Shown here: positions 1-58,746 of the stretch, piece after piece
Layout: each line of letters opens with the position of its first letter
How positions within the stretch are numbered: the first letter of the stretch is position 1
Assembly (NCBI GenBank): GCA_025357835.1
Contig: JANYLM010000082.1
Span: 1-58,746 of the forward strand
Source: Gammaproteobacteria bacterium
GTDB lineage: Bacteria; Pseudomonadota; Gammaproteobacteria; Steroidobacterales; Steroidobacteraceae
Direction of reading: 5' to 3'
DNA: 58,746 nucleotides
Notes under the pieces: generated by a model
The model's input: only the letters and a program-made list of their open reading frames with translations
The model's database searches: none
What the model was told of the DNA's origin: nothing
Program-made: the position numbers and the translations under genes

Positions 1-307
1 GTTTCGCCTTAAGTTCGCGCCTGAGTTGCTCCAGCTCGTCCATCAGCTCGAGCGCCAGCGCAACACCGGGTAGATTGAGTTCCAGATCTCTTTCGAGGCG
101 CAGCGCGAGGCGGGTGCGGCGCAAGGCCGTGCCGCTAAAATGCCACTCGGTGGTGTTGATTTCGACCACATTGAGCACCCCTTCTTCGACGAATTCCACG
201 ATGTGCCGCTCGTCGATCGCACACATGCGGCTCAAATCGGCGACGGTGAGCAGCGCAGCTTCCTCGAATATGGCACCGGTGAACATCTGATCTTGCGGTG
301 AAGTCAT
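1..307 (-). CDS. cbpM: Chaperone modulator CbpM, partial at the left edge
   Basis: The frame opens with ATG at 305-307, two bases after the cbpA stop, and runs off the left edge, so about 102 residues are visible. They begin MTSPQDQMFTGAIFEE and contain a MerR-like helical segment (LTVADLSRMCAIDERHIVEFVEEG) and a leucine-rich helix near the edge. This matches CbpM, a small protein that binds the J domain of CbpA and inhibits both its co-chaperone and DNA-binding activities. The tight spacing with cbpA is the usual cbpA-cbpM operon. The C-terminus lies outside the window. Confidence 0.85.
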   Translation of the reverse strand, partial: MTSPQDQMFTGAIFEEAALLTVADLSRMCAIDERHIVEFVEEGVLNVVEINTTEWHFSGTALRRTRLALRLERDLELNLPGVALALELMDELEQLRRELKAK

Positions 308-309
308 AA

Positions 310-1251
310 TTACACTCCCAAATTCGCGCGGGGATTGAAGGGTAGCGCGGCGGCCATGGCCGCGTAGGCGGCTTTGGCCTTATCGTCGGTGGCGGCCGGC
401 AGCGCAATTTGCAGAACGACGTAAAAGTCGCCGGGCGGGCTGGCGGGTACGCCCCGGCCCTTCAGACGCAATTTACTGCCGGCGTGCGCGGCCGCGGGAA
501 TCTTCAAGTCCACGTTCCCTGTCGGGGTCGGTGTTTTTACCGTCGCGCCCAGCGCTGCTTCCCAAGGAGCTATCGGTAGGTCGAGATACAAATCCCTGCC
601 ATCGATTCTGTACAGGGGATGCGGCTGGAATTCGACTTCGATGAATAAATCGCCGGGCGTTCCCTCGCCAGGAGGACGAGCGCCCTGGCCCGCCAATCGA
701 ATGTGCTGACCGCCGAGGATGCCCTTGGGTACTTGCACATTGAGCACCCGCTCTTTCGTTGCCACCCTGCCGCCGGAATCAATCTCCGGCACCCGCAAGG
801 TGATCTGCCGAGCGCCGCCGAGCAGTGTGGCATCCAGATCGAGCAGCACTTTGGCATGATGGTCTTCGCCGCGTCCCGGGTGGAAAGCGCTGCGGCGGTT
901 GCCCGATCCTGCCCGCGCATGTGCGCCGAACAGTGACTCGAAGAAGTCGCTAAAGTTCGAATCGTGGGCGCCCGCACCGCTGAACTCAAAGCCGGCGTCC
1001 CAATCCGGCGGCGGTCGAAACTCTTCGCCGGCGGGATGTCCCTGCCCTAATTGATCGTAGGCGGCGCGCTTCTCGGGGCTTTTGAGTACTTCGTAGGCCT
1101 CGCCCACTTCCTTGAAGCGCGCTTCGGCGTCCGTTTCCTTGCTGACATCTGGGTGATACTTGCGGGCCAGCTTGCGGTAGGCTTGCTTGATCTGAGCCTC
1201 GGTGGCATCGCGCGCCACCCCCATGACCTTGTAGTAGTCCTTGAACTGCAT
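310..1251 (-). CDS. cbpA: DnaJ-like co-chaperone CbpA (curved-DNA-binding protein)
   Basis: A 313-residue DnaJ-type protein. Residues 1-70 are a J domain (MQFKDYYKVMGV..., with the HPD signature in KYHPDVS) that would stimulate the ATPase of DnaK. A Gly/Phe-containing linker follows (FEFSGAGAHDSNFSDFF), then two beta-rich substrate-binding domains. There is no cysteine-rich zinc domain, which separates CbpA from DnaJ. I use the ATG at 1251 because the J domain begins there; a GTG at 1269 would add six residues. cbpM follows at once. CbpA also binds curved DNA in E. coli; that role is known of the family, not seen here. Confidence 0.93.
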   Translation of the reverse strand: MQFKDYYKVMGVARDATEAQIKQAYRKLARKYHPDVSKETDAEARFKEVGEAYEVLKSPEKRAAYDQLGQGHPAGEEFRPPPDWDAGFEFSGAGAHDSNFSDFFESLFGAHARAGSGNRRSAFHPGRGEDHHAKVLLDLDATLLGGARQITLRVPEIDSGGRVATKERVLNVQVPKGILGGQHIRLAGQGARPPGEGTPGDLFIEVEFQPHPLYRIDGRDLYLDLPIAPWEAALGATVKTPTPTGNVDLKIPAAAHAGSKLRLKGRGVPASPPGDFYVVLQIALPAATDDKAKAAYAAMAAALPFNPRANLGV

Positions 1252-1367
1252 TCGTACCTGCCAATGCACAGCAATCGCGGTGTGTCGCCAAGGATACTAT
1301 GCGTTAGGCACAACTGATCAATAATCCAGTGTAGGCAATTTCCTACTTTACGGCCGACGCGCCAGGG

Positions 1368-2753
1368 TTACAGTTGATAGGCCACTGTCAGGAGCAAGCC
1401 TTCAGCGATATCGCGCCACAATCCGGGCGCGCGGTTGTCGAAGGGCTGCGCCTCGGGAATCAAGGCTTGAATCCACTCCGCCAGCCAGACGATTTCGCTT
1501 GCCCCGTAGAAGACCACGGCGCATTCATAGTTGAGCAGAAGGCTGCGCGAATCGAGATTGACCGATCCGCAAATAGCGAGAGACTCGTCGAAGACCACGG
1601 CCTTGGCGTGGATCATGTAGGGCAGTAGGTGTATGCCAGCGCCGGCATTGCCGAGGGCGCGCAAAGCCCGATTGCGCGCGAAATCCGCCAAGCGATGATT
1701 CGAGATGCCGGGAATGCACAAGTCGATCTTCACGCCGCGCCGCGCCGCCAAGCGCAGCGCCGTTTCCAGTGCGGCGTCGGGGACGAAGTAGGGGGTCACG
1801 GCGAGGATGCGCTCACGGGCGTGGAAGCAGGCGTCGATCAATAGTGCCTGCACGGTGTCTTCGGCCTGGTCCGGACCGCTGGGCAGAAACTGGGCTCGGC
1901 CGCCGCTAGGCGGCGGTTCGGAAGTCGCACCAGCCTGTATAGCGGCGGCTTTTGTAGCTATGGGCGCGGGCCTGCCGCCAGCGGCGACCCAATCGGCCTC
2001 GAATTGCGACGCGGCGGCCGCGGCCACCGGCCCCAGCAAATCAAAGCTCAAATCGCGCCACGGCTTAGCACCTTCGAGGCCGGTGAAATATTCCGCGGCG
2101 ATGTTTCTGCCACCCGCCCACAGGCGTGCGCCGTCGGCGATGGCCAATTTGCGGTGATTGCGCAAATTTCTCGGGCCCTGAGTCTTGCGGGCGAACAAGG
2201 GACTGAAAATCGCCGTCTCAATGCCGGCGCCGCCCAATTGTTTGAAGCAGCGCCGCGGCAACTGCAGTGCACCGACGCCGTCTATGAGCAATCTCACCTG
2301 CACCCCGGACCGCGCACGCTCCATCATGATCTGCATCGCCTCCCGACCAAATGCGTCGTTGCCGAGAATGTAGGTGCAGATATCCAGCCGCCGGGTCGCA
2401 CCTGCCATGGTGGCGAATAGGGCACCGGCGGAATCATCGCCATCGCGATGCAAACGAACCGAAGCGGGAGCGCACGGCGCCAGCCCGAAACTCTCGATCA
2501 GATCTTCCGCCCAATGCACGCAGTGCGAGCCGATTCCGCTCCACGGAAGTACCTTGCGCGGCAGCTTGCGGCGGCCGAACAGGAGATAGGTAGGTAAGGC
2601 CAGATAGGGCACCGCAATCATTCCCAGAACCCACGCGATGGCGATGGATGGCGGGCGACGCTCGCGTTCCACGCGCGTGGTCAAAACATAGGTGAGCACA
2701 CTGATCACGATGACCAGCGAATGCAGCGTGATTCGAGGAAACCAGGCGTTCAC
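1368..2753 (-). CDS. cls: Cardiolipin synthase (phospholipase D family)
   Basis: A 461-residue membrane-bound phospholipase D superfamily enzyme that joins phosphatidyl groups into cardiolipin. Two N-terminal membrane segments (residues about 8-25 and 37-60) are followed by two PLD domains, each with an HxKxxxxD motif: H200-K202-D207 (NHRKLAIAD) and H382-K384-D389 (HAKAVVFD), followed by GSVNLDSRS. The start is GTG at 2753, ten bases after the nnr stop, so it is probably the last gene of a three-gene unit with nnr and the MDR oxidoreductase. The assignment between ClsA- and ClsC-type enzymes is not certain. Confidence 0.9.
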   Translation of the reverse strand: MNAWFPRITLHSLVIVISVLTYVLTTRVERERRPPSIAIAWVLGMIAVPYLALPTYLLFGRRKLPRKVLPWSGIGSHCVHWAEDLIESFGLAPCAPASVRLHRDGDDSAGALFATMAGATRRLDICTYILGNDAFGREAMQIMMERARSGVQVRLLIDGVGALQLPRRCFKQLGGAGIETAIFSPLFARKTQGPRNLRNHRKLAIADGARLWAGGRNIAAEYFTGLEGAKPWRDLSFDLLGPVAAAAASQFEADWVAAGGRPAPIATKAAAIQAGATSEPPPSGGRAQFLPSGPDQAEDTVQALLIDACFHARERILAVTPYFVPDAALETALRLAARRGVKIDLCIPGISNHRLADFARNRALRALGNAGAGIHLLPYMIHAKAVVFDESLAICGSVNLDSRSLLLNYECAVVFYGASEIVWLAEWIQALIPEAQPFDNRAPGLWRDIAEGLLLTVAYQL

Positions 2754-2763
2754 CGGTACGTAC

Positions 2764-4236
2764 TCACCCGCGCTCTAGCTGCCGCAGTACGGTGGGCACA
2801 AGATCCGGCAGGTCTTCCGCTATCAGACCGGGGCCGAAGCATGCGGCCGCCGCGCCATGCACCCAGACACCGGCCGCGGCCGCCGCGAAGGCATCCATGC
2901 CCTGTGCGAGTAGACCCAGAATCAATCCGCCGAGTACATCGCCGGAACCGGCGGTGGCCAGGGTTGCGGGGGCATTGCTATTGATGACTGCGCGGCCGTC
3001 GGGGGCGGCAACGACCGTGTCCGCACCCTTCAGCACGATGACCGCGCCGCTGCGCCGCGCGGCCGCGCGAGCACGGCTGAGCTTGTCGCCCGGGACGTCG
3101 AATACCCGCGCGAACTCGCCCTCGTGCGGCGTCATGACAACGGGGCCGCGTATGGCTCGCTGCAGGTCAGCCGTTCTGGAGGCGAAGACGCTGATGGCAT
3201 CCGCATCCAGCAGTACTGGCCGAGCCGTATTCAAGAACTCGAGCGCGGTGTTGCGGGTGGAGTCATTGACTCCCGCGCCGGGTCCGATAAGGAATGCCGT
3301 GAAGCGCGAGTCCGATAGCAGGCGTGCCAGATCGCCGTCCCGCGCCAGCGGCTGCACCATGATGCTGGTGAGCGTCGCGGCGTACAGCGTGAAGGCCGCT
3401 TCCGGTACCGCGATGGTCGTGAGACCCGCACCGATGCGCGCAGCGGCGCGTGCCGCCATTCGTGCCGCGCCCGTCATGGGATAGCCACCGCAGAGCAGCG
3501 CGTGACCCCGCGAGTACTTGTTTCCCGAAGACTTCGCTTGCGGCAATTGCGCCCGCCACAGCACTGGATCGTTCTCCCAGGCGTCGACGGACAGCGATTC
3601 GAGCGCGGAGGCGGGAATGCCGATATCCACGACCACGATGTCTCCGCACAGTTCTCGGCCAGGCAATAATACATGGCCGGGTTTCTTGCGCGCGAACGTG
3701 ACGGTGCAAACCGCCGGCGCCGCGCCCAGGCTCTCGCCCGTGTCGCCCATCACTCCGCTCGGTACATCGACCGCGACCAGTGGTAAGCCGAGTTGCGCAA
3801 CTGCGGCCAGCGTGGCGACGATTAGCGGATCCAAGCGGCGGCTCAAGCCGGAGCCGAATAGGGCATCGACGACCAGCGCTGCGCCCTCGAGCACGGTAGG
3901 GGTGACGTTTTCGATGCCGCCCTGCCAGCGCATGGCGTAGGTTCGGGCCTCGCCCCTGAGTTCTTCCTTAGATCCCAGCAAGGCGATGCGCACCGGCCAG
4001 CCGGATTGAGCGAGGGCCATTCCTGCGACGAAGCCGTCGCCGCCGTTATTTCCAGGGCCGCACAGGATGGTGACGGGCCGCGGCGACCAACGGCGGGTAA
4101 TCTCTTGCGCGACGGCGTGCCCGGCATTTTGCATCAGCAGGCATGCCGGCGTGCCTGCGGCTACCGCCGCACGGTCGGCCTCGGTCATTTGCGCGACGCT
4201 GAGCAAGGCGTTTTGAATTGGGCGTGCGTCGCCCAT
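2764..4236 (-). CDS. nnr: Bifunctional NAD(P)H-hydrate epimerase / ADP-dependent dehydratase
   Basis: A 490-residue two-domain repair enzyme for damaged NAD(P)H. The N-terminal YjeF_N domain (residues about 10-215; GPGNNGGDGFVAG) interconverts R and S hydrates. The C-terminal ribokinase-like domain (about 225-490) dehydrates the S form using ADP; it has PHEGEFARVF and LATAGSGDVLGGL, containing the catalytic Asp. I chose the ATG at 4236 because it overlaps the TGA of the upstream oxidoreductase by one base, which implies translational coupling; an 11-residue longer frame from 4269 would run into that gene. Confidence 0.93.
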   Translation of the reverse strand: MGDARPIQNALLSVAQMTEADRAAVAAGTPACLLMQNAGHAVAQEITRRWSPRPVTILCGPGNNGGDGFVAGMALAQSGWPVRIALLGSKEELRGEARTYAMRWQGGIENVTPTVLEGAALVVDALFGSGLSRRLDPLIVATLAAVAQLGLPLVAVDVPSGVMGDTGESLGAAPAVCTVTFARKKPGHVLLPGRELCGDIVVVDIGIPASALESLSVDAWENDPVLWRAQLPQAKSSGNKYSRGHALLCGGYPMTGAARMAARAAARIGAGLTTIAVPEAAFTLYAATLTSIMVQPLARDGDLARLLSDSRFTAFLIGPGAGVNDSTRNTALEFLNTARPVLLDADAISVFASRTADLQRAIRGPVVMTPHEGEFARVFDVPGDKLSRARAAARRSGAVIVLKGADTVVAAPDGRAVINSNAPATLATAGSGDVLGGLILGLLAQGMDAFAAAAAGVWVHGAAAACFGPGLIAEDLPDLVPTVLRQLERG

Positions 4237-5282
4237 CAAGCCGTGGCTCCTTGCGGCGCATCGAGGCACACCAGGAGCTTGCCGAAATTACGGCCTTCCA
4301 ATAGTCCGAGGAAGGCTTGCGGCGCATTTTCTAGTCCATGCACGACATCTTCGCGGTACTTGATGCGACCCTCACGCAGCCACGCCTGCATCGATGCAAA
4401 GAATTCTCCGAATCGATCGCCATAGTCATCGTAAATGATGAAGCCGCGCAGGGTGATTCGCTTGACGAGAATAGATCGCATCAAGGTCGGTGCCCAATCG
4501 GCTTCGGCCGGCTTGGCGTCGGCGCCGTAATGAGCAATGAGACCGCACACCGGAATTCGCGCATGTGCATTCAGCAGCGGCACCACAGCGCGGAATATCT
4601 TGCCGCCGACATTTTCGAAATACACGTCGATGCCTCGGGGGCAGGCAGCCGCCAGAAGCTCCTGCAGGGCCGGCGAGCGATGATCAACGCAGGCATCGAA
4701 CCCTAATTCGTTGACGGCCCAGCGGCATTTTTCGGCGCCGCCGGCGACACCCACTACGCGGCAGCCCTTCAATTTGGCGATTTGCCCCACGATCGAGCCC
4801 ACCGCTCCGGTCGCCGCGGCGACGACCACGGTTTCTCCCGGCACGGGCTTACCTATGTCGAGTAATCCCATGTAGGCCGTGAACCCCGTCATGCCTAGAA
4901 CGCCCAGAGCCCAGGAGAGGCGTGGCAAGCCGGCGGGCAATGCGCTAAGGCCGCGACCGTCGGAAATCGCGTACTCTTGCCAGCCGCTCTGCGCCAGGAC
5001 CAGATCGCCGGCCCTAAAGGCAGGGTTCAGCGAAGCTTCGACGCGCGAAACCGTTTGTCCCGTCATGACGCCGCCCACTGCTACCGGCGGCGCATAGGAG
5101 GCAGTATCGTTCATTCGGCCGCGCATATAGGGGTCCAGCGACAGCCACAGCGAGCGCAGCAACACTTCGCCTGGCGACAGATCCGGGATCTGCTCTTGTT
5201 CCAGGCGAAATGATGCCGGGGTTGCCGAGGCCTGCGGGCGTTCCGCCAGTACGATGCGGCGGTTCACCGCTGCTTTATTCAA
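4236..5282 (-). CDS. NADP-dependent oxidoreductase of the MDR family (CurA-like)
   Basis: A 348-residue zinc-free medium-chain reductase, of the leukotriene-B4 dehydrogenase/CurA/YncB group that reduces alpha,beta-unsaturated carbonyls with NADPH. The Rossmann motif AATGAVGSIVGQIAKLKG lies near residues 153-171. The family N-terminus is present (LAERPQ, then DPYMRGRMND). The start is TTG at 5282 with GGAG eight bases upstream. Its stop overlaps the start of nnr, so a reductase and an NAD(P)H repair enzyme are made together. The physiological substrate cannot be told from sequence. Confidence 0.87.
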   Translation of the reverse strand: MNKAAVNRRIVLAERPQASATPASFRLEQEQIPDLSPGEVLLRSLWLSLDPYMRGRMNDTASYAPPVAVGGVMTGQTVSRVEASLNPAFRAGDLVLAQSGWQEYAISDGRGLSALPAGLPRLSWALGVLGMTGFTAYMGLLDIGKPVPGETVVVAAATGAVGSIVGQIAKLKGCRVVGVAGGAEKCRWAVNELGFDACVDHRSPALQELLAAACPRGIDVYFENVGGKIFRAVVPLLNAHARIPVCGLIAHYGADAKPAEADWAPTLMRSILVKRITLRGFIIYDDYGDRFGEFFASMQAWLREGRIKYREDVVHGLENAPQAFLGLLEGRNFGKLLVCLDAPQGATA

Positions 5283-5301
5283 GTTTGCCGCTCCTTAAGT
5301 C

Positions 5302-5997
5302 TCAGCCCAAAGTACCGGCTATGGCACCGACAAGAGCGGTTATCGCCATAGCGAGCGCGCTCCAAAACGCCACGCGCAGCGCGCCCGTGCGCATATCGGC
5401 GCCCCCAACCTTGGCCGACCAGCCGCCGAGGAGCAGCAGGCAGAGGAGCGAGACGACCACGATGGAAACCATCCGCAAGGGCTGCGGCGCCAGTGCCGCC
5501 ACAAACAGGGGAAGAACGGCGCCGGCGGCAAAACTGGCGGCGGATGCCAGCGCGGCCTGCAAAGGGCGCGCTCGGGAGCCGGCGGATAATCCCAATTCAT
5601 CGCGGGCATGCGAACCTAGGGCATCGTGCTCCATGAGCTGTGCGGCAACTTGCGCGGCCAGTTTGGCATCGAGCCCACGGCGCACGTAAATCTCAGTCAA
5701 TTCACGGCGCTCACCCGCGTAGTCGAGCTCGAGTTCGACACGTTCCTGTGCCAGGGCAGCAGCCTCGGTGTCCGCTTGCGAATGCACGGAAACGTATTCC
5801 CCGGTGGCCATCGACATGGCTCCCGCGACCAGCGCGGCCGTTCCGGTGAGCAAGATGGTGCTCTGTGAGGCGTGTGCGGCGGCAACGCCCAGAATCAAAC
5901 TGGAGGTCGACACGATGCCGTCATTCGCGCCCAAGACACTGGCCCGTAGCCATCCGACCCCGCCCAAGCTGTGGCGTTCATGACTGCGTGGACGCAT
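5302..5997 (-). CDS. VIT family membrane protein (Fe/Mn transporter-like)
   Basis: A 231-residue member of the VIT1/CCC1 family, which exports or sequesters Fe2+ or Mn2+. The N-terminal family block is clear (GANDGIVSTSSLILGV near residues 23-38, then MSMATGEYVSVHSQ). A charged amphipathic region (residues about 80-150) between two groups of membrane helices is where plant homologues bind metal; three C-terminal helices follow. ATG at 5997 is preceded by AGAGG. It stands between the oxidoreductase unit and a small PLDc_N protein. Metal specificity is unknown. Confidence 0.87.
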   Translation of the reverse strand: MRPRSHERHSLGGVGWLRASVLGANDGIVSTSSLILGVAAAHASQSTILLTGTAALVAGAMSMATGEYVSVHSQADTEAAALAQERVELELDYAGERRELTEIYVRRGLDAKLAAQVAAQLMEHDALGSHARDELGLSAGSRARPLQAALASAASFAAGAVLPLFVAALAPQPLRMVSIVVVSLLCLLLLGGWSAKVGGADMRTGALRVAFWSALAMAITALVGAIAGTLG

Positions 5998-6048
5998 GAT
6001 TAACCTCTATGTTATGAGCGGATCGACCGTATCGTCGCTGCGTCGGCG

Positions 6049-6231
6049 CTAGGCCCTGCCGGTCTTCGGTCCCAGGAAGTACCAAAGTATAAATCCGAGC
6101 ACGGGCAGGACGATTACCAGGACCGTCCAGAGAACCTTCTTTCCCGTATCCGCGCTGCTTTGAAAGATATTGACGATGGCCCAGACATCGGCAATCAGGA
6201 CAATAAGACCGAACAGACCTTGGTACTGCAT
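6049..6231 (-). CDS. Small PLDc_N-type membrane protein
   Basis: A 60-residue protein with two hydrophobic helices (residues about 5-23 and 32-53) ending in LGFILWYFLGPKTGRA. This is the phospholipase-D N-terminal anchor domain (PLDc_N) found alone as a small membrane protein in many bacteria. It has no catalytic HKD motif, so no enzymatic role is proposed. It lies 51 bases before the VIT-family gene on the same strand and could share its transcript. Confidence 0.75.
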   Translation of the reverse strand: MQYQGLFGLIVLIADVWAIVNIFQSSADTGKKVLWTVLVIVLPVLGFILWYFLGPKTGRA

Positions 6232-6429
6232 TTCCTAATCCTCGCTGTTATTGTGGAGGCGCTACGCTACACCCTTGTAAGCCCGTCGCGAACGCAAATA
6301 GTGTGCTCTTCGCCGGGCGTCTGTGTCGATCTGGCATTTGCCCGCCGCCTCTGGCCAGCTTAGCGTGGGCAGTAATCATTCACATGCCCAACTTGTCGTG
6401 CCGGCGATCAACGGCTGTACAGACAATCG

Positions 6430-6669
6430 GTGGCCGAATCTGCGGCGCACGATGGTGCCCTTGTTCGGTGCGATTTGGGGGTCGCCATGGGCGCGCAGCT
6501 CGCGCGCAGGCTCACGAGCCCATCATCCGCCTTCGATTTACCGATCACCGACATGAAGCGCATACCGAAGCACGCGATGTGGCCGCTCGCCGTGCGCGCC
6601 GCCGTCGTATACGAGCGTCTTCAGGGATATTATCGGTATCTAAACGGCGCGATTCAATTGTCGGTATAA
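6430..6669 (+). pseudogene. Remnant of the C-terminus of an FAD-dependent oxidoreductase
   Basis: The only content I find in the otherwise gene-free stretch 6232-6653. In one frame, residues about 17-65 (VAMGAQLARRL, then AFDLPITDMKRIPKHAMWPLAVRAAVVYERL) resemble the very C-terminal tail of DAO/DadA-type FAD oxidoreductases, where a GVAMG..LG.QLA segment is followed by a Pro-Ile-Pro-x-His tail. No FAD-binding GxGxxG region or other domain is present upstream. I read it as a gene scrap. This is from memory of the family, and a chance open frame cannot be excluded. Confidence 0.42.
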
Positions 6670-8252
6670 AACTGCCGCAGCCGGTGCAGGTCGACAATGA
6701 CGTCGTAGCGCCGGTCGATCGGCAGCTTAGAGCCCGAAGAAAAATCATAGCGAGAGTCGAGATTCGCGATCTCGGGATGCAAGTCGTGCATCGCGCGCAT
6801 AAACATCTCCTTCGGCACCCACTCGGAGTTCGATGACAGCGAACCGAATTCGTCATGATAGATGGTGCCGGTCGAAAGGTCCGCCGGTGTCGAAGCGATG
6901 GCAAAGATGCGCGGACGCGGGCCTTCCAGGTGGACGCGCTTTGCGCCGGCCATGATCAACTGCCATTCATTGCCCTGGGGCACCGCGATCAACGCATAGA
7001 CATGGTGTTGCGCGGTGAAGAAACCGATCGAAACGACTACGGCGGCCAAAACTCTCCGCCCTCCCGGGCCCCAGCTTTCAGTCAGCGCGCGGATCGACGC
7101 CACCAGGAAGCACAACAGCACCGCGGACATGGCCAGTATGGTGCGATAGGTTGCATACCGTTCCGAGGCGATCAAGCTGACGGCGCAGGCAAACACAGGC
7201 AAGCCCAACAGCGCCGTCAACCAAACGATGCCGCGCGACCGTCCGTAGCGGCGCCACTCAACACAGGTGCCCGCGATCAACAGCGCGCCGACCACGGCGG
7301 CGCAGCCGAAGTACAGCGCATGGTCGCGATGGTTGTTGTCATTCAACACAAACAGGCTGAGCGCATTCGGCATGGTCTCCTGCAGAAACCAAGCAGTCTT
7401 CTCCCCCCAGTGGTGCTCGAACGCAATCCGTCCAGATTTGGCGAAGACCCGCGTCGCATACAAAAGGGTCATCACGCAGTAGGCCAAGCCCAGCGTGCCG
7501 ACCACGAATCCCAGATGCATCCCGGCCCAGCGTGCGGTTTGGGCCAGGGTGCGGTGGCGCTGCGCGATCAGCGCGCCGGCCAGAGGTACCACATAGAACA
7601 AGGCGCTCGGCTGATAAATGAGCGCGCTGACCACCATGAGCCCGATGGCCACCGTCCACTGCACCACGGCTCGACCGCGACCGACGCTGGTGCCGATGCT
7701 CAGCGCGCCCTCGACAGTGAAGAAGGCGGCGAAGGCCAGGAGCGCGCTCGCCGCGTACGGCCAGCCGATAGCCCACGCCGCAATCACCTGCGCGGATGGG
7801 ATCAAGGAGAACCCCACCGCGAAACTCAGACTGCTGCCGAACGACCAGCCCAGGGCACGCAGGCCGCGAAAACTGACCAAGGCAATCGCGCCCAGCAACA
7901 GCGAGGATGTGAGGCGCAGCCATTGCAGATCTTGCACGGTGTCGGTCTGGCCATAGGTCGCTTGCAACAGCCAGCCGTAGATGGGTCGCGCATGCGATGC
8001 GCAAAATCTAATGACAGTGGCCGGCTCCTCATGTGCCTCGCGTAAATTCGAGTAGTCGTCGCGCAATCCGAAATCGTGGAAAGTCGCCGGCCAATAGGTA
8101 ACCAAGGGCACGAGAAACAGCGCTGCGGTGAGCAGCCAGGCGCGTAGGCCCAAAGCTGCACGGCGTTCAACCGCGACACCAGGGTGTGCTACGGGAACCG
8201 AGGTTGACGGCGCGATTGACGGTTCGGTTACGATGTTTTCGGGTGGCGACAT
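6654..8252 (-). CDS. Polytopic membrane protein, GT-C glycosyltransferase-like
   Basis: A 532-residue protein with a 35-residue soluble N-terminus, about ten or eleven membrane helices, and a soluble C-terminal tail of roughly 110 residues. The first external loop holds an acidic motif, RDDYS at residues 64-68, followed about 25 residues later by HARPIYGWLL. An acidic pair in loop 1 plus a downstream Arg-Pro is typical of GT-C enzymes such as GtrII-like glucosyltransferases, which use polyprenyl-phosphate sugars. I do not recognise a specific subfamily. It stands alone upstream of a diguanylate cyclase on the same strand. Confidence 0.5.
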   Translation of the reverse strand: MSPPENIVTEPSIAPSTSVPVAHPGVAVERRAALGLRAWLLTAALFLVPLVTYWPATFHDFGLRDDYSNLREAHEEPATVIRFCASHARPIYGWLLQATYGQTDTVQDLQWLRLTSSLLLGAIALVSFRGLRALGWSFGSSLSFAVGFSLIPSAQVIAAWAIGWPYAASALLAFAAFFTVEGALSIGTSVGRGRAVVQWTVAIGLMVVSALIYQPSALFYVVPLAGALIAQRHRTLAQTARWAGMHLGFVVGTLGLAYCVMTLLYATRVFAKSGRIAFEHHWGEKTAWFLQETMPNALSLFVLNDNNHRDHALYFGCAAVVGALLIAGTCVEWRRYGRSRGIVWLTALLGLPVFACAVSLIASERYATYRTILAMSAVLLCFLVASIRALTESWGPGGRRVLAAVVVSIGFFTAQHHVYALIAVPQGNEWQLIMAGAKRVHLEGPRPRIFAIASTPADLSTGTIYHDEFGSLSSNSEWVPKEMFMRAMHDLHPEIANLDSRYDFSSGSKLPIDRRYDVIVDLHRLRQFYTDN

Positions 8253-8357
8253 AGAATTGGCGGCATTTTAGCCATACCACGCGCCAAAAAGCCGTGCGGA
8301 AACCGCAAAAAATACGTTAAATATCTGTTAACTAGACGAATATCGACGGGCGGGCCC

Positions 8358-9725
8358 CTAAGCGGCGACGCATAGATTCTTGCCGGCGTTTTTGGCGCGA
8401 TACAGGGCCGCGTCGGCGCGATCAAAGGCCGCTTCAGGAGCGTCATCCGGGTTCAGTTCGGTGACCCCACAGGAGACCGTGACGCGCACCGGCGTCCCGC
8501 GAAAATGAAATCGCAGACCTTCGACCGTGGTGCGCAGCTGATTGGCGACATTCACTGCCTCCGCGAGCTTAAGGCCGCGCAATAGAACAGCGAACTCTTC
8601 GCCCCCGATGCGTGCGACAAAGTCGCTGCCGCGCAGGGCCGTCTTGAAGCATTCGGCGACGGCTTGCAGTACCCGGTCGCCCGCCCGATGCCCGAAGCTG
8701 TCATTGATGAATTTGAAGCTGTCTATGTCCCATAGGAGCAAGCCCGCGGGCGCTCCTCCCTGCGCGCGCAGCGCATTTTCTTGAGTGAAATGCTCGTCGA
8801 AGAATTTCCTGTTGGCGACGCCGGTCAATGGGTCGAGCCGCGCGCCGTGCTTTTCCCTATCCAGTTTGCAATGCAGTTCTTGAGTTTCACGCTCGAGGTC
8901 GGCGATGCGCTCGCGCATGTGCTCGGCGCGGCCGTTATATTCCACCATGCGAGTGGCTTCGCGAGCGCGAAAGGCGCAGACCTGTTCGGCAACCAATTCG
9001 AGGCGTGCGCTGACGGCGGAGCGCAACAGCCCCAATTCGGCGGCTCCGCTGACTTCGTCGCTGAGGTCGCGAACATGCGACATCACGGTGTCGTTGAGCG
9101 ATTGGCTGTCGTCGAAGCGGCTGCGGCTCGCGCTGTTCGATTCCCACAGGTAGTTCGCCATTTCCTCGAGGCGCTTGGTCACCTCCGAAAGCACCGCGGC
9201 CGCCTGCAGTCGCTCGTGCGCCAGCGATTGGCCGCGCTCATGAATCAGATCCGCGGCGCGCGCCACCACGGTGGCCAATGCCTGATCGGTTTCGGCGCTG
9301 GCCAGTTCGGCGGCCAGGCTATTGAGTGTCGAATGATCGGTTTCATCCATCTTCAGGCGTTCGAGCAATGCGGCGACTGCGGCGCAGGTTGACTTCCAGC
9401 GTTCGGGCTTTGCGACAAGAGCGAGGCGGGGCGGCAACGGCACCACGAGTTGCAGTACCGGGGATGTGGCGTCGACCGCCACCACGGCGCTGGTCAATGA
9501 TTCGGCCAGCCGCTCTAGCTCCTGTGCGTCCGCATTGCGCCGATTTGCGGCTGCGAGCGCCTGCAATTCGTCGTCGAGCTTCGGATCCACACCCATGCCC
9601 GCCGCGCATAGGCGACCGATCAGGCGCCGCAGCACTTGCTCGACATCTCGCCAGCGCTTCTCCTCGACTTCCATCTCCAGAAGCGAAGTGCGGTATTTCT
9701 GTTTCCATTCGGCGGTTTCGGGCAC
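8358..9725 (-). CDS. Cytoplasmic diguanylate cyclase (GGDEF)
   Basis: A 455-residue protein. The C-terminal GGDEF domain starts near residue 290 (LDPLTGVANRKFFDEHF) and carries an intact GGEEF active site near residue 375, so it should make c-di-GMP from two GTP. An RxxD inhibitory site (RGSD) lies exactly five residues before GGEEF, so product feedback is likely. The first 290 residues have no membrane segment or PAS domain that I can see; they are helical, with coiled-coil features just before the GGDEF domain. The input signal is unknown. Start is GTG at 9725. Confidence 0.88.
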   Translation of the reverse strand: MPETAEWKQKYRTSLLEMEVEEKRWRDVEQVLRRLIGRLCAAGMGVDPKLDDELQALAAANRRNADAQELERLAESLTSAVVAVDATSPVLQLVVPLPPRLALVAKPERWKSTCAAVAALLERLKMDETDHSTLNSLAAELASAETDQALATVVARAADLIHERGQSLAHERLQAAAVLSEVTKRLEEMANYLWESNSASRSRFDDSQSLNDTVMSHVRDLSDEVSGAAELGLLRSAVSARLELVAEQVCAFRAREATRMVEYNGRAEHMRERIADLERETQELHCKLDREKHGARLDPLTGVANRKFFDEHFTQENALRAQGGAPAGLLLWDIDSFKFINDSFGHRAGDRVLQAVAECFKTALRGSDFVARIGGEEFAVLLRGLKLAEAVNVANQLRTTVEGLRFHFRGTPVRVTVSCGVTELNPDDAPEAAFDRADAALYRAKNAGKNLCVAA

Positions 9726-9876
9726 GGTATTGGCTTCGCGTAATTTGCTGAGGATATCGGCGCGAATGTACCAAGCTTTAGCTGCCGTGGGCGCTCCACA
9801 TAGCCGTTTCTTGATGTAGGTCCCATCGCTGCCTGCGCCCTTCGCGATAGGCTTTTACGGAAGGAAGCCGCAAACT

Positions 9877-10488
9877 ATGGTGTCCAAGCCCGCATTTTTG
9901 ATCTCAACCCTGCTGTGGGCCGCAGCCGCTGCGGCGCACTCGCAAATATATACCTATGTCGACTCGAACGGACAGCGGCATTACACGGATGTCCCGGACA
10001 ACAATCGGTATCGATTGCTGATCTTGTCGCCGCAGGATAGGACGGCGAGCGGCGATCGTTACGACTCGATGCTGCTGGCAAAGGCCAGTCAGTACGATTC
10101 CATCATCGAGAAAGCGGCGATCTCAGCGTCCGTTGAGCCGAATCTATTGCGAGCTGTGATCGTCGTGGAGTCGGGGTTCAATTCTCGCGCGGTCTCGAAG
10201 CGAGGGGCGGTGGGGCTGATGCAGTTGATGCCGGCGACGGCAATTCGCTTCGGCGTTTCGAACCCCTATGATCCGCGCGAGAACGTGCATGCGGGGGCGC
10301 GATATTTGAAATTTCTCATGGATCGCTTCGGGCAGGACGTGAGGCTCGCGCTCGCGGCATACAATGCGGGCGAAGAAGCGGTCGAGCGCAATGGCGGCCA
10401 AATACCGCCTTTTACGGAAACCATGGCCTACGTGCCGCGGGTGCTCAAGATCTACCGGATGCTTCGCGAGCAACCGCGCGCGACGTGA
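9877..10488 (+). CDS. Lytic transglycosylase (SLT domain) with DUF4124-like N-terminus
   Basis: A 203-residue exported peptidoglycan lyase. A signal peptide (residues 1-22, ending AAHS) is followed by a short DUF4124-type stretch (IYTYVDSNGQRHYTDVP) and an SLT catalytic domain (about 75-195). The catalytic Glu is E98 in VVESGFN, with the family motifs GLMQLMPATA and ALAAYNAG. It should cut MurNAc-GlcNAc bonds to form 1,6-anhydro ends in the periplasm. It is a monocistronic gene divergent from the diguanylate cyclase and convergent with ridA. Confidence 0.92.
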   Translation: MVSKPAFLISTLLWAAAAAAHSQIYTYVDSNGQRHYTDVPDNNRYRLLILSPQDRTASGDRYDSMLLAKASQYDSIIEKAAISASVEPNLLRAVIVVESGFNSRAVSKRGAVGLMQLMPATAIRFGVSNPYDPRENVHAGARYLKFLMDRFGQDVRLALAAYNAGEEAVERNGGQIPPFTETMAYVPRVLKIYRMLREQPRAT

Positions 10489-10519
10489 CGGCGCGCGCGG
10501 CCTCCGACCGCGAGGCGCT

Positions 10520-10990
10520 TTACAGCTTGCGGACCCCCGGCTCCTCCTTCGCGGCAATTCCCGCCACTTCGAAGTGAGCGCCGCGCAGCAGCTTATTGAC
10601 GCCGATAAAGGCCCGTGCCGGATAGTGGCCGTGAAAGTACGTGCGGTACACGGCGTTGAACTTATCGTACAGTTCCAGATCCGTGCAGTAGACCGTCACC
10701 GAGACGAGGTCGTCGGCTTTCAGTGATGCCTGGTCGAGAGTGTGCTTTACCGCATCCATGACCAAGCGCGCCTCGGTATCAACATTGGCCGCGGCTTGTC
10801 CGGTGGCCGTGTCGATTCCAAGGTGTCCCGCCACATAAAACGTCTCGCCCACCATGACTCCGGTGCTGAACGGCGCGGCGGGACCTGTGCCGGCGGCCGG
10901 CGGCACCACATAATTGCGCTCCGTATCGGCGGCGTTGCTCGAGACGGCGCATAGGGCGGCGAGGGAAACGGCTAGCGCTAGCTTTCGCAT
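10520..10990 (-). CDS. RidA family protein with a signal peptide
   Basis: A 156-residue YjgF/YER057c/RidA protein. Cytoplasmic RidA hydrolyses reactive enamine/imine intermediates. Family blocks are visible: VAGHLGID, then YPARAFIGVNKLLRGAHFEV, which holds the arginine that binds the carboxylate. Unlike RidA, it starts with a clear signal peptide (residues 1-20, LAVSLAALCAVSSNA), so it is probably periplasmic, which suggests a substrate other than the PLP-enzyme enamines of the cytoplasm. Its own promoter region faces the kinase operon. Confidence 0.85.
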   Translation of the reverse strand: MRKLALAVSLAALCAVSSNAADTERNYVVPPAAGTGPAAPFSTGVMVGETFYVAGHLGIDTATGQAAANVDTEARLVMDAVKHTLDQASLKADDLVSVTVYCTDLELYDKFNAVYRTYFHGHYPARAFIGVNKLLRGAHFEVAGIAAKEEPGVRKL

Positions 10991-11156
10991 TTGGATTTCC
11001 TCTGATGTTGATGTGGGTATTTGGGCGGATAGAGGCGAATACAGTACGACATTGCTCCAGTGCCATATATAGTGTTAGAAGCTATTGGCAAATAATTGCC
11101 ATGCTGCCCGAGCACGCAGATCAGTATCACATCTGACTGATGTTGGAGGCGAGCCC

Positions 11157-13265
11157 ATGATTGGGGATGACGCTGAGCGGCGGTTTTCAATTCGCGAAGC
11201 AGAACCGCGCGAGGTGCCGGCGACTGCGCGGGACCGTCTGCCGACCTCACTGACCTACAGGGCGGCGGTTGGGTTCATCGTCTTGTATGCAGGTCTCATA
11301 TACTGGGGTTCCGCCCTCCGGACCAACCCGCTTGCGGTGACTACGTTGTGGCCTGCGGACGGCCTGTTGTTCTCGACATTGCTGCTGCTCCGCAAGCGCG
11401 ACTGGCCGTGGATCCTTCTGCTGGGAAACCCGGTCAATGTCCTCGTCAACTGGCTGACGCCCGGGCCGTTTTATCTCGAATCCGCCATCTGGTATGCGGT
11501 CTCGCACACACTCAACGGTGCAATCGGCGCGGCATTGGCGCAGCGCTGGGCTCGTGACTTGTGTTCTCAGCGGGACGCTGTGGCGTTCTATCTGGCTGGC
11601 GCCATCTGCTGTGTAGTCAGCACGCCCGTCGGTTTGTTCACATTTCTGCCACACCAGCCACAGGCGAACCTGTTCAGCATTTGGTGGAGCTGGTGGGCCG
11701 GACACTTCCTGGGCATTGTGACTTTCGCGCCGATTGTATTCGTGTGGATAGCGCACTGGCACAGACCGCAAGGTGAGTATGATTTGCGGCTGTGGCGGCA
11801 CTTTGCGGTTCCCGGCGCTGCGCTGATCGGGGTGACCGTGTGGATCTTCGGCTCGACGACGGTCGCCTCGGATTTCGGCGCAAGCCTCTCGTTTGCCGTA
11901 TTTCCGATATTAGTCCTCATCGCCTTGCTGAATCCGCCGCGTTGGACCCTGATCGGTTCCACAACCTTGGTCGTGTTGGCGGTGGTCTTGACGGACCGCG
12001 GCCTCGGGCCGTTCGCCGGCGCCGCGAGCCCGCTTGCCGGTGTGTTGTCCCTGCAGATCTTCCTTGCGCTCGCGGCGACTATGACGTTCATGATATCTCT
12101 GGCGGCGGAGGAGAACCGCGCACTGCTCGTCGCCGTCACGCTCAGCAAGGGGCGCTATCAGCGCGAGGCAACTCTGCTGCGCGGCGAGATTCAGCGTCGC
12201 GAGACGCTCGAGGCGAAGCTGCACGCAAGCGAGGTGCGCTTGCGCACCATCATCGACACGGAGCCCGGCTGCGTGAAAGTCGTAGGCCAAGACGGCGGCT
12301 TGCTGGAGATGAATGCCGCGGGCATCGCCATGCTGGAGGCGGCATCTTTCGAGGAAGCACGCGCATACGGCCTTGCAAATTTCATATGCGCGGACCACCA
12401 GGCAGCCTTCGCGGCTTTGCACGGGCGCGTCATCGGCGGCAAGCAAGGTGAGCTGGATTTCGAGTTGGTCGGCTTGCGTGGCACCCGCCGCTGGGTCCAT
12501 ATCTCTGCGGCGCCCATGTTCGATGTCACGCTGGGCGAAACGGTGTTGGTGGGAATCACGACCGATGTCACCGAACGCAAGCGCAGCGTCGAACAGCTTC
12601 GTGCCTTGAATGAAGAGCTTGGAAAACGCGTCCTCGCACGCACCGCCGCGCTGAAAGAGCGCGAGGTAATGCTTCAGGAAATTCATCATCGAGTGAAGAA
12701 TAATCTGCAGGTGGTAGCCAGCCTCATCAACATGCAGGGCCGTTCGCTGGTGAGCGACTCGACGCGGATGGCGTTGCAGCAATGCCGCTCTCGCGTGGAA
12801 ACGATGGCGCAAATTCACGAGATGCTCTATCAATCCAAGGACTATGCGCGCGTACCGTTCGCAAGATACGCCAGGGATCTGGCGACGCGCGTGCTAAGTG
12901 CATCGGGCACTGCGTCGACCTCCATTATTCTAGATTTTCAGTTGGAAGATCTCTCGTTGGCGGTCGACAAGGCGATTCCTTGTGGGCTCATCTTGAACGA
13001 GCTGGTCGCCAACTCGATCAAGCATGCTTTCCCTAAGGCAGTGAGCGGCAAGATCTGTATCGAGCTGCGGCGCTTGGCCGATCGTAAAATCCTGCTATCC
13101 GTGAGCGACAACGGAATCGGTATCGCGGCGGAGTATGAGCCCGAAAAATCCAGCTCGCTGGGCGTGCAGCTCGTGATTACCCTGGTGGAGCAACTGGATG
13201 CCAATCTTGAGATCGTTCGTCAGCCAGGCGCAACTTTTCGAATCACATTTCCCCTGGAGTCCTGA
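11157..13265 (+). CDS. MASE1-PAS sensor histidine kinase (HisKA_2 type)
   Basis: A 702-residue membrane kinase. Order: MASE1 sensor with about eight membrane helices (residues about 35-315), a coiled-coil linker, a PAS/PAC domain (about 365-470), and a HisKA_2 phosphoacceptor with the motif EIHHRVKNNLQ (His near residue 509). The C-terminal ATPase domain has NSIKHAFP and SDNGIGI. I start at ATG 11157, seven bases after GGAGG; a longer frame from 11085 would precede that site. It has no receiver of its own, but the next gene, three bases on, begins with one, so phosphotransfer to that protein is likely. Confidence 0.88.
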   Translation: MIGDDAERRFSIREAEPREVPATARDRLPTSLTYRAAVGFIVLYAGLIYWGSALRTNPLAVTTLWPADGLLFSTLLLLRKRDWPWILLLGNPVNVLVNWLTPGPFYLESAIWYAVSHTLNGAIGAALAQRWARDLCSQRDAVAFYLAGAICCVVSTPVGLFTFLPHQPQANLFSIWWSWWAGHFLGIVTFAPIVFVWIAHWHRPQGEYDLRLWRHFAVPGAALIGVTVWIFGSTTVASDFGASLSFAVFPILVLIALLNPPRWTLIGSTTLVVLAVVLTDRGLGPFAGAASPLAGVLSLQIFLALAATMTFMISLAAEENRALLVAVTLSKGRYQREATLLRGEIQRRETLEAKLHASEVRLRTIIDTEPGCVKVVGQDGGLLEMNAAGIAMLEAASFEEARAYGLANFICADHQAAFAALHGRVIGGKQGELDFELVGLRGTRRWVHISAAPMFDVTLGETVLVGITTDVTERKRSVEQLRALNEELGKRVLARTAALKEREVMLQEIHHRVKNNLQVVASLINMQGRSLVSDSTRMALQQCRSRVETMAQIHEMLYQSKDYARVPFARYARDLATRVLSASGTASTSIILDFQLEDLSLAVDKAIPCGLILNELVANSIKHAFPKAVSGKICIELRRLADRKILLSVSDNGIGIAAEYEPEKSSSLGVQLVITLVEQLDANLEIVRQPGATFRITFPLES

Positions 13266-13268
13266 GGC

Positions 13269-15074
13269 ATGAACGCGCACCTACCGCCTGCCATACTCAT
13301 CGTCGAGGACGAACGAATAGTGGCCAAGGATCTGCAGCGTACCCTGGCCGATATGGGCTACGACGCCTTTGCCATCGCATCCTCAGCCGAGGAAGCGGTA
13401 GCCCGCGCTTCCCTAAGGCGCCCCGACGTCGTGCTGGTGGACATCAGAATCAAAGGCGAAGAGGACGGGATACAGACAGCGGAGATTCTCAAGAAGAAAT
13501 TTAAAGTTATTATCATTTTCCTGACTGCGCATGCCGACGAGGCGACGATCGATCGGGCGAAGAGGACTGAGCCGCACGGCTACCTTGTCAAGCCGGTGAA
13601 GGACGCGGAGCTGCGGAGCATGATCGAAATCTCCCTCTACCAGGTGGAACTCGAGCGAGCTCGGGAGCAGTTGCGAGCCAGCGAACACCGGCTTCACGTC
13701 ATTACCGACAATGTGCCTATATCCATCGGCTACTTTGATCGGGAGGGGCGGGTGCAGTTCGCAAACCGGGCATTCCGCGAACTGGTGGCGTACAAAGACG
13801 ATGCGCTCGGCGTGCCGGTGAAGGCTTTTTTGGGCGACTCGCTGTACAAGGATTCCTACCCTCCGCGCCAGCGGGCCTTAGCGGGCGAGCAGGTGCGCTT
13901 TGTGGCGCATTTGGAGCGGAACGGTACATCCCGAACGCACGAGGTCACTTACATACCGGATCTTGATGCCAGTGGCTTCGTGGTCGGAGTCTACGGCCTT
14001 GGCTACGACGTCACCGAGCGCGAGCGGCTGAGCGCCGAATTGCGGCAGGCGCGCACCGACTTGGAGACCATCCTGAATAACGTGCCGGCCAGCATCACCT
14101 CCTGGCGCGTCGATCTGACGAATCGCTTCGCGAATAAGGCGGCCGAAGCGCAGTTCGGCATACCGTCAGGCCGTGCGTCCGGCATGCATGTGCGGCAGAT
14201 CTTGGGAGAGGATCGATACCGCATGGCCCTGCCCGCGATACGGGCCGCGCTGCACGGGGTACGGGGCTCGCATGACACCGTGGATCGACGCGCCGATGAG
14301 CTCGTGCATTGCAGTCATGACGCCTATGTTCCCGAGATCAAAGACGATGCAGTCATCGGGCTGTATGCTTTGTCCGTAGATATTACGGAGCTACGTAGAT
14401 CGCACGAACAAATATGCAACTTGACTCGACGCCTCGAGACAGTGCGCGAGGAGGAGCGGCGCGCGGTGGCCGTGTCGCTCCACGACGGCATTGCTCAGGA
14501 TCTGTTCGCCATGAAGCTTGGGCTCGATCACCTCGAAACACTCGCCAAAAGACGCGCCGGCATCAGGAAGGTATGCAAGGAGCTCACGCTGGCCGTCATT
14601 AAATGTATGGAAGTCACTCGGCAATTGGCCAACGACTTGCGTCCCGTGGCGCTAGCCTACTCTCCGGTGTCCACGGTGATCACGGATCATGCGCGACATT
14701 TTGGGGAACGCTCGAGCCTCAGGGTAAACGTAACCGAGGGGGCGGAATTTCCAGATCTTGATGAAGCGACTCAGCTTTTATTGTTTCGGGCTGCCCAGGA
14801 AGCGCTGACCAACGTCGCGCGGCATGCACGCGCCAGTGCGGTCGAAATCACCCTGCGGGCGGACAACGGGCGCATTACCATGGAGATCGCCGATGACGGC
14901 ATCGGCATCACCGACTCGTCGATGGAAAAGACCCATTCCTTGGGGCTTTTGGGGCTGCGGGAACGTTTTGCGACGCTTGGCGGCGGTCTCGCGGCGCAAC
15001 GCAGGGAACCGACTGGTACGACGTTCACGGTGTACCTGCCCATGCCCATCCATGCACCCACTCACGCCGCGTGA
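13269..15074 (+). CDS. Hybrid kinase: receiver-PAS-PAS-HisKA_3 (NarX-type)
   Basis: A 601-residue soluble protein. An N-terminal receiver (residues 1-125; acceptor Asp in VLVDIRIKGEEDG, Thr in FLTAHAD, Lys in LVKPV) leads into two PAS domains (about 140-255 and 262-375). A HisKA_3 helix follows with the acceptor His near residue 403 (VSLHDGIAQDL), then an ATPase domain (DDGIGI). HisKA_3 kinases normally pass phosphate to NarL/FixJ-type regulators, but none is in the window. The start is three bases after the stop of the MASE1 kinase, so the two are co-translated and probably form one relay. Confidence 0.9.
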   Translation: MNAHLPPAILIVEDERIVAKDLQRTLADMGYDAFAIASSAEEAVARASLRRPDVVLVDIRIKGEEDGIQTAEILKKKFKVIIIFLTAHADEATIDRAKRTEPHGYLVKPVKDAELRSMIEISLYQVELERAREQLRASEHRLHVITDNVPISIGYFDREGRVQFANRAFRELVAYKDDALGVPVKAFLGDSLYKDSYPPRQRALAGEQVRFVAHLERNGTSRTHEVTYIPDLDASGFVVGVYGLGYDVTERERLSAELRQARTDLETILNNVPASITSWRVDLTNRFANKAAEAQFGIPSGRASGMHVRQILGEDRYRMALPAIRAALHGVRGSHDTVDRRADELVHCSHDAYVPEIKDDAVIGLYALSVDITELRRSHEQICNLTRRLETVREEERRAVAVSLHDGIAQDLFAMKLGLDHLETLAKRRAGIRKVCKELTLAVIKCMEVTRQLANDLRPVALAYSPVSTVITDHARHFGERSSLRVNVTEGAEFPDLDEATQLLLFRAAQEALTNVARHARASAVEITLRADNGRITMEIADDGIGITDSSMEKTHSLGLLGLRERFATLGGGLAAQRREPTGTTFTVYLPMPIHAPTHAA

Positions 15075-15131
15075 TTGCCAATTGATTGGGCGTTGATTTC
15101 GCTGCCGACCGTCCCCATTGGGGTCAAGTGA

Positions 15132-16067
15132 GTGACAGCGGAGCGAGTATTGACCTTTCCATCCCCAGAATTCGACCGCGATACGGACCCCGAGCAAGCC
15201 TCAGCCATGGTTTTTCGCGGGTCGAAATTGCTCTGCCGGGAATACAGCTTGGTGCTAGAAGCAAGGGGCATAGAACATGAGGTAGGAGAGAGCGAGGACT
15301 GCTGGGTGTTGAGGGTGGCGCTGCCCCTGGTTCACGGAGCGCATGAGGAGATCAGCCGTTATTCAGCGGAACGCAGCGCGCCGCGCAGCATTCCAAACCA
15401 GGTAGAGCCGTTCTCCGGCGCCGCGATCGGCGTCGTAGGCTACGTGCTGATTCTATTGCTTACGGCTTACTGCGCCGGTATTGGCTTGTTCGGCGCCGAC
15501 TGGCTGTCCTTGGGCGCGCTTGACGCCGGAGCCGGACGCGAGTGGTGGCGGGCATTGACGGCACTGACCTTACACGTAGACCAGGAGCATCTACTCGGCA
15601 ATCTGCTGTTTGGCGTACTCGCGGGGATGGCCGCAGGTCGATTGCTGGGGCCCGGTGTGGCCTGGGCGAGCATTCTGGGCGCGGCGGCGCTGGCCAACTA
15701 CGCGGAAATACTCATTGCGCCGGTCACGCATCGCGCGGTCGGCGCTTCCACCGCCGTGTTTGCGGCGCTGGGGCTGCTCGCGGGTTTGGCGTGGCGGCAG
15801 AGGCTCACGCTGCGCGAGCGGCGCTGGTATCGTTGGGCGCCCCTTATTGCAGGCGTCTGTTTATTGACCTTGTTGGGTGCAGGTAGCGCACACGTGGATG
15901 TGCTTGGACACGCGCTCGGGTTTCTCTTCGGTATTGGCGTCGGTTGGTTCTATGCGCGCGCAGACATGCCCCGCAATCGCGGTCGGCGCCTGCAGATCGC
16001 CGCGGGCGCCGCGGCCGTGGCCTTGGTATGCGTGGCGTGGCTGTTGGCCTTGGTCCGCGGCATTTAG
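15132..16067 (+). CDS. Rhomboid family intramembrane serine protease
   Basis: A 311-residue protein with a soluble N-terminus of about 90 residues and six or seven membrane helices. The rhomboid signatures are present: HLLGNLLFG (the HxxxN oxyanion region), the nucleophile motif GASTAVF (Ser near residue 206), and the paired His in DVLGHALGF (near residue 260). It should cleave membrane-spanning substrates within the bilayer. The start is uncertain: GTG at 15132 gives the longest reasonable frame, and ATG at 15207 would also keep all helices. It follows the kinase operon by 57 bases on the same strand. Confidence 0.88.
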   Translation: MTAERVLTFPSPEFDRDTDPEQASAMVFRGSKLLCREYSLVLEARGIEHEVGESEDCWVLRVALPLVHGAHEEISRYSAERSAPRSIPNQVEPFSGAAIGVVGYVLILLLTAYCAGIGLFGADWLSLGALDAGAGREWWRALTALTLHVDQEHLLGNLLFGVLAGMAAGRLLGPGVAWASILGAAALANYAEILIAPVTHRAVGASTAVFAALGLLAGLAWRQRLTLRERRWYRWAPLIAGVCLLTLLGAGSAHVDVLGHALGFLFGIGVGWFYARADMPRNRGRRLQIAAGAAAVALVCVAWLLALVRGI

Positions 16068-16104
16068 CCGTTCGGCCTGCGCCGCAGCGGGCGCTACCGA
16101 CTCC

Positions 16105-16437
16105 TCAGGTTTTCGCGGCCACGCCTCCCGGGGTGAGCTTGTCGATTGCCTGCGGCAGAATCTGGGATAGCTTGGCAGCCATGTCCTCGGGCGACATACC
16201 CACCTTGGCGGCGAGCTGCTTCACGGTGTCGGAACCAAATGCCTGATGCACCTGGTCGGGCGTGATGGGTTGATTGGCGCCGGTCCCCACCCACGAGCGC
16301 ACCGTGCCGCCGAGTCCTTGTTGTTCCAACTGCGCGACGATCCCCTGAATCCCGCCATGTTTTTCGATCAAGCCATTGACCACGGTCGCCATTTCGGCGC
16401 CGACTACTCCACCCAGCAATCCGTCCAACAGGCCCAT
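16105..16437 (-). CDS. yidB: YidB family protein (DUF937)
   Basis: A 110-residue protein with the glycine-rich YidB start (MGLLDGLLGGVVG), the block GLGGTVRSWVGTGANQPITPDQVHQAFG, and LAAKVGMSPEDMAAKLSQILPQAID. These are the core of the YidB/DUF937 family. The biochemical role is not established. The start has AAAGGAG about nine bases upstream. It lies 25 bases after mscL on the same strand. Confidence 0.87.
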   Translation of the reverse strand: MGLLDGLLGGVVGAEMATVVNGLIEKHGGIQGIVAQLEQQGLGGTVRSWVGTGANQPITPDQVHQAFGSDTVKQLAAKVGMSPEDMAAKLSQILPQAIDKLTPGGVAAKT

Positions 16438-16462
16438 GTGAGGTACTCCTTTAGGTTAATCG

Positions 16463-16864
16463 CTAGCCACGTTTCGCGAGCAAGTCGCGAATTTCTTCCA
16501 GCAGCAGTTCCGATTTAGGCGGCGGTGCGGGCGCGGCCGGCGCAGCGGGGGCCGGTTTCTTGAGTCTATTGATACCCTTGATCACGAAGAACAGCACCAG
16601 CGCGATGATGATGAAATCGAATATCGTCTGTGCGAAAGCGCCGTACTTGATCAACACATCCTTGCCGGTGGGATCCTTGCCCAGAGCCACCGCCAAATCC
16701 GAGAAATTTACGCCGCCTGCGAACTTGCCCAGAGTCGGCATGAAGATGTCGCCGACCAACGAGGACACGATTTTTCCGAAGGCCGCGCCGATTATGACGC
16801 CAACCGCCAAGTCGACCACGTTGCCCTTCATCGCAAATTCTTTGAATTCTGAACTCAATCCCAC
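16463..16864 (-). CDS. mscL: Large-conductance mechanosensitive channel MscL
   Basis: A 133-residue channel subunit, near the usual family length. It has the N-terminal amphipathic helix ([15 protein letters not shown]), TM1 with [22 protein letters not shown], the periplasmic loop, TM2 ([20 protein letters not shown]) and a C-terminal helix after a Pro/Ala-rich linker (residues about 105-118). The homopentamer opens under membrane tension to release solutes during osmotic down-shock. Start is GTG at 16864, preceded by AAGGAG. Confidence 0.96.
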
Positions 16865-16900
16865 GGCAATCTCCTTTTTGTCGAGCAGTGTTCGATCTAC

Positions 16901-17602
16901 TTAGTGCAATGACCCGAAGACTTTTTTCAGCAAGCTGCTGGCTTGACCCAGAGGGTCCTTGCGTATGGCGCGCTCTTCGTCCGCCATCATCACGAACAGA
17001 CCGTCGAGGGTTTTATCCGTCACATAGGACTGTAGTGTCGCGTCCTCGGGTTTGAGCAGGCCCAGCGCAACGCCCTTTTTAGCCAGGGCATCGTAACTTT
17101 GACCCAGTTTCACTTTTTCGGTTGCGCGGCCGATGATGGGAGCGAATTTGGCTTTGAGCGGTGTAGAGGTGGCTTGTTTGAAATACTGCGTCGCCGCATC
17201 ATCGCCGCCGGTCAATATCTGTTTGGCATCCTCGACGCTCATCTGTTTCAGTGCCTGCTTCAGCAGGACTTTGCTCTCCGGCACCGCCGCCTCCGCAGCA
17301 CGGTTCATTGAAGTGACCAGCTCATCCATCTGATCGCCCACGCCGAGCATGCGCATCATGCTTTCCGCCTTCGCGAGTTTCGGCGGTAAATCTATTTTAA
17401 CTTTGGGGTTCTTCAAAAATCCGTCGGTGACACTGAGCTTTTCGACCGCGTTGTTGATCCCCTGATCGAGCGCCTTCTTCAAGCCGGCGGATGCATCGGC
17501 GTTCGACAGTGAGCTCAGCTCGAGGCCGAATGCGCTGCCGTCCAAGGCGCCGCAGCCGAACGCCGTCAAAATAAAGCCGCTGACGAGGAGTTTTATTGTC
17601 AT
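16901..17602 (-). CDS. DUF4197 family exported protein
   Basis: A 233-residue protein with an N-terminal hydrophobic signal (residues about 4-16) followed by Cys17, so it may be a lipoprotein, although the -3 residue (Ala) is unusual for a lipobox. The mature part is helical: LKKALDQGINNAVEKLS, DAKQILTGGDDAATQYFKQAT, and a C-terminal LDGLFVMMADEERAIRKDP. This is the DUF4197 signature. The function is unknown. It is 36 bases upstream of mscL on the same strand. Confidence 0.8.
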   Translation of the reverse strand: MTIKLLVSGFILTAFGCGALDGSAFGLELSSLSNADASAGLKKALDQGINNAVEKLSVTDGFLKNPKVKIDLPPKLAKAESMMRMLGVGDQMDELVTSMNRAAEAAVPESKVLLKQALKQMSVEDAKQILTGGDDAATQYFKQATSTPLKAKFAPIIGRATEKVKLGQSYDALAKKGVALGLLKPEDATLQSYVTDKTLDGLFVMMADEERAIRKDPLGQASSLLKKVFGSLH

Positions 17603-17713
17603 CCGGGTGATTCCAATAGAGGGGGGTGGGAGCTACTCAACTATGCGCCATGTTTCCGCCGCTACGCCAGCATTGTTTATGACCTAAGGCCCGCGGCAGC
17701 ACCGGACTTGCTA

Positions 17714-19066
17714 TTAAAATTGCCAGTGCAGGCGCACCGCCACGACCGAGGCCGGTCCGCGGTCGCGATTGAACCCCGGGTGGTTGATCCATTGGTAGTC
17801 GAAGCTCAGCTGCGCAGCCTTAAGGACGGCGAGCGAATAATATGTTTCGATGATTTGCTCGGGACCGGGATGGGGCAGCCGTCCATCGCCCACCAGTAGA
17901 CCAAGCCCGCCAGCGTTCAGATAACGCGCGCGCGCGGCGGATATGTCGTTGTCGATCGCCGCCACACCCAGCCTGTCATCGGCGCGATGCCATCCCATCC
18001 CTTGCAACGACAGTCCCACGGACACAGTCCGGTCGATATCCGTGAAATCATACGATTCCACATTGCCTGCGGCCTTGCCGAGACGCGCAAAGGCTCCAAG
18101 ATGAGCCGTCAGTTGCTGTTCCAGGTTCACGCTTACGCCGATGCGATCCCGATAGCGGCGAACCGCGGCAATGTCGACCGCCATCGCGGTGCTATGGGCG
18201 AGCTTTACGGCGTCATCGAGCAGCCCCATCCGACCGCGGCTGTCGAAGACAGTGAGGGCCAGTCGGCCGGGGAGGGCGGCGAGTTCATGACGCTTTTCTA
18301 GTTCCACGACGGCCTGAGACTCGTGAAATCCAGGATCGAGATGCACGCTGTTAGGCAGGGTTGATAAGTCGAACAGGCCTCCGCGCAGCGTCCAGCCACC
18401 CTGGTACCATTCGATGGCTGCTCCCGCGGTGTAACCCCAGGCGTCCGCTGCGTAGTCGAAAGTTCCGGCGTCGATGGCCGCCCAATTCAAGAAGTCGATG
18501 CGCGGGTCGTGGGCGAATTGATTCATATCAAAAACGTCCCCGACGCTGAATTTTCCGATGGTGATGACCACTCGGTTTGCGCTGCGAAAGCCGCTCAACT
18601 GGTTGGCCGCCGCGTCCAGCCCCAAGCGGGTGCCGTCCAGATTCAGAGTCTGGCGCAGAAACAAGCGCGGCAGGCGCAGATAGGGTTGATTCTTGCCGAT
18701 CTTGTAGGCCTCGCCACTCGGAAAGCCCGCAACACCCAGAGTGTTGTTCAGACCGAACCCCTGGTCGATTTCGCCGTTGATCCAGCCCTCCGCTCCCGTC
18801 CAGAGCCGCGTGCCCAAGTACACGGTGGTATCGATGGTCTCGGCGCCGCGACCGGGCGACAAGCTATTGGTCCCGGCGTAAGGGGCGTCGAATCTCGACG
18901 CTTCCTGTTCCACATAAGTGAATTGCCCGTGGACTGCAAAGGTCTGGCCAATGGGTTCCTCGGATGCCGCCGCGGCCGCACTCACCGCAGCAGATAGCAC
19001 CATCGTCATGACTGCGAACACGGAGAAACATGGGTCGCGCGCAATCGCGTTCGGTCGCGGGGACAT
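17714..19066 (-). CDS. OprB-like carbohydrate porin
   Basis: About 450 residues with a signal peptide (cleavage after VSAAAAA) and a beta-barrel of short alternating strands that ends in LHWQF, the terminal Phe recognised by the barrel-insertion machinery. The start of the mature protein (FAVHGQFTYVEQ, then GAETIDTTVYLGTRLWTGAEGW) and QPYLRLPRLFLRQT are typical of carbohydrate-selective porins and their relatives. It should allow passive uptake of small solutes; sugar selectivity is inferred from family only. I use the ATG at 19066; one at 19093 would add nine residues. Confidence 0.75.
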   Translation of the reverse strand: MSPRPNAIARDPCFSVFAVMTMVLSAAVSAAAAASEEPIGQTFAVHGQFTYVEQEASRFDAPYAGTNSLSPGRGAETIDTTVYLGTRLWTGAEGWINGEIDQGFGLNNTLGVAGFPSGEAYKIGKNQPYLRLPRLFLRQTLNLDGTRLGLDAAANQLSGFRSANRVVITIGKFSVGDVFDMNQFAHDPRIDFLNWAAIDAGTFDYAADAWGYTAGAAIEWYQGGWTLRGGLFDLSTLPNSVHLDPGFHESQAVVELEKRHELAALPGRLALTVFDSRGRMGLLDDAVKLAHSTAMAVDIAAVRRYRDRIGVSVNLEQQLTAHLGAFARLGKAAGNVESYDFTDIDRTVSVGLSLQGMGWHRADDRLGVAAIDNDISAARARYLNAGGLGLLVGDGRLPHPGPEQIIETYYSLAVLKAAQLSFDYQWINHPGFNRDRGPASVVAVRLHWQF

Positions 19067-19132
19067 CAGAGGTTTCACCACGCACACCGCCATTCGCCGA
19101 AGCTTTGAAAAAGCATCGCTGCTGCGCGGCGT

Positions 19133-20404
19133 TTAGGCCGCGTGTTTTGTTACTTCAACAGTAATATGCGAAAGGGATTTAAAATCCTCGAGCCGCTCCC
19201 GATAGAAGGTGCAGTCACGAGACTTGTCCGTAAGCACGGAAATAACGGCCCCCAGGTGTCCCGGTCCCAGGCGCCACAGGTGCAGGTCGACCAGCCGGTC
19301 GCCGTCCGACTCGATGGTTTCACGCAGCTTTGCCGTCATTTTCTCATCGGGATTCATGTCGAGCAGGATACGCCCCGTGTCGCGCACCAAACCGACCGAC
19401 CAGTTCGCGATGACGAGGGCGCCGATAATGCCGGCGAGCGGGTCCATCCACATCCAGCCGAAGCTGCGCGCCAGAAGCAGCCCCGTGATTGCGAGCACCG
19501 ATACGGCGGCATCGGCGATTACGTGTATGTAGGCGGAGCGGATATTGTTGTCGCGATGCGCCGAGCTGGAATGGCCGGCATGGGCCGCGTGTGCGTGCGA
19601 ATGTTCTGCGAACGCCACTTCGTGTGGGCCATCGGGGAGATGCAGCAGCGCCTTGAATTCGTGCGGCTCCGGAATTTCCTCGAACGATTCCCAGTAGCGG
19701 CCGCGACTTGCAAAAGCAAACGACTGGCGTGTGCCATCCGGTCTGACCGTCTCCACGCGCAGTGCAGCTGCATCAATGGCGGCCGGGGTTGCGCCGAATA
19801 CCAGCCGAAAGCGCGGTGGCGCATCGTGCTCGAATATGGATAGTTCGACGGCGCCCTGAGCGGTGGCAATCGCCCTGCGTTCGCTCGCATGGTCATGTTC
19901 GGAGTGATCATCGGCATGACCGTGACTGTGGCCATGATGTTCGCCGCCGCTCAATAGCCACGCGCTGACGATATTAACGACCAGGCCGACCACGGCAATG
20001 GGGATTGCCTCGGCAAAACGGATGGGAATGGGCGAGAGAAACCGCGAAATAGCTTCATAGCAGATAAGCACGGCAATCATCGCGAGGACGATGGCGCTGC
20101 TAAAACCTGCCAGATCGCCGAGTTTGCCGGTGCCGAACACGAAACGCGCATCATGCGCGTGCCGGCGTGCGTAGGTATAGGCCAGTGCCGCGATCAGCAT
20201 GGCGGCTGCGTGCGTCGACATGTGCAGGCCATCGGCCACCAGCGCCAACGAGCCGTACACGCTGCCGCCGACGATCTCTACCAGCATCATCATGCTGCAT
20301 AGGACAATCACGGCCCAGGTCTTGCGTTCATTCTGCTCGTGACCCGTCCCGAGAAAAACGTGGTGGTGTCCATCCGATTCCATCGGAGTAGCTGTATTTG
20401 CCAT
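19133..20404 (-). CDS. dmeF: Cation diffusion facilitator DmeF (divalent metal efflux)
   Basis: A 423-residue CDF exporter. Metal-site residues lie in TM2 (ADGLHMSTHAAAM) and TM5 (HVIADAAVSVLAI). A histidine-rich loop (HHGHSHGHADDHSEHDH) and a large inserted domain (about residues 190-260) between the helices are typical of DmeF, which exports Co2+ and Ni2+ in exchange for protons. The start ATG overlaps the TAA of the repressor gene by one base, so the pair is one operon, as in other dmeRF systems. Metal specificity is from the family and not proven here. Confidence 0.9.
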   Translation of the reverse strand: MANTATPMESDGHHHVFLGTGHEQNERKTWAVIVLCSMMMLVEIVGGSVYGSLALVADGLHMSTHAAAMLIAALAYTYARRHAHDARFVFGTGKLGDLAGFSSAIVLAMIAVLICYEAISRFLSPIPIRFAEAIPIAVVGLVVNIVSAWLLSGGEHHGHSHGHADDHSEHDHASERRAIATAQGAVELSIFEHDAPPRFRLVFGATPAAIDAAALRVETVRPDGTRQSFAFASRGRYWESFEEIPEPHEFKALLHLPDGPHEVAFAEHSHAHAAHAGHSSSAHRDNNIRSAYIHVIADAAVSVLAITGLLLARSFGWMWMDPLAGIIGALVIANWSVGLVRDTGRILLDMNPDEKMTAKLRETIESDGDRLVDLHLWRLGPGHLGAVISVLTDKSRDCTFYRERLEDFKSLSHITVEVTKHAA

Positions 20405-20664
20405 TAGAGGTACTTGGTGACTCCCTGAAACTCTTTGATTAAATCCCTGAACTCACGCGGCAGCGCCTCGGAAGTCTCTTCCATGCAGTGATGAATGTGA
20501 TCCTTGATGAGCACTTTCTTGGCGTTACCGATGGCCTTCTCGACCGCGTGAAGCTGCTGCGCCAGTTCCATGCAGGGCCGGCCGGCCTCCAGCATGTCGA
20601 TCACGGCCGCAAGGTGCCCTTGGGCTCGTTTTAGCCGTTTGGCAATCTCGGGAAACTTGTGCAT
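20404..20664 (-). CDS. dmeR: CsoR/RcnR-family metal-responsive repressor (DmeR-like)
   Basis: An 86-residue all-helical repressor. Candidate metal ligands are His2, Cys31 (GRPCMELAQQ) and the run His56/His58/His59/Cys60 (DHIHHC), matching the RcnR/DmeR pattern and not that of FrmR. Metal binding should release DNA and switch on the efflux gene that overlaps its stop. A C-rich inverted repeat lies 22-45 bases upstream of the start (20686-20709) and is the likely operator. Confidence is high for the family and moderate for Co/Ni as signal. Confidence 0.87.
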   Translation of the reverse strand: MHKFPEIAKRLKRAQGHLAAVIDMLEAGRPCMELAQQLHAVEKAIGNAKKVLIKDHIHHCMEETSEALPREFRDLIKEFQGVTKYL

Positions 20665-20909
20665 TATTTATAATCCATTGTGGCGTATCCTATCCCCCTA
20701 GACAGGATAATGGAAGTCATGCGATCGCGCCGGAGGGCGGCAGTGAGACCGCAGTGGCGGCGCGCATACGCCACCACTGCGGCGTCCGCGGGATGGTAGG
20801 CATTCTCCACGGACACAATGGCGCGGCCGAAGCCCGGGTGCCTATCTCGCAAGTAACTCGCTAACGCCTGCTTAGTCTGCGCGGGCCCTATCACCAGAAT
20901 TTCATGCAC
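20664..20909 (-). pseudogene. Truncated eRF1-domain-like 'translational machinery' protein
   Basis: The frame (81 residues from a GTG) contains EILVIGPAQTKQALASYL, GFGRAIVSVEN and HPADAAVVAYARRH, which matches the C-terminal half of the small bacterial proteins with an eRF1/pelota-like domain annotated as translational machinery proteins. Those are about 120-145 residues long and start with a block like AVVWMDHxxA, which is missing here. Upstream, the frame stays open but codes unrelated sequence (a Cys/His-rich stretch) up to the ackA start. The last 20 codons run through the dmeR operator. I judge it a 5'-deleted remnant. Confidence 0.6.
20686..20709 (-). promoter_or_regulatory. Probable operator of dmeR-dmeF
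   Basis: A perfect inverted repeat, TATCCT/AGGATA, with a 12-base centre holding a C5 run (ATCCCCCTAGAC). RcnR/CsoR-family operators are inverted repeats flanking a G/C tract, so both composition and position (just upstream of dmeR) fit autoregulation. Not tested. Confidence 0.6.
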
Positions 20910-21046
20910 ACCCGCGAGCGCAAGTGCGACCTGATGGTCTATTGTATGTCGGCACGAGCAATGCGCACATGCGCATAGGTAGGTGTTAGTCCTTCTTAAG
21001 ATGCAGCTGATGCCGAGCGTAAATTGAACGCAAAGGTAACGAGCCC

Positions 21047-22237
21047 ATGCCCAACGTATTGACGATCAATGGTGGTTCTTCGAGCATTCGCTTCGCCATC
21101 TTTGCAGCGGGCCGGCCGATGGTCCGACTGCTGCAGGGGAGAATTGAGCGCATCGGCGGCCCCGTCGCCCGTCTTACAGTCGAACACGGCGAACGAGTGC
21201 CAACCTTGATAGAGGTCGAGATCAAGGATCGGATTTCGGCGATCGGCTTTCTGATAGACTGGTTAGAATCGCAGCCATTGTTCAAGACTATCGAGGGTGT
21301 GGGGCACCGGGTGGTGCATGGCCTGATGCACACCAAGCCCGAGCTAGTCACGACGAAGCTGTTGGTCGAACTGAAGCACATCATCCCCTTCGATCCCGAG
21401 CACCTGCCGCGCGAAATTGAACTGATCGAGGCACTGCGGCTGCGCCACGCTGAACTGCCGCAAGTCGTGTGCTTCGACACCGCGTTTCATCGAACCATGC
21501 CGCTCGTAGCCACGCAATTGCCGATTCCGCGCCGCTACGCGGCGAAGGGCGTGCAGCGCTATGGCTTTCATGGCCTGTCTTATACCTATCTGATGCAGGA
21601 GTTGGCGCGTCTGGGCGATCCCGCGGCCGCGCGCGGTCGAGTGATCCTGGCGCATTTGGGCAGTGGTGCGAGCCTTGCGGCGGTGCGGGCCGGCTCGTGC
21701 ATCGATACCAGCATGGGCTTTACGCCGACGGCGGGATTGGTCATGGGCACTAGATCGGGGGATTTGGACCCCGGGCTCATGAGCTATCTGACGCTGACCG
21801 AGTCGATGACCGCGACGCAATTTCAAATCATGACTAATCACGAGTCGGGCTTGCTCGGGCTCTCCGAGAGCAGCGCCGATGTCCGGGACTTGCTGGATCG
21901 AGAAGCTAGCGATCCGCGTGCAGCCGAGGCACTGGCACTGTTCTGCTACCAGGCGAAGAAATGGATTGGATCGTTCGCCGCGGCCCTCGGCGGCTTGGAT
22001 ACTTTGGTATTTGCCGGCGGCATAGGCGAGAACGCGGCGCCGGTGCGCGAACGCATCTGCGACGGAATGGATTTTCTGGGAATCGACATCGATGAAAACG
22101 CCAACCGCCGTCACGCGCAGCGCATTTCCACCGACACGGGCTCGGTTGCCGTGCGCGTGATTCGCACGGATGAGGAATCCGTGATCGCAACGGCCGTTAT
22201 CCAGCTGCTGGGCTTTGAATCGAAACAGGAGATATAG
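21047..22237 (+). CDS. ackA: Acetate kinase
   Basis: A 396-residue ASKHA-fold kinase that converts acetyl phosphate and ADP to acetate and ATP. Signatures: VLTINGGSSSIRFAIF at the N-terminus (phosphate 1 loop), FDTAFHRTMP, YGFHGLSYTYL, AHLGSGAS, MGFTPTAGLVMGTRSGDLDPG and FAGGIGENAAPVRERI. It lies three bases upstream of xfp, so acetyl phosphate made by phosphoketolase can be turned into ATP at once. There is no pta gene nearby, which suggests that this copy serves the phosphoketolase shunt. Confidence 0.96.
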   Translation: MPNVLTINGGSSSIRFAIFAAGRPMVRLLQGRIERIGGPVARLTVEHGERVPTLIEVEIKDRISAIGFLIDWLESQPLFKTIEGVGHRVVHGLMHTKPELVTTKLLVELKHIIPFDPEHLPREIELIEALRLRHAELPQVVCFDTAFHRTMPLVATQLPIPRRYAAKGVQRYGFHGLSYTYLMQELARLGDPAAARGRVILAHLGSGASLAAVRAGSCIDTSMGFTPTAGLVMGTRSGDLDPGLMSYLTLTESMTATQFQIMTNHESGLLGLSESSADVRDLLDREASDPRAAEALALFCYQAKKWIGSFAAALGGLDTLVFAGGIGENAAPVRERICDGMDFLGIDIDENANRRHAQRISTDTGSVAVRVIRTDEESVIATAVIQLLGFESKQEI

Positions 22238-22240
22238 ATC

Positions 22241-24616
22241 ATGCAGCAACAGGCCATTACTCCGGCGCTCGACGCGGATGTCGCGCGGAAAATAGACGCC
22301 TACTGGCGGGCGGCGAATTACTTGTCCGTGGGCCAGATTTATCTCTGCGACAATCCGCTGTTGAAGGAGCCGTTGGCGCTTGCGCACATCAAACGCATGT
22401 TGCTGGGGCATTGGGGAACGACGCCGGGACAGAATTTCATTTACACGCATTTGAATCGCATCATCAAAAAGTACGATGTGGACATGATCTACATGTCGGG
22501 TCCGGGGCATGGCGGTCCGGCCGTTGTGGGCAGCACCTATCTTGAGGGTACGTACAGCGAGGTCTATTCCAACATCAGTCAGGATGAGGCCGGCCTGAAG
22601 CGGCTGTTTACCCAGTTCTCCTTTCCCGGTGGTATTCCAAGCCATGCCTCAGCGGACTGCCCGGGTTCGATTCACGAGGGCGGCGAACTCGGCTATTCGC
22701 TGAGTCATGCCTTCGGTGCGGTATTCGACAATCCCTCGCTGGTGGTGGCCTGTGTGATCGGCGACGGTGAAGCGGAGACCGGGCCGCTTGCCACCTCCTG
22801 GCATTCCAACAAGTTCCTTAATCCCGCCAGCGATGGTGCGGTACTCCCGATCCTGCATTTGAATGGTTACAAGATCGCCAATCCCGCGATTCTGGCCCGC
22901 ATCCCTCGCGAAGAATTGGAGCAACTGCTGCGCGGCTACGGCTGGACGCCGTACTTCGTCGAGGGTCATGAGCCAACGCCCATGCACCAGGCGATGGCTG
23001 CGACTCTGGATACCGTCATGGAGCAGATTCGACGGATTCAGGCGGACGCGCGCGTCCATGACAAGAAAGAGCGCCCGCGTTGGCCCATGATCGTATTCAG
23101 TTCGCCCAAGGGCTGGACCGGGCCGAAGACAATCGACGGTAAGGCAAACGAAGGCACCTTCAGGTCGCATCAAGTGCCCTTGTCCGATCCTGCGAAGAAT
23201 CCCGAGCATCTGCGGCAGTTGGAAAGCTGGCTGCGCAGTTATAGGCCCGAGGAATTGTTCGACGACCGGGGTCGCCTGAGACCGGAATTGGCGGCTCTGG
23301 CACCCAGCGGTGTGCGGCGCATGGGTGCGAACCCCAACGCCAATGGGGGCATGCTGCTGCGTGACTTGCGGATGCCGGACTTCGCCGACTACGCGGTGGA
23401 GGTTCCCAAACCAGGTGTCCTGGGTATCGGCGATACGCATGTGTTGGGACGGTTTTTGCGCGATGTGCTGAAGTTGAACGCCGAGCAGCGCAATTTTCGC
23501 CTCTTCGGCCCGGACGAAACTCTGTCTAATGGTCTTGAGGCGGCGTTCGAAGTGACCAATCGCCAGTGGCTGGCAGCCACTACCGACAGCGATGAGTTCC
23601 TGGCGCGCAGCGGCCAGGTCATGGAGATGCTGAGCGAGCACCAATGCCAAGGTTGGCTCGAGGGATATCTGCTCACCGGAAGGCACGGCCTGTTCAATTG
23701 CTACGAAGCCTTCATTCATATCGTCGACTCGATGTTCAATCAGCACGCCAAATGGTTGAAGGTCACGGCGGGGCTGGCGTGGCGGCGCAAGATCGCATCG
23801 CTGAATTACCTACTGAGCTCGCATGTCTGGCGACAGGACCACAATGGCTTCACTCACCAAGACCCCGGCTTCCTCGACCATGTGGTGAACAAGAAGGCCG
23901 AGATCGTGCGCGTGTACCTCCCGCCCGACGCCAATTGCTTGCTGTCGGTGATGGATCATTGCTTGCGAAGCCGCCACTACGTCAATGTAGTGGTGGCGGG
24001 AAAGCATCCGGCTCCGCAATGGCTGACCATGGAAGCGGCCGTCAAACATTGCAGCGAAGGTATTGGGATCTGGCAATGGGCCAGCAACGATCAGCGCAAC
24101 GAGCCGGATCTGGTCATGGCCTGCGCTGGCGATGTGCCGACGCTCGAGACGCTGGCGGCGGTGTCCATCCTTCGCGCGCAATTCCCGGAGCTAAAGGTGC
24201 GAGTGGTCAACGTCGTCGATCTCATGAAGCTGCAGCCACCGTCAGAGCACCCACACGGTTTGAGCGACAGCGAGTTCGACTCGCTGTTCACCAGGGATAA
24301 GCCGGTCATCTTCGCTTTCCACGGCTATCCCTGGCTGATTCACCGCCTGACTTACCGCCGCCACAACCACAAGAATCTGCATGTGCGCGGGTATAAGGAA
24401 GAGGGCACCATCACTACCGCCTTCGATATGACGGTATTGAACGATTTGGATCGTTTCCACTTGGTCATGGATGCCATCAGCCGCTTGCCGCAGACGGGCA
24501 GCCCAGGCGTATATCTGAAGCAGCAACTGCGGGATAAATTGATCGAGCACAAATGCTACATCGACCGCTACGGGCAAGACATGCCGGAAATCAGGGACTG
24601 GGTGTGGCCTGATTAG
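22241..24616 (+). CDS. xfp: Phosphoketolase (Xfp/Xpk family)
   Basis: A 791-residue thiamine-diphosphate enzyme that splits xylulose 5-phosphate (and often fructose 6-phosphate) into acetyl phosphate plus glyceraldehyde 3-phosphate (or erythrose 4-phosphate). Signatures include [53 protein letters not shown], the ThDP block [37 protein letters not shown] and [11 protein letters not shown]. An SD (CAGGAG) lies inside the end of ackA. Length and motifs are complete. Confidence 0.97.
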
Positions 24617-24717
24617 CGGAGTAGCAATGCACGGGCTTGTCGATCGGAATTTACAACCGGTTCCAGCCACGGCGTGAAGTATGTTGAGTCCCTTAGTGAA
24701 AATTCGAGCGCGACGTA

Positions 24718-25323
24718 ATGAGAATCAATCAGCGGTTGGTTGGGGCGGCGGTTATTCTGTTCTCCCTGGGATACGCATCACGCGCTGCGGCGCAAACGGA
24801 CGAGATTCAGGTCTATGACGCCGCGATTGCCGCGCCCGGCGTTTTCAATTTAACTTGGCACAATAATTTTATTTCCAGCGGCAGCAACACGCCCGGCTTT
24901 CCCGGCGCCATCGTGCCGGACAAGTCATTGAATGGGGTCAGCGAATGGGCCTAGGGCGTCGCGCCTTGGTTCGAAGCCGGAGTGTATTTCCCGCTGTATT
25001 CGATTACTCGCGACAACGGCGTTGCGTACAACGGCCTCAAGCTGCGGGCCCTGTTCGTCTCCCCCGACGCGGCGGATCGGGAATTTGTACCTGCTACCCG
25101 CGTTGCCGTAAAAGTTTCCGATGCCATTAAGCTGGCGCTTGAGGAGTACGACGACTTCGGCCGCATAAGGCATTTTCTTGCGGCGTCCAAGCAATCGCAC
25201 CAATTGTTCTCCGTGGTCGACATACACACTCGCTGGCTCGCCATTGAAGCGGGATTGGGCGCCGGTCTGTCGGCGGCTTCGGAGCATCGCGTTTTCAAAC
25301 TTATTTTGATCAAGGATCTTTGA
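24718..25323 (+). pseudogene. Outer-membrane barrel protein broken by a stop and an internal deletion
   Basis: One frame runs from ATG 24718 (signal peptide ending SRAAAQ, then DEIQVYDAAIAAPGVFNLTWHNNF) to an in-frame TAG at 24952-24954, and continues in the same frame with GVAPWFEAGVYFPLYSITRD. Homologues I recall read EWAYG at this point, so TAG probably replaced a Tyr codon. After DAADREF the frame jumps to FVPATRVAVKVSDAI and ends with the family C-terminus (QSHQLFSVVDIHT... KLILIKDL); about 60-80 middle residues seem to be missing. The function of the family is unknown. Confidence 0.7.
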
Positions 25324-25349
25324 TAGCGGGTGTGGCGAGATCGAGTTCT

Positions 25350-25366
25350 ATTGACATAGTGTCAAT
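25350..25366. promoter_or_regulatory. Palindromic operator candidate for the TetR gene
   Basis: ATTGACA-TAG-TGTCAAT, a perfect 7-base inverted repeat with a 3-base centre, ends 19 bases before the tetR start. A related half site (ATTGACA, then CATGTC) recurs at about 26058-26070 in front of the RND adaptor gene. Shared sequence in both promoter regions suggests one regulator, most likely the TetR protein between them. Confidence 0.65.
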
Positions 25367-25385
25367 AACTATCTATCGTTCAGAT

Positions 25386-26042
25386 ATGTCCTATATTGCC
25401 CAGCGGCGCGGAGAGGAAAAGGAGCGCCGGCGCGCCGAGATTCTCGATGCCGCGGAAGCCTTGTATGCCAAGCAGGGTTGGGAGAGCTTGACGGTTGACC
25501 AAGTGGCGCGTAGTGCGCGGCTGTCGCGTGCCCTGGTGTATGTGTACTTCCGCGACAAAGAAGACCTGTTGTTCGCCATCGGCGAGCGCGCCATGGGCCT
25601 AGTCCGGGATCGTTTTATCCAAGCCGCCGCGGGCCATGTGTTGGGCATAGACAAGGTCGAGGCAATCGGCCGGGCTTATATGGGATATGCCTATGAATTT
25701 CCTCATTATTTCGACTTCTGCACGCGCTTTCAGGCACATTCCGTCGCCATTGATCCGGGGTCGCACGAGGGTGCCTGCCGCGCAGCCGGGGATGAGACCA
25801 TCGCTACCGTTGTGCAGGCCATCGAGGCCGGTATGCGCGACGGCAGCGTGCGCCCGGATATCGGTGAGCCGGTAATGTTCGCGGTTACCCTCTGGGCATT
25901 CACGCACGGCCTCATTCAATTGGCCATGGCCAAAGGCAACGAATTGGCGAGGTATGGGGTCGCCATTCCCGCCTTCGGCGACTATGCCTTGGGACTGATA
26001 CGCGAGATCGCCCAGAGCACTCCTGCCTCCAACAAAAGTTGA
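25386..26042 (+). CDS. TetR/AcrR family transcriptional regulator
   Basis: About 218 residues from ATG 25386, the start that best fits the family (MSYIAQRRGEEKERRRAEIL). The N-terminal HTH spans residues 15-62 (LYAKQGWESLTVDQVARSARLSRALVYVYFRDKEDLLFAI). The C-terminal ligand domain is helical and divergent. A longer frame from 25320 would include the palindrome, so I reject it. It is upstream of, and on the same strand as, an RND pump operon, and the palindromes at 25350 and about 26058 make it the probable local repressor. Confidence 0.88.
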   Translation: MSYIAQRRGEEKERRRAEILDAAEALYAKQGWESLTVDQVARSARLSRALVYVYFRDKEDLLFAIGERAMGLVRDRFIQAAAGHVLGIDKVEAIGRAYMGYAYEFPHYFDFCTRFQAHSVAIDPGSHEGACRAAGDETIATVVQAIEAGMRDGSVRPDIGEPVMFAVTLWAFTHGLIQLAMAKGNELARYGVAIPAFGDYALGLIREIAQSTPASNKS

Positions 26043-26057
26043 TTTTTTTGACCTGAA

Positions 26058-26092
26058 ATTGACACATGTCTAGTTTATATACAAGTGACTAG
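26058..26092. promoter_or_regulatory. Probable operator region of the RND operon
   Basis: This stretch holds ATTGACACATGTC, which contains GACA-CA-TGTC and shares ATTGACA with the site at 25350. It overlaps at its right end a second inverted repeat, CTAGT (26070-26074) with ACTAG (26088-26092). It lies 62-96 bases before the adaptor start. This is the expected place for TetR control of the pump. Confidence 0.5.
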
Positions 26093-26153
26093 GAGCAACT
26101 GCGATTCTAGGCGCGCCACGACCACGCCCTCGCATCGCCTGTAAGGAGTTAAC

Positions 26154-27317
26154 ATGATTTTGACCGCCCTGATTTTCCGTGCCCCCCGACGCTCGCTGTC
26201 CGCTGCATCCTTGGCGGCCTTCGCGGTGTTGGCGCTCGGCGCCTGCAACCACCCGGCGCCACCCGCAGCGGCGCCCGCGATAGTGTTGGCGTTGCCCGTG
26301 CTGTCCTCTTTAGGTTCCGGTGCTGGCGACGGCATTCGCTATCCCGCGGACGCCGCCGCGCGTTACTCGAACGCCATGTCCTTCCGTGTGGCCGGAAAGC
26401 TGATCGAACGCAAAGTTCGGCTCGGCGATTTAGTTCATAAGGGACAGATTGTGGCGCGGCTCGATGCCGTCGATGCAGACAAGCAGGCAGTCAGCGCGCA
26501 GGCGACGCTCGATGCCGCCGAACACCGGCTGGCCTTCGCGAAACAGCAGCTCGACCGCGACCAAGCACAGTTCGCACAGAACCTGATCGCCGCCAATCAG
26601 CTGGAACAAACGCAGGATGCCTACGCAGCGGCCCTGGCCGGACGCGAGCAGTCGGCGGCGCAGCGGGTGATGGCGCGGAACACTCTGCAATATAACGCGT
26701 TGATAGCCGACCACGACGGTGTAATCACCAGTGAAAATGCGGATACCGGTCAAGTCGTATCCGCCGGTCAGGCCGTCTACGGGCTCGCCTGGACGGGGGA
26801 CATCGACATTAACCTGGACGCCGCTGCCGGCGACCTGGGCCGAATTGTCGTCGGCCAAACCGCGCGCGTCACATTTGCGGCACTGCCGGGACATAACTTC
26901 CAGGCGAGGGTGCGCGAAGTGGCGCCCGCGGCCGATCCGCAAAGCCGCACCTATCGCGTCAAACTGACCCTGAACCAACCCACGGACGCGGTGCGAATCG
27001 GCATGACCGGCGAGGCGACACTGTCGCACGTGGCGGCCGGCAGCACGGCCGATGCGCCCATTTTTAAGGTCCCGGCCACCGCCATTTTTCACCATGGCAG
27101 CGACCCGGCGGTCTGGGTGATTCGTCCCAATGATTCGACGTTGGAGTTGCGGCCCGTGACCGTTCGCAGTTACGGCGAGCGCAGCAGCCTGGTCGCGGGC
27201 GGGTTGAAGGATGGCGACAATGTGGTGCTGGCCGGTGTGCATACCGTTTATGCCGGTCAGCGGGTGACCCAGGTGAAGCCCTTGTTCAACGGCGAAAGCG
27301 AAGGCGTCGCGCAATGA
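26154..27317 (+). CDS. RND efflux periplasmic adaptor lipoprotein
   Basis: A 387-residue membrane-fusion protein. The lipobox ALGAC puts Cys31 as the lipidated residue. Order: beta-barrel edge, lipoyl half (VAGKLIERKVRLGDLVHKGQIVARLD), helical hairpin (about 105-190), second lipoyl half (LIADHDGVITSENADTGQVVSAGQAVY), then beta-barrel and membrane-proximal domains. It links the inner-membrane pump to the outer-membrane channel encoded downstream. Its stop overlaps the permease start (ATGA). Confidence 0.93.
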   Translation: MILTALIFRAPRRSLSAASLAAFAVLALGACNHPAPPAAAPAIVLALPVLSSLGSGAGDGIRYPADAAARYSNAMSFRVAGKLIERKVRLGDLVHKGQIVARLDAVDADKQAVSAQATLDAAEHRLAFAKQQLDRDQAQFAQNLIAANQLEQTQDAYAAALAGREQSAAQRVMARNTLQYNALIADHDGVITSENADTGQVVSAGQAVYGLAWTGDIDINLDAAAGDLGRIVVGQTARVTFAALPGHNFQARVREVAPAADPQSRTYRVKLTLNQPTDAVRIGMTGEATLSHVAAGSTADAPIFKVPATAIFHHGSDPAVWVIRPNDSTLELRPVTVRSYGERSSLVAGGLKDGDNVVLAGVHTVYAGQRVTQVKPLFNGESEGVAQ

Positions 27318-30300
27318 GCCCGGATCATCCAGACAGTCACAGCTTCAATTTATCGAGCTGGACGTTGCGGCATCAGTCGCTGATAATATTCATTCTGGCG
27401 TTGGTGACTCTGTTTGGTGTGTTGTCTTATCGCAGGTTGGCGCAGTCCGAAGACCCGCCGTTTACTTTCAAAGTCATGGTAATCCGGACGCTCTGGCCCG
27501 GTGCCACCGCGCGCCAGGTTCAGGAGGAAGTAACCGATCGAATCGCCCGCAAGCTGCAGGAGACTCCGGACGTCGATTTTCTACGCAGCTATTCACGGCC
27601 GGGCGAGTCGACGCTGTTCTTTACTATCAAGGATGCGGCGCCGCCGTCCCAGGTCCCGGACACCTGGTACCAGGTCCGCAAGAAAGTCGGCGACATCGCC
27701 TATACGCTGCCCGCGGGAGTGCAGGGGCCTTACTTCAACGACGAGTTCGGCGACGTGTATACCGATCTTTATGCGCTGCAAGGCGATGGCTACTCGCCCG
27801 CGCAGTTGCACGACTACGCCGAGCGTTTGCGCACCGAGTTGCTGGGCGTCCAGGACGTCAACAAGGTCGACTTTATCGGCGATCAAGAGCAGCGCGTCTA
27901 TATCGAAATCCCCAATGCGCAGCTCGCGAAACTGGGCCTGACGCCGCAGCAGATCGCCGATGCAGTCGATGCGCAAAATTCGGTGTCCGGCGCCGGGCTG
28001 TTCACCACTGTCGATGATAGAGTTTATGTCAGGCCGAGCGGCCAGTTCCAAGACGTGGACAAGCTGGCGGATACCCTCATTCGAGTGAACGGCCGGAGTA
28101 TTCGCCTCGGCGACATTGCGTCCATCACTCGCGGGTACACGGACCCCGCAAGCCAGTATATGCGCTTCGGCGGTCAGGCCGTGCTGGGGATGGGCGTCAC
28201 GATGGCGGCCTCGGGCGACGTCATTGCGCTTGGCAAGAGGCTGGGCGTGGAAACGGCGCGCTTGCGCGCGTCGCTTCCCGCCGGACTCAAGCTTACCGAA
28301 GTGGCCAGCATGCCCCATGCGGTCGGGCATTCGATCGACGATTTTGTCGAGGCTGTGGCCGAGGCGATCGCCATCGTGCTGGTGGTCAGCTTAATCAGCC
28401 TCGGCTTTCGCACCGGTATGGTGGTGGTGATCTCCATACCATTAGTGCTGGCGGCGACCGCGCTGTGCATGTATCTGTTCCACATCGGCCTGCACAAGGT
28501 GTCGCTGGGTACACTGATCCTTGCGCTCGGGCTATTGGTCGACGACGCGATAATCGCGGTCGAGACCATGGCGGTGAAACTCGAACAAGGCTACGACCGT
28601 TTGCGTGCGGCCGCATTCGCCTACACCAGCACCGCCTTTCCAATGCTCACCGGCACTCTGGTCACGGTAGCGGGTTTTCTGCCGATCGCGCTTGCCAAGT
28701 CGGCAACCGGCGAGTACACGCGCTCCATATTCGAAGTGTCGGCGATTGCACTGCTGTTGTCGTGGTTGGCCGCGGTCATCGTGATTCCGCTGCTCGGCTA
28801 CCGCATCCTGTCCGAACATCCGACGCGCCGTGCGTTCGGATTTCACCGCGATGCGGAAGCATTCTCCACTGTGGTGCCCACCGAGCACCACGATATTTAC
28901 GACACTAAATTTTACCGCCGGCTGCGCGGCTGGATCGGCTGGTGCGTCGACCGCCGCGGATTGGTGCTGGGCGTGACGCTGGCGCTGTTCGTGGTGGGGC
29001 TTGCGGGGTTCAAGCTCGTACCCCAGCAGTTCTTCCCCAGTTCGGATCGCCCCGAGCTATTGGTCGACCTGCGATTGCCGGAAGGCGCCTCGCTGGCCGC
29101 CACCATGCGCGAGGCGCAGCGCTTCGAGTCCACGCTGGCCAAGCGCCCGGAAATAGATCACTACATAGATTTCGTCGGCGCCGGCGCGCCGCGCTTCTAC
29201 CTGCCGCTGGATCAGCAGCTCGCGGCGCCTAACTTTGCCCAATTCGTCGTGACGGCGAACAGCGTCAAGGACCGCGAAAAGCTGGCCACGGCTCTCACGC
29301 TAGTGCTGCGCACCGAATACTCATCGGTTCGTACTCGGATCAGCCGCCTGGAGAATGGACCGCCCATCGGCTTTCCGGTGCAGTTTCGGGTCAGCGGACC
29401 GGAGATCGTTACGGTACGGCGGCTATCGGAAGAAGTTGCCTTGGCTCTGCGCGCCAATGCGGACACCGCCAACGTGCAGTTCGACTGGGACGAGCCAGCG
29501 GAGCGCTCGGTGCACTTTGAAGTCGATCAGACCAAGGCCCGTCAGCTCAATATCTCATCGCAGGATATCGCGAACTATCTGCAGATGTCGCTGACCGGCT
29601 TTACTATCACGCAGTTCCGTGAGCGCGACAAGCTCATCGGCGTAGACCTGCGCGCGCCGCAACGCGACCGCGTTGACCCCTCGCAAATCGAACGTCTGGC
29701 CATTTCATCGCAGAGCGGGACGGCGGTGCCGCTGGCGGCTCTTGGCCGTTTCACCTACGGACTGGAATACGGAGTGGTCTGGGAGCGCAATCGGCAGCCG
29801 ACGATTACCGTGCAAGCCGACGTGCAGCAGGGTGCGCAGGGAATAGACGTGACGACGCGGGTCGACACGGCGCTCGCCACGCTGCGCCAGCGGTTGCCCG
29901 TGGGCTACCGAATCGAGATCGGTGGAGCCGTCGAGGAGAACGCAAAGGCGCAGGGTTCGATCAATGCGCAAATGCCGCTGCTGGTGGTAGCCGTGTTGGT
30001 GCTGCTGATGGTTCAGCTGCAGAGTTTTAGCCGCGTACTGATGGTGGTGCTCACGGCGCCGCTGGGCTTGATCGGGGTGGTGGCGGCCCTACTGCTGTTC
30101 CGCATGCCGTTCGGATTTGTGGCCATGCTCGGAACCATCGCTATGTTCGGGATCATCATGCGCAATTCAGTAATCCTCGTGGACCAAATCGAACAGGACA
30201 TCCGCATGGGACACAGCCCTTTCGAAGCGGTGATCGGTGCAACGGTGCGGCGTTTCCGCCCCATCACGCTGACCGCGGCGGCGGCGGTCCTCGCGCTCAT

Positions 30301-30457
30301 TCCACTGCTAAGTAGTAATTTCTTCGGTCCTATGGCTACCGCGCTGATGGGCGGTATCACAGTGGCGACCGTGCTGACGTTGTTCTACCTGCCGGCGCTG
30401 TACGCGCTGTGGTTCCGTGTTCGGCGGGACGAGATTACGCAGGGGGTGACGGTATGA
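27314..30457 (+). CDS. RND efflux permease (HAE-1-like)
   Basis: A 1047-residue proton-driven exporter with twelve membrane helices and two large periplasmic loops. TM4 has the proton-relay Asp pair (GLLVDDAIIAVE, near residue 410). At the place of AcrB Lys940 in TM10 the sequence is GIIMRNSVILVDQ, so Lys is replaced by Arg (near residue 949), as I recall for one clade of RND pumps. Substrate cannot be deduced. It is translationally coupled to the adaptor gene (ATGA) and to the outer-membrane gene, whose ATG overlaps its stop. Confidence 0.93.
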   Translation: MSPDHPDSHSFNLSSWTLRHQSLIIFILALVTLFGVLSYRRLAQSEDPPFTFKVMVIRTLWPGATARQVQEEVTDRIARKLQETPDVDFLRSYSRPGESTLFFTIKDAAPPSQVPDTWYQVRKKVGDIAYTLPAGVQGPYFNDEFGDVYTDLYALQGDGYSPAQLHDYAERLRTELLGVQDVNKVDFIGDQEQRVYIEIPNAQLAKLGLTPQQIADAVDAQNSVSGAGLFTTVDDRVYVRPSGQFQDVDKLADTLIRVNGRSIRLGDIASITRGYTDPASQYMRFGGQAVLGMGVTMAASGDVIALGKRLGVETARLRASLPAGLKLTEVASMPHAVGHSIDDFVEAVAEAIAIVLVVSLISLGFRTGMVVVISIPLVLAATALCMYLFHIGLHKVSLGTLILALGLLVDDAIIAVETMAVKLEQGYDRLRAAAFAYTSTAFPMLTGTLVTVAGFLPIALAKSATGEYTRSIFEVSAIALLLSWLAAVIVIPLLGYRILSEHPTRRAFGFHRDAEAFSTVVPTEHHDIYDTKFYRRLRGWIGWCVDRRGLVLGVTLALFVVGLAGFKLVPQQFFPSSDRPELLVDLRLPEGASLAATMREAQRFESTLAKRPEIDHYIDFVGAGAPRFYLPLDQQLAAPNFAQFVVTANSVKDREKLATALTLVLRTEYSSVRTRISRLENGPPIGFPVQFRVSGPEIVTVRRLSEEVALALRANADTANVQFDWDEPAERSVHFEVDQTKARQLNISSQDIANYLQMSLTGFTITQFRERDKLIGVDLRAPQRDRVDPSQIERLAISSQSGTAVPLAALGRFTYGLEYGVVWERNRQPTITVQADVQQGAQGIDVTTRVDTALATLRQRLPVGYRIEIGGAVEENAKAQGSINAQMPLLVVAVLVLLMVQLQSFSRVLMVVLTAPLGLIGVVAALLLFRMPFGFVAMLGTIAMFGIIMRNSVILVDQIEQDIRMGHSPFEAVIGATVRRFRPITLTAAAAVLALIPLLSSNFFGPMATALMGGITVATVLTLFYLPALYALWFRVRRDEITQGVTV

Positions 30458-31971
30458 TGACGCAAATCGATCCGGCGGGAGGCACACCGCTGGCCTTCAT
30501 CAGGGTGGCGTTCCTCAGTGTGGGCGTGGCTGGGTGCGGCGCGTTCGGGCCGGATCGCGAGCCGCCGCGGATGCCCTCGCCCGGGCACTACGCGGCGGAC
30601 GTTCAGCCGGCGCAACTACCTCTGGCCGACGGCGTTGCGCAGCAGTTGACGAACGCTGGGAGACCCATCGCTCAGTGGTGGACCCTTTATCAGTCGGATG
30701 CACTGAATGCCTTGGTGGAGGAGGGGCTGGACAAGAGCCCCTCGCTGGCCGCCGCGCAGAGTACGCTGCAGGCGGCGCGTGAAGGTCTGCGTGTGCAGAT
30801 CGGCCAGTCGGTGATACCCAGCGTCGATGCGGGCTTCAGCCCGACGCGTCAACGGGCGCTCGGCATCCCAACTTTACCGCAGCAGACCTTCCTCGAAAAC
30901 ATATTCGCCGCGGAAGTGAAGACCTCGTACACCTTCGATTTCTTCGGCGCGGCGGTGCTCGCGGATCGCGCCCTGGCGCGGCAGGTCCAGCTGCAGGCCT
31001 ACCAGCTCGAATCGACTCGGCGCGCGCTCGCCACCAATATCGTCGTGGCGACCATCAACGCGGCCTCGCTGCAGGAACAAGTTGCCGCAACCGAACGATT
31101 GGTCGCGCTGGGCGAACAGCGTGCCCGGCAAACGACGGCGCGTTACGCGCTCGGCAGCGCATCGCACGACGAAATGCTGGCTGCGGAACAGGATGCCGCC
31201 AATGCGGCGGCATCGCTGCCGACACTGCGGGCACAGGCGCTTGCGGTACGCCACGCGCAGGCTGTGTTGTTGGGACGCACGCCGGATCGGGCGCCTGTCC
31301 CCTTGTCGTTAGGAGAGCTGCATCTGCCCGATCATGTGCCCGTCTCGGTTCCGACCGATCTGCTGCATCAGCGGCCCGACATTCTAGCGGCGGAGGCGAC
31401 CGTGCGGGCGACGGCGGATGAGGCCGGCGCGGCGACGGCATCGATGTTCCCATCGTTAACCCTGTCGGCGTCGTATGGCCGTGGGGGCTTCGATTGGTCG
31501 ACCTTCACCTCGCCCGCAGGAGTGATTTGGAGCGTGGCTGCGAGCTTGACCCAGCCGCTGTTTCACGGCGGCGCGCTGGTCGCTCGCAAGCATCAGTACG
31601 CAGCCACTTACGATGCCGCTGTGGCGCAGTACAAACAGACCGTGCTGGCAGCGTTTAAGAATGTTGCGGATACTCTGGTGTCGCTCGATGAGGACGCTAA
31701 CACACTGGTCCAGGTCGAGCGCGCCGCGGCCGCGGCCGGCGCCGCGCAACGCGACACCGAGTCACGATACACGCTTGGAGCGACGACGTTTTATGCCACG
31801 CTGACCGCGGGGCAGCAGTATCAAATCGCCAGTGTTCAGTACACTCGCGCGCGTGCGGCGCGGCTTGCCGACACCGCGGCGTTATTTGAATCCATAGGAA
31901 ATCCGCCGCCGAGTCGGCCGAGGACGAGTATCGCCACCGCCGCGATGGCGAAGGGCGCAGTAAACAGGTAA
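30454..31971 (+). CDS. RND outer-membrane efflux lipoprotein (NodT family)
   Basis: A 505-residue TolC-like channel. I start at ATG 30454, which overlaps the permease stop; the lipobox VAGC then gives lipidated Cys28. Two outer-membrane-efflux repeats follow (about 80-270 and 290-480), with HQRPDILAAEATVRA and MFPSLTLSASYG typical of NodT/OprM proteins. The last about 45 codons overlap the end of the convergent MFS gene (31836-31971), and the tail after LFESIGNPPPS looks unlike the family, so the natural end may have been lost. Confidence 0.9.
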   Translation: MMTQIDPAGGTPLAFIRVAFLSVGVAGCGAFGPDREPPRMPSPGHYAADVQPAQLPLADGVAQQLTNAGRPIAQWWTLYQSDALNALVEEGLDKSPSLAAAQSTLQAAREGLRVQIGQSVIPSVDAGFSPTRQRALGIPTLPQQTFLENIFAAEVKTSYTFDFFGAAVLADRALARQVQLQAYQLESTRRALATNIVVATINAASLQEQVAATERLVALGEQRARQTTARYALGSASHDEMLAAEQDAANAAASLPTLRAQALAVRHAQAVLLGRTPDRAPVPLSLGELHLPDHVPVSVPTDLLHQRPDILAAEATVRATADEAGAATASMFPSLTLSASYGRGGFDWSTFTSPAGVIWSVAASLTQPLFHGGALVARKHQYAATYDAAVAQYKQTVLAAFKNVADTLVSLDEDANTLVQVERAAAAAGAAQRDTESRYTLGATTFYATLTAGQQYQIASVQYTRARAARLADTAALFESIGNPPPSRPRTSIATAAMAKGAVNR

Positions 31972-33164
31972 TAAAGCTGCTGCGGTGACCAGCCATGCTC
32001 GAGGAGACCGCCGCTCGCAAGCGGCGCCAGGATGGCGCCGAAACGGCCGATGCCGATCGCCCATCCCATGCCGGTCGCGCGCACCGCAGTCGGATACAAG
32101 GGTGGGCCAACGGCGTAGAGGCCAGCCATCGCGGCATTCACTATGCTGCCGAGCAGCAAGGCTGTCCACAAGGAGGCGTCGAGCCTGGTCATCGCCAATC
32201 CAAACGTGGCGCTGAGCACGGCGCTGCCGATGAGCACGCCCATGAGGAGCCGGAGTGCGTCGGCGCGCGCAACGGCCACAGAGAACAGTGCGCAGCCGGC
32301 AATGCCGCCGAGATTCAGCAGTACGCCCCCCGTCATGCCTTGCTTCGCACTGAGGCCCGCCGCGGTCAAGAGTCGGGGCGTCCAGCTAACGATGAAATAG
32401 AAACCGGCCATCGTACAAAAAAATGCGACCCACAGGAGTCCGGTCGTGCGCGTCATCAGCAGCGCGAGCTGTGAGCCCAGCGTGGCAGCTCGACCTGTCG
32501 CGGCCATCTGTTCGGGCAGCGCTGCTATCTCTGGCCGGCGCATCGAGGCCAGCAGTGCGTTCACGGATCGCAGTGCAGACGGCGGCCGCCGCATGATCAG
32601 AAAATCGAGCGACTCTGGAAGGCGCCGCCAGGCGAGCGGCAGCAACAGTAGCGACATCGCCCCGCCGATCGCGAATGCGGAACGCCAGCCGTAGCGGGGA
32701 ATGGCCAGCGCAGTCAGCGCGCCACCGATCGTCGCGCCGATTGAATAACCGGTGGCGTACACCGCCAGGGCCGTGGCGCGCCAGCGATCCGGGGAATATT
32801 CGCAGACGACCACCGCGACGCTCGCAATCGTGCCGCCGATGCCGATTCCGGTCAGCACTCGCAGGACCAATAGAGTGAAGAAGCCAGGCGCGGCCGCGGA
32901 GCACAGCATGCCAAGCCCGGCGAGTGCGACCGATAGCAGAACAATGACCCTGCGTCCCCAGCGGTCGGCGCATGGTCCGAGCGTCAGGGAGCCAAGCCCC
33001 ATCCCAACGAGCCCCGCGCTCAGCAGCGCGCCGAGCTGGCCGTCCAGCAGCCGCCAATCTGCCTTGACGCCCGAGGCAGCGAACGACATGCAGAGAATGT
33101 CGAAGCCGTCCAGCATGTTGAGACCGACGCAAACCGCGATGGCCACAACCTGAAAAGAGTTCAT
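31836..33164 (-). CDS. MFS transporter of the AAHS (aromatic acid:proton symporter) type
   Basis: A 442-residue twelve-helix carrier. TM1 carries NMLDGFDILCMSFAASG, the DGFD motif of aromatic-acid symporters of the PcaK/BenK group, and the loop 2-3 motif is GPCADRWGRRVIVL. Start is ATG 33164 with GGAAAAGGA upstream; a longer frame from 33224 lacks this. It lies 56 bases downstream of the dioxygenase gene on the same strand, so the two are probably cotranscribed. The carrier could import the substrate of this cluster. Its 3' end overlaps the convergent efflux gene by 136 bases. Confidence 0.85.
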   Translation of the reverse strand: MNSFQVVAIAVCVGLNMLDGFDILCMSFAASGVKADWRLLDGQLGALLSAGLVGMGLGSLTLGPCADRWGRRVIVLLSVALAGLGMLCSAAAPGFFTLLVLRVLTGIGIGGTIASVAVVVCEYSPDRWRATALAVYATGYSIGATIGGALTALAIPRYGWRSAFAIGGAMSLLLLPLAWRRLPESLDFLIMRRPPSALRSVNALLASMRRPEIAALPEQMAATGRAATLGSQLALLMTRTTGLLWVAFFCTMAGFYFIVSWTPRLLTAAGLSAKQGMTGGVLLNLGGIAGCALFSVAVARADALRLLMGVLIGSAVLSATFGLAMTRLDASLWTALLLGSIVNAAMAGLYAVGPPLYPTAVRATGMGWAIGIGRFGAILAPLASGGLLEHGWSPQQLYYLFTAPFAIAAVAILVLGRLGGGFPMDSNNAAVSASRAARARVY

Positions 33165-33220
33165 CGGTCCTTTTCCGATGGAGTCGCGCAGAGGTGCCGG
33201 CTGCGTCTCCGCACGGCAGG

Positions 33221-34012
33221 TCATGCGCCGAAAACCAGTGGGAATTCAGGTGCGTCGAACGGAGCGCCGTCTGCCAGTGTGAGATGTGGAAAGGGTGGCG
33301 AGCCTGAAGCGCCGCGGCGTACAAAGCGAGCGTCTGAGCCGACCCATCGCGACGAGAATACTCGCCGAACCGCCGCCGACGTATTCGCCGGGGCGCCGTG
33401 GATGGTACGGAAATCGAACGCCACGGTGTCTCCCGGCTCCATATCCCAGGCACGGATGGTGAGATGTTCTCGCTGTGCGTCGATGTCCGGTATCTCTTCA
33501 AAATCATCGGTTGCATACAACGACGTACCGTCGAACCGCTTCGGGCGGTAGCCGGAGGCATTCCAACGGTGCGAACCCGCAACGCACTCCAGCGACATGT
33601 ACTTGGCCACGGGATCGAGCGGGGTCCAGAAACTGACGCTGCTGCCCTCAACGCAGTAGTATGGCTGGTCCTGATGCCATGGCGTGACCGTGCTGTTTCC
33701 CGCCGCTTTGACAAGTACGTGGTCGTGGAAGAATCGTGAGGTCGTCGAGCCCATCAAGCGAGCAGCGAGCGATGCGGCCGGCGAGTCAAAAATGAAGGCG
33801 CGAAACGCCGCAATTCGCTGCCAATTACAATAATCTTGAAAGAACGGCGCTGAGCCATCCTTGGGTTGGTAGGACCGCTCAAGGGGGCTCGGATGCGCCA
33901 TGACCTGCGCCACACCTTGCGCCAATGCGGCGACCCTATCCCGGAATACCCCGCGCAGTACTACTACGCCGTTTTTTTGGAAATCCTCGATCGCTGCGTC
34001 CGAAATAATCAT
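33221..34012 (-). CDS. Phytanoyl-CoA dioxygenase family Fe(II)/2OG oxygenase
   Basis: A 263-residue cupin-fold oxygenase. The iron triad is visible: H113 and D115 (PWHQDQPYY) and H205 (FRTIHGAPANTS), with Arg216/217 (RRVFSSRW) as the likely 2-oxoglutarate ligand. It should hydroxylate or oxidatively cleave a small substrate with release of succinate and CO2. ATG 34012 is the best start because the family begins about ten residues before FQKNGVVVLRG; the frame extends to 34129, into the intergenic palindrome. It is divergent from the ammonia-lyase-like gene, and the carrier follows it. Confidence 0.87.
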   Translation of the reverse strand: MIISDAAIEDFQKNGVVVLRGVFRDRVAALAQGVAQVMAHPSPLERSYQPKDGSAPFFQDYCNWQRIAAFRAFIFDSPAASLAARLMGSTTSRFFHDHVLVKAAGNSTVTPWHQDQPYYCVEGSSVSFWTPLDPVAKYMSLECVAGSHRWNASGYRPKRFDGTSLYATDDFEEIPDIDAQREHLTIRAWDMEPGDTVAFDFRTIHGAPANTSAAVRRVFSSRWVGSDARFVRRGASGSPPFPHLTLADGAPFDAPEFPLVFGA

Positions 34013-34130
34013 CTTACTGCAGCCTTCTCGCCCGCGGCGCGTCTGTCGTTCCACACCATAGTGAATCAATGATCGATCAATAAACCGGCTCATATCAGAG
34101 TAGTCACTAGAGTTTGCCTTGTCAAACAAA

Positions 34131-34146
34131 TTATATGTATGTATAA
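34131..34146. promoter_or_regulatory. Palindrome in the divergent promoter region, possible HutC-like site
   Basis: TTATA-TGTATG-TATAA lies between the divergent oxygenase (34012) and lyase-like (34206) genes. HutC/GntR-family regulators bind short A/T-rich palindromes containing TGTATA-like cores, and a HutC-like gene is the third member of this cluster. The match is by eye only. Confidence 0.45.
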
Positions 34147-34205
34147 ACTCGCAGTCGGCAGCACGCGACCGAAGCTTCGATCAACGCAGACCAAAGAGAC
34201 TGAAC

Positions 34206-35981
34206 ATGCACAGCCGACTTCCCCGCCATCATCGCTTAGCACTCAGCACGTTGCTCGCCTTGGGTGTCAGTTGCGTCACGGCATTCACGTTCGCGGCCGA
34301 GACATATACGCCGATCGTTCCGACAATGGGCGATCAGGCCGTGACGCTTAACGGCCATGACTTGACCATCGAGCAAATCGTGAGTGTGGCCCGTTACGGG
34401 GCGAAGGTGGCGCTAGGCGCCGATGCCCGGCAACGCGAGGCGGATAACTATGGCCTGTTGCTTGAGGCGGCGGCGGAGGGAGTGTCGGTCTACTGGTTCA
34501 ATCGTGGCACCGGCGACCAGAGAGAGACGGTGCTTTTTGCCGGCGATGCAATGGCGACTGAAAACAGACCTAAAGTTGAACAGGAGCAGGCGGATAGTTT
34601 TCGCCGCGGTGCCCGGGCGGGGTTCGGTCCCGAAGTCGCAGAGGAAGAGGTCGTTCGTGCCATGATGGTCGTGCGGGCGAATGCAATGAGCTACAACGCG
34701 CCAAGCCCCCAGGTCAGTCAGATGCTGCTTGACCTACTGAACAAGCGCATCACGCCGGTGGTGCAGTCGCGCGGTACGTTGGGTGAAGGGGATCTTGCAC
34801 AGTTGGGCAACGTCGCCGGAACGATGGTAGGTGCGGGTGAGGCTTACTATCAGGGCGTGCGGATGCCGGCCGCGCAAGCCCTGGGGCGGGCCGGATTGAA
34901 GCCCATCCAACCCTTTGGGGCAGACGAAAATGCGCTCACGAGCAGCGACGCTTACGCCACCGGGCAGGCGGCGCTGTTGGTGAACGATGCCCGTCTCGCC
35001 CTCGAGTGGGCCGATTTGATCTATGCCATGGACCTCAATGGCATGAATAGCAGCATCACTCCGCTCAGCGCCGTCGTGCAGCGTGACAGACCCGGAAAGT
35101 GGCTGAATTGGGACGCTGCCCGCGTGCTTGACATGATCAGAGGTAGCTATCTTTTCGACGCCGACCCTAAGCGCATTATTCAGGATCCGGAGAGCTTGAG
35201 AGCTTCATCCATACGTCAGGCCGCCGCTTGGGAGGAGTGGTCCGCATTGAAAGATGCCGTCGTGTTCCAGGCGAATTCCTCCGATCACAATCCGGCCGTG
35301 CGCGTGGGCTTGGGACCGCAGGATTCCTGGGAGCTAGCAACGCCGCAGATGATGCAGTATTACGTGAAGGGCGGGGTACTAAGTCACGGACTGCATGGCT
35401 ACATCGTCTCGAACGCGAACTGGGACCCCTACCCGATGGCCAACAAGCTCGAGAACTTCGTAATAGCACTGGCCAACATGGACATTGCGGTCATGCTTCG
35501 GATCGAGCGATTCCGCAACCCATTCTTTACCGTGGTGGCCGCCTCAGATGTGTTGACCGGCCTACCGAGCGAAGACAATGGGTATACGCCGGTTGACTTG
35601 CAGCAGGAGATCCAGAGCTTGATGAATCCGGTGGCGCCGTTTGGCAGCGCACTGGAGTCCACGGTCGAGGATCTGCAAGCTCAGACACGCGTCAAGGTGC
35701 AGCGCGCTCGGGCTGCCGTGGCTACCACTCTGGATTTGCTGGGGCTTGATCTACTGAGAGCGAGTCTTTGGTTGGATGTGCGCAAGGCACAGGAACCCAA
35801 GCGATCTTTCGGGCCGGCGCCGACAGCGGCGTGGGTCGCCCTGCGCAAGGCGGTGCCGCTCAAGGTGGATCCCGCGCGCGTGTCGGCGGAGTCGAACGAG
35901 AGGCGGGCCGCAGCATTCGTGAAGGTGACCCCGGCAGCTACGTTCTACGCTCGCATCAGCTCCCCGGAAACGGACCGCTGA
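34206..35981 (+). CDS. Exported histidine/aromatic ammonia-lyase-like protein lacking the MIO triad
   Basis: A 591-residue protein with a signal peptide (residues 1-30, ending TAFTFA). The HAL/PAL fold is traceable: EGVSVYWFNRGTG (catalytic Tyr equivalent Y96), SRGTLGEGDLAQL at 188-200 in place of YGSVGASGDLAPL, QDPESLR at 326-332 in place of QDPYSLR, and NSSDHNPAV at 357-365 for the DNP block. The Ala-Ser-Gly that cyclises to the MIO cofactor is absent (one residue shorter, Glu-Gly), and the active-site Tyr of QDPYSLR is Glu329. It should therefore not work as a normal ammonia-lyase. An MIO-independent elimination, as I recall for ergothionase, is possible, and so is a non-catalytic role. 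Confidence 0.75.
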   Translation: MHSRLPRHHRLALSTLLALGVSCVTAFTFAAETYTPIVPTMGDQAVTLNGHDLTIEQIVSVARYGAKVALGADARQREADNYGLLLEAAAEGVSVYWFNRGTGDQRETVLFAGDAMATENRPKVEQEQADSFRRGARAGFGPEVAEEEVVRAMMVVRANAMSYNAPSPQVSQMLLDLLNKRITPVVQSRGTLGEGDLAQLGNVAGTMVGAGEAYYQGVRMPAAQALGRAGLKPIQPFGADENALTSSDAYATGQAALLVNDARLALEWADLIYAMDLNGMNSSITPLSAVVQRDRPGKWLNWDAARVLDMIRGSYLFDADPKRIIQDPESLRASSIRQAAAWEEWSALKDAVVFQANSSDHNPAVRVGLGPQDSWELATPQMMQYYVKGGVLSHGLHGYIVSNANWDPYPMANKLENFVIALANMDIAVMLRIERFRNPFFTVVAASDVLTGLPSEDNGYTPVDLQQEIQSLMNPVAPFGSALESTVEDLQAQTRVKVQRARAAVATTLDLLGLDLLRASLWLDVRKAQEPKRSFGPAPTAAWVALRKAVPLKVDPARVSAESNERRAAAFVKVTPAATFYARISSPETDR

Positions 35982-35990
35982 TCCGCGGCA

Positions 35991-36794
35991 ATGGCATTTA
36001 TGTCAACCGTCAAACAAGCCGTCAAGCTGCCTCTGTACGAGCAACTCCAGCGCTATGTCATCGACCGCATCGTGTCGGGGAAATGGCTGCAAGGGCACCG
36101 GATGCCCACGGAGTTCGAATTCGTTACTCAATTTGGCATGAGCCGTCCGACGGTGCATCGAGCGCTGCACGACCTGATGCAAAAAAGACTGATTGTCCGA
36201 ACGCCGGGAGCGGGTACATTCGTCGCGGAAGTCCGCCCGCAACTCGACCTCCTGGAGCTGCACAATATCGCCGACGACATCCGGCGGCGTGGGCACACTC
36301 ACTCAAATGAAGTGCATGTCATGCACGAAGCGGAGGCGACTCACGAAGTGGCGGCAGCGATCGGGATGCGGGCCGGCAACCCGGTGTATCATTCCGTGGT
36401 CGTGCATTTTGACGGCTCATGGCCGGTGCAGCTCGAGGATCGATTCGTCAATCCCGAATTCGCACCTAGGTATCTGAAGCAGGACTTCAGCAACATCACG
36501 ACGAACGCGTACCTCATGTCGATGGGGCCGCTCGACCGGGTGGAGCACACGGTCGAAGCGATTCGACCGCCGCCACGCACCCAGAAATTGCTGCGCATCC
36601 CCAAGGACGAGCCCTGCCTGTTCTTGCGCCGCCGAACGTGGTCTAGGGGATTGGTTGCCTCCTACGCGCTTCTCACGCATCCCGGAAGCCGCTATCGCCT
36701 CGGGGCGCGCTTCGATCCACTGCCTGCGCCGTCGCCATCACTAATCGGCCGCCGAAAGCCGGCGCGAAAGCGGGGCTCGGCAAAGAAGCAGTAG
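35991..36794 (+). CDS. GntR family regulator, HutC-like (UTRA domain)
   Basis: A 267-residue protein. A GntR winged helix occupies residues 12-78 (PLYEQLQRYVIDRIVSGKW, FGMSRPTVHRALHDLM), followed by a UTRA effector domain with the HutC pattern: LHNIADDIRRRGHTHS, YLKQDFSNITTNAYLM, EHTVEAIRPP and LRRRTWS...THPGSRYRLGARF. HutC senses urocanate and represses histidine-use genes. It lies nine bases after the lyase-like gene, which suggests that it controls that cluster and may sense an imidazole acrylate or similar product. Start could be ATG 35991 or 36000. Confidence 0.85.
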   Translation: MAFMSTVKQAVKLPLYEQLQRYVIDRIVSGKWLQGHRMPTEFEFVTQFGMSRPTVHRALHDLMQKRLIVRTPGAGTFVAEVRPQLDLLELHNIADDIRRRGHTHSNEVHVMHEAEATHEVAAAIGMRAGNPVYHSVVVHFDGSWPVQLEDRFVNPEFAPRYLKQDFSNITTNAYLMSMGPLDRVEHTVEAIRPPPRTQKLLRIPKDEPCLFLRRRTWSRGLVASYALLTHPGSRYRLGARFDPLPAPSPSLIGRRKPARKRGSAKKQ

Positions 36795-36863
36795 CCGCCG
36801 AGCTGTGTCCCGAGTTCGGAGACCTGACTGCTTGGCGGGAGATAGGCGAACCGAAAGGGATGC

Positions 36864-38564
36864 TCAACCGATAATAGTAGCGCCGTGGCAGTGTTCCGAC
36901 TGAACGCGCCACCATGCGGCCGTCAGGAGATCCGCATGGTGCTGGGTGAACACGGCGCTGAGCGCCGGCGGAATGCACAGGAAAGGCAGCCATTGTTCCG
37001 GGAACACATCGTGCGGCCCGTAGTGAAACCAGGGCTCGGCGCTGGTTTCCTCTTCTTCGCAGCTTGCCTGAGGTAGATCGCGGAACACGCAATCGGTCAC
37101 CAGACAGATTTCGTCGTAGTCGTAGAAGATCACGCGGCCGTGGCTGGTCACACCGAAATTCTTCAGCAACAAGTCGCCGGGAAACACATTGCTGGCGGCC
37201 AAGTCGCGCAGGGCATCGCCGTAGTCAACGATGGCGGACTCGGCTGCGGCGGGCTCGGCCTCGCGTAGGAATAAATTCAGCGGCCGCAGGCGGCGCTCGA
37301 TGTAGCAGTGTTCGACGATCAAATCCTCGCCTTCGATCCGGCAGCTTTCGCTAGCCTCGTTCAAAAGTTCCTCGACCAAGGCAGGCATGAAGCGTGCGCG
37401 CGGCAGCCGCAGGCGCTTGAACTCCTGCGCGTCGACCAGGCGCCCGGCGCGGTCATGCCGGAACACGAATTGGTAGCGATCGATTACATCCTCGCGTGTG
37501 CTGGTCTTGGGTGGCCCGAAGCGGTCGCGAATCACCTTGAACACCAGATCGTGGGAGGGCAGGGTGAACACTATCATTACCAGGCCGCGCTCACCCGGGG
37601 CATGCACGAAACTGTCGATGGATTTATCCAGGTGCCTATGCAGCGCAAAGTAGCGCTCCGTCTTGCCTTGTTTTGCACGGCCGAGCACTGTGTACAGCTC
37701 GTCGATGGATTTGCGCGGCATGAAGGAGCGCAGCAGAGTGATCGCCGCACTGACCACCGGCAGATCGACGTGAAAATAGGAACGTGCGTAGCCGAACAGT
37801 GAACCCACATCGGCAAGCGACAAAATGACGGCATCGACCCGCACCCCTTGGGACGAGTTGGTGAAGGCCAGAACAAGGGGTGTTATGGAACCATCGCCGA
37901 TCAGGCGCCCGACGGCAAAGGCCTGCATGCCACGATAGAACACGGGTTCGATCAGCTCGATGGACTCTGGGTGGCCGCTGTGCCGCCCGCTCTGGAAGTA
38001 GCGGCCGATTTCCGCGCTGATGCGATGCACCGCTGCATCCGGATCGCCGATTGCCGCACCGAAGGGTAAATCGGTGAGGATTTCGCGCACGGCCGTCGGC
38101 AATGAGCCGCCCACTCGATAAACGCGAATCGGCACCGCGCCGGAAGCGCGGCCCACGCTGGTTGCGCAAAATTCCACATCGGGGTTGACGCCTACCGTGC
38201 CGAATAGATCGCGCGTCATCGAGTTGAAAAATGTACGGTAGAAGTCGCTGTCGGGCCGCCGCGCGACGATCATCTCGTAGGCGCGCTTGATGTCGGTCCA
38301 GAAAGCCACATCGGTGCGCTTCGACTGCAGTTGGGCTGCGAGCGCCGCCACACCGCGCGCTACCCGCTGCTCGTAGAGCTCGATGCGGGCTACCGCATCG
38401 AGCTGCGCCGTCTGCCAATCCTCCGCTAGAAAGTTCAGCGCCGAGCGCCGCGTTATTCGCCCGAATTCCTCATTGTAAAGGCGAAAATGTTCCGCGATCA
38501 GCGCGGCGTGATCTTTCGCAGTGACGCCGTCCTTCGTCGCGGTGGAAGTGACGGCGGCACTCAT
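36864..38564 (-). CDS. aceK: Isocitrate dehydrogenase kinase/phosphatase
   Basis: A 566-residue bifunctional enzyme, the usual length, that phosphorylates and inactivates isocitrate dehydrogenase to push isocitrate into the glyoxylate bypass and reverses this with the same active site. Recognisable blocks are GLVMIVFTLPSHDLVFKVIRDRFGPPK (ATP loop), LLLKNFGVTSHGRVIFYDYDEI (catalytic Asp region) and the C-terminal HADLLTAAWWRVQSEH. I use the ATG at 38564 with GGGGAG eight bases upstream. It starts 12 bases after aceA and is in the same operon. Confidence 0.95.
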   Translation of the reverse strand: MSAAVTSTATKDGVTAKDHAALIAEHFRLYNEEFGRITRRSALNFLAEDWQTAQLDAVARIELYEQRVARGVAALAAQLQSKRTDVAFWTDIKRAYEMIVARRPDSDFYRTFFNSMTRDLFGTVGVNPDVEFCATSVGRASGAVPIRVYRVGGSLPTAVREILTDLPFGAAIGDPDAAVHRISAEIGRYFQSGRHSGHPESIELIEPVFYRGMQAFAVGRLIGDGSITPLVLAFTNSSQGVRVDAVILSLADVGSLFGYARSYFHVDLPVVSAAITLLRSFMPRKSIDELYTVLGRAKQGKTERYFALHRHLDKSIDSFVHAPGERGLVMIVFTLPSHDLVFKVIRDRFGPPKTSTREDVIDRYQFVFRHDRAGRLVDAQEFKRLRLPRARFMPALVEELLNEASESCRIEGEDLIVEHCYIERRLRPLNLFLREAEPAAAESAIVDYGDALRDLAASNVFPGDLLLKNFGVTSHGRVIFYDYDEICLVTDCVFRDLPQASCEEEETSAEPWFHYGPHDVFPEQWLPFLCIPPALSAVFTQHHADLLTAAWWRVQSEHCHGATIIG

Positions 38565-38576
38565 GCGCACGCTCCC

Positions 38577-39857
38577 CTAAGATGCCGCGCGCTGCGGGCC
38601 CGATTTCACCGGGGAGGTGAATTGCTCCGTCTCGGTGCTGCCGGCCATAGCGCCGGTGGAATGCTTCCCTAAGCTGATCGCGGTTTGCACGGCATCGAAG
38701 TAGCCGGTGCCGACGAAGGCCTGGTGCTTGGCCGCCCGGTAGCCGGCGCCCTCCTGGCCGAACTCGCGCTGTTGCAGTTGGGAGTAGCCCAGCATGCCGT
38801 CGGCCCGATAGGCCGATGCCAGTTCGAACATGGACAGATTCAAGGCGTGCCAGCCGGCCAGCGTTATGAATTGGAAGCGATAGCCCATGGCCGCGAGATC
38901 TTCGCGCCATCGCTTCATCGACGCCGCGTCGAGCTTGGCCTGCCAGTTGAATGAGGGCGAGCAATTATAGGCCAGCAGTTTGCCGGGAAATTTGGCGTGA
39001 ATGGCATCGGCAAAGCGCTTGGCTTCGGCCATGTCGGGTTTGGACGTCTCGCACCACAATAGATCTGCATACGGTGCGTAGGATAGGCCGCGATCGATGG
39101 CCTGTTCAATGCCAGCCTTGACGTAGAAGAAGCCCTCGGTGGAGCGTTGACCGGTCAGGAAACGTGCGTCGCGCGCATCGTGATCCGTGAGCAGCAGGTC
39201 GGCGGCGTCGGCATCGGTGCGGGCGATGATCACCGTGGGCACGTCGAGTACATCGGCAGCCAGACGCGCGGCCACCAGCTTGTTGATGGCCTCGGCGGTT
39301 GAGACTAGGACCTTGCCGCCGAGGTGTCCGCATTTCTTGGCGGAAGACAACTGATCTTCAAAGTGCACGCCAGCCGCGCCGGCGCGGATCAACGCCTTGG
39401 TCAACTCGAAGGCATTGAGATTGCCGCCGAAACCGGCTTCGGCATCGGCGATGATGGGGACCACCCAGTCGATGTCGGATTTACCTTCCAGGTGATGAAT
39501 TTGGTCGGTTCGCAGCAACGTGTTGTTGATGCGCTCCACCATTTTCGGCACCGAGTCGACGGGGTACAGACTCTGGTCCGGGTACACTTCGCCAGCGGTA
39601 TTGGCGTCACCGGCGACTTGCCAACCTGAGCAGTAAATCGCTTTTAAGCCCGCTTGCACCGTTTGAATGGCCTGATTTCCCGTCATGCAGCCCAGGCCCG
39701 CGATCACGGGTTCGCTGTGCAGCTGGCGCCAGAATTTCTCGGCGCCCAATCGCGCCAGCGAGTATTCGATGTGCACTGAACCGCGCAAACGCGCCACGTC
39801 GGCGGTGCTGTAAGGGCGTTGTATGCCGGACCAACGGTGGATCGATTTGTCGCTCAA
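38577..39857 (-). CDS. aceA: Isocitrate lyase
   Basis: A 426-residue enzyme that splits isocitrate into glyoxylate and succinate. The catalytic loop [21 protein letters not shown] contains the nucleophilic Cys, and [35 protein letters not shown] and YNCSPSFNW are family motifs. The probable start is TTG at 39857, eight bases after AGGAG; no ATG lies nearby in frame. A 6-base inverted repeat (39882-39899) lies just upstream. Malate synthase is not in the window. Confidence 0.95.
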
Positions 39858-39881
39858 TTCAATTCTCCTAGGGTGCAAATA

Positions 39882-39899
39882 ACACGCCCGCTTGCGTGT
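39882..39899. promoter_or_regulatory. Inverted repeat in the aceA leader
   Basis: ACACGC-CCGCTT-GCGTGT, a perfect 6-base inverted repeat with a 6-base loop, lies 25-42 bases upstream of the TTG start of aceA and 83 bases from the divergent regulator. It could be an operator or an mRNA hairpin in the aceA leader. Confidence 0.45.
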
Positions 39900-39947
39900 C
39901 GGGAAGCCGGCAGTTTAAAGTACGTGGAGCGCGTATTTACACATTAG

Positions 39948-39967
39948 AAATTTGACAGTGTGAATTT
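39948..39967. promoter_or_regulatory. Possible operator before the ScfR-type regulator gene
   Basis: AAATT-N10-AATTT, with the centre TGACAGTGTG, ends 15 bases before the regulator ATG in the divergent aceA promoter region. It is in the right place for autoregulation and aceA control. The A/T-rich arms are short, so chance is possible. Confidence 0.35.
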
Positions 39968-39981
39968 CACCACGGTGCGAC

Positions 39982-41460
39982 ATGGCAGGATTGATCAGGC
40001 AGGGGCATTTTCTCGGTACTAAGCTGCGCTCGCTGCGTAAGCGCAATGGCCTGACCTTGGATGAGCTCTCTGCCCGCTGCGTGCAAATCGACGCGGCGGG
40101 GGCCCCTTCGGTGTCCTACTTGAGCATGGTGGAGACGGGTAAACGCATGCCCTCGGCCAACATGCTGCAGATGCTTGCTGGGATCTTCAGCAAGGAAGCC
40201 CGCTGGTTTCTCGACGAGAACACGGAGGTGGAGGCTGCCCCGGCACAGCGCCAACGGGGAGGCCTGGAGGCCATGCCTCTGGAGCCTGCATTTCTGTTTT
40301 CGCATGAGCTGCTCCAAAACGCCCTGCCGGAGCTGCTATCGCAAACCGGCACCACCGGCCGGCAATTCGCACAATTGCTTATACGCGTCTGGCAGGAGAC
40401 TCGCCACAATAATTTCCCCGACATCGAGCGCGCGGCCGAGGCTTGCGGACAGCGTGAGATGCCGCTGACACTGGACGCCGTAATGGCGATTTGCAAGCGG
40501 CATGGTCTGGAGGTGCAATGGTTCGACGGCGATGCCCGCAAGCCGAGCGGGGCGCTGGTTCGGTCTCAATTCGAAGCGCCCGGAAAGGTGCTGATCAACA
40601 AGCGCTTGCGCAATCAAGAGGAAAGGCTGAAGTACGAACTGGCGTTCTTCATCGGCCACAAGATTTTGCACAATGGCGATGGTGCCATTTCGCCGCACAG
40701 CGCCATTCAATCGGCGGACGGCGAACTATCCGGCTCCGCCGCCGGCATGGGTGCACAGGATGTGCTGTATGCCTGGCGCGATTTCGAATGCAGTTTTTTC
40801 GCCGGGGCACTTCTGTGCCCGCGCGTGCCGTTTCGGCGCTTCTTGATTCGCGAGGCGCACAGCGTCGCCGCCTGCCATAAATTGGGGGTGACGCCGGCGC
40901 TAGTCATGCGCCGCATGACCGCCGTTTCGCCATACCGGCATTGGCATTACTTCGACGCTTACGCGCCAGGCTACCTGCGCGCGGTGTATCGGGGCAACGG
41001 CATCCCCTTGCCTTGGGGCAATATGAGTCTGGTGTCCGATCCCTGTCCGCGGTGGGCGGTGTTTCGCCTATTGCAAAGCACTCCGGCCTCACCGCCGACG
41101 CAGAAGCCGAAGTCGCAGATTTCGGTAATGCAGGATGGCAAACGTGCGCGTCTGTACTGCTGCCATTCATTGGTTACCCGCGACGCATTGGACGAAGTGC
41201 ATGTTCTGTCCGTGGGCGTGGATCTGCTGCCGGCGCTCGATGCCCAGGGCTATGACGGCGAGCAGATGGTTGCCGCGGTGGCGGAAGCCTGCCGGCAGGG
41301 GGGCGGCGACGGAGTGATTCCGGAGCGAGCTGCCGCCGCGATTCGCGCCGCCTCGCAGGTGCTCAACATCGCGTGGCTCGCCGAGGCGCTGGACTCGCCT
41401 GCCAGCGTCATCTGCCCGCGCAGCGGCGCCTGTCCGCGGCAGCCGCAGGGCTGCGTGTAA
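39982..41460 (+). CDS. XRE family short-chain fatty acyl regulator (ScfR/RamB type)
   Basis: A 492-residue regulator. Residues 8-70 form an HTH_3 domain (GTKLRSLRKRNGLTLDELSARC... SYLSMVETGKRMPSANML). An IrrE/ImmA-like DUF955 region follows (about 220-320) and a cysteine-containing C-terminal DUF2083-type region ends CPRSGACPRQPQGC. RamB and ScfR proteins control glyoxylate and methylcitrate genes in response to acyl-CoA-type signals. It is divergent from aceA-aceK and separated by about 125 bases, which supports local control. Confidence 0.87.
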   Translation: MAGLIRQGHFLGTKLRSLRKRNGLTLDELSARCVQIDAAGAPSVSYLSMVETGKRMPSANMLQMLAGIFSKEARWFLDENTEVEAAPAQRQRGGLEAMPLEPAFLFSHELLQNALPELLSQTGTTGRQFAQLLIRVWQETRHNNFPDIERAAEACGQREMPLTLDAVMAICKRHGLEVQWFDGDARKPSGALVRSQFEAPGKVLINKRLRNQEERLKYELAFFIGHKILHNGDGAISPHSAIQSADGELSGSAAGMGAQDVLYAWRDFECSFFAGALLCPRVPFRRFLIREAHSVAACHKLGVTPALVMRRMTAVSPYRHWHYFDAYAPGYLRAVYRGNGIPLPWGNMSLVSDPCPRWAVFRLLQSTPASPPTQKPKSQISVMQDGKRARLYCCHSLVTRDALDEVHVLSVGVDLLPALDAQGYDGEQMVAAVAEACRQGGGDGVIPERAAAAIRAASQVLNIAWLAEALDSPASVICPRSGACPRQPQGCV

Positions 41461-41478
41461 CGCGCTCGGGGAAGCGCG
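41461..41478 (+). terminator. Weak hairpin directly after the ScfR-type gene
   Basis: CGCGCT-CGGGGA-AGCGCG begins at the base after the TAA stop. The 6-base stem is perfect and GC-rich, but no T run follows, so it is at most a weak or Rho-assisted terminator. Confidence 0.35.
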
Positions 41479-41529
41479 ACTCTAAAGAACACGCCGATCT
41501 GCCTTCAAGAGACACTAGAGATAAAGAAT

Positions 41530-41820
41530 ATGGTGCAAGGTAAATGGAATATCACGATCAAGACCCCGATGGGTGATAAATCGGGGGTGCTCGAACTCAA
41601 GGCCGATGGGACGGTTTTGACAGGATCGCTGTCCGACGGCGAGCACCATGCCGCGATCAGCGATGGCGAGGTGGTGGGCAACAAGCTCAGCTGGTCGGCC
41701 AAGATAACCAAACCTGTGCGCATGAGATTCAAATTTACCGCCACCGTCGAGGCCGACCGCATTACCGGCGATGCCAAACACCTGCTGGGCAAGGCGACGT
41801 TCACCGGCACTCGTGCCTGA
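41530..41820 (+). CDS. Small beta-rich protein of unknown function
   Basis: A 96-residue protein without signal peptide or membrane segment. Its sequence is a series of short strands with the pattern GKWNITIKTPMG, GVLELKADGTVLTGSL, GEVVGNKLSWSAKI and FKFTATVEADRITGDA. This is a small lipocalin-like sheet seen alone or attached to other bacterial proteins; no catalytic residue stands out. It stands alone, 69 bases after the ScfR-type regulator, and could share its transcript. Confidence 0.65.
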   Translation: MVQGKWNITIKTPMGDKSGVLELKADGTVLTGSLSDGEHHAAISDGEVVGNKLSWSAKITKPVRMRFKFTATVEADRITGDAKHLLGKATFTGTRA

Positions 41821-42059
41821 TCGACGCGGGCGCACACCCTGGGTCGCCGCCACTGCGCGAACCTAGGCGGCCAATGATTGCAGACTTGGCCACACCCATT
41901 ATTCCGAACTCGATATCGCTCGCGATGCGCGTCGAGCGCTACGTGAATGTTGCGTGGCAACAGAAGACTGACGATCCGGCAATCCCCTAATCTTCGATTG
42001 AAACCCATCGCGATGCAGAAATTGCCCAATTGAAGCGCGGCCGCTCCGTATATTGATGA

Positions 42060-44228
42060 GTGTCGCAGTTCTCCGCCCGCTCGCTAGTGGAGTTGCCCGC
42101 AAAGCTCGTAAGCTACAGCTTCGCTGCGGGGAGCCGATACTTCTTGTGGACCATGCACATTCTGAAACGCCTATTGGGACGCGTCGACGGTCCGCTGCTG
42201 CACGGGGTGCTGGCGGGAAGTGTCATCATGTTGATTTCGTCTCTCGGGTTGTTGTACCTGGGACATTCAGCGCGGGAGGCACAGCTGGACGCCGTGCGCA
42301 CCGAGCTCGTGCAGCTCGCGCGTGTTGCTGCGACGCTGGTCGATGGTGATAGGCACCGGCTGATCAAGTCGCAAGCACAGGCCGGCAGCCCCGATCATTT
42401 GTACCTGCTGGCACCGCTCGCCAAATTTCACAAAGCCACTTCTGACATCATCTATGTCTACACGGCCATTCTGGACAAGAATCGAATCTATTTCGTCCTG
42501 GGCACTGACTATCTGTACCACGTCGAAGGCGACAGCGAGCGGCCCGATCCCATTATGGCGCCGCATGACACCTTGGATCCGACGCTGCGCCGCGCGCTCG
42601 AGCGGCACGAGGTGGCCGTCAACCAGGAGCCGGTGAAGGAGGCTGTGCGCAGCTATATGAGCGCGTACGCACCGTTCTTCGATTCGACGGGCGGCTTTGT
42701 CGGAGTCATCGGTGTCGACATGTGGGTGCGCGATTTCGACGCGCGCATCGGCGCGATTCGCCGCGCCGGCATCGGCGCATTTGCCGCGGTCGCCATGCTG
42801 TCGGTGCTCGCCGGCTTCGTGGTAATTCGACTCAGCCGGATCGCTTCGCAGGCGCGGCGGCGCGATCTAGTCATTCAAGCGCGGCTGGCCGATGCGAAAC
42901 AGCAGGCCGAGGTCCACGCGCAACGAGCCGAGGCGGCGTCGAAAGCGAAGAGCGATTTTCTCGCCATGATGAGTCACGAAATTCGCACGCCCATGAACGG
43001 GGTGCTGGGTTTCGCGAACTTGCTACTCGAAACGCCGCTCAATGACGAACAGCGGGAATTTGCCCAGACGGTGCAGCGCTCGGGCGATGCATTACTCACC
43101 ATCATCAACGATGTGCTCGACTACTCGAAGATCGAAGCGGGCCGAATGACCGTCGAGAACATCGACTTCGATCTGTGCTCGGTATGCGATGAGGTACGAA
43201 AGATTCTGCGGTCGGCAATCACCGAGCGTGGGCTGACCATGACTCTGTCCTACGATACGACGCTGCCCAGAGTTATAAAAGGAGATCCAGTTCGCCTACG
43301 GCAAGTCGTGCTCAATTTGGCGGCCAATGCCGTTAAATTCACCGAGACCGGCCTGGTTCGCATCGAGGTATCTCGCCTCGACGAAGCCCAGGTCAGGATC
43401 AGCGTGATCGACAGCGGTATCGGAATATCTCAGCGGCAATTGAATCGAATGTTCGAGCGCTTCACTCAAGCCGACCCGTCGACGACGCGGCGCTATGGCG
43501 GCACGGGATTGGGCCTTGCGATCAGCAAGACGCTGGTGGAACTCATGGGCGGCACCATCGGTGTACATAGCCAACCCGGCATTGGGTCCACGTTCTGGTT
43601 CACGCTGCCGCTCGCGCCGGCCTCACAAGCGCAGAAAGAAACCGACGGGTCGGCGTCAGCGGCGCCCCAGGCGATGCCGGCACTGGCGGCAGAGTCGGGG
43701 CTAGCCCCAACGGCCAAGTTGGCATCAGCGCCAGGGTTGGCGGCAGCACCCGGGATGACGACGATACCCGTGTTGGTCGACGCAGTCGCATCGACCGCTC
43801 AGGGAACGGCCCGGCGCGGCCAGGGCCGCCTGCTGTTGGTCGAGGATAATTTCGTCAATGAAAGGGTGGCCGTTTACATGCTGGCCAAGCTCGGGCATCA
43901 AGTGGATGTGGCCAAACACGGGCGAGAGGCCATCGACATCCTCGGCAAGTCCCGCTACGACCTCGTCCTCATGGATTGCCAGATGCCGGAAATGGATGGA
44001 TTCGAAGCAACGCGCATCATTCGCGATGCCGCCTCGGCGGTTCTCGATCATGAGATTCCGGTGATCGCAATGACCGCGAATGCTTTCCCCGAAGACCGTG
44101 CGCGCGCGCTCGCCTGCGGCATGAACGATTTTCTGGCCAAACCCGTTGATCGGTCGGTTCTCGCGACCATGCTCGAAAAGTGGCTGAAGCCTGCGGTAGA
44201 ACAAGCATCGCGCGCCGTCGTCGGCTAG
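42060..44228 (+). CDS. Membrane hybrid histidine kinase (HisKA-HATPase-receiver)
   Basis: A 722-residue protein. Two membrane helices (about 45-65 and 235-260) flank a periplasmic sensor of about 170 residues, then HisKA (FLAMMSHEIRTPMNGVLGF, His near residue 305), HATPase_c (GTGLGLAISKTLVELMGG) and, after an Ala/Pro-rich linker of about 60 residues, a C-terminal receiver (LLVEDNFVNERVA, acceptor Asp in VLMDCQMPEMDGFEA, Lys in FLAKPVD). It should autophosphorylate and pass phosphate to its own receiver, as in phosphorelays; no Hpt protein is nearby. The start is GTG 42060, with ATG 42153 as an alternative. Confidence 0.9.
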   Translation: MSQFSARSLVELPAKLVSYSFAAGSRYFLWTMHILKRLLGRVDGPLLHGVLAGSVIMLISSLGLLYLGHSAREAQLDAVRTELVQLARVAATLVDGDRHRLIKSQAQAGSPDHLYLLAPLAKFHKATSDIIYVYTAILDKNRIYFVLGTDYLYHVEGDSERPDPIMAPHDTLDPTLRRALERHEVAVNQEPVKEAVRSYMSAYAPFFDSTGGFVGVIGVDMWVRDFDARIGAIRRAGIGAFAAVAMLSVLAGFVVIRLSRIASQARRRDLVIQARLADAKQQAEVHAQRAEAASKAKSDFLAMMSHEIRTPMNGVLGFANLLLETPLNDEQREFAQTVQRSGDALLTIINDVLDYSKIEAGRMTVENIDFDLCSVCDEVRKILRSAITERGLTMTLSYDTTLPRVIKGDPVRLRQVVLNLAANAVKFTETGLVRIEVSRLDEAQVRISVIDSGIGISQRQLNRMFERFTQADPSTTRRYGGTGLGLAISKTLVELMGGTIGVHSQPGIGSTFWFTLPLAPASQAQKETDGSASAAPQAMPALAAESGLAPTAKLASAPGLAAAPGMTTIPVLVDAVASTAQGTARRGQGRLLLVEDNFVNERVAVYMLAKLGHQVDVAKHGREAIDILGKSRYDLVLMDCQMPEMDGFEATRIIRDAASAVLDHEIPVIAMTANAFPEDRARALACGMNDFLAKPVDRSVLATMLEKWLKPAVEQASRAVVG

Positions 44229-44231
44229 CGT

Positions 44232-44450
44232 TCAAGCCCTCTCATTGAATTCACCGGTGACGTTGTCCCTGACTGATTCGCAGTGCGCGATGGCGGCGTG
44301 GTGCGGGGGATGCGCGGCCATTTCGCGATTTATATCGCACTGTGAAATCTCTTTCCCGTCCTCGCCGATGAACAGCTTGCCAAGGTCTTGCAACTTCGGC
44401 TGTCCGTCGAGGAAAAGAATGCGTTTGACCAATCGGTCCGCATGCTTCAC
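44232..44450 (-). pseudogene. bfr: Bacterioferritin remnant, truncated at both ends
   Basis: A 72-residue frame from a GTG reads MKHADRLVKRILFLDGQPKLQDLGKLFIGEDG, the middle of bacterioferritin (helix B and the following loop), then AIAHCESVRDNVTGEF, the start of helix C. The first about 50 residues (helix A with the first ferroxidase Glu) are absent: an in-frame TGA lies two codons before the GTG. Everything after about residue 120, including helix D, is also absent. A normal subunit has about 155 residues. It lies between the hybrid kinase and xth. Confidence 0.75.
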
Positions 44451-44565
44451 GATTCAAAACAGCGTTCCCCGCGATTTGTGTACGTGGACCCGCTGCTTCC
44501 TGCGTCCCGCCGCCAGCATGCATAATGTGGGCATCGACTCGCTTCGTCATTAGATGAGATGTGCA

Positions 44566-45363
44566 ATGAAGATTTTTTCCTGGAACGTCAACGGCATTCG
44601 CGCGGTGCTCAAGAAGGAATTGTTTCATCCATTTCTCGAAGAATATCGGCCCGATATCGTCTGTTTGCAAGAGACCAAGGCCGAGCGCGGTCAGTTCGAG
44701 ATCGATTTGCCGGGTTATCGTGAGTACTGGAATTCCGCTGTGAAGAAGGGCTACTCGGGCACGGCGATTTTCTCCAAGCAGGAACCTCTGTCTGTCGTTA
44801 ACGGATTTCCTCGCGAATTCGCGAAGCGCTTCGCCTTCGCCGACGAATTGCAGCGAGATAGCGCCGAGGAAGGCCGGGTCATGACGGCGGAATTTCAAAA
44901 ATACTACGTGGTGACGGTTTATACGCCGAACGCCAAGGACGACCTTAGCCGCCTGGGCCTGCGTTTCAAGCACTGGGATCCGGCTTTTCTCGCCTATTGC
45001 AAGCAATTGGAAAAGCACAAGCCGGTCATTTTTTGCGGCGATCTCAATGTAGCGCACACCGAACTCGATTTGGCCAATCCTAAGCCGAATCGCGGCAAGA
45101 AGGGCTTCACCGACGAAGAGCGCAAGGGATTTCAGAATTTCGTGGATGCGGGTTTCGTCGATACCTTTCGACTGTTCACTCAGGGCAATGGACATTACTC
45201 GTGGTGGAGTCATTTCGCCAATTCGCGGGCGCGTAATATCGGGTGGAGAATCGACTACGTTCTCGTTTCGCCGCAGTTGCGCGATGCGGTGAAGAGTGCT
45301 GCGATTCACCCCACCGTCATGGGCAGCGACCATTGCCCAGTCAGCATTACGCTCAGTGCCTAG
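44566..45363 (+). CDS. xth: Exodeoxyribonuclease III
   Basis: A 265-residue endonuclease/exonuclease/phosphatase-fold enzyme that cuts DNA at abasic sites and trims 3' blocks in base-excision repair. Active-site blocks are SWNVNGIRAV, CLQETKAE (metal-binding Glu36), GDLNVAHTELD, WRIDYVLVS and GSDHCPV (catalytic His/Asp). ATG 44566 is chosen because the family begins MKIFSWN; a frame from 44554 adds four residues. A truncated phosphatase follows within five bases. Confidence 0.93.
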   Translation: MKIFSWNVNGIRAVLKKELFHPFLEEYRPDIVCLQETKAERGQFEIDLPGYREYWNSAVKKGYSGTAIFSKQEPLSVVNGFPREFAKRFAFADELQRDSAEEGRVMTAEFQKYYVVTVYTPNAKDDLSRLGLRFKHWDPAFLAYCKQLEKHKPVIFCGDLNVAHTELDLANPKPNRGKKGFTDEERKGFQNFVDAGFVDTFRLFTQGNGHYSWWSHFANSRARNIGWRIDYVLVSPQLRDAVKSAAIHPTVMGSDHCPVSITLSA

Positions 45364-45367
45364 AGTC

Positions 45368-45883
45368 GTGGGCGCGCAGTGGCGAGGCAGGCATCTTTCG
45401 GCGGTACTATTCGATCTCGACGGCACGCTGCTGGACACGGTGGCGGATATTGCGCTGGCACTCAACCGGGCCATGGCCGGGCACGGTTGCCGGCCTTTGG
45501 CCGAGAGCGAGGTCAGCCGCATGATCGGCCGCGGCGCGCCGATTCTGATTGAGCGCGCCGCGGCTGCGCAGGGCTTGGAATTAGACGAAGCGAATCAGGA
45601 CATTCTGGTCGAGCGCTTCTTTCACTACTATGGCGAGCTGGAGAAATCGAATGATGACCGCGCGCAGCCATATCCGGGCGCCGTTGCATCGCTACGCGCC
45701 CTGCATGATGCGGGAGTGCGCAGCGCCGTGGTCACCAACAACCAGCAGCGCTTCGCCGACGCGCTGCTGAATCGTTTAGGGCTCGCCAGTTGGGTCGATA
45801 TCGTGGTCGGCGGCGACACCTGCGCGCGCCGCACACCGGATCCCCAGCCCTTGCAGATTCGGAGGCCCCCCGCGGCGGCCTGA
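45368..45883 (+). pseudogene. gph: C-terminally truncated phosphoglycolate phosphatase (HAD family)
   Basis: From GTG 45368 the frame gives 171 residues: FDLDGTLLDT (Asp16/Asp18 of motif I), VVTNNQQ (motif II) and ARRTPDPQPL (motif III, where the usual Lys is Thr). It then breaks into LQIRRPPAAA and a stop. Motif IV (VGDSxxD), which binds Mg2+, and about 50 C-terminal residues are missing. Gph normally has about 220-230 residues and removes phosphoglycolate made during repair of 3' phosphoglycolate ends, which suits its place next to xth. As it stands it should be inactive. Confidence 0.75.
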
Positions 45884-45915
45884 TTGAACCGAACTCTACC
45901 AATACAGGAGTTGGC

Positions 45916-47223
45916 ATGAGAAAAATACTAGTGCTCGCGACGGCGGTCTGTTGCGCGGCGCCGGCTTTCGCGGCAGAGCCGCCCAGCCGTTTTGGCGTCG
46001 ACGCGCCGGAACTCGCGCGGCTCGGTACTCTGGCGGTGGGGTTCAAGACTCTGCACGTGGTCCAGCATGGACAAATCGATGCATTGGCTGTCGATGCGGC
46101 CAAGGGGGCCGCCCCCTTGGTGGACCGCGCCCTCGAGGTGGACCTCTGGTATCCGGCGCGGCCGGCGCCGGGCGCACGCCCCGTGATGTATACGGCCAGC
46201 CTGCCCTCCGAACCGCCTGCGCCCGAGGCGCATTTTTCCATTCCCGGTATCGCTGTGCGCGACGCGCCGCCGTCCGGAACGGACCATCCCTTGGTGGTCG
46301 TCTCGCATGGTTACAGCAACGATCCGCGCGCCATGACATGGTTGACCGAGAACCTTGCATCGAAAGGCTACGTTGTGGCCGCCATACGCCATGAGGATCC
46401 GCCGATCACTGATCGCACGCGATTCGCGCAGCTCCTGATGCGCCGACCCCTCGACATCGCCTTCGTTGCACAGACCCTGCAGAACAAGCTTGCCGCCGAA
46501 CACATGATAGATCCAGCGCGAACGGCGTTGGTGGGTTACTCCATGGGCGGCTATGGCGTTCTGACCGCCGCGGGGGCGACGCTCGACCCCGACGGCGGCA
46601 CTGTCAAATGGGTGCCCGGTGGATTGATGCTGCCATATGCGCGCGGGGGTGCGCTGCGCGACACGCTCAAGGTTAAAGGGCTGCGTGCGGTGGTGGCGAT
46701 TTCGCCCGCCGGGGGCGGTTCGCTGGCATCTTGGGGAGCGGAGGGATTGCGCGCGGTTACGGCGCCGCTGCTGCTCATTGCCGGCAATGAGGATAGGACG
46801 GTCGACTACGCCAGCGGGGCGCGCGCAATTTTCGACACGGCGAGCGGCGCGGATCGGTATCTGCTGACCTTCAAGGGTGGTGGACACGCGATGGGCTTGA
46901 ACCCTGTCCCGGACTCCATGCGGCAAAAGCTTTGGGATCAGGATTGGTTCGAGGATCCGGTGTGGCGTAAGGAGCGCCTCAACGCCATCAACGCGCATTT
47001 CATCACGGCGTTCCTGGACCTGTATGTCAACGGCGACGAGAGTCGCGCCGCCTTTCTCAATGTTCAAGTAGGCGAATCGTCCGACGGTGTGTGGCCGGCC
47101 ACTAAGCCTCCGGCTAGCTATGATGTCTACAGTCCCGGTGGTCCGGGCATCACCCTGTGGAAGGGCTTTCAGCGCAACCATGCGGTAGGCTTGGAACTGC
47201 TGCAGGCGCGATCGACGCCGTGA
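45916..47223 (+). CDS. Exported alpha/beta hydrolase (PAF-acetylhydrolase/dienelactone hydrolase-like)
   Basis: A 435-residue protein with a signal peptide (residues 1-20, ending PAFA). The hydrolase core has VVSHGYSNDPRAM (oxyanion region), the nucleophile elbow GYSMGG, an acid in IAGNEDRTVD, and the catalytic His in FKGGGHAMG. It resembles the PAF-acetylhydrolase-like and dienelactone hydrolase families, which cleave esters. ATG 45916 follows CAGGAG. The signal peptide predicts a periplasmic or secreted location. Substrate unknown. Confidence 0.82.
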   Translation: MRKILVLATAVCCAAPAFAAEPPSRFGVDAPELARLGTLAVGFKTLHVVQHGQIDALAVDAAKGAAPLVDRALEVDLWYPARPAPGARPVMYTASLPSEPPAPEAHFSIPGIAVRDAPPSGTDHPLVVVSHGYSNDPRAMTWLTENLASKGYVVAAIRHEDPPITDRTRFAQLLMRRPLDIAFVAQTLQNKLAAEHMIDPARTALVGYSMGGYGVLTAAGATLDPDGGTVKWVPGGLMLPYARGGALRDTLKVKGLRAVVAISPAGGGSLASWGAEGLRAVTAPLLLIAGNEDRTVDYASGARAIFDTASGADRYLLTFKGGGHAMGLNPVPDSMRQKLWDQDWFEDPVWRKERLNAINAHFITAFLDLYVNGDESRAAFLNVQVGESSDGVWPATKPPASYDVYSPGGPGITLWKGFQRNHAVGLELLQARSTP

Positions 47224-47308
47224 CCTCGAGTCCACGACGACGCGCGTCACACTCTTGGCCCCCTTTGTTAGGGTAATACCTGAGGTTGCTCTTGAGAGAT
47301 GACCTTCA

Positions 47309-47334
47309 TCACGTCACTTTGTCCGTGAACGTGA
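47309..47334. promoter_or_regulatory. Inverted repeat upstream of the TPR-GGDEF gene
   Basis: TCACGT (47309-47314) and ACGTGA (47329-47334) are spaced by 14 bases and end 50 bases before the start codon. The spacing of about two helical turns between arm centres would suit a dimeric regulator. The regulator is unknown. Confidence 0.35.
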
Positions 47335-47384
47335 CAAGAATGCGGCATATGAGGTGCTGCACTGCGGCTTAACGTCGGCCCGAT

Positions 47385-49346
47385 ATGCAAAAAGTCAATA
47401 AATTCGCGCTGAACGCAGCAATTTTGCTGACCGCCGCCTGGGCATGCCAAGCGGTTGCGGAGTCGACTTTTGCCGATCAGCTGGAGATGCTCGAGTGGTC
47501 GGATCCGGAGCGTGCTGCGCAGATCATCGACGCGGCACCCCCTTTGTCCGCGGACTCGGTGGCATCGGAAATCGAGATGCTCGAGATCCGTGCCATGGTC
47601 TACGCAGACGGCACCCGAGACGAGGATGTTCAACGCATCGTGCAGCGGCTCGATGACATCGCAAGCTCGGGCGATGCCTCGGCGGTCCGGGCCGGCCGAT
47701 TCGTTCGAGCCTATTCAGCGCGCCAGCACAGCCAGTTCGCGACAGCTGGAGCCGAGCTAAAGGGCATCGACATCAGATCGATTCCTTCGGATTCCGAGCG
47801 CTATAGGGTTTTGATGCTGCGCGGTCATGTACTGCGCGTTCTCGGGCAGGACGAGGCGGCGCTGCCGTTTTTGGAGCAGGCCTTGGATCTTGCGAACAAG
47901 ATTCACGATGATCTGCGAACCGTGCATGCCATGCTTGCGCTGGTCGGAATCTACACGGACAGCGGCAATTTCGATCGAGCCACAGCCCAGTTGGACTCGG
48001 CGCGCGGTCTCGCCAATCGCCTGCATGACGAGACGGCGCTGGTGGAGACCGAAGAGCGCGAAGCCGACATAGCTGATCGTCGCGGGGATCGAACCGCGGA
48101 ACGGCGTGCCTCCGTGGCGGGGCTGGAGCATGCGAAGCGCGCGGGAAGCAGCAAATGGCTGATATTGGCGCTGCTCAATCTCGGCGATTCTTATTTGAAG
48201 GCGCGGGATTTCGCCGAATCGCTCAAATACTCCAAGGCAGCAGTGCCGATCATGCAGCGCACGAATCAGCGTGACGACATGCAAGTAACCTTATTCAATG
48301 AGGGTTTGGCGTACATCGGACTCGGCAGCATCAAGGCGGGAGAGAAGTTGGCGGAAAGTGCCATAGCCGAAGCGCTTGCCGGCAGCAACCTGTTGGACGA
48401 GAAGGAATTGCTGCGGGAATACGCTGATGCGCTGGAACACGCAGGCTACCTGATGATGGCGATTCAGGTCTATCACCGCTACGACGAGATCAGCGAGAAG
48501 TTCATGACGAACACGCGACAGCGCGCATTCCTCGAGCTCTCGGCGCAATTCGACGATGAGCGAAAAGCGCGCGAGCTCGAGCTTCTGCGGCGTGACAATG
48601 CACTCAAAGCCTCCGAAATGCGCGGACAGCGCCTGCAGCAACAATTGATCCTCGCGGCCGCGCTGTTCATCGCATTCATCTGCGCTGCCCTGGTTTGGGC
48701 ATTCGCCCGAGTGAGCAAGGCCAACGAGCGGCTGCGATTCAGCAGCGAACATGATCCACTGACGGGGCTGTCGAATCGCCGCTATTTCAATGAGCGCGTG
48801 CTCGCGGTCGACGGCGGCCGCCCGGTCGGAGGGTGCGTGCTGTTGGCGGACCTCGATCACTTCAAGCGCATCAACGATACCTACGGTCACCCGGCCGGCG
48901 ATGCAGTGCTGGCGGCGCTGAGTCAGAGGCTGTCCGCGGCGCTGCGCGACAACGATAAGCTCGTTCGGTGGGGCGGCGAAGAGTTTCTGGCCGTGCTCGG
49001 TCCCATGACGCCGGCGCAGGCGGATCACACCGCTCAAAGGCTGCTGCAGGCGGTGCGCCGCGAGCCCGTCCTATGGAATGGGCAGATGATCCGCTGTACT
49101 ATTTCCATCGGTTACGCGTGTTTCCCGATAGCGGGCTCGGCCACCGATATTTCGCTCGATAGCGCTATCAGCTTGGTGGACAAAGCGCTGTACGTGGCGA
49201 AACGCCGGGGCCGGGACCGTGCCTGCCTCATCAAAGTCGTGAGCGCCCGCGACGAGAAGGAATTGACGAGCATCAGCACTGAGTTCGAATCCGCCACGTC
49301 CGATAGCAGAGTCCAGTTGGTGGAGATTCTGGGCGCAGCGGCTTAA
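47385..49346 (+). CDS. Diguanylate cyclase with exported TPR-like sensor
   Basis: A 653-residue protein. A signal/anchor peptide (residues 1-26, ending CQAVAES) precedes about 390 residues of helical repeats, including TPR-like units. One membrane helix follows (about 420-442, LILAAALFIAFICAALVWAF), then a cytoplasmic GGDEF domain with RWGGEEF near residue 530. An RxxD feedback site (RDND) lies five residues before GGEEF. It should make c-di-GMP in response to a periplasmic protein or peptide contact, since TPRs bind proteins. It is monocistronic. Confidence 0.87.
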   Translation: MQKVNKFALNAAILLTAAWACQAVAESTFADQLEMLEWSDPERAAQIIDAAPPLSADSVASEIEMLEIRAMVYADGTRDEDVQRIVQRLDDIASSGDASAVRAGRFVRAYSARQHSQFATAGAELKGIDIRSIPSDSERYRVLMLRGHVLRVLGQDEAALPFLEQALDLANKIHDDLRTVHAMLALVGIYTDSGNFDRATAQLDSARGLANRLHDETALVETEEREADIADRRGDRTAERRASVAGLEHAKRAGSSKWLILALLNLGDSYLKARDFAESLKYSKAAVPIMQRTNQRDDMQVTLFNEGLAYIGLGSIKAGEKLAESAIAEALAGSNLLDEKELLREYADALEHAGYLMMAIQVYHRYDEISEKFMTNTRQRAFLELSAQFDDERKARELELLRRDNALKASEMRGQRLQQQLILAAALFIAFICAALVWAFARVSKANERLRFSSEHDPLTGLSNRRYFNERVLAVDGGRPVGGCVLLADLDHFKRINDTYGHPAGDAVLAALSQRLSAALRDNDKLVRWGGEEFLAVLGPMTPAQADHTAQRLLQAVRREPVLWNGQMIRCTISIGYACFPIAGSATDISLDSAISLVDKALYVAKRRGRDRACLIKVVSARDEKELTSISTEFESATSDSRVQLVEILGAAA

Positions 49347-49448
49347 GTGAACTAACGCCGGCGCGCGCTCCATTGCCGGACCGAAGGTGGGTAAATTACC
49401 GGCTGCCGGGTTATAGTCGAACCCAAGTGTAGGGAAGTCGGGAGCCAT

Positions 49449-52025
49449 ATGAACCCAACGGACTGCCTCGCGCATGCCAGAGAGCCGGCCACGGGATCAT
49501 CTTGGAATCTATTTGATCTCGTGGGAAGCGGCGTAGCCGTGACCATGCCCGACGGAGCTTTGGAGTTTTGCAACGCCTCGTTATTGCGGCTGCTCTCGCA
49601 AAGCGCGACTGCGCTGGTGGGATCGTCGGTATTCAAGCTCTTGGATGGTGGCCCGAACGGCGCTTTGGAAAAGCTGCATCGGGTGGCGCTGACGACCAAT
49701 GACGAGTTACGCGCCCGTGTTCGCAGTTTCAGCGGTACCTTCGTTGCGAGTGCGGTCATGCGCCGGCTGGACCGGCATGACGGTCAGCGCGTCATCTGGT
49801 CGTTCGTGGATGAAACCGGTAGTGGACCCGACCCGGAACTTGCCCTATGGGGCACGGAGATCGGTCTATGGGATTGGGATGTCGTACATGACCGGCTGAC
49901 ATGGATCAACGACTGGTGCGAACACTCGCAGTTGGCGGCTTTCTCCGGCAGCGGCCACGAGCAATTGTGGGAGTCGCGGGTGCATCCCGAGGACGTGAAG
50001 ACCTATCGAGAAGCGTGGATCGAGCATTTGCAAGGCCGCTCGCCACCCTATGATGTCGAGTATCGGCTGCGCAATAGCAGCGATGCCTGGGTTTGGATTC
50101 ACGAGCGCGGCCACGTCGTCGAGCGCGATGCAGCCGGGCAAGCGTTGCGCATGGTAGGACTTTGCCTCGATGTGGATGAGCGCCACCATTCAGCCCATGC
50201 CCTGCTGCGCAGTGAATCGCGATTGGCGCAGGCTGTTTGGGGAACCAGTGTCGGGCTGTGGGAGCACGAGATCGGCACCGACTCGCTGCATTGGTGGAAC
50301 GATTGGTGTGTCGGCATCGACCTGGATCCGTGCGACGGCGCGAATCACACGGCGCGCTGGAACGAGTGTGTTCACCCCGAAGATTTCTTGCCCTTCATCG
50401 GGAAATACGCAGCGCTGATAGACGGGCGATGCGATATCTATGAAGTGGAATATCGGGTCCGTACCCGAGCGGGCAACTGGCGTTGGATCATGAGCCGGTC
50501 GCGTGCGACTGCGCGCGATGATATGGGGCGCGCCGTCAGGATTGCGGGAGTGCTGGTCGACATAGACGCGCGCAAGCGCATGGAACTCGCACTGCGCGAT
50601 AGCGAGGCGCGTCTCGAAGCGGCGATATGGGGCGCCGACCTGGGGCTCTGGGACTGGAAACTCGAAGACGACTCGCTTCTATGGTTGTCGGATTGGCCGA
50701 CCCGATATGGAATCGATGCTGCCGTTCGCAGGGTTCGGCGTGACGAGTGGATCGATCGGGTGCATCCTCTCGATCGGCAAAAATACGCGGCCGAGGACCA
50801 CGCGCTCATATACGACGGCAGTAATGCCGCCGAGAGCGACTATCGGATTCAGTCGTCGTCGGGCGATTGGCGTTGGGTGAATGTGCGCACTAGGGTCATA
50901 GAGCGCAACGCCGGTGGGCAAGCGATGCGAATCGTGGGCGCCTGTATCGACGTCGACTCGCGCCGCCGGGCGGAGCAGATGTTGCGCACTCAGGCGATGA
51001 TTTTGGAAACCATGCGCGAGGGCGTCGTGCTCGTCACTCTCAACGGGCGCATAGATTTCACCAACCCCGCATTCGATCGCATGTTTGGCCGAACGTCGGA
51101 GCAGCTGGTGGGCATTTCGGTGCTGGATCTGCTCAACGGTCGGCAAGGTCAATCGCCGCTGGTGACACTGGAAGGGTTGCTAGAGCTACATAACCGCGGC
51201 GCAAAGCGCGACATGCTGTTTTCCCGGCCGGACGGCAGCCAATTCGCGGGCGAGGTATTGTCCGCGGAAGTCGAGTTGAGCGGCGAGAAAAGGATCCTGG
51301 TCGTGGTGCAGGACGTTTCGGAACGCAAGCAATTGGAATCGGAAATCATCGAAATCGCCAATCGAGAGCGGCGGCGCCTGGGCGCGGATTTGCATGACGG
51401 CCTAGGTCAAGAGTTGACGGGCATTTCGCTGATGCTGCGCAGCCTGGTGAAGCGGGCTGCGCCTGCGGCGTTTGACGCTGCTCCGCAACTCAACGAGATC
51501 ATCGCTCTCGTCAATCACGCCATTCAGAGCGCCCGCAAGATGGCGCTCGGCATATCGCCTGTAACGCTCGAGCGAGGCGGCTTGTTGCCCGCGTTGCAAA
51601 CCCTCATTGGCTGGTCCCGGCATAGCTATAACATCGACGTGCGCCTGCGTGTGTCGATCAGATTTCCACTGGCACTAGGAGAATCCGCCGCCGCTCATCT
51701 CTACTTGATCGTGCAGGAGGCGATAAACAACGCCGTTAGGCACGGCCGCGCCCGATCGATAGTGGTGACCCTGCGCACCAGCCGAACTTGGGTATCCCTG
51801 TCGATTGCGGACGATGGCGTGGGCATTGCCGAGGCTCCGGCGCGGGGCGCCGGGATGGGACTCAAGCTTATGGAGTATCGTTCTGCCGTGATCGGCGGAA
51901 GCTTAGTGATTAAAAGGCTGTCGGACGGGGGTACCCGAATTCACAGTGTATGCCCGCAGGGTACCGGAGCGACGACGTTCCGCCAGGGTAGCGGTGCGCA
52001 GTTAGTTGCTGGACGAATGCAATAG
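49449..52025 (+). CDS. Soluble five-PAS histidine kinase (HisKA_3, NarX type)
   Basis: An 858-residue kinase without membrane segments. An N-terminal PAS (about 15-120) is followed by three tandem, similar PAS_3 units, each opening with GLWDW or GLWEH (about 135, 270 and 398), and a further PAS (about 515-630). Then HisKA_3 (RRRLGADLHDGLGQEL, His near residue 648) and HATPase_c (NNAVRHGRA, DDGVGI). Kinases of this type phosphorylate NarL-family regulators; none is in the window. GGGAG precedes the ATG. Its stop faces the 2OG oxygenase gene eight bases away. Confidence 0.9.
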   Translation: MNPTDCLAHAREPATGSSWNLFDLVGSGVAVTMPDGALEFCNASLLRLLSQSATALVGSSVFKLLDGGPNGALEKLHRVALTTNDELRARVRSFSGTFVASAVMRRLDRHDGQRVIWSFVDETGSGPDPELALWGTEIGLWDWDVVHDRLTWINDWCEHSQLAAFSGSGHEQLWESRVHPEDVKTYREAWIEHLQGRSPPYDVEYRLRNSSDAWVWIHERGHVVERDAAGQALRMVGLCLDVDERHHSAHALLRSESRLAQAVWGTSVGLWEHEIGTDSLHWWNDWCVGIDLDPCDGANHTARWNECVHPEDFLPFIGKYAALIDGRCDIYEVEYRVRTRAGNWRWIMSRSRATARDDMGRAVRIAGVLVDIDARKRMELALRDSEARLEAAIWGADLGLWDWKLEDDSLLWLSDWPTRYGIDAAVRRVRRDEWIDRVHPLDRQKYAAEDHALIYDGSNAAESDYRIQSSSGDWRWVNVRTRVIERNAGGQAMRIVGACIDVDSRRRAEQMLRTQAMILETMREGVVLVTLNGRIDFTNPAFDRMFGRTSEQLVGISVLDLLNGRQGQSPLVTLEGLLELHNRGAKRDMLFSRPDGSQFAGEVLSAEVELSGEKRILVVVQDVSERKQLESEIIEIANRERRRLGADLHDGLGQELTGISLMLRSLVKRAAPAAFDAAPQLNEIIALVNHAIQSARKMALGISPVTLERGGLLPALQTLIGWSRHSYNIDVRLRVSIRFPLALGESAAAHLYLIVQEAINNAVRHGRARSIVVTLRTSRTWVSLSIADDGVGIAEAPARGAGMGLKLMEYRSAVIGGSLVIKRLSDGGTRIHSVCPQGTGATTFRQGSGAQLVAGRMQ

Positions 52026-52032
52026 TACTGCC

Positions 52033-52782
52033 CTAGGCGGCGTCGTGAAAAATCATTCCCAGAGTGCGGCGCAGTCCGCGACGCACCTGCGAAACTCCGT
52101 GGCGGACTTGGACCCGCGCCGTGCCGCGAAGGCTTTTGACGGGCCGCTCCTTGACCGGGATTACGCCAAACGCACCCTGAGCGAGCGGCAGCACAATCGG
52201 TGTCGATTGCCGACGGGAACGCTGTTCAACGAAAATCAATTCGCCGCCGTCGAAATCGATGCGGGGGCGATCGAGCAATAGTATCGCCTGTAGAGGAAAG
52301 TGAATTTCGCCGTACAGATCCTGGTGCAGGCAGTTGTAGTCGCCGGGGCCGTAACGCAGCATTAGCGGAGTGGGGCGGGTCTGGCCGGCGGCCGCACAAC
52401 GCGCGACCGCCGAATCGTGATTCGCCGGCCAGCCCGCGGCTCGCCCCAATCGTACGTCCCAAGCGTTCGCGACCGGCGCTAGCCGCTCATAGAGAGCGCG
52501 CCGCAGCGAAGCCACCAGGTCAGGTAACGGGCGCGCGAAATACTTGTACTCGCCTCTCCCGAATCCATGGCGCGCCATGGTCACCGTGGAGCGAAACGTT
52601 TCTTCGCCCGCTATGTAAAGCTGCGCGAGCTGCGCGCATGTGGCCGCATCGATCAACGGTGCGGTGATGAAGAATCCCTCGCGATCGAGGCCTTCTCGAA
52701 TCGTTTCGGATTCGAGTGCGGCAACCGCATCGATGAGAGGCCTGGTCGCGTTAACGGGCAGTGCCGATTCGGCAGCAATCAT
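52033..52782 (-). CDS. 2OG-Fe(II) oxygenase coupled to the Ada-like gene
   Basis: A 249-residue oxygenase. Iron ligands are H153 and D155 (CLHQDLYGE) and probably H228 (VQVRHGVSQV), with Arg residues downstream (RGLRRTLG) for 2-oxoglutarate. It resembles the prolyl-hydroxylase-type 2OG fold, not classical AlkB, whose RxNxTxY tail is absent. Its ATG overlaps the stop of the Ada-like gene, so it is made with a DNA alkylation protein and may be a repair or protective enzyme. That role is inferred from context. Confidence 0.8.
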   Translation of the reverse strand: MIAAESALPVNATRPLIDAVAALESETIREGLDREGFFITAPLIDAATCAQLAQLYIAGEETFRSTVTMARHGFGRGEYKYFARPLPDLVASLRRALYERLAPVANAWDVRLGRAAGWPANHDSAVARCAAAGQTRPTPLMLRYGPGDYNCLHQDLYGEIHFPLQAILLLDRPRIDFDGGELIFVEQRSRRQSTPIVLPLAQGAFGVIPVKERPVKSLRGTARVQVRHGVSQVRRGLRRTLGMIFHDAA

Positions 52783-53660
52783 TGGACGTTCCGAGCGCGC
52801 TCTTGATCAATCAAGACGCGCTTGCGATCTATCCCCCATCGGTAGCCGCCCAGTCCTCCATCCCCACGCAGTACGCGGTGACAGGGCACCAGCACCGCGA
52901 CGCGGTTTGCGGCACAGGCCGAGGCCGCCGCGCGAACCGCCCGCGGAGAGTTAACTCCGGCAGCGAGTTCCGTATAGCTCACGAGACTTCCCTCGGGCAC
53001 TAGCAGCAGGAAACGCCAGACCCGAATCTGGAACGCCGTGCCGCGTAGGTCAAGCGGCAGTTCGGGCCTAGGCGCGTCGCCGGCGATATGGGCCTCAAAC
53101 GCTTGAATCCACGCGTCCAGCTCGCTCGAATCGACCATGCGTGAAGGGATGTGCGATGCATTCGGAAATTCCCTCTGCAGTTGTACTATCAGGGATTCCT
53201 GATTCTCCCCGAATTGCGCAAAGCACACGCCGCGGTCCGTTGCCGCCATCAGCAGCGGTCCCATTGCCGTGTCGCGGCCGGCATAGGCGATAGACTCGCC
53301 GGCACCTCCGCGCCGATATGCGGATGGGGTCATGCCGAGGTTGCGCGGCGCGTGGCTGTAGATTCGGCTCGTGGATTCGAAGCCGGCGTCGGTGATGGCG
53401 TCGAGCACACTCTTGCCGGATTTCAATCCGCCTTTCAGGTGCCGCAGACGCACGGCATCCTGGTACATCTTGGGCGACACGCCGAGCACGGCCTTGAAGG
53501 TGCGCTGCAGGTGAGCGGAAGACAGATGCGCCTGCTTGGCGAGATGGGCCAGAGGCAGGCTTTCGGCGGCATTCCGTTCGATGTATCCAGCAAGGGCTTG
53601 AATCAGCCGCGTGGTGCGGCCGTCGGCGATACGGGGCGTGGATTTTAGGCGGCCGGTCAT
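52779..53660 (-). CDS. ada: AraC/O6-methylguanine methyltransferase fusion (Ada-like, no N-terminal zinc domain)
   Basis: A 293-residue protein. Residues 15-118 are an AraC HTH domain (LAKQAHLSSAHLQRTFKAVLGVSPKMYQ), and residues about 130-290 are a methyltransferase with the acceptor Cys260 in VPCHRVL and GGYRWG. E. coli Ada has an additional N-terminal Zn domain with four Cys that accepts methyl groups from phosphotriesters and activates the protein. That domain is absent, so induction must work differently or not at all. ATG 53660 is taken because the frame to 53699 has no conserved residues. Confidence 0.9.
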   Translation of the reverse strand: MTGRLKSTPRIADGRTTRLIQALAGYIERNAAESLPLAHLAKQAHLSSAHLQRTFKAVLGVSPKMYQDAVRLRHLKGGLKSGKSVLDAITDAGFESTSRIYSHAPRNLGMTPSAYRRGGAGESIAYAGRDTAMGPLLMAATDRGVCFAQFGENQESLIVQLQREFPNASHIPSRMVDSSELDAWIQAFEAHIAGDAPRPELPLDLRGTAFQIRVWRFLLLVPEGSLVSYTELAAGVNSPRAVRAAASACAANRVAVLVPCHRVLRGDGGLGGYRWGIDRKRVLIDQERARNVQ

Positions 53661-53701
53661 GTCGTTCTTGATATTCCCATGGGTAAACCATATCGGCACC
53701 C

Positions 53702-53724
53702 AGAATCGGAGGCACTCCGGTTCT
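53702..53724. repeat. Hairpin between the ABC operon and ada
   Basis: AGAATCGGAG-GCA-CTCCGGTTCT is a 10-base stem with one mismatch (a G:U pair in a plus-strand transcript) and a 3-base loop. It lies after the end of the ABC operon and before ada, both on the minus strand. It could end or attenuate read-through, or serve as a binding site for the Ada-like protein. No T run is present. Confidence 0.45.
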
Positions 53725-53747
53725 TGTTGTCATTCATGGGAGGGCGC

Positions 53748-54620
53748 TTATCGCGCCGACTTCATCCGTGGCGACCGGCTGCGGCGCAGCAATGTTAGCG
53801 CCAGAACCGCCGACCCAAGCATTAGAAACAGGCTGACCGCGTTCAGCACTGGAGTCGCACCTTCGCGCATGCGTCCATACATCATCACCGTCAGCGGCGT
53901 GTCGGCGCCGACCAACATCAGGGTGGTGTTGAAGTCCGCGAAGGACATGAGGAATGAGATGGCTGCCGAGCCCAACAGAGCAGGCCGTAGATACGGCAAA
54001 AGAATGGTGCGGAACACGGCCGCTTTGGAGGCGCCGAGATTCAGTGCGGCTTCCTCCAGAGTGCGGTCGAATCGGCGCAAGCGGGCGCTGATCGTGAGGG
54101 TCGCGATGGTTGCAATGTATGAGAATTGACCGAGTACGACCAGTGGCAGGCCCGGCCGCAGAAAATCGAGTTCCAGGCCGAAGCTGTCGTCCGCGAAATC
54201 CGCGATGCGGCTTGCAAAGGCGAGGATGGAAATACCGAGGATGACCCCGGGGATCACCAAGGGCGCCAGCATCAAGATCGACAAGACCTGCTTGCCGCGG
54301 AACTGTCCGCGCTCGATGAGAAATGCATTTGTCATTCCGACCAACGCCGACAGCGCGGTGACGCCAACGGCGACGATGCAGCTGGTCCAGATGCTACCCA
54401 GCAATTCGCTGTCGGCGAAAAGGCCGATGCGCCCTTGCGCCGCATTGCCGAGAAACCAATCGAGGGTAAAGCCATGCCAGGGCGGTGCGGGGTAGGGTGC
54501 ATTGTTGAAGGCGAATACCGCGACCACCGCCAACGGAAGAAATAAGAAGGCGAGAAACGCGATCAAGTACGCCGCCGTGGCGCCGCGTAACCAGAGGGGC
54601 CGTGGCAGGGAGGGAATCAT
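53748..54620 (-). CDS. ABC transporter permease, PotC-like
   Basis: A 290-residue inner-membrane permease with six helices. The cytoplasmic coupling motif is EEAALNLGASKAAVFRTILLPYLRPALLGS (the EAA loop). It pairs with the preceding permease to form the channel of a polyamine-type importer. ATG 54620 overlaps the stop of the preceding permease (ATGA), so a frame from 54776 is rejected. It is the last gene of the operon. Confidence 0.88.
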   Translation of the reverse strand: MIPSLPRPLWLRGATAAYLIAFLAFLFLPLAVVAVFAFNNAPYPAPPWHGFTLDWFLGNAAQGRIGLFADSELLGSIWTSCIVAVGVTALSALVGMTNAFLIERGQFRGKQVLSILMLAPLVIPGVILGISILAFASRIADFADDSFGLELDFLRPGLPLVVLGQFSYIATIATLTISARLRRFDRTLEEAALNLGASKAAVFRTILLPYLRPALLGSAAISFLMSFADFNTTLMLVGADTPLTVMMYGRMREGATPVLNAVSLFLMLGSAVLALTLLRRSRSPRMKSAR

Positions 54621-55501
54621 GTGCGTCTCATGACGTCGCCAAACCGCTGCCCACTGATTCGCAAGCCCATCATTACCAGGGCCGTCGACAGCCCGAGCAG
54701 CAGAAAGCCGAAGGCGGCGCCCTGTTCCCAATTGAAGCGAGTAATGAACTGAGTATAGATCTGTTCGGTAAACCACTGAGAGTTTTTGCCGCCGAGCAGG
54801 GTCGGAGTCAGGTAATTGCCCAGGGTCAGCATGAACACCACGATGCAGCCGGCGGTGATGCCGGGCGCGGCGTGCGGAATCACTATGCGGCGCAAAATGG
54901 CAAACCCGCCGGCGCCGAGATCGTAGGCAGCTTCGATCAAGGAGTTATCGAGGCTCTCCAGGCTCGACACCAGTGGCACCACCATGAACAGCAATGAGGT
55001 GTACACCAGACCCACCAGGATGGTGGCGTCCCGATACAACAGCTCCACGGGCATTGCCGTCAGACCCAGCTTCACCAGCATGGCCGGCAGCACGCCCGAC
55101 TCCCTGAGCAATATCATCCATCCTAGAGTGCGCACGGTCTCGCTGACCCAAAATGGAATGAGACAAATGATGAACAGCAGGGACCCGGCGCGGCCGCGCG
55201 CCAGTTTTGCAATAATCCAGGCAATGGGAAATGCCAGCGCCAGCGTCAAGAACGTGGCAATCACGGACATGGCAGCGGTGCGCAGGAACACATGCCAGTA
55301 AAGGGGTTCCGCGAAGAAAGTCTTATACTGCGCCAGGCTGGCTGTGTACTGACGGGGTCCGATCCGTTCGCGGAAGGACAGTACGGCAAGATCGACATGC
55401 GGCAATATGATCAGGGCGCCGAGCCAGAGCAGGGCCGGCGCCAGCAACAGGCCGAGCGCTAGGCGCCCGTGCCAGCGCGGATCCAAAGCCGAATTACGCA
55501 T
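54617..55501 (-). CDS. ABC transporter permease, PotB-like
   Basis: A 294-residue permease with six helices and the EAA coupling loop (IEAAYDLGAGGFAILRRIVIPHAAPGITAG). The N-terminal membrane region, LLLAPALLWLGALIILPHVDLAVLSF, resembles PotB/PotH. ATG 55501 overlaps the 3' end of the ATPase gene, so the frame from 55567 is too long. Gene order (binding protein, ATPase, two permeases) matches the potFGHI arrangement. Confidence 0.88.
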   Translation of the reverse strand: MRNSALDPRWHGRLALGLLLAPALLWLGALIILPHVDLAVLSFRERIGPRQYTASLAQYKTFFAEPLYWHVFLRTAAMSVIATFLTLALAFPIAWIIAKLARGRAGSLLFIICLIPFWVSETVRTLGWMILLRESGVLPAMLVKLGLTAMPVELLYRDATILVGLVYTSLLFMVVPLVSSLESLDNSLIEAAYDLGAGGFAILRRIVIPHAAPGITAGCIVVFMLTLGNYLTPTLLGGKNSQWFTEQIYTQFITRFNWEQGAAFGFLLLGLSTALVMMGLRISGQRFGDVMRRT

Positions 55502-56612
55502 CCTGTCCCGCCGCACCGGCGCGCGCCGCAAAGCATACCGCCCGGGAGGGATCGAAACTGAACGCAACTTTCTCTTGCGGCTTCAGGTCAGAAAACTGCC
55601 CGGTTTGGGGCAGGGCGATCCGAAACTCGCGGCGAGTTCTTGCTTCCTGCAACAGAACCGCGGAATTCGCCCCATCGAATAGCACGCTCTGCACTTCCCC
55701 TGCATGCTGTGGATGCTGGGGCGGCAATTCAGATGCGTTGCGCGCCAGGATGGCAACTTCGGGGCGCACAAATACCTCGACGGCGTCACCCGCTGCTATC
55801 GCACCGGTCGTGAGCGCGCGCACGATCCAACCGTCGGCGGTAGCGATTTCCGCGATTTCGCCGTCCGCCTGGGTGGTGCGGCCCACGATCCGGTTATTGG
55901 CGCCTACAAAGCCCGCCACGAAGGGCGTTTGCGGCCGGTAGTACAAGTCTTGCGGAGTACCCAATTGTTCGAATCGGCCGTGACTCATCACGCCCACATG
56001 ATCGGACAGCACCAGCGCTTCGGACTGATCGTGGGTGATATAGACGAAGGTGGTGCCGAAGGACGCCTGCAATTGCTTGAGCTCAATTTTCATGTGCTCG
56101 CGCAGTTTCAGATCCAGCGCCCCCAAGGGTTCGTCCAGCAGCAGCAATGTCGGCTCCAGAACCAGGCTGCGCGCGATGGCCACCCGCTGCCGCTGGCCGC
56201 CCGACAGCTCGTCGACGCGTTTATCCGCGGCATTGCCCAATCCCACCCTTTCGAGCATGGCGGTGCTGCGTTTCACTCTGTCGGCCCGGCCCACGCCGCG
56301 CCGCGCGAGTCCGAATGCCACGTTTTCACCCACGGACATCATGGGGAAGAGAGCTAGTTGCTGAAACACCATGTTCACAGGCCGCCGATTCGGCGCGACG
56401 TCGCGCATGCTTCGGCCGCCAATGGCGATATCGCCGCCATCCGGTGCGATGAAACCCGCGATCATGCGCAGCAGCGTGGTCTTGCCGCAGCCGGACGGGC
56501 CCAGAATCGAAAAAAAGCTGCCGCGCTCGACCGAGAACGACAGTGAGTCCACGGCCACGTGATCCGCGAAACGCTTGACCACGGCGTCCGCCACGAGATC
56601 CGGCGTACTCAA
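55494..56612 (-). CDS. potA: ABC transporter ATP-binding protein, PotA-like
   Basis: A 372-residue ATPase that energises the importer. Walker A is GPSGCGKTT (residues 38-46), the signature is LSGGQ (136-140), and Walker B is LLLLDEPLGALD (Asp160/Glu161), followed by the H-loop ITHDQSEALVLSDHVGVM. A C-terminal TOBE-type regulatory domain covers about 280-370. The start is most likely TTG at 56612, which overlaps the TGA of the binding-protein gene; a GTG a few codons later is possible. The longer open frame to 56975 is antisense-like and rejected. Confidence 0.9.
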   Translation of the reverse strand: MSTPDLVADAVVKRFADHVAVDSLSFSVERGSFFSILGPSGCGKTTLLRMIAGFIAPDGGDIAIGGRSMRDVAPNRRPVNMVFQQLALFPMMSVGENVAFGLARRGVGRADRVKRSTAMLERVGLGNAADKRVDELSGGQRQRVAIARSLVLEPTLLLLDEPLGALDLKLREHMKIELKQLQASFGTTFVYITHDQSEALVLSDHVGVMSHGRFEQLGTPQDLYYRPQTPFVAGFVGANNRIVGRTTQADGEIAEIATADGWIVRALTTGAIAAGDAVEVFVRPEVAILARNASELPPQHPQHAGEVQSVLFDGANSAVLLQEARTRREFRIALPQTGQFSDLKPQEKVAFSFDPSRAVCFAARAGAAGQDA

Positions 56613-57673
56613 TTGGCGGCCTTCACGCGGTCGAGCACTCGGCCTTCCATTTCTTCCAGACCGGGCGGTATGGCCGGATACCAATGAATACCTTTCAAAT
56701 CGCCATTGGGAAAGGCAGCGGCGAATTGTGCCTTCAGGCGCGGATCGATAAGCGGCGTGGTGTTCATGGCTGCGGAGAAACTGCCCACGGACTTGATCAC
56801 TCGCGCGGCGTTTTCCGGCCGCATGGTGAAATTGATCCAGGCATAGGCCGCGGCGTCGTTGCGTCCCCGCGCCGGCAGCGCGAAGGTGTCGAGCCAGCCG
56901 AGAGCGCCGGAGCGGGGCACGATGAATTGAATGTCCGGATCGCTGCGGTTGAGCGTCCAGCCGCCGGTGTCCCACATCATGGCGGCCACGACCTCACCCG
57001 AGCGAATGCCGTTGAGCAACTGATCCTTATTGTCGTAAAAGAACTTGAAACTCGCCTTGCAGGCGGTGAGCGTCGCGCCGACCTGATCCATGAGTGCACC
57101 ATAGGCTTTGGGATCACCGTACAGGGCGAACGGATCCTTGCCTGCGGCGAACGCAAACGCCATCAGCGTCGGGCGCCTCAGGCGAACGGCGGTCTTGCCT
57201 TTGAGGTCAGGCCTGCACAGGTCGGGATAATCGGCAATCTTGGTGCGCTTGGAGTTGACCACGAGGCCGTCGGTGCCCCATAGGTACGGCAGTCCATAGG
57301 TCTTGCCGTCGAGAGTGGTGTTTTTGCGCACGATATTCAAAAACTCAGGTTGGAACTGCTCCAGCTTGAGCTTGGTGAGATCGAACGGCTTGTAGATCCC
57401 GAATTCGCGCTGCGCGGCCAGAATGCGATCCTGAGAAGGCTGCGCAAGGTCGTAACCTGCGCCCCCCGTCGCACGCAACTTCGAGATCATTTCCTCGTTG
57501 TTCGACAGGGTCAATTCCACGTCGATGCCGGTTTCTTTTTTAAATGCGGCGATCAGGTCGGCAGGTACATAATCGGCCCAGCTAATGATGCGCAGCTTCT
57601 GGCCGTCGGCCTGGGCGCTGCCTATCCCTAAGCTCAGAGCGAGCACGAACGAGGCTATCAAGATGTTTTTCAT
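56609..57673 (-). CDS. Periplasmic polyamine-type substrate-binding protein (PotD/PotF-like)
   Basis: A 354-residue exported binding protein. The signal peptide (residues 1-22, ending GSAQA) precedes KLRIISWADYVPADLIAAFKKETGIDVE, the PotD/PotF opening. Further blocks are YDLAQPSQDRI, GLPYLWGTDGLVVN and the C-terminal INFTMRPENAARV. It captures a spermidine/putrescine-like ligand for the transporter encoded downstream. The true ligand is not determined by sequence. ATG 57673 follows GGGAG. Confidence 0.88.
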   Translation of the reverse strand: MKNILIASFVLALSLGIGSAQADGQKLRIISWADYVPADLIAAFKKETGIDVELTLSNNEEMISKLRATGGAGYDLAQPSQDRILAAQREFGIYKPFDLTKLKLEQFQPEFLNIVRKNTTLDGKTYGLPYLWGTDGLVVNSKRTKIADYPDLCRPDLKGKTAVRLRRPTLMAFAFAAGKDPFALYGDPKAYGALMDQVGATLTACKASFKFFYDNKDQLLNGIRSGEVVAAMMWDTGGWTLNRSDPDIQFIVPRSGALGWLDTFALPARGRNDAAAYAWINFTMRPENAARVIKSVGSFSAAMNTTPLIDPRLKAQFAAAFPNGDLKGIHWYPAIPPGLEEMEGRVLDRVKAAN

Positions 57674-57754
57674 CGACGCTCCCATGATCCCTGGCCCATC
57701 TTACCGAATCCCCGGCAAGCAAGGGAGCCGGCGACAGGGCATAATCACCGATTC

Positions 57755-58432
57755 ATGGCACGCGGCAAAACAGCTTTTCTGTTCGATCTCGACGGCACTC
57801 TCATCGACAGCGTGTACCAGCATGTACTGGCCTGGAAGTCTTCTTTAGATCAGGAGGGCATTCCGCTGTCGGTATGGCGCATCCATCGCAAGATCGGCAT
57901 GAGCGGCGGATTGTTTGCAAACATACTGCTGCGCGAGACGGGGTTCGACAACACACCGGAGCGCCTGGAACGCCTGCGTGTCCGCCATGCCGAAGCCTAC
58001 CGAGCATTGTCAGCCAGTGTGCAGCCGCTGCCCGGGGCGCGCGAACTGCTTGATTACCTGACTGCGCAGGGCACGCCCTGGGCAATCGCGACCAGCGGGC
58101 GTATGGAAACGGCCGGACACAATCTCGCGGCGCTCGGGGTCGATCCGGCTAAAGTGCCGGTGGTCACGCGCGATCAGGTCAAGTACGCCAAGCCCGATCC
58201 CGACCTGTTTCTCACGGCTGCGGAGCGTCTAGGCGTCGACATTCGCGACTCGCTGGTGCTCGGCGACAGCATCTGGGACATGATCGCAGCGCAGCGCGCG
58301 CGTGGGCTGGGCGTCGGGCTGTTATCCGGTGGCTACGGCGAAGAGGAATTGGCGCGCGCCGGCGCTTTTCGCGTCTATGAAGACCCGGCCGATCTGCTCG
58401 AGCATATCGACGAAGTCGCCGCGCGCAGCTGA
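57755..58432 (+). CDS. HAD family hydrolase (beta-PGM/phosphatase-like)
   Basis: A 225-residue HAD phosphatase. All four motifs are present: FLFDLDGTLIDSV (nucleophile Asp and acid Asp), AIATSGRMET (Ser/Thr of motif II), VKYAKPDPDLF (Lys of motif III) and VLGDSIWDM (acidic pair). The cap is a small helical insert (about 20-90). It cleaves phosphate esters; the substrate could be a sugar phosphate or phosphoglycolate. If the latter, it could cover for the broken gph at 45.4 kb. It is divergent from the ABC operon. Confidence 0.87.
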   Translation: MARGKTAFLFDLDGTLIDSVYQHVLAWKSSLDQEGIPLSVWRIHRKIGMSGGLFANILLRETGFDNTPERLERLRVRHAEAYRALSASVQPLPGARELLDYLTAQGTPWAIATSGRMETAGHNLAALGVDPAKVPVVTRDQVKYAKPDPDLFLTAAERLGVDIRDSLVLGDSIWDMIAAQRARGLGVGLLSGGYGEEELARAGAFRVYEDPADLLEHIDEVAARS

Positions 58433-58451
58433 GAGAACTGGCCGCCGCCGC

Positions 58452-58746
58452 TCACGGCACTACGGTCATAAATAGGTAAACGACAAAAACCGTGAGCAGT
58501 ACCACCCCATGAAGGATGATGGTGCGCCCAGTTCGCAGTACCAGCACCGCCACGAACAGCGAGAGCATGAGTAGCAGCGAGGATTTGGAGTCTATCCCCA
58601 GGCGCAGATGGGAATTCGTGTAGAGCGATAGGAAGCTGACCGCGGGAATGGTCAATCCTATGCTGGCAAGGGCCGATCCCAGCGCAAGATTGAGGCTGGT
58701 TTGCAAGCGATTCGCGCGCGCCGCCCGCAGCGCCGCCAGCGCCTCG
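58452..58746 (-). CDS. chaA: Calcium/proton antiporter (ChaA-like), partial at the right edge
   Basis: The frame is open to the edge and ends at 58452, giving the last 97 residues. The stretch NRLQTSLNLALGSALASIGLTIPAV and the two following helices (LLLMLSLFVAVLVLRTGRTII, then VVLLTVFVVYLFMTVVP) match the C-terminal CaCA domain of ChaA/YrbG-type exchangers, which expel Ca2+ (or Na+/K+) in exchange for protons. The rest lies outside the window. Confidence 0.85.
   Translation of the reverse strand, partial: EALAALRAARANRLQTSLNLALGSALASIGLTIPAVSFLSLYTNSHLRLGIDSKSSLLLMLSLFVAVLVLRTGRTIILHGVVLLTVFVVYLFMTVVP

Follow-up and report, generated by a model that had tools for sequence, protein, structure and literature searches.

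The gene at positions 34206..35981 (forward strand) of the window, the whole 58,746-nucleotide stretch of DNA analysed here, probably encodes an exported member of the ergothionase superfamily, a lyase that would release trimethylamine from a betaine without the MIO cofactor. Contig C78, which makes up the window, belongs to the draft genome of a soil-type proteobacterium (4.05 Mb, completeness 94.4%). The reading frame is intact on translation (591 aa), and its product matches PF00221 over nearly the whole model at 295 bits, passing the general cut-off of 27.3. Together with an AlphaFold2 model (mean pLDDT 84.6, pTM 0.86), this match confirms the HAL/PAL-type (ammonia-lyase) fold that the original prediction, made from the sequence alone, had proposed.

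A probable signal peptide spans residues 1-31 (34206..34298, forward strand; cleavage point judged by eye), where a basic N-terminus leads into a hydrophobic segment, with small residues ahead of residue 32, and the pLDDT of the model is <50 at residues 1-14 and 16-31. By a crude in-house rule, the window lyase and 44/52 members of its clade are signal-like, some of the 8 clade misses resembling start-codon miscalls. The signal-like start noted originally is thereby upheld, and these N-terminal features indicate that the lyase is probably exported to the periplasm. The same crude rule marks 5/7 ergothionase-type proteins (L068-L071 and L130) as signal-like, with L066 appearing likewise by eye; predicted export is not peculiar to the clade of the window lyase.

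The MIO position and conserved residues

Two alignments, of 62 and 67 rows, were used, and the residue counts given here come from the 52-row clade. In both alignments the G193-E194-G195 triad of the window lyase (34782..34790, forward strand) aligns to the Ala-Ser-Gly (ASG) of true HALs and is one residue shorter. In the 67-row alignment, Glu329 of the QDPESLR motif (35190..35192, forward strand) occupies the column that holds Tyr in the HAL rows and Leu in the ergothionase rows. Both replacements had been read from the sequence alone, and the alignments bear them out. The suggested check on their conservation likewise gave a positive answer, with Glu194, Asp196 and Arg332 each present in 52/52 clade rows, Tyr96 in 48/52 and Glu329 in 45/52. 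Position 329 differs in seven rows: Leu in L048 and L054, Ile in L064, and two Asp, one Phe and one Gln among L018-L021. For comparison, the Glu194 column holds Ala in the five HAL rows and Glu (4), Gln (2) or Ala (1) in the seven ergothionase-type rows, and the residue at 329 is Tyr in the former and Leu (7) in the latter.

Close homologues carrying ASG, which the original prediction had named as the finding that would count against it, were sought among the 52 clade rows, and neither ASG nor Ala at the Glu194 column occurs in any of them. Since Glu194 is present throughout the clade, the GEG triad of the window is no lineage error. Two plasmid copies within the clade bear the annotation aromatic amino acid ammonia-lyase and, like the PF00221 match, would suit an ordinary MIO enzyme that is simply misaligned here; that reading is very improbable given the residue counts and the curated HAL, PAL and TAL models, whose cut-offs the window lyase does not reach (best score, NCBIfam hutH at 147.4 bits against 539.15).

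Several positions set the clade and the ergothionases together against the HAL rows, namely E194, N281 and E416, besides 360 with either Asp or Glu and 407 with an acidic residue. Other features are specific to the clade: Trp97 (40/52), Trp406 (48/52), Glu329 and the loss of the SH-motif His (window residue 136), which is found in 0/52 clade rows and is kept in HAL and ergothionase rows, so that ring recognition may differ. The catalytic roles of the Tyr and Arg positions are those known from HAL. Tyr96, Arg332, Asn357 and Glu488 are retained in the window lyase and most of the clade, which argues against a binding or sensing protein that merely keeps the lyase fold. For the window protein, nothing spoke directly for such a non-catalytic role, the alternative offered originally, and it appears improbable, even with the TonB-receptor clusters of many related loci and the loss of Tyr96 and other residues in L018-L021 in its favour. 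That same-genus side branch could itself be of this kind: it has Asp or Glu for Tyr96, PDP for QDP and His or Arg for Glu488, and is perhaps non-catalytic or altered in function.

Kinship with ergothionase

Treponema denticola ergothionase (PDB 6s7j, 6s7q) is the nearest solved structure on three counts: it is the best sequence match (4.5e-32; next 2.8e-20), the best profile match (1.7e-61; next 2.9e-34) and, as 6s7j, the best fold match to the model of the window lyase (E 9.4e-27; TM-score, normalised to target length, 0.86), the next protein by fold being a HAL (6.5e-23). The suggested structural comparison therefore returned the ammonia-lyase fold, with no sign of a different one, and ergothionase, which the original prediction had named, proved to be the right family. 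According to a published account, ergothionase works without MIO and yields trimethylamine and thiourocanic acid (PMC13405746). The T. denticola enzyme shares with the window lyase the fold, the GEG triad, Tyr96, Arg332, Glu416, Glu488 and the lack of MIO, but is only 22-27% identical to it, has QDPLSFR in place of QDPESLR, retains the SH-motif His and was crystallised as a chain without a signal-like start.

The plasmid ergothionase-type proteins (L066-L071) and L130 are likewise MIO-less tree neighbours of the window lyase (Glu, Gln or Ala followed by Ala), most of them signal-like, as given above. They differ in having QDPLSFR, in keeping the His, and in overall sequence (27-32% identity for L066-L071). 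L068 and L070 adjoin a thiourocanate hydratase. At two further loci, the ergothionase-type genes of Polaromonas (L067 8670-13703) and Paracoccus saliphilus (L069 110-2316), the lyase neighbours include YeiH-type or putative sulfate exporters and ornithine-cyclodeaminase-family genes, possibly marking an ergothioneine sulfonate route. HutH shares the PF00221 fold and the Tyr96, Arg332 and Glu488 columns with the window lyase and differs in Ala-Ser-Gly/MIO and QDPY; the HAL rows compared are not signal-like.

By its fold, its shorter triad-less loop, Tyr96 and Arg332, the window lyase therefore belongs with the MIO-less PF00221 superfamily. It lacks two marks of a strict ergothionase, Leu329 and the SH-motif His, present in 8/8 ergothionase rows (the seven ergothionase-type proteins and T. 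denticola). In the tree the clade has a support of 100/100 and a long stem, and a branch supported at 96/89 places the clade and the seven ergothionase-type proteins on one side and the HALs on the other; the ergothionase-type group itself has a support of only 88/41. The T. denticola enzyme falls with the HALs across the 96/89 branch, in a tree rooted at its midpoint and with several long branches that leave its deep joins unsure. No mention of the exported form was found in the literature listings searched.

Combined, the closest structure, GEG, Tyr96 with Arg332, and the relatives that lie in an ergothioneine cluster (see below) favour an MIO-free elimination as in ergothionase, as first suggested. 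A likely mechanism, judged from conserved residues, starts from a betaine whose leaving group is already a quaternary trimethylammonium, making the MIO electrophile unnecessary. Tyr96 would take the beta proton and Arg332 would hold the carboxylate, while Glu194 at the MIO position, perhaps with Glu329, would face the ammonium; trimethylamine would then depart and an aryl-acrylate would be formed. The residues common to the clade and the ergothionases, a second HutC beside the window lyase and the quaternary-amine neighbours of its relatives also speak for a betaine lyase. The missing SH-motif His, the low identity to the T. denticola enzyme (about 22-27%) and the three points raised below against hercynine speak against one.

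Gene neighbourhoods and host genome content

The second HutC-type regulator (35991..36794, forward strand; TIGR02018 269.5 bits, cut-off 220) starts 9 nt past the lyase stop and is 45% identical to the HutC of the hut locus (291 bits). None of 38 other loci holds a gene that groups with this regulator. In published accounts, HutC responds to urocanate (PMC8871633, PMC12977541) and its operator consensus is TGTA-N2-TACA (PMC12977541). One site in the divergent gap upstream of the lyase (34136..34145, no strand assigned) has a single mismatch to this consensus; there is no perfect operator in the window, and the six HutC-like sites in its whole length against 4.26 expected are no excess over chance. 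On the reverse strand lie a divergent PhyH-family dioxygenase identified by profile (33221..34129; true start probably further in, at ~34012) and an MFS transporter that most resembles the aromatic acid/H+ symport group (31836..33224; 347.7 bits, below the cut-off of 418.55).

Four PF00221 genes are present in the host genome, on contigs C69, C108 and C133 and in the window. The C69 gene is an ordinary HAL with ASG that adjoins urocanase and HutC. The C133 paralogue is 61% identical to the window lyase and has the GEG triad; its locus (L072 4514-16159) encodes, around the lyase, TonB-receptor-like, TPR/sulfotransferase-like, phosphonate-type binding protein-like and desaturase-like proteins, a ProP-like symporter and a choline-sulfatase (810.7 bits, cut-off 433.45). 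The C108 gene (L083 8543-10036) is an apparent further MIO-less type by its sequence, without ASG, with the loop GSVGYLTHMAH and QDPLSLR and without a signal-like start, and has a TonB-receptor-like gene a few kb away.

A survey of 38 loci placed the relatives in a quaternary-amine setting. TonB-receptor-type clusters recur (one type in 9/38 loci and another in 5/38, one representative of each having been profiled), and other neighbours are TPR/sulfotransferase proteins, phosphonate-type binding proteins, ProP-like symporters, TauD, choline-sulfatase, sarcosine oxidase, dimethylglycine-dehydrogenase-like genes and GbdR-like regulators, the last below cut-off. The Mesorhizobium loci have no obvious partner gene. 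Tandem lyases, with two or more paralogues that are in some cases ~50% alike, occur at L025, L026, L032/L052, L048, L053 and L054, which may serve distinct substrates or assemble into mixed oligomers.

Clade members 57% identical to the window lyase lie in an ergothioneine cluster in two alphaproteobacterial MAGs (L048 and L054), whose first lyases are 98% identical and thus count as one event. The order at L048 is a GbdR-like regulator (partial), thiohydantoin desulfurase (582 bits, cut-off 440), thiourocanate hydratase (979, cut-off 930), a metabolite/H+ symporter, a TonB-receptor-type gene (by cluster), lyase 1 (QDPLSLR), lyase 2 (QDPESLR), a small unknown, an ammonium-transporter family gene, a TMAO-demethylase-like C-terminal part on the opposite strand, trimethylamine monooxygenase (832, cut-off 675) and a TMAO-demethylase-like N-terminal part. 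Each of the two genomes has four PF00221 genes; three others were placed in the tree and L136 by BLAST, and all side with the clade. As neither a HAL nor another type of ergothionase turned up in these MAGs, which may be incomplete, an exported lyase is likely the ergothioneine lyase there.

These loci also bear on whether the window lyase might act on some other aromatic betaine, for example of tryptophan, tyrosine or phenylalanine. The lost His and the gained Trp97 and Trp406 suggest an altered ring pocket, and the aromatic-acid-type transporter lies nearby; on the other hand, the HutC-type neighbour points to an imidazole acrylate, and the L048 lyases, which also lack the His, sit in the ergothioneine cluster. 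We regard this alternative as unlikely.

Residue 329 and candidate substrates

Neither thiourocanate hydratase nor thiohydantoin desulfurase scores over cut-off in any of 60 genomes (the host, a 94% complete draft, and 59 relatives), and a thiourocanate route in the host was set aside on the basis of these two models; weaker matches below cut-off occur in 13/60 genomes for the desulfurase and 46/60 for the hydratase, the latter mostly with urocanase-like scores. Among 20 genomes or plasmids carrying the clade, both enzymes are over cut-off in only three (G069, G073 and W01) and neither is in the other 17. Each of the three has a copy with Leu or Ile at 329, with Glu copies also in G069 and G073, and the copies examined from the 17 (other paralogues there left out) have Glu329. 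The naive chance of this match is 1 in 1140, for records that are not independent, with three positives representing at most two events and W02 being a plasmid only. In Paracoccus aminophilus, the plasmid encodes a further MIO-less lyase (RS19040) some 16 kb away from the hydratase, which weakens this species as an independent ergothioneine case. For both reasons, the tracking of thiourocanate enzymes by the residue 329 type is a lead and not proof. RS19040 (L138 10893-12389, pAMI4) is annotated as histidine ammonia-lyase (hutH) and should lack MIO in view of its triad, GAAD; it has QDPLSYR and no signal-like start. The pair of thiourocanate enzymes is also missing from the L066, L067 and L069 records, which are plasmids only, and their presence in the same genome is therefore a soft criterion for an ergothionase.

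Wider sampling could not extend the comparison because the clade is too rare. Clade genes occur in 16/22 same-genus, 1/14 same-family and 0/23 same-order relatives and, at E up to 1e-60, in 2/398 genomes across the phylum (one being the host) and in G069 alone among 246 genomes of its order. Members are also known from Mesorhizobium, Sphingomonas, Aestuariivirga, and Paracoccus and Rhizobium plasmids.

The second HutC beside the lyase, the absence of thiourocanate enzymes over cut-off from all 60 genomes and the presence of urocanase in the host favour urocanate as product and hence hercynine (histidine betaine) as substrate. The window lyase may, in our tentative reading, be a periplasmic hercynine trimethylamine-lyase whose product, urocanate, arises outside the cytoplasm, is detected by a HutC of its own and enters the ordinary histidine pathway; residue 329 (Glu or Leu) would contribute to the choice between the bare and the thiolated imidazole. 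With the Glu329 type, the cell would take up the urocanate and break it down through the ordinary hut pathway, controlled by the second HutC. Hercynine would be the likeliest single substrate of this type, as a possibility rather than an expectation. Three points count against it: the HutC neighbour is unique to the window locus, the host has no trimethylamine monooxygenase over cut-off, and S. oleivorans has a Glu329 lyase but no urocanase or HAL match, although its trimethylamine monooxygenase is ~17 kb away on the same contig as the lyase. Trimethylamine monooxygenase was also rejected as a universal partner, being over cut-off in only 11/51 handles (10 distinct genomes, G019 being G061). 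A plain exported ergothionase, turning ergothioneine into thiourocanate and trimethylamine with the product left for neighbours or for unrecognised enzymes, would agree with the closest solved relative and with the clade members in the ergothioneine cluster, but is rather doubtful in view of the missing thiourocanate enzymes and their restriction to the records with a Leu or Ile copy at 329.

The ergothionase family is already known; its exported Glu329 form would be new. If the preferred reading of an exported, MIO-free betaine lyase is true, an exported subfamily would be added to the small set of cofactor-free lyases, and some genes publicly named ammonia-lyases could not be MIO enzymes. 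The natural variants, with Glu, Leu or Ile at 329 and with or without the His, offer material for learning how the MIO fold functions without MIO. Additionally, the subfamily would open a way to study how soil bacteria may live on quaternary histidine compounds, giving off trimethylamine.
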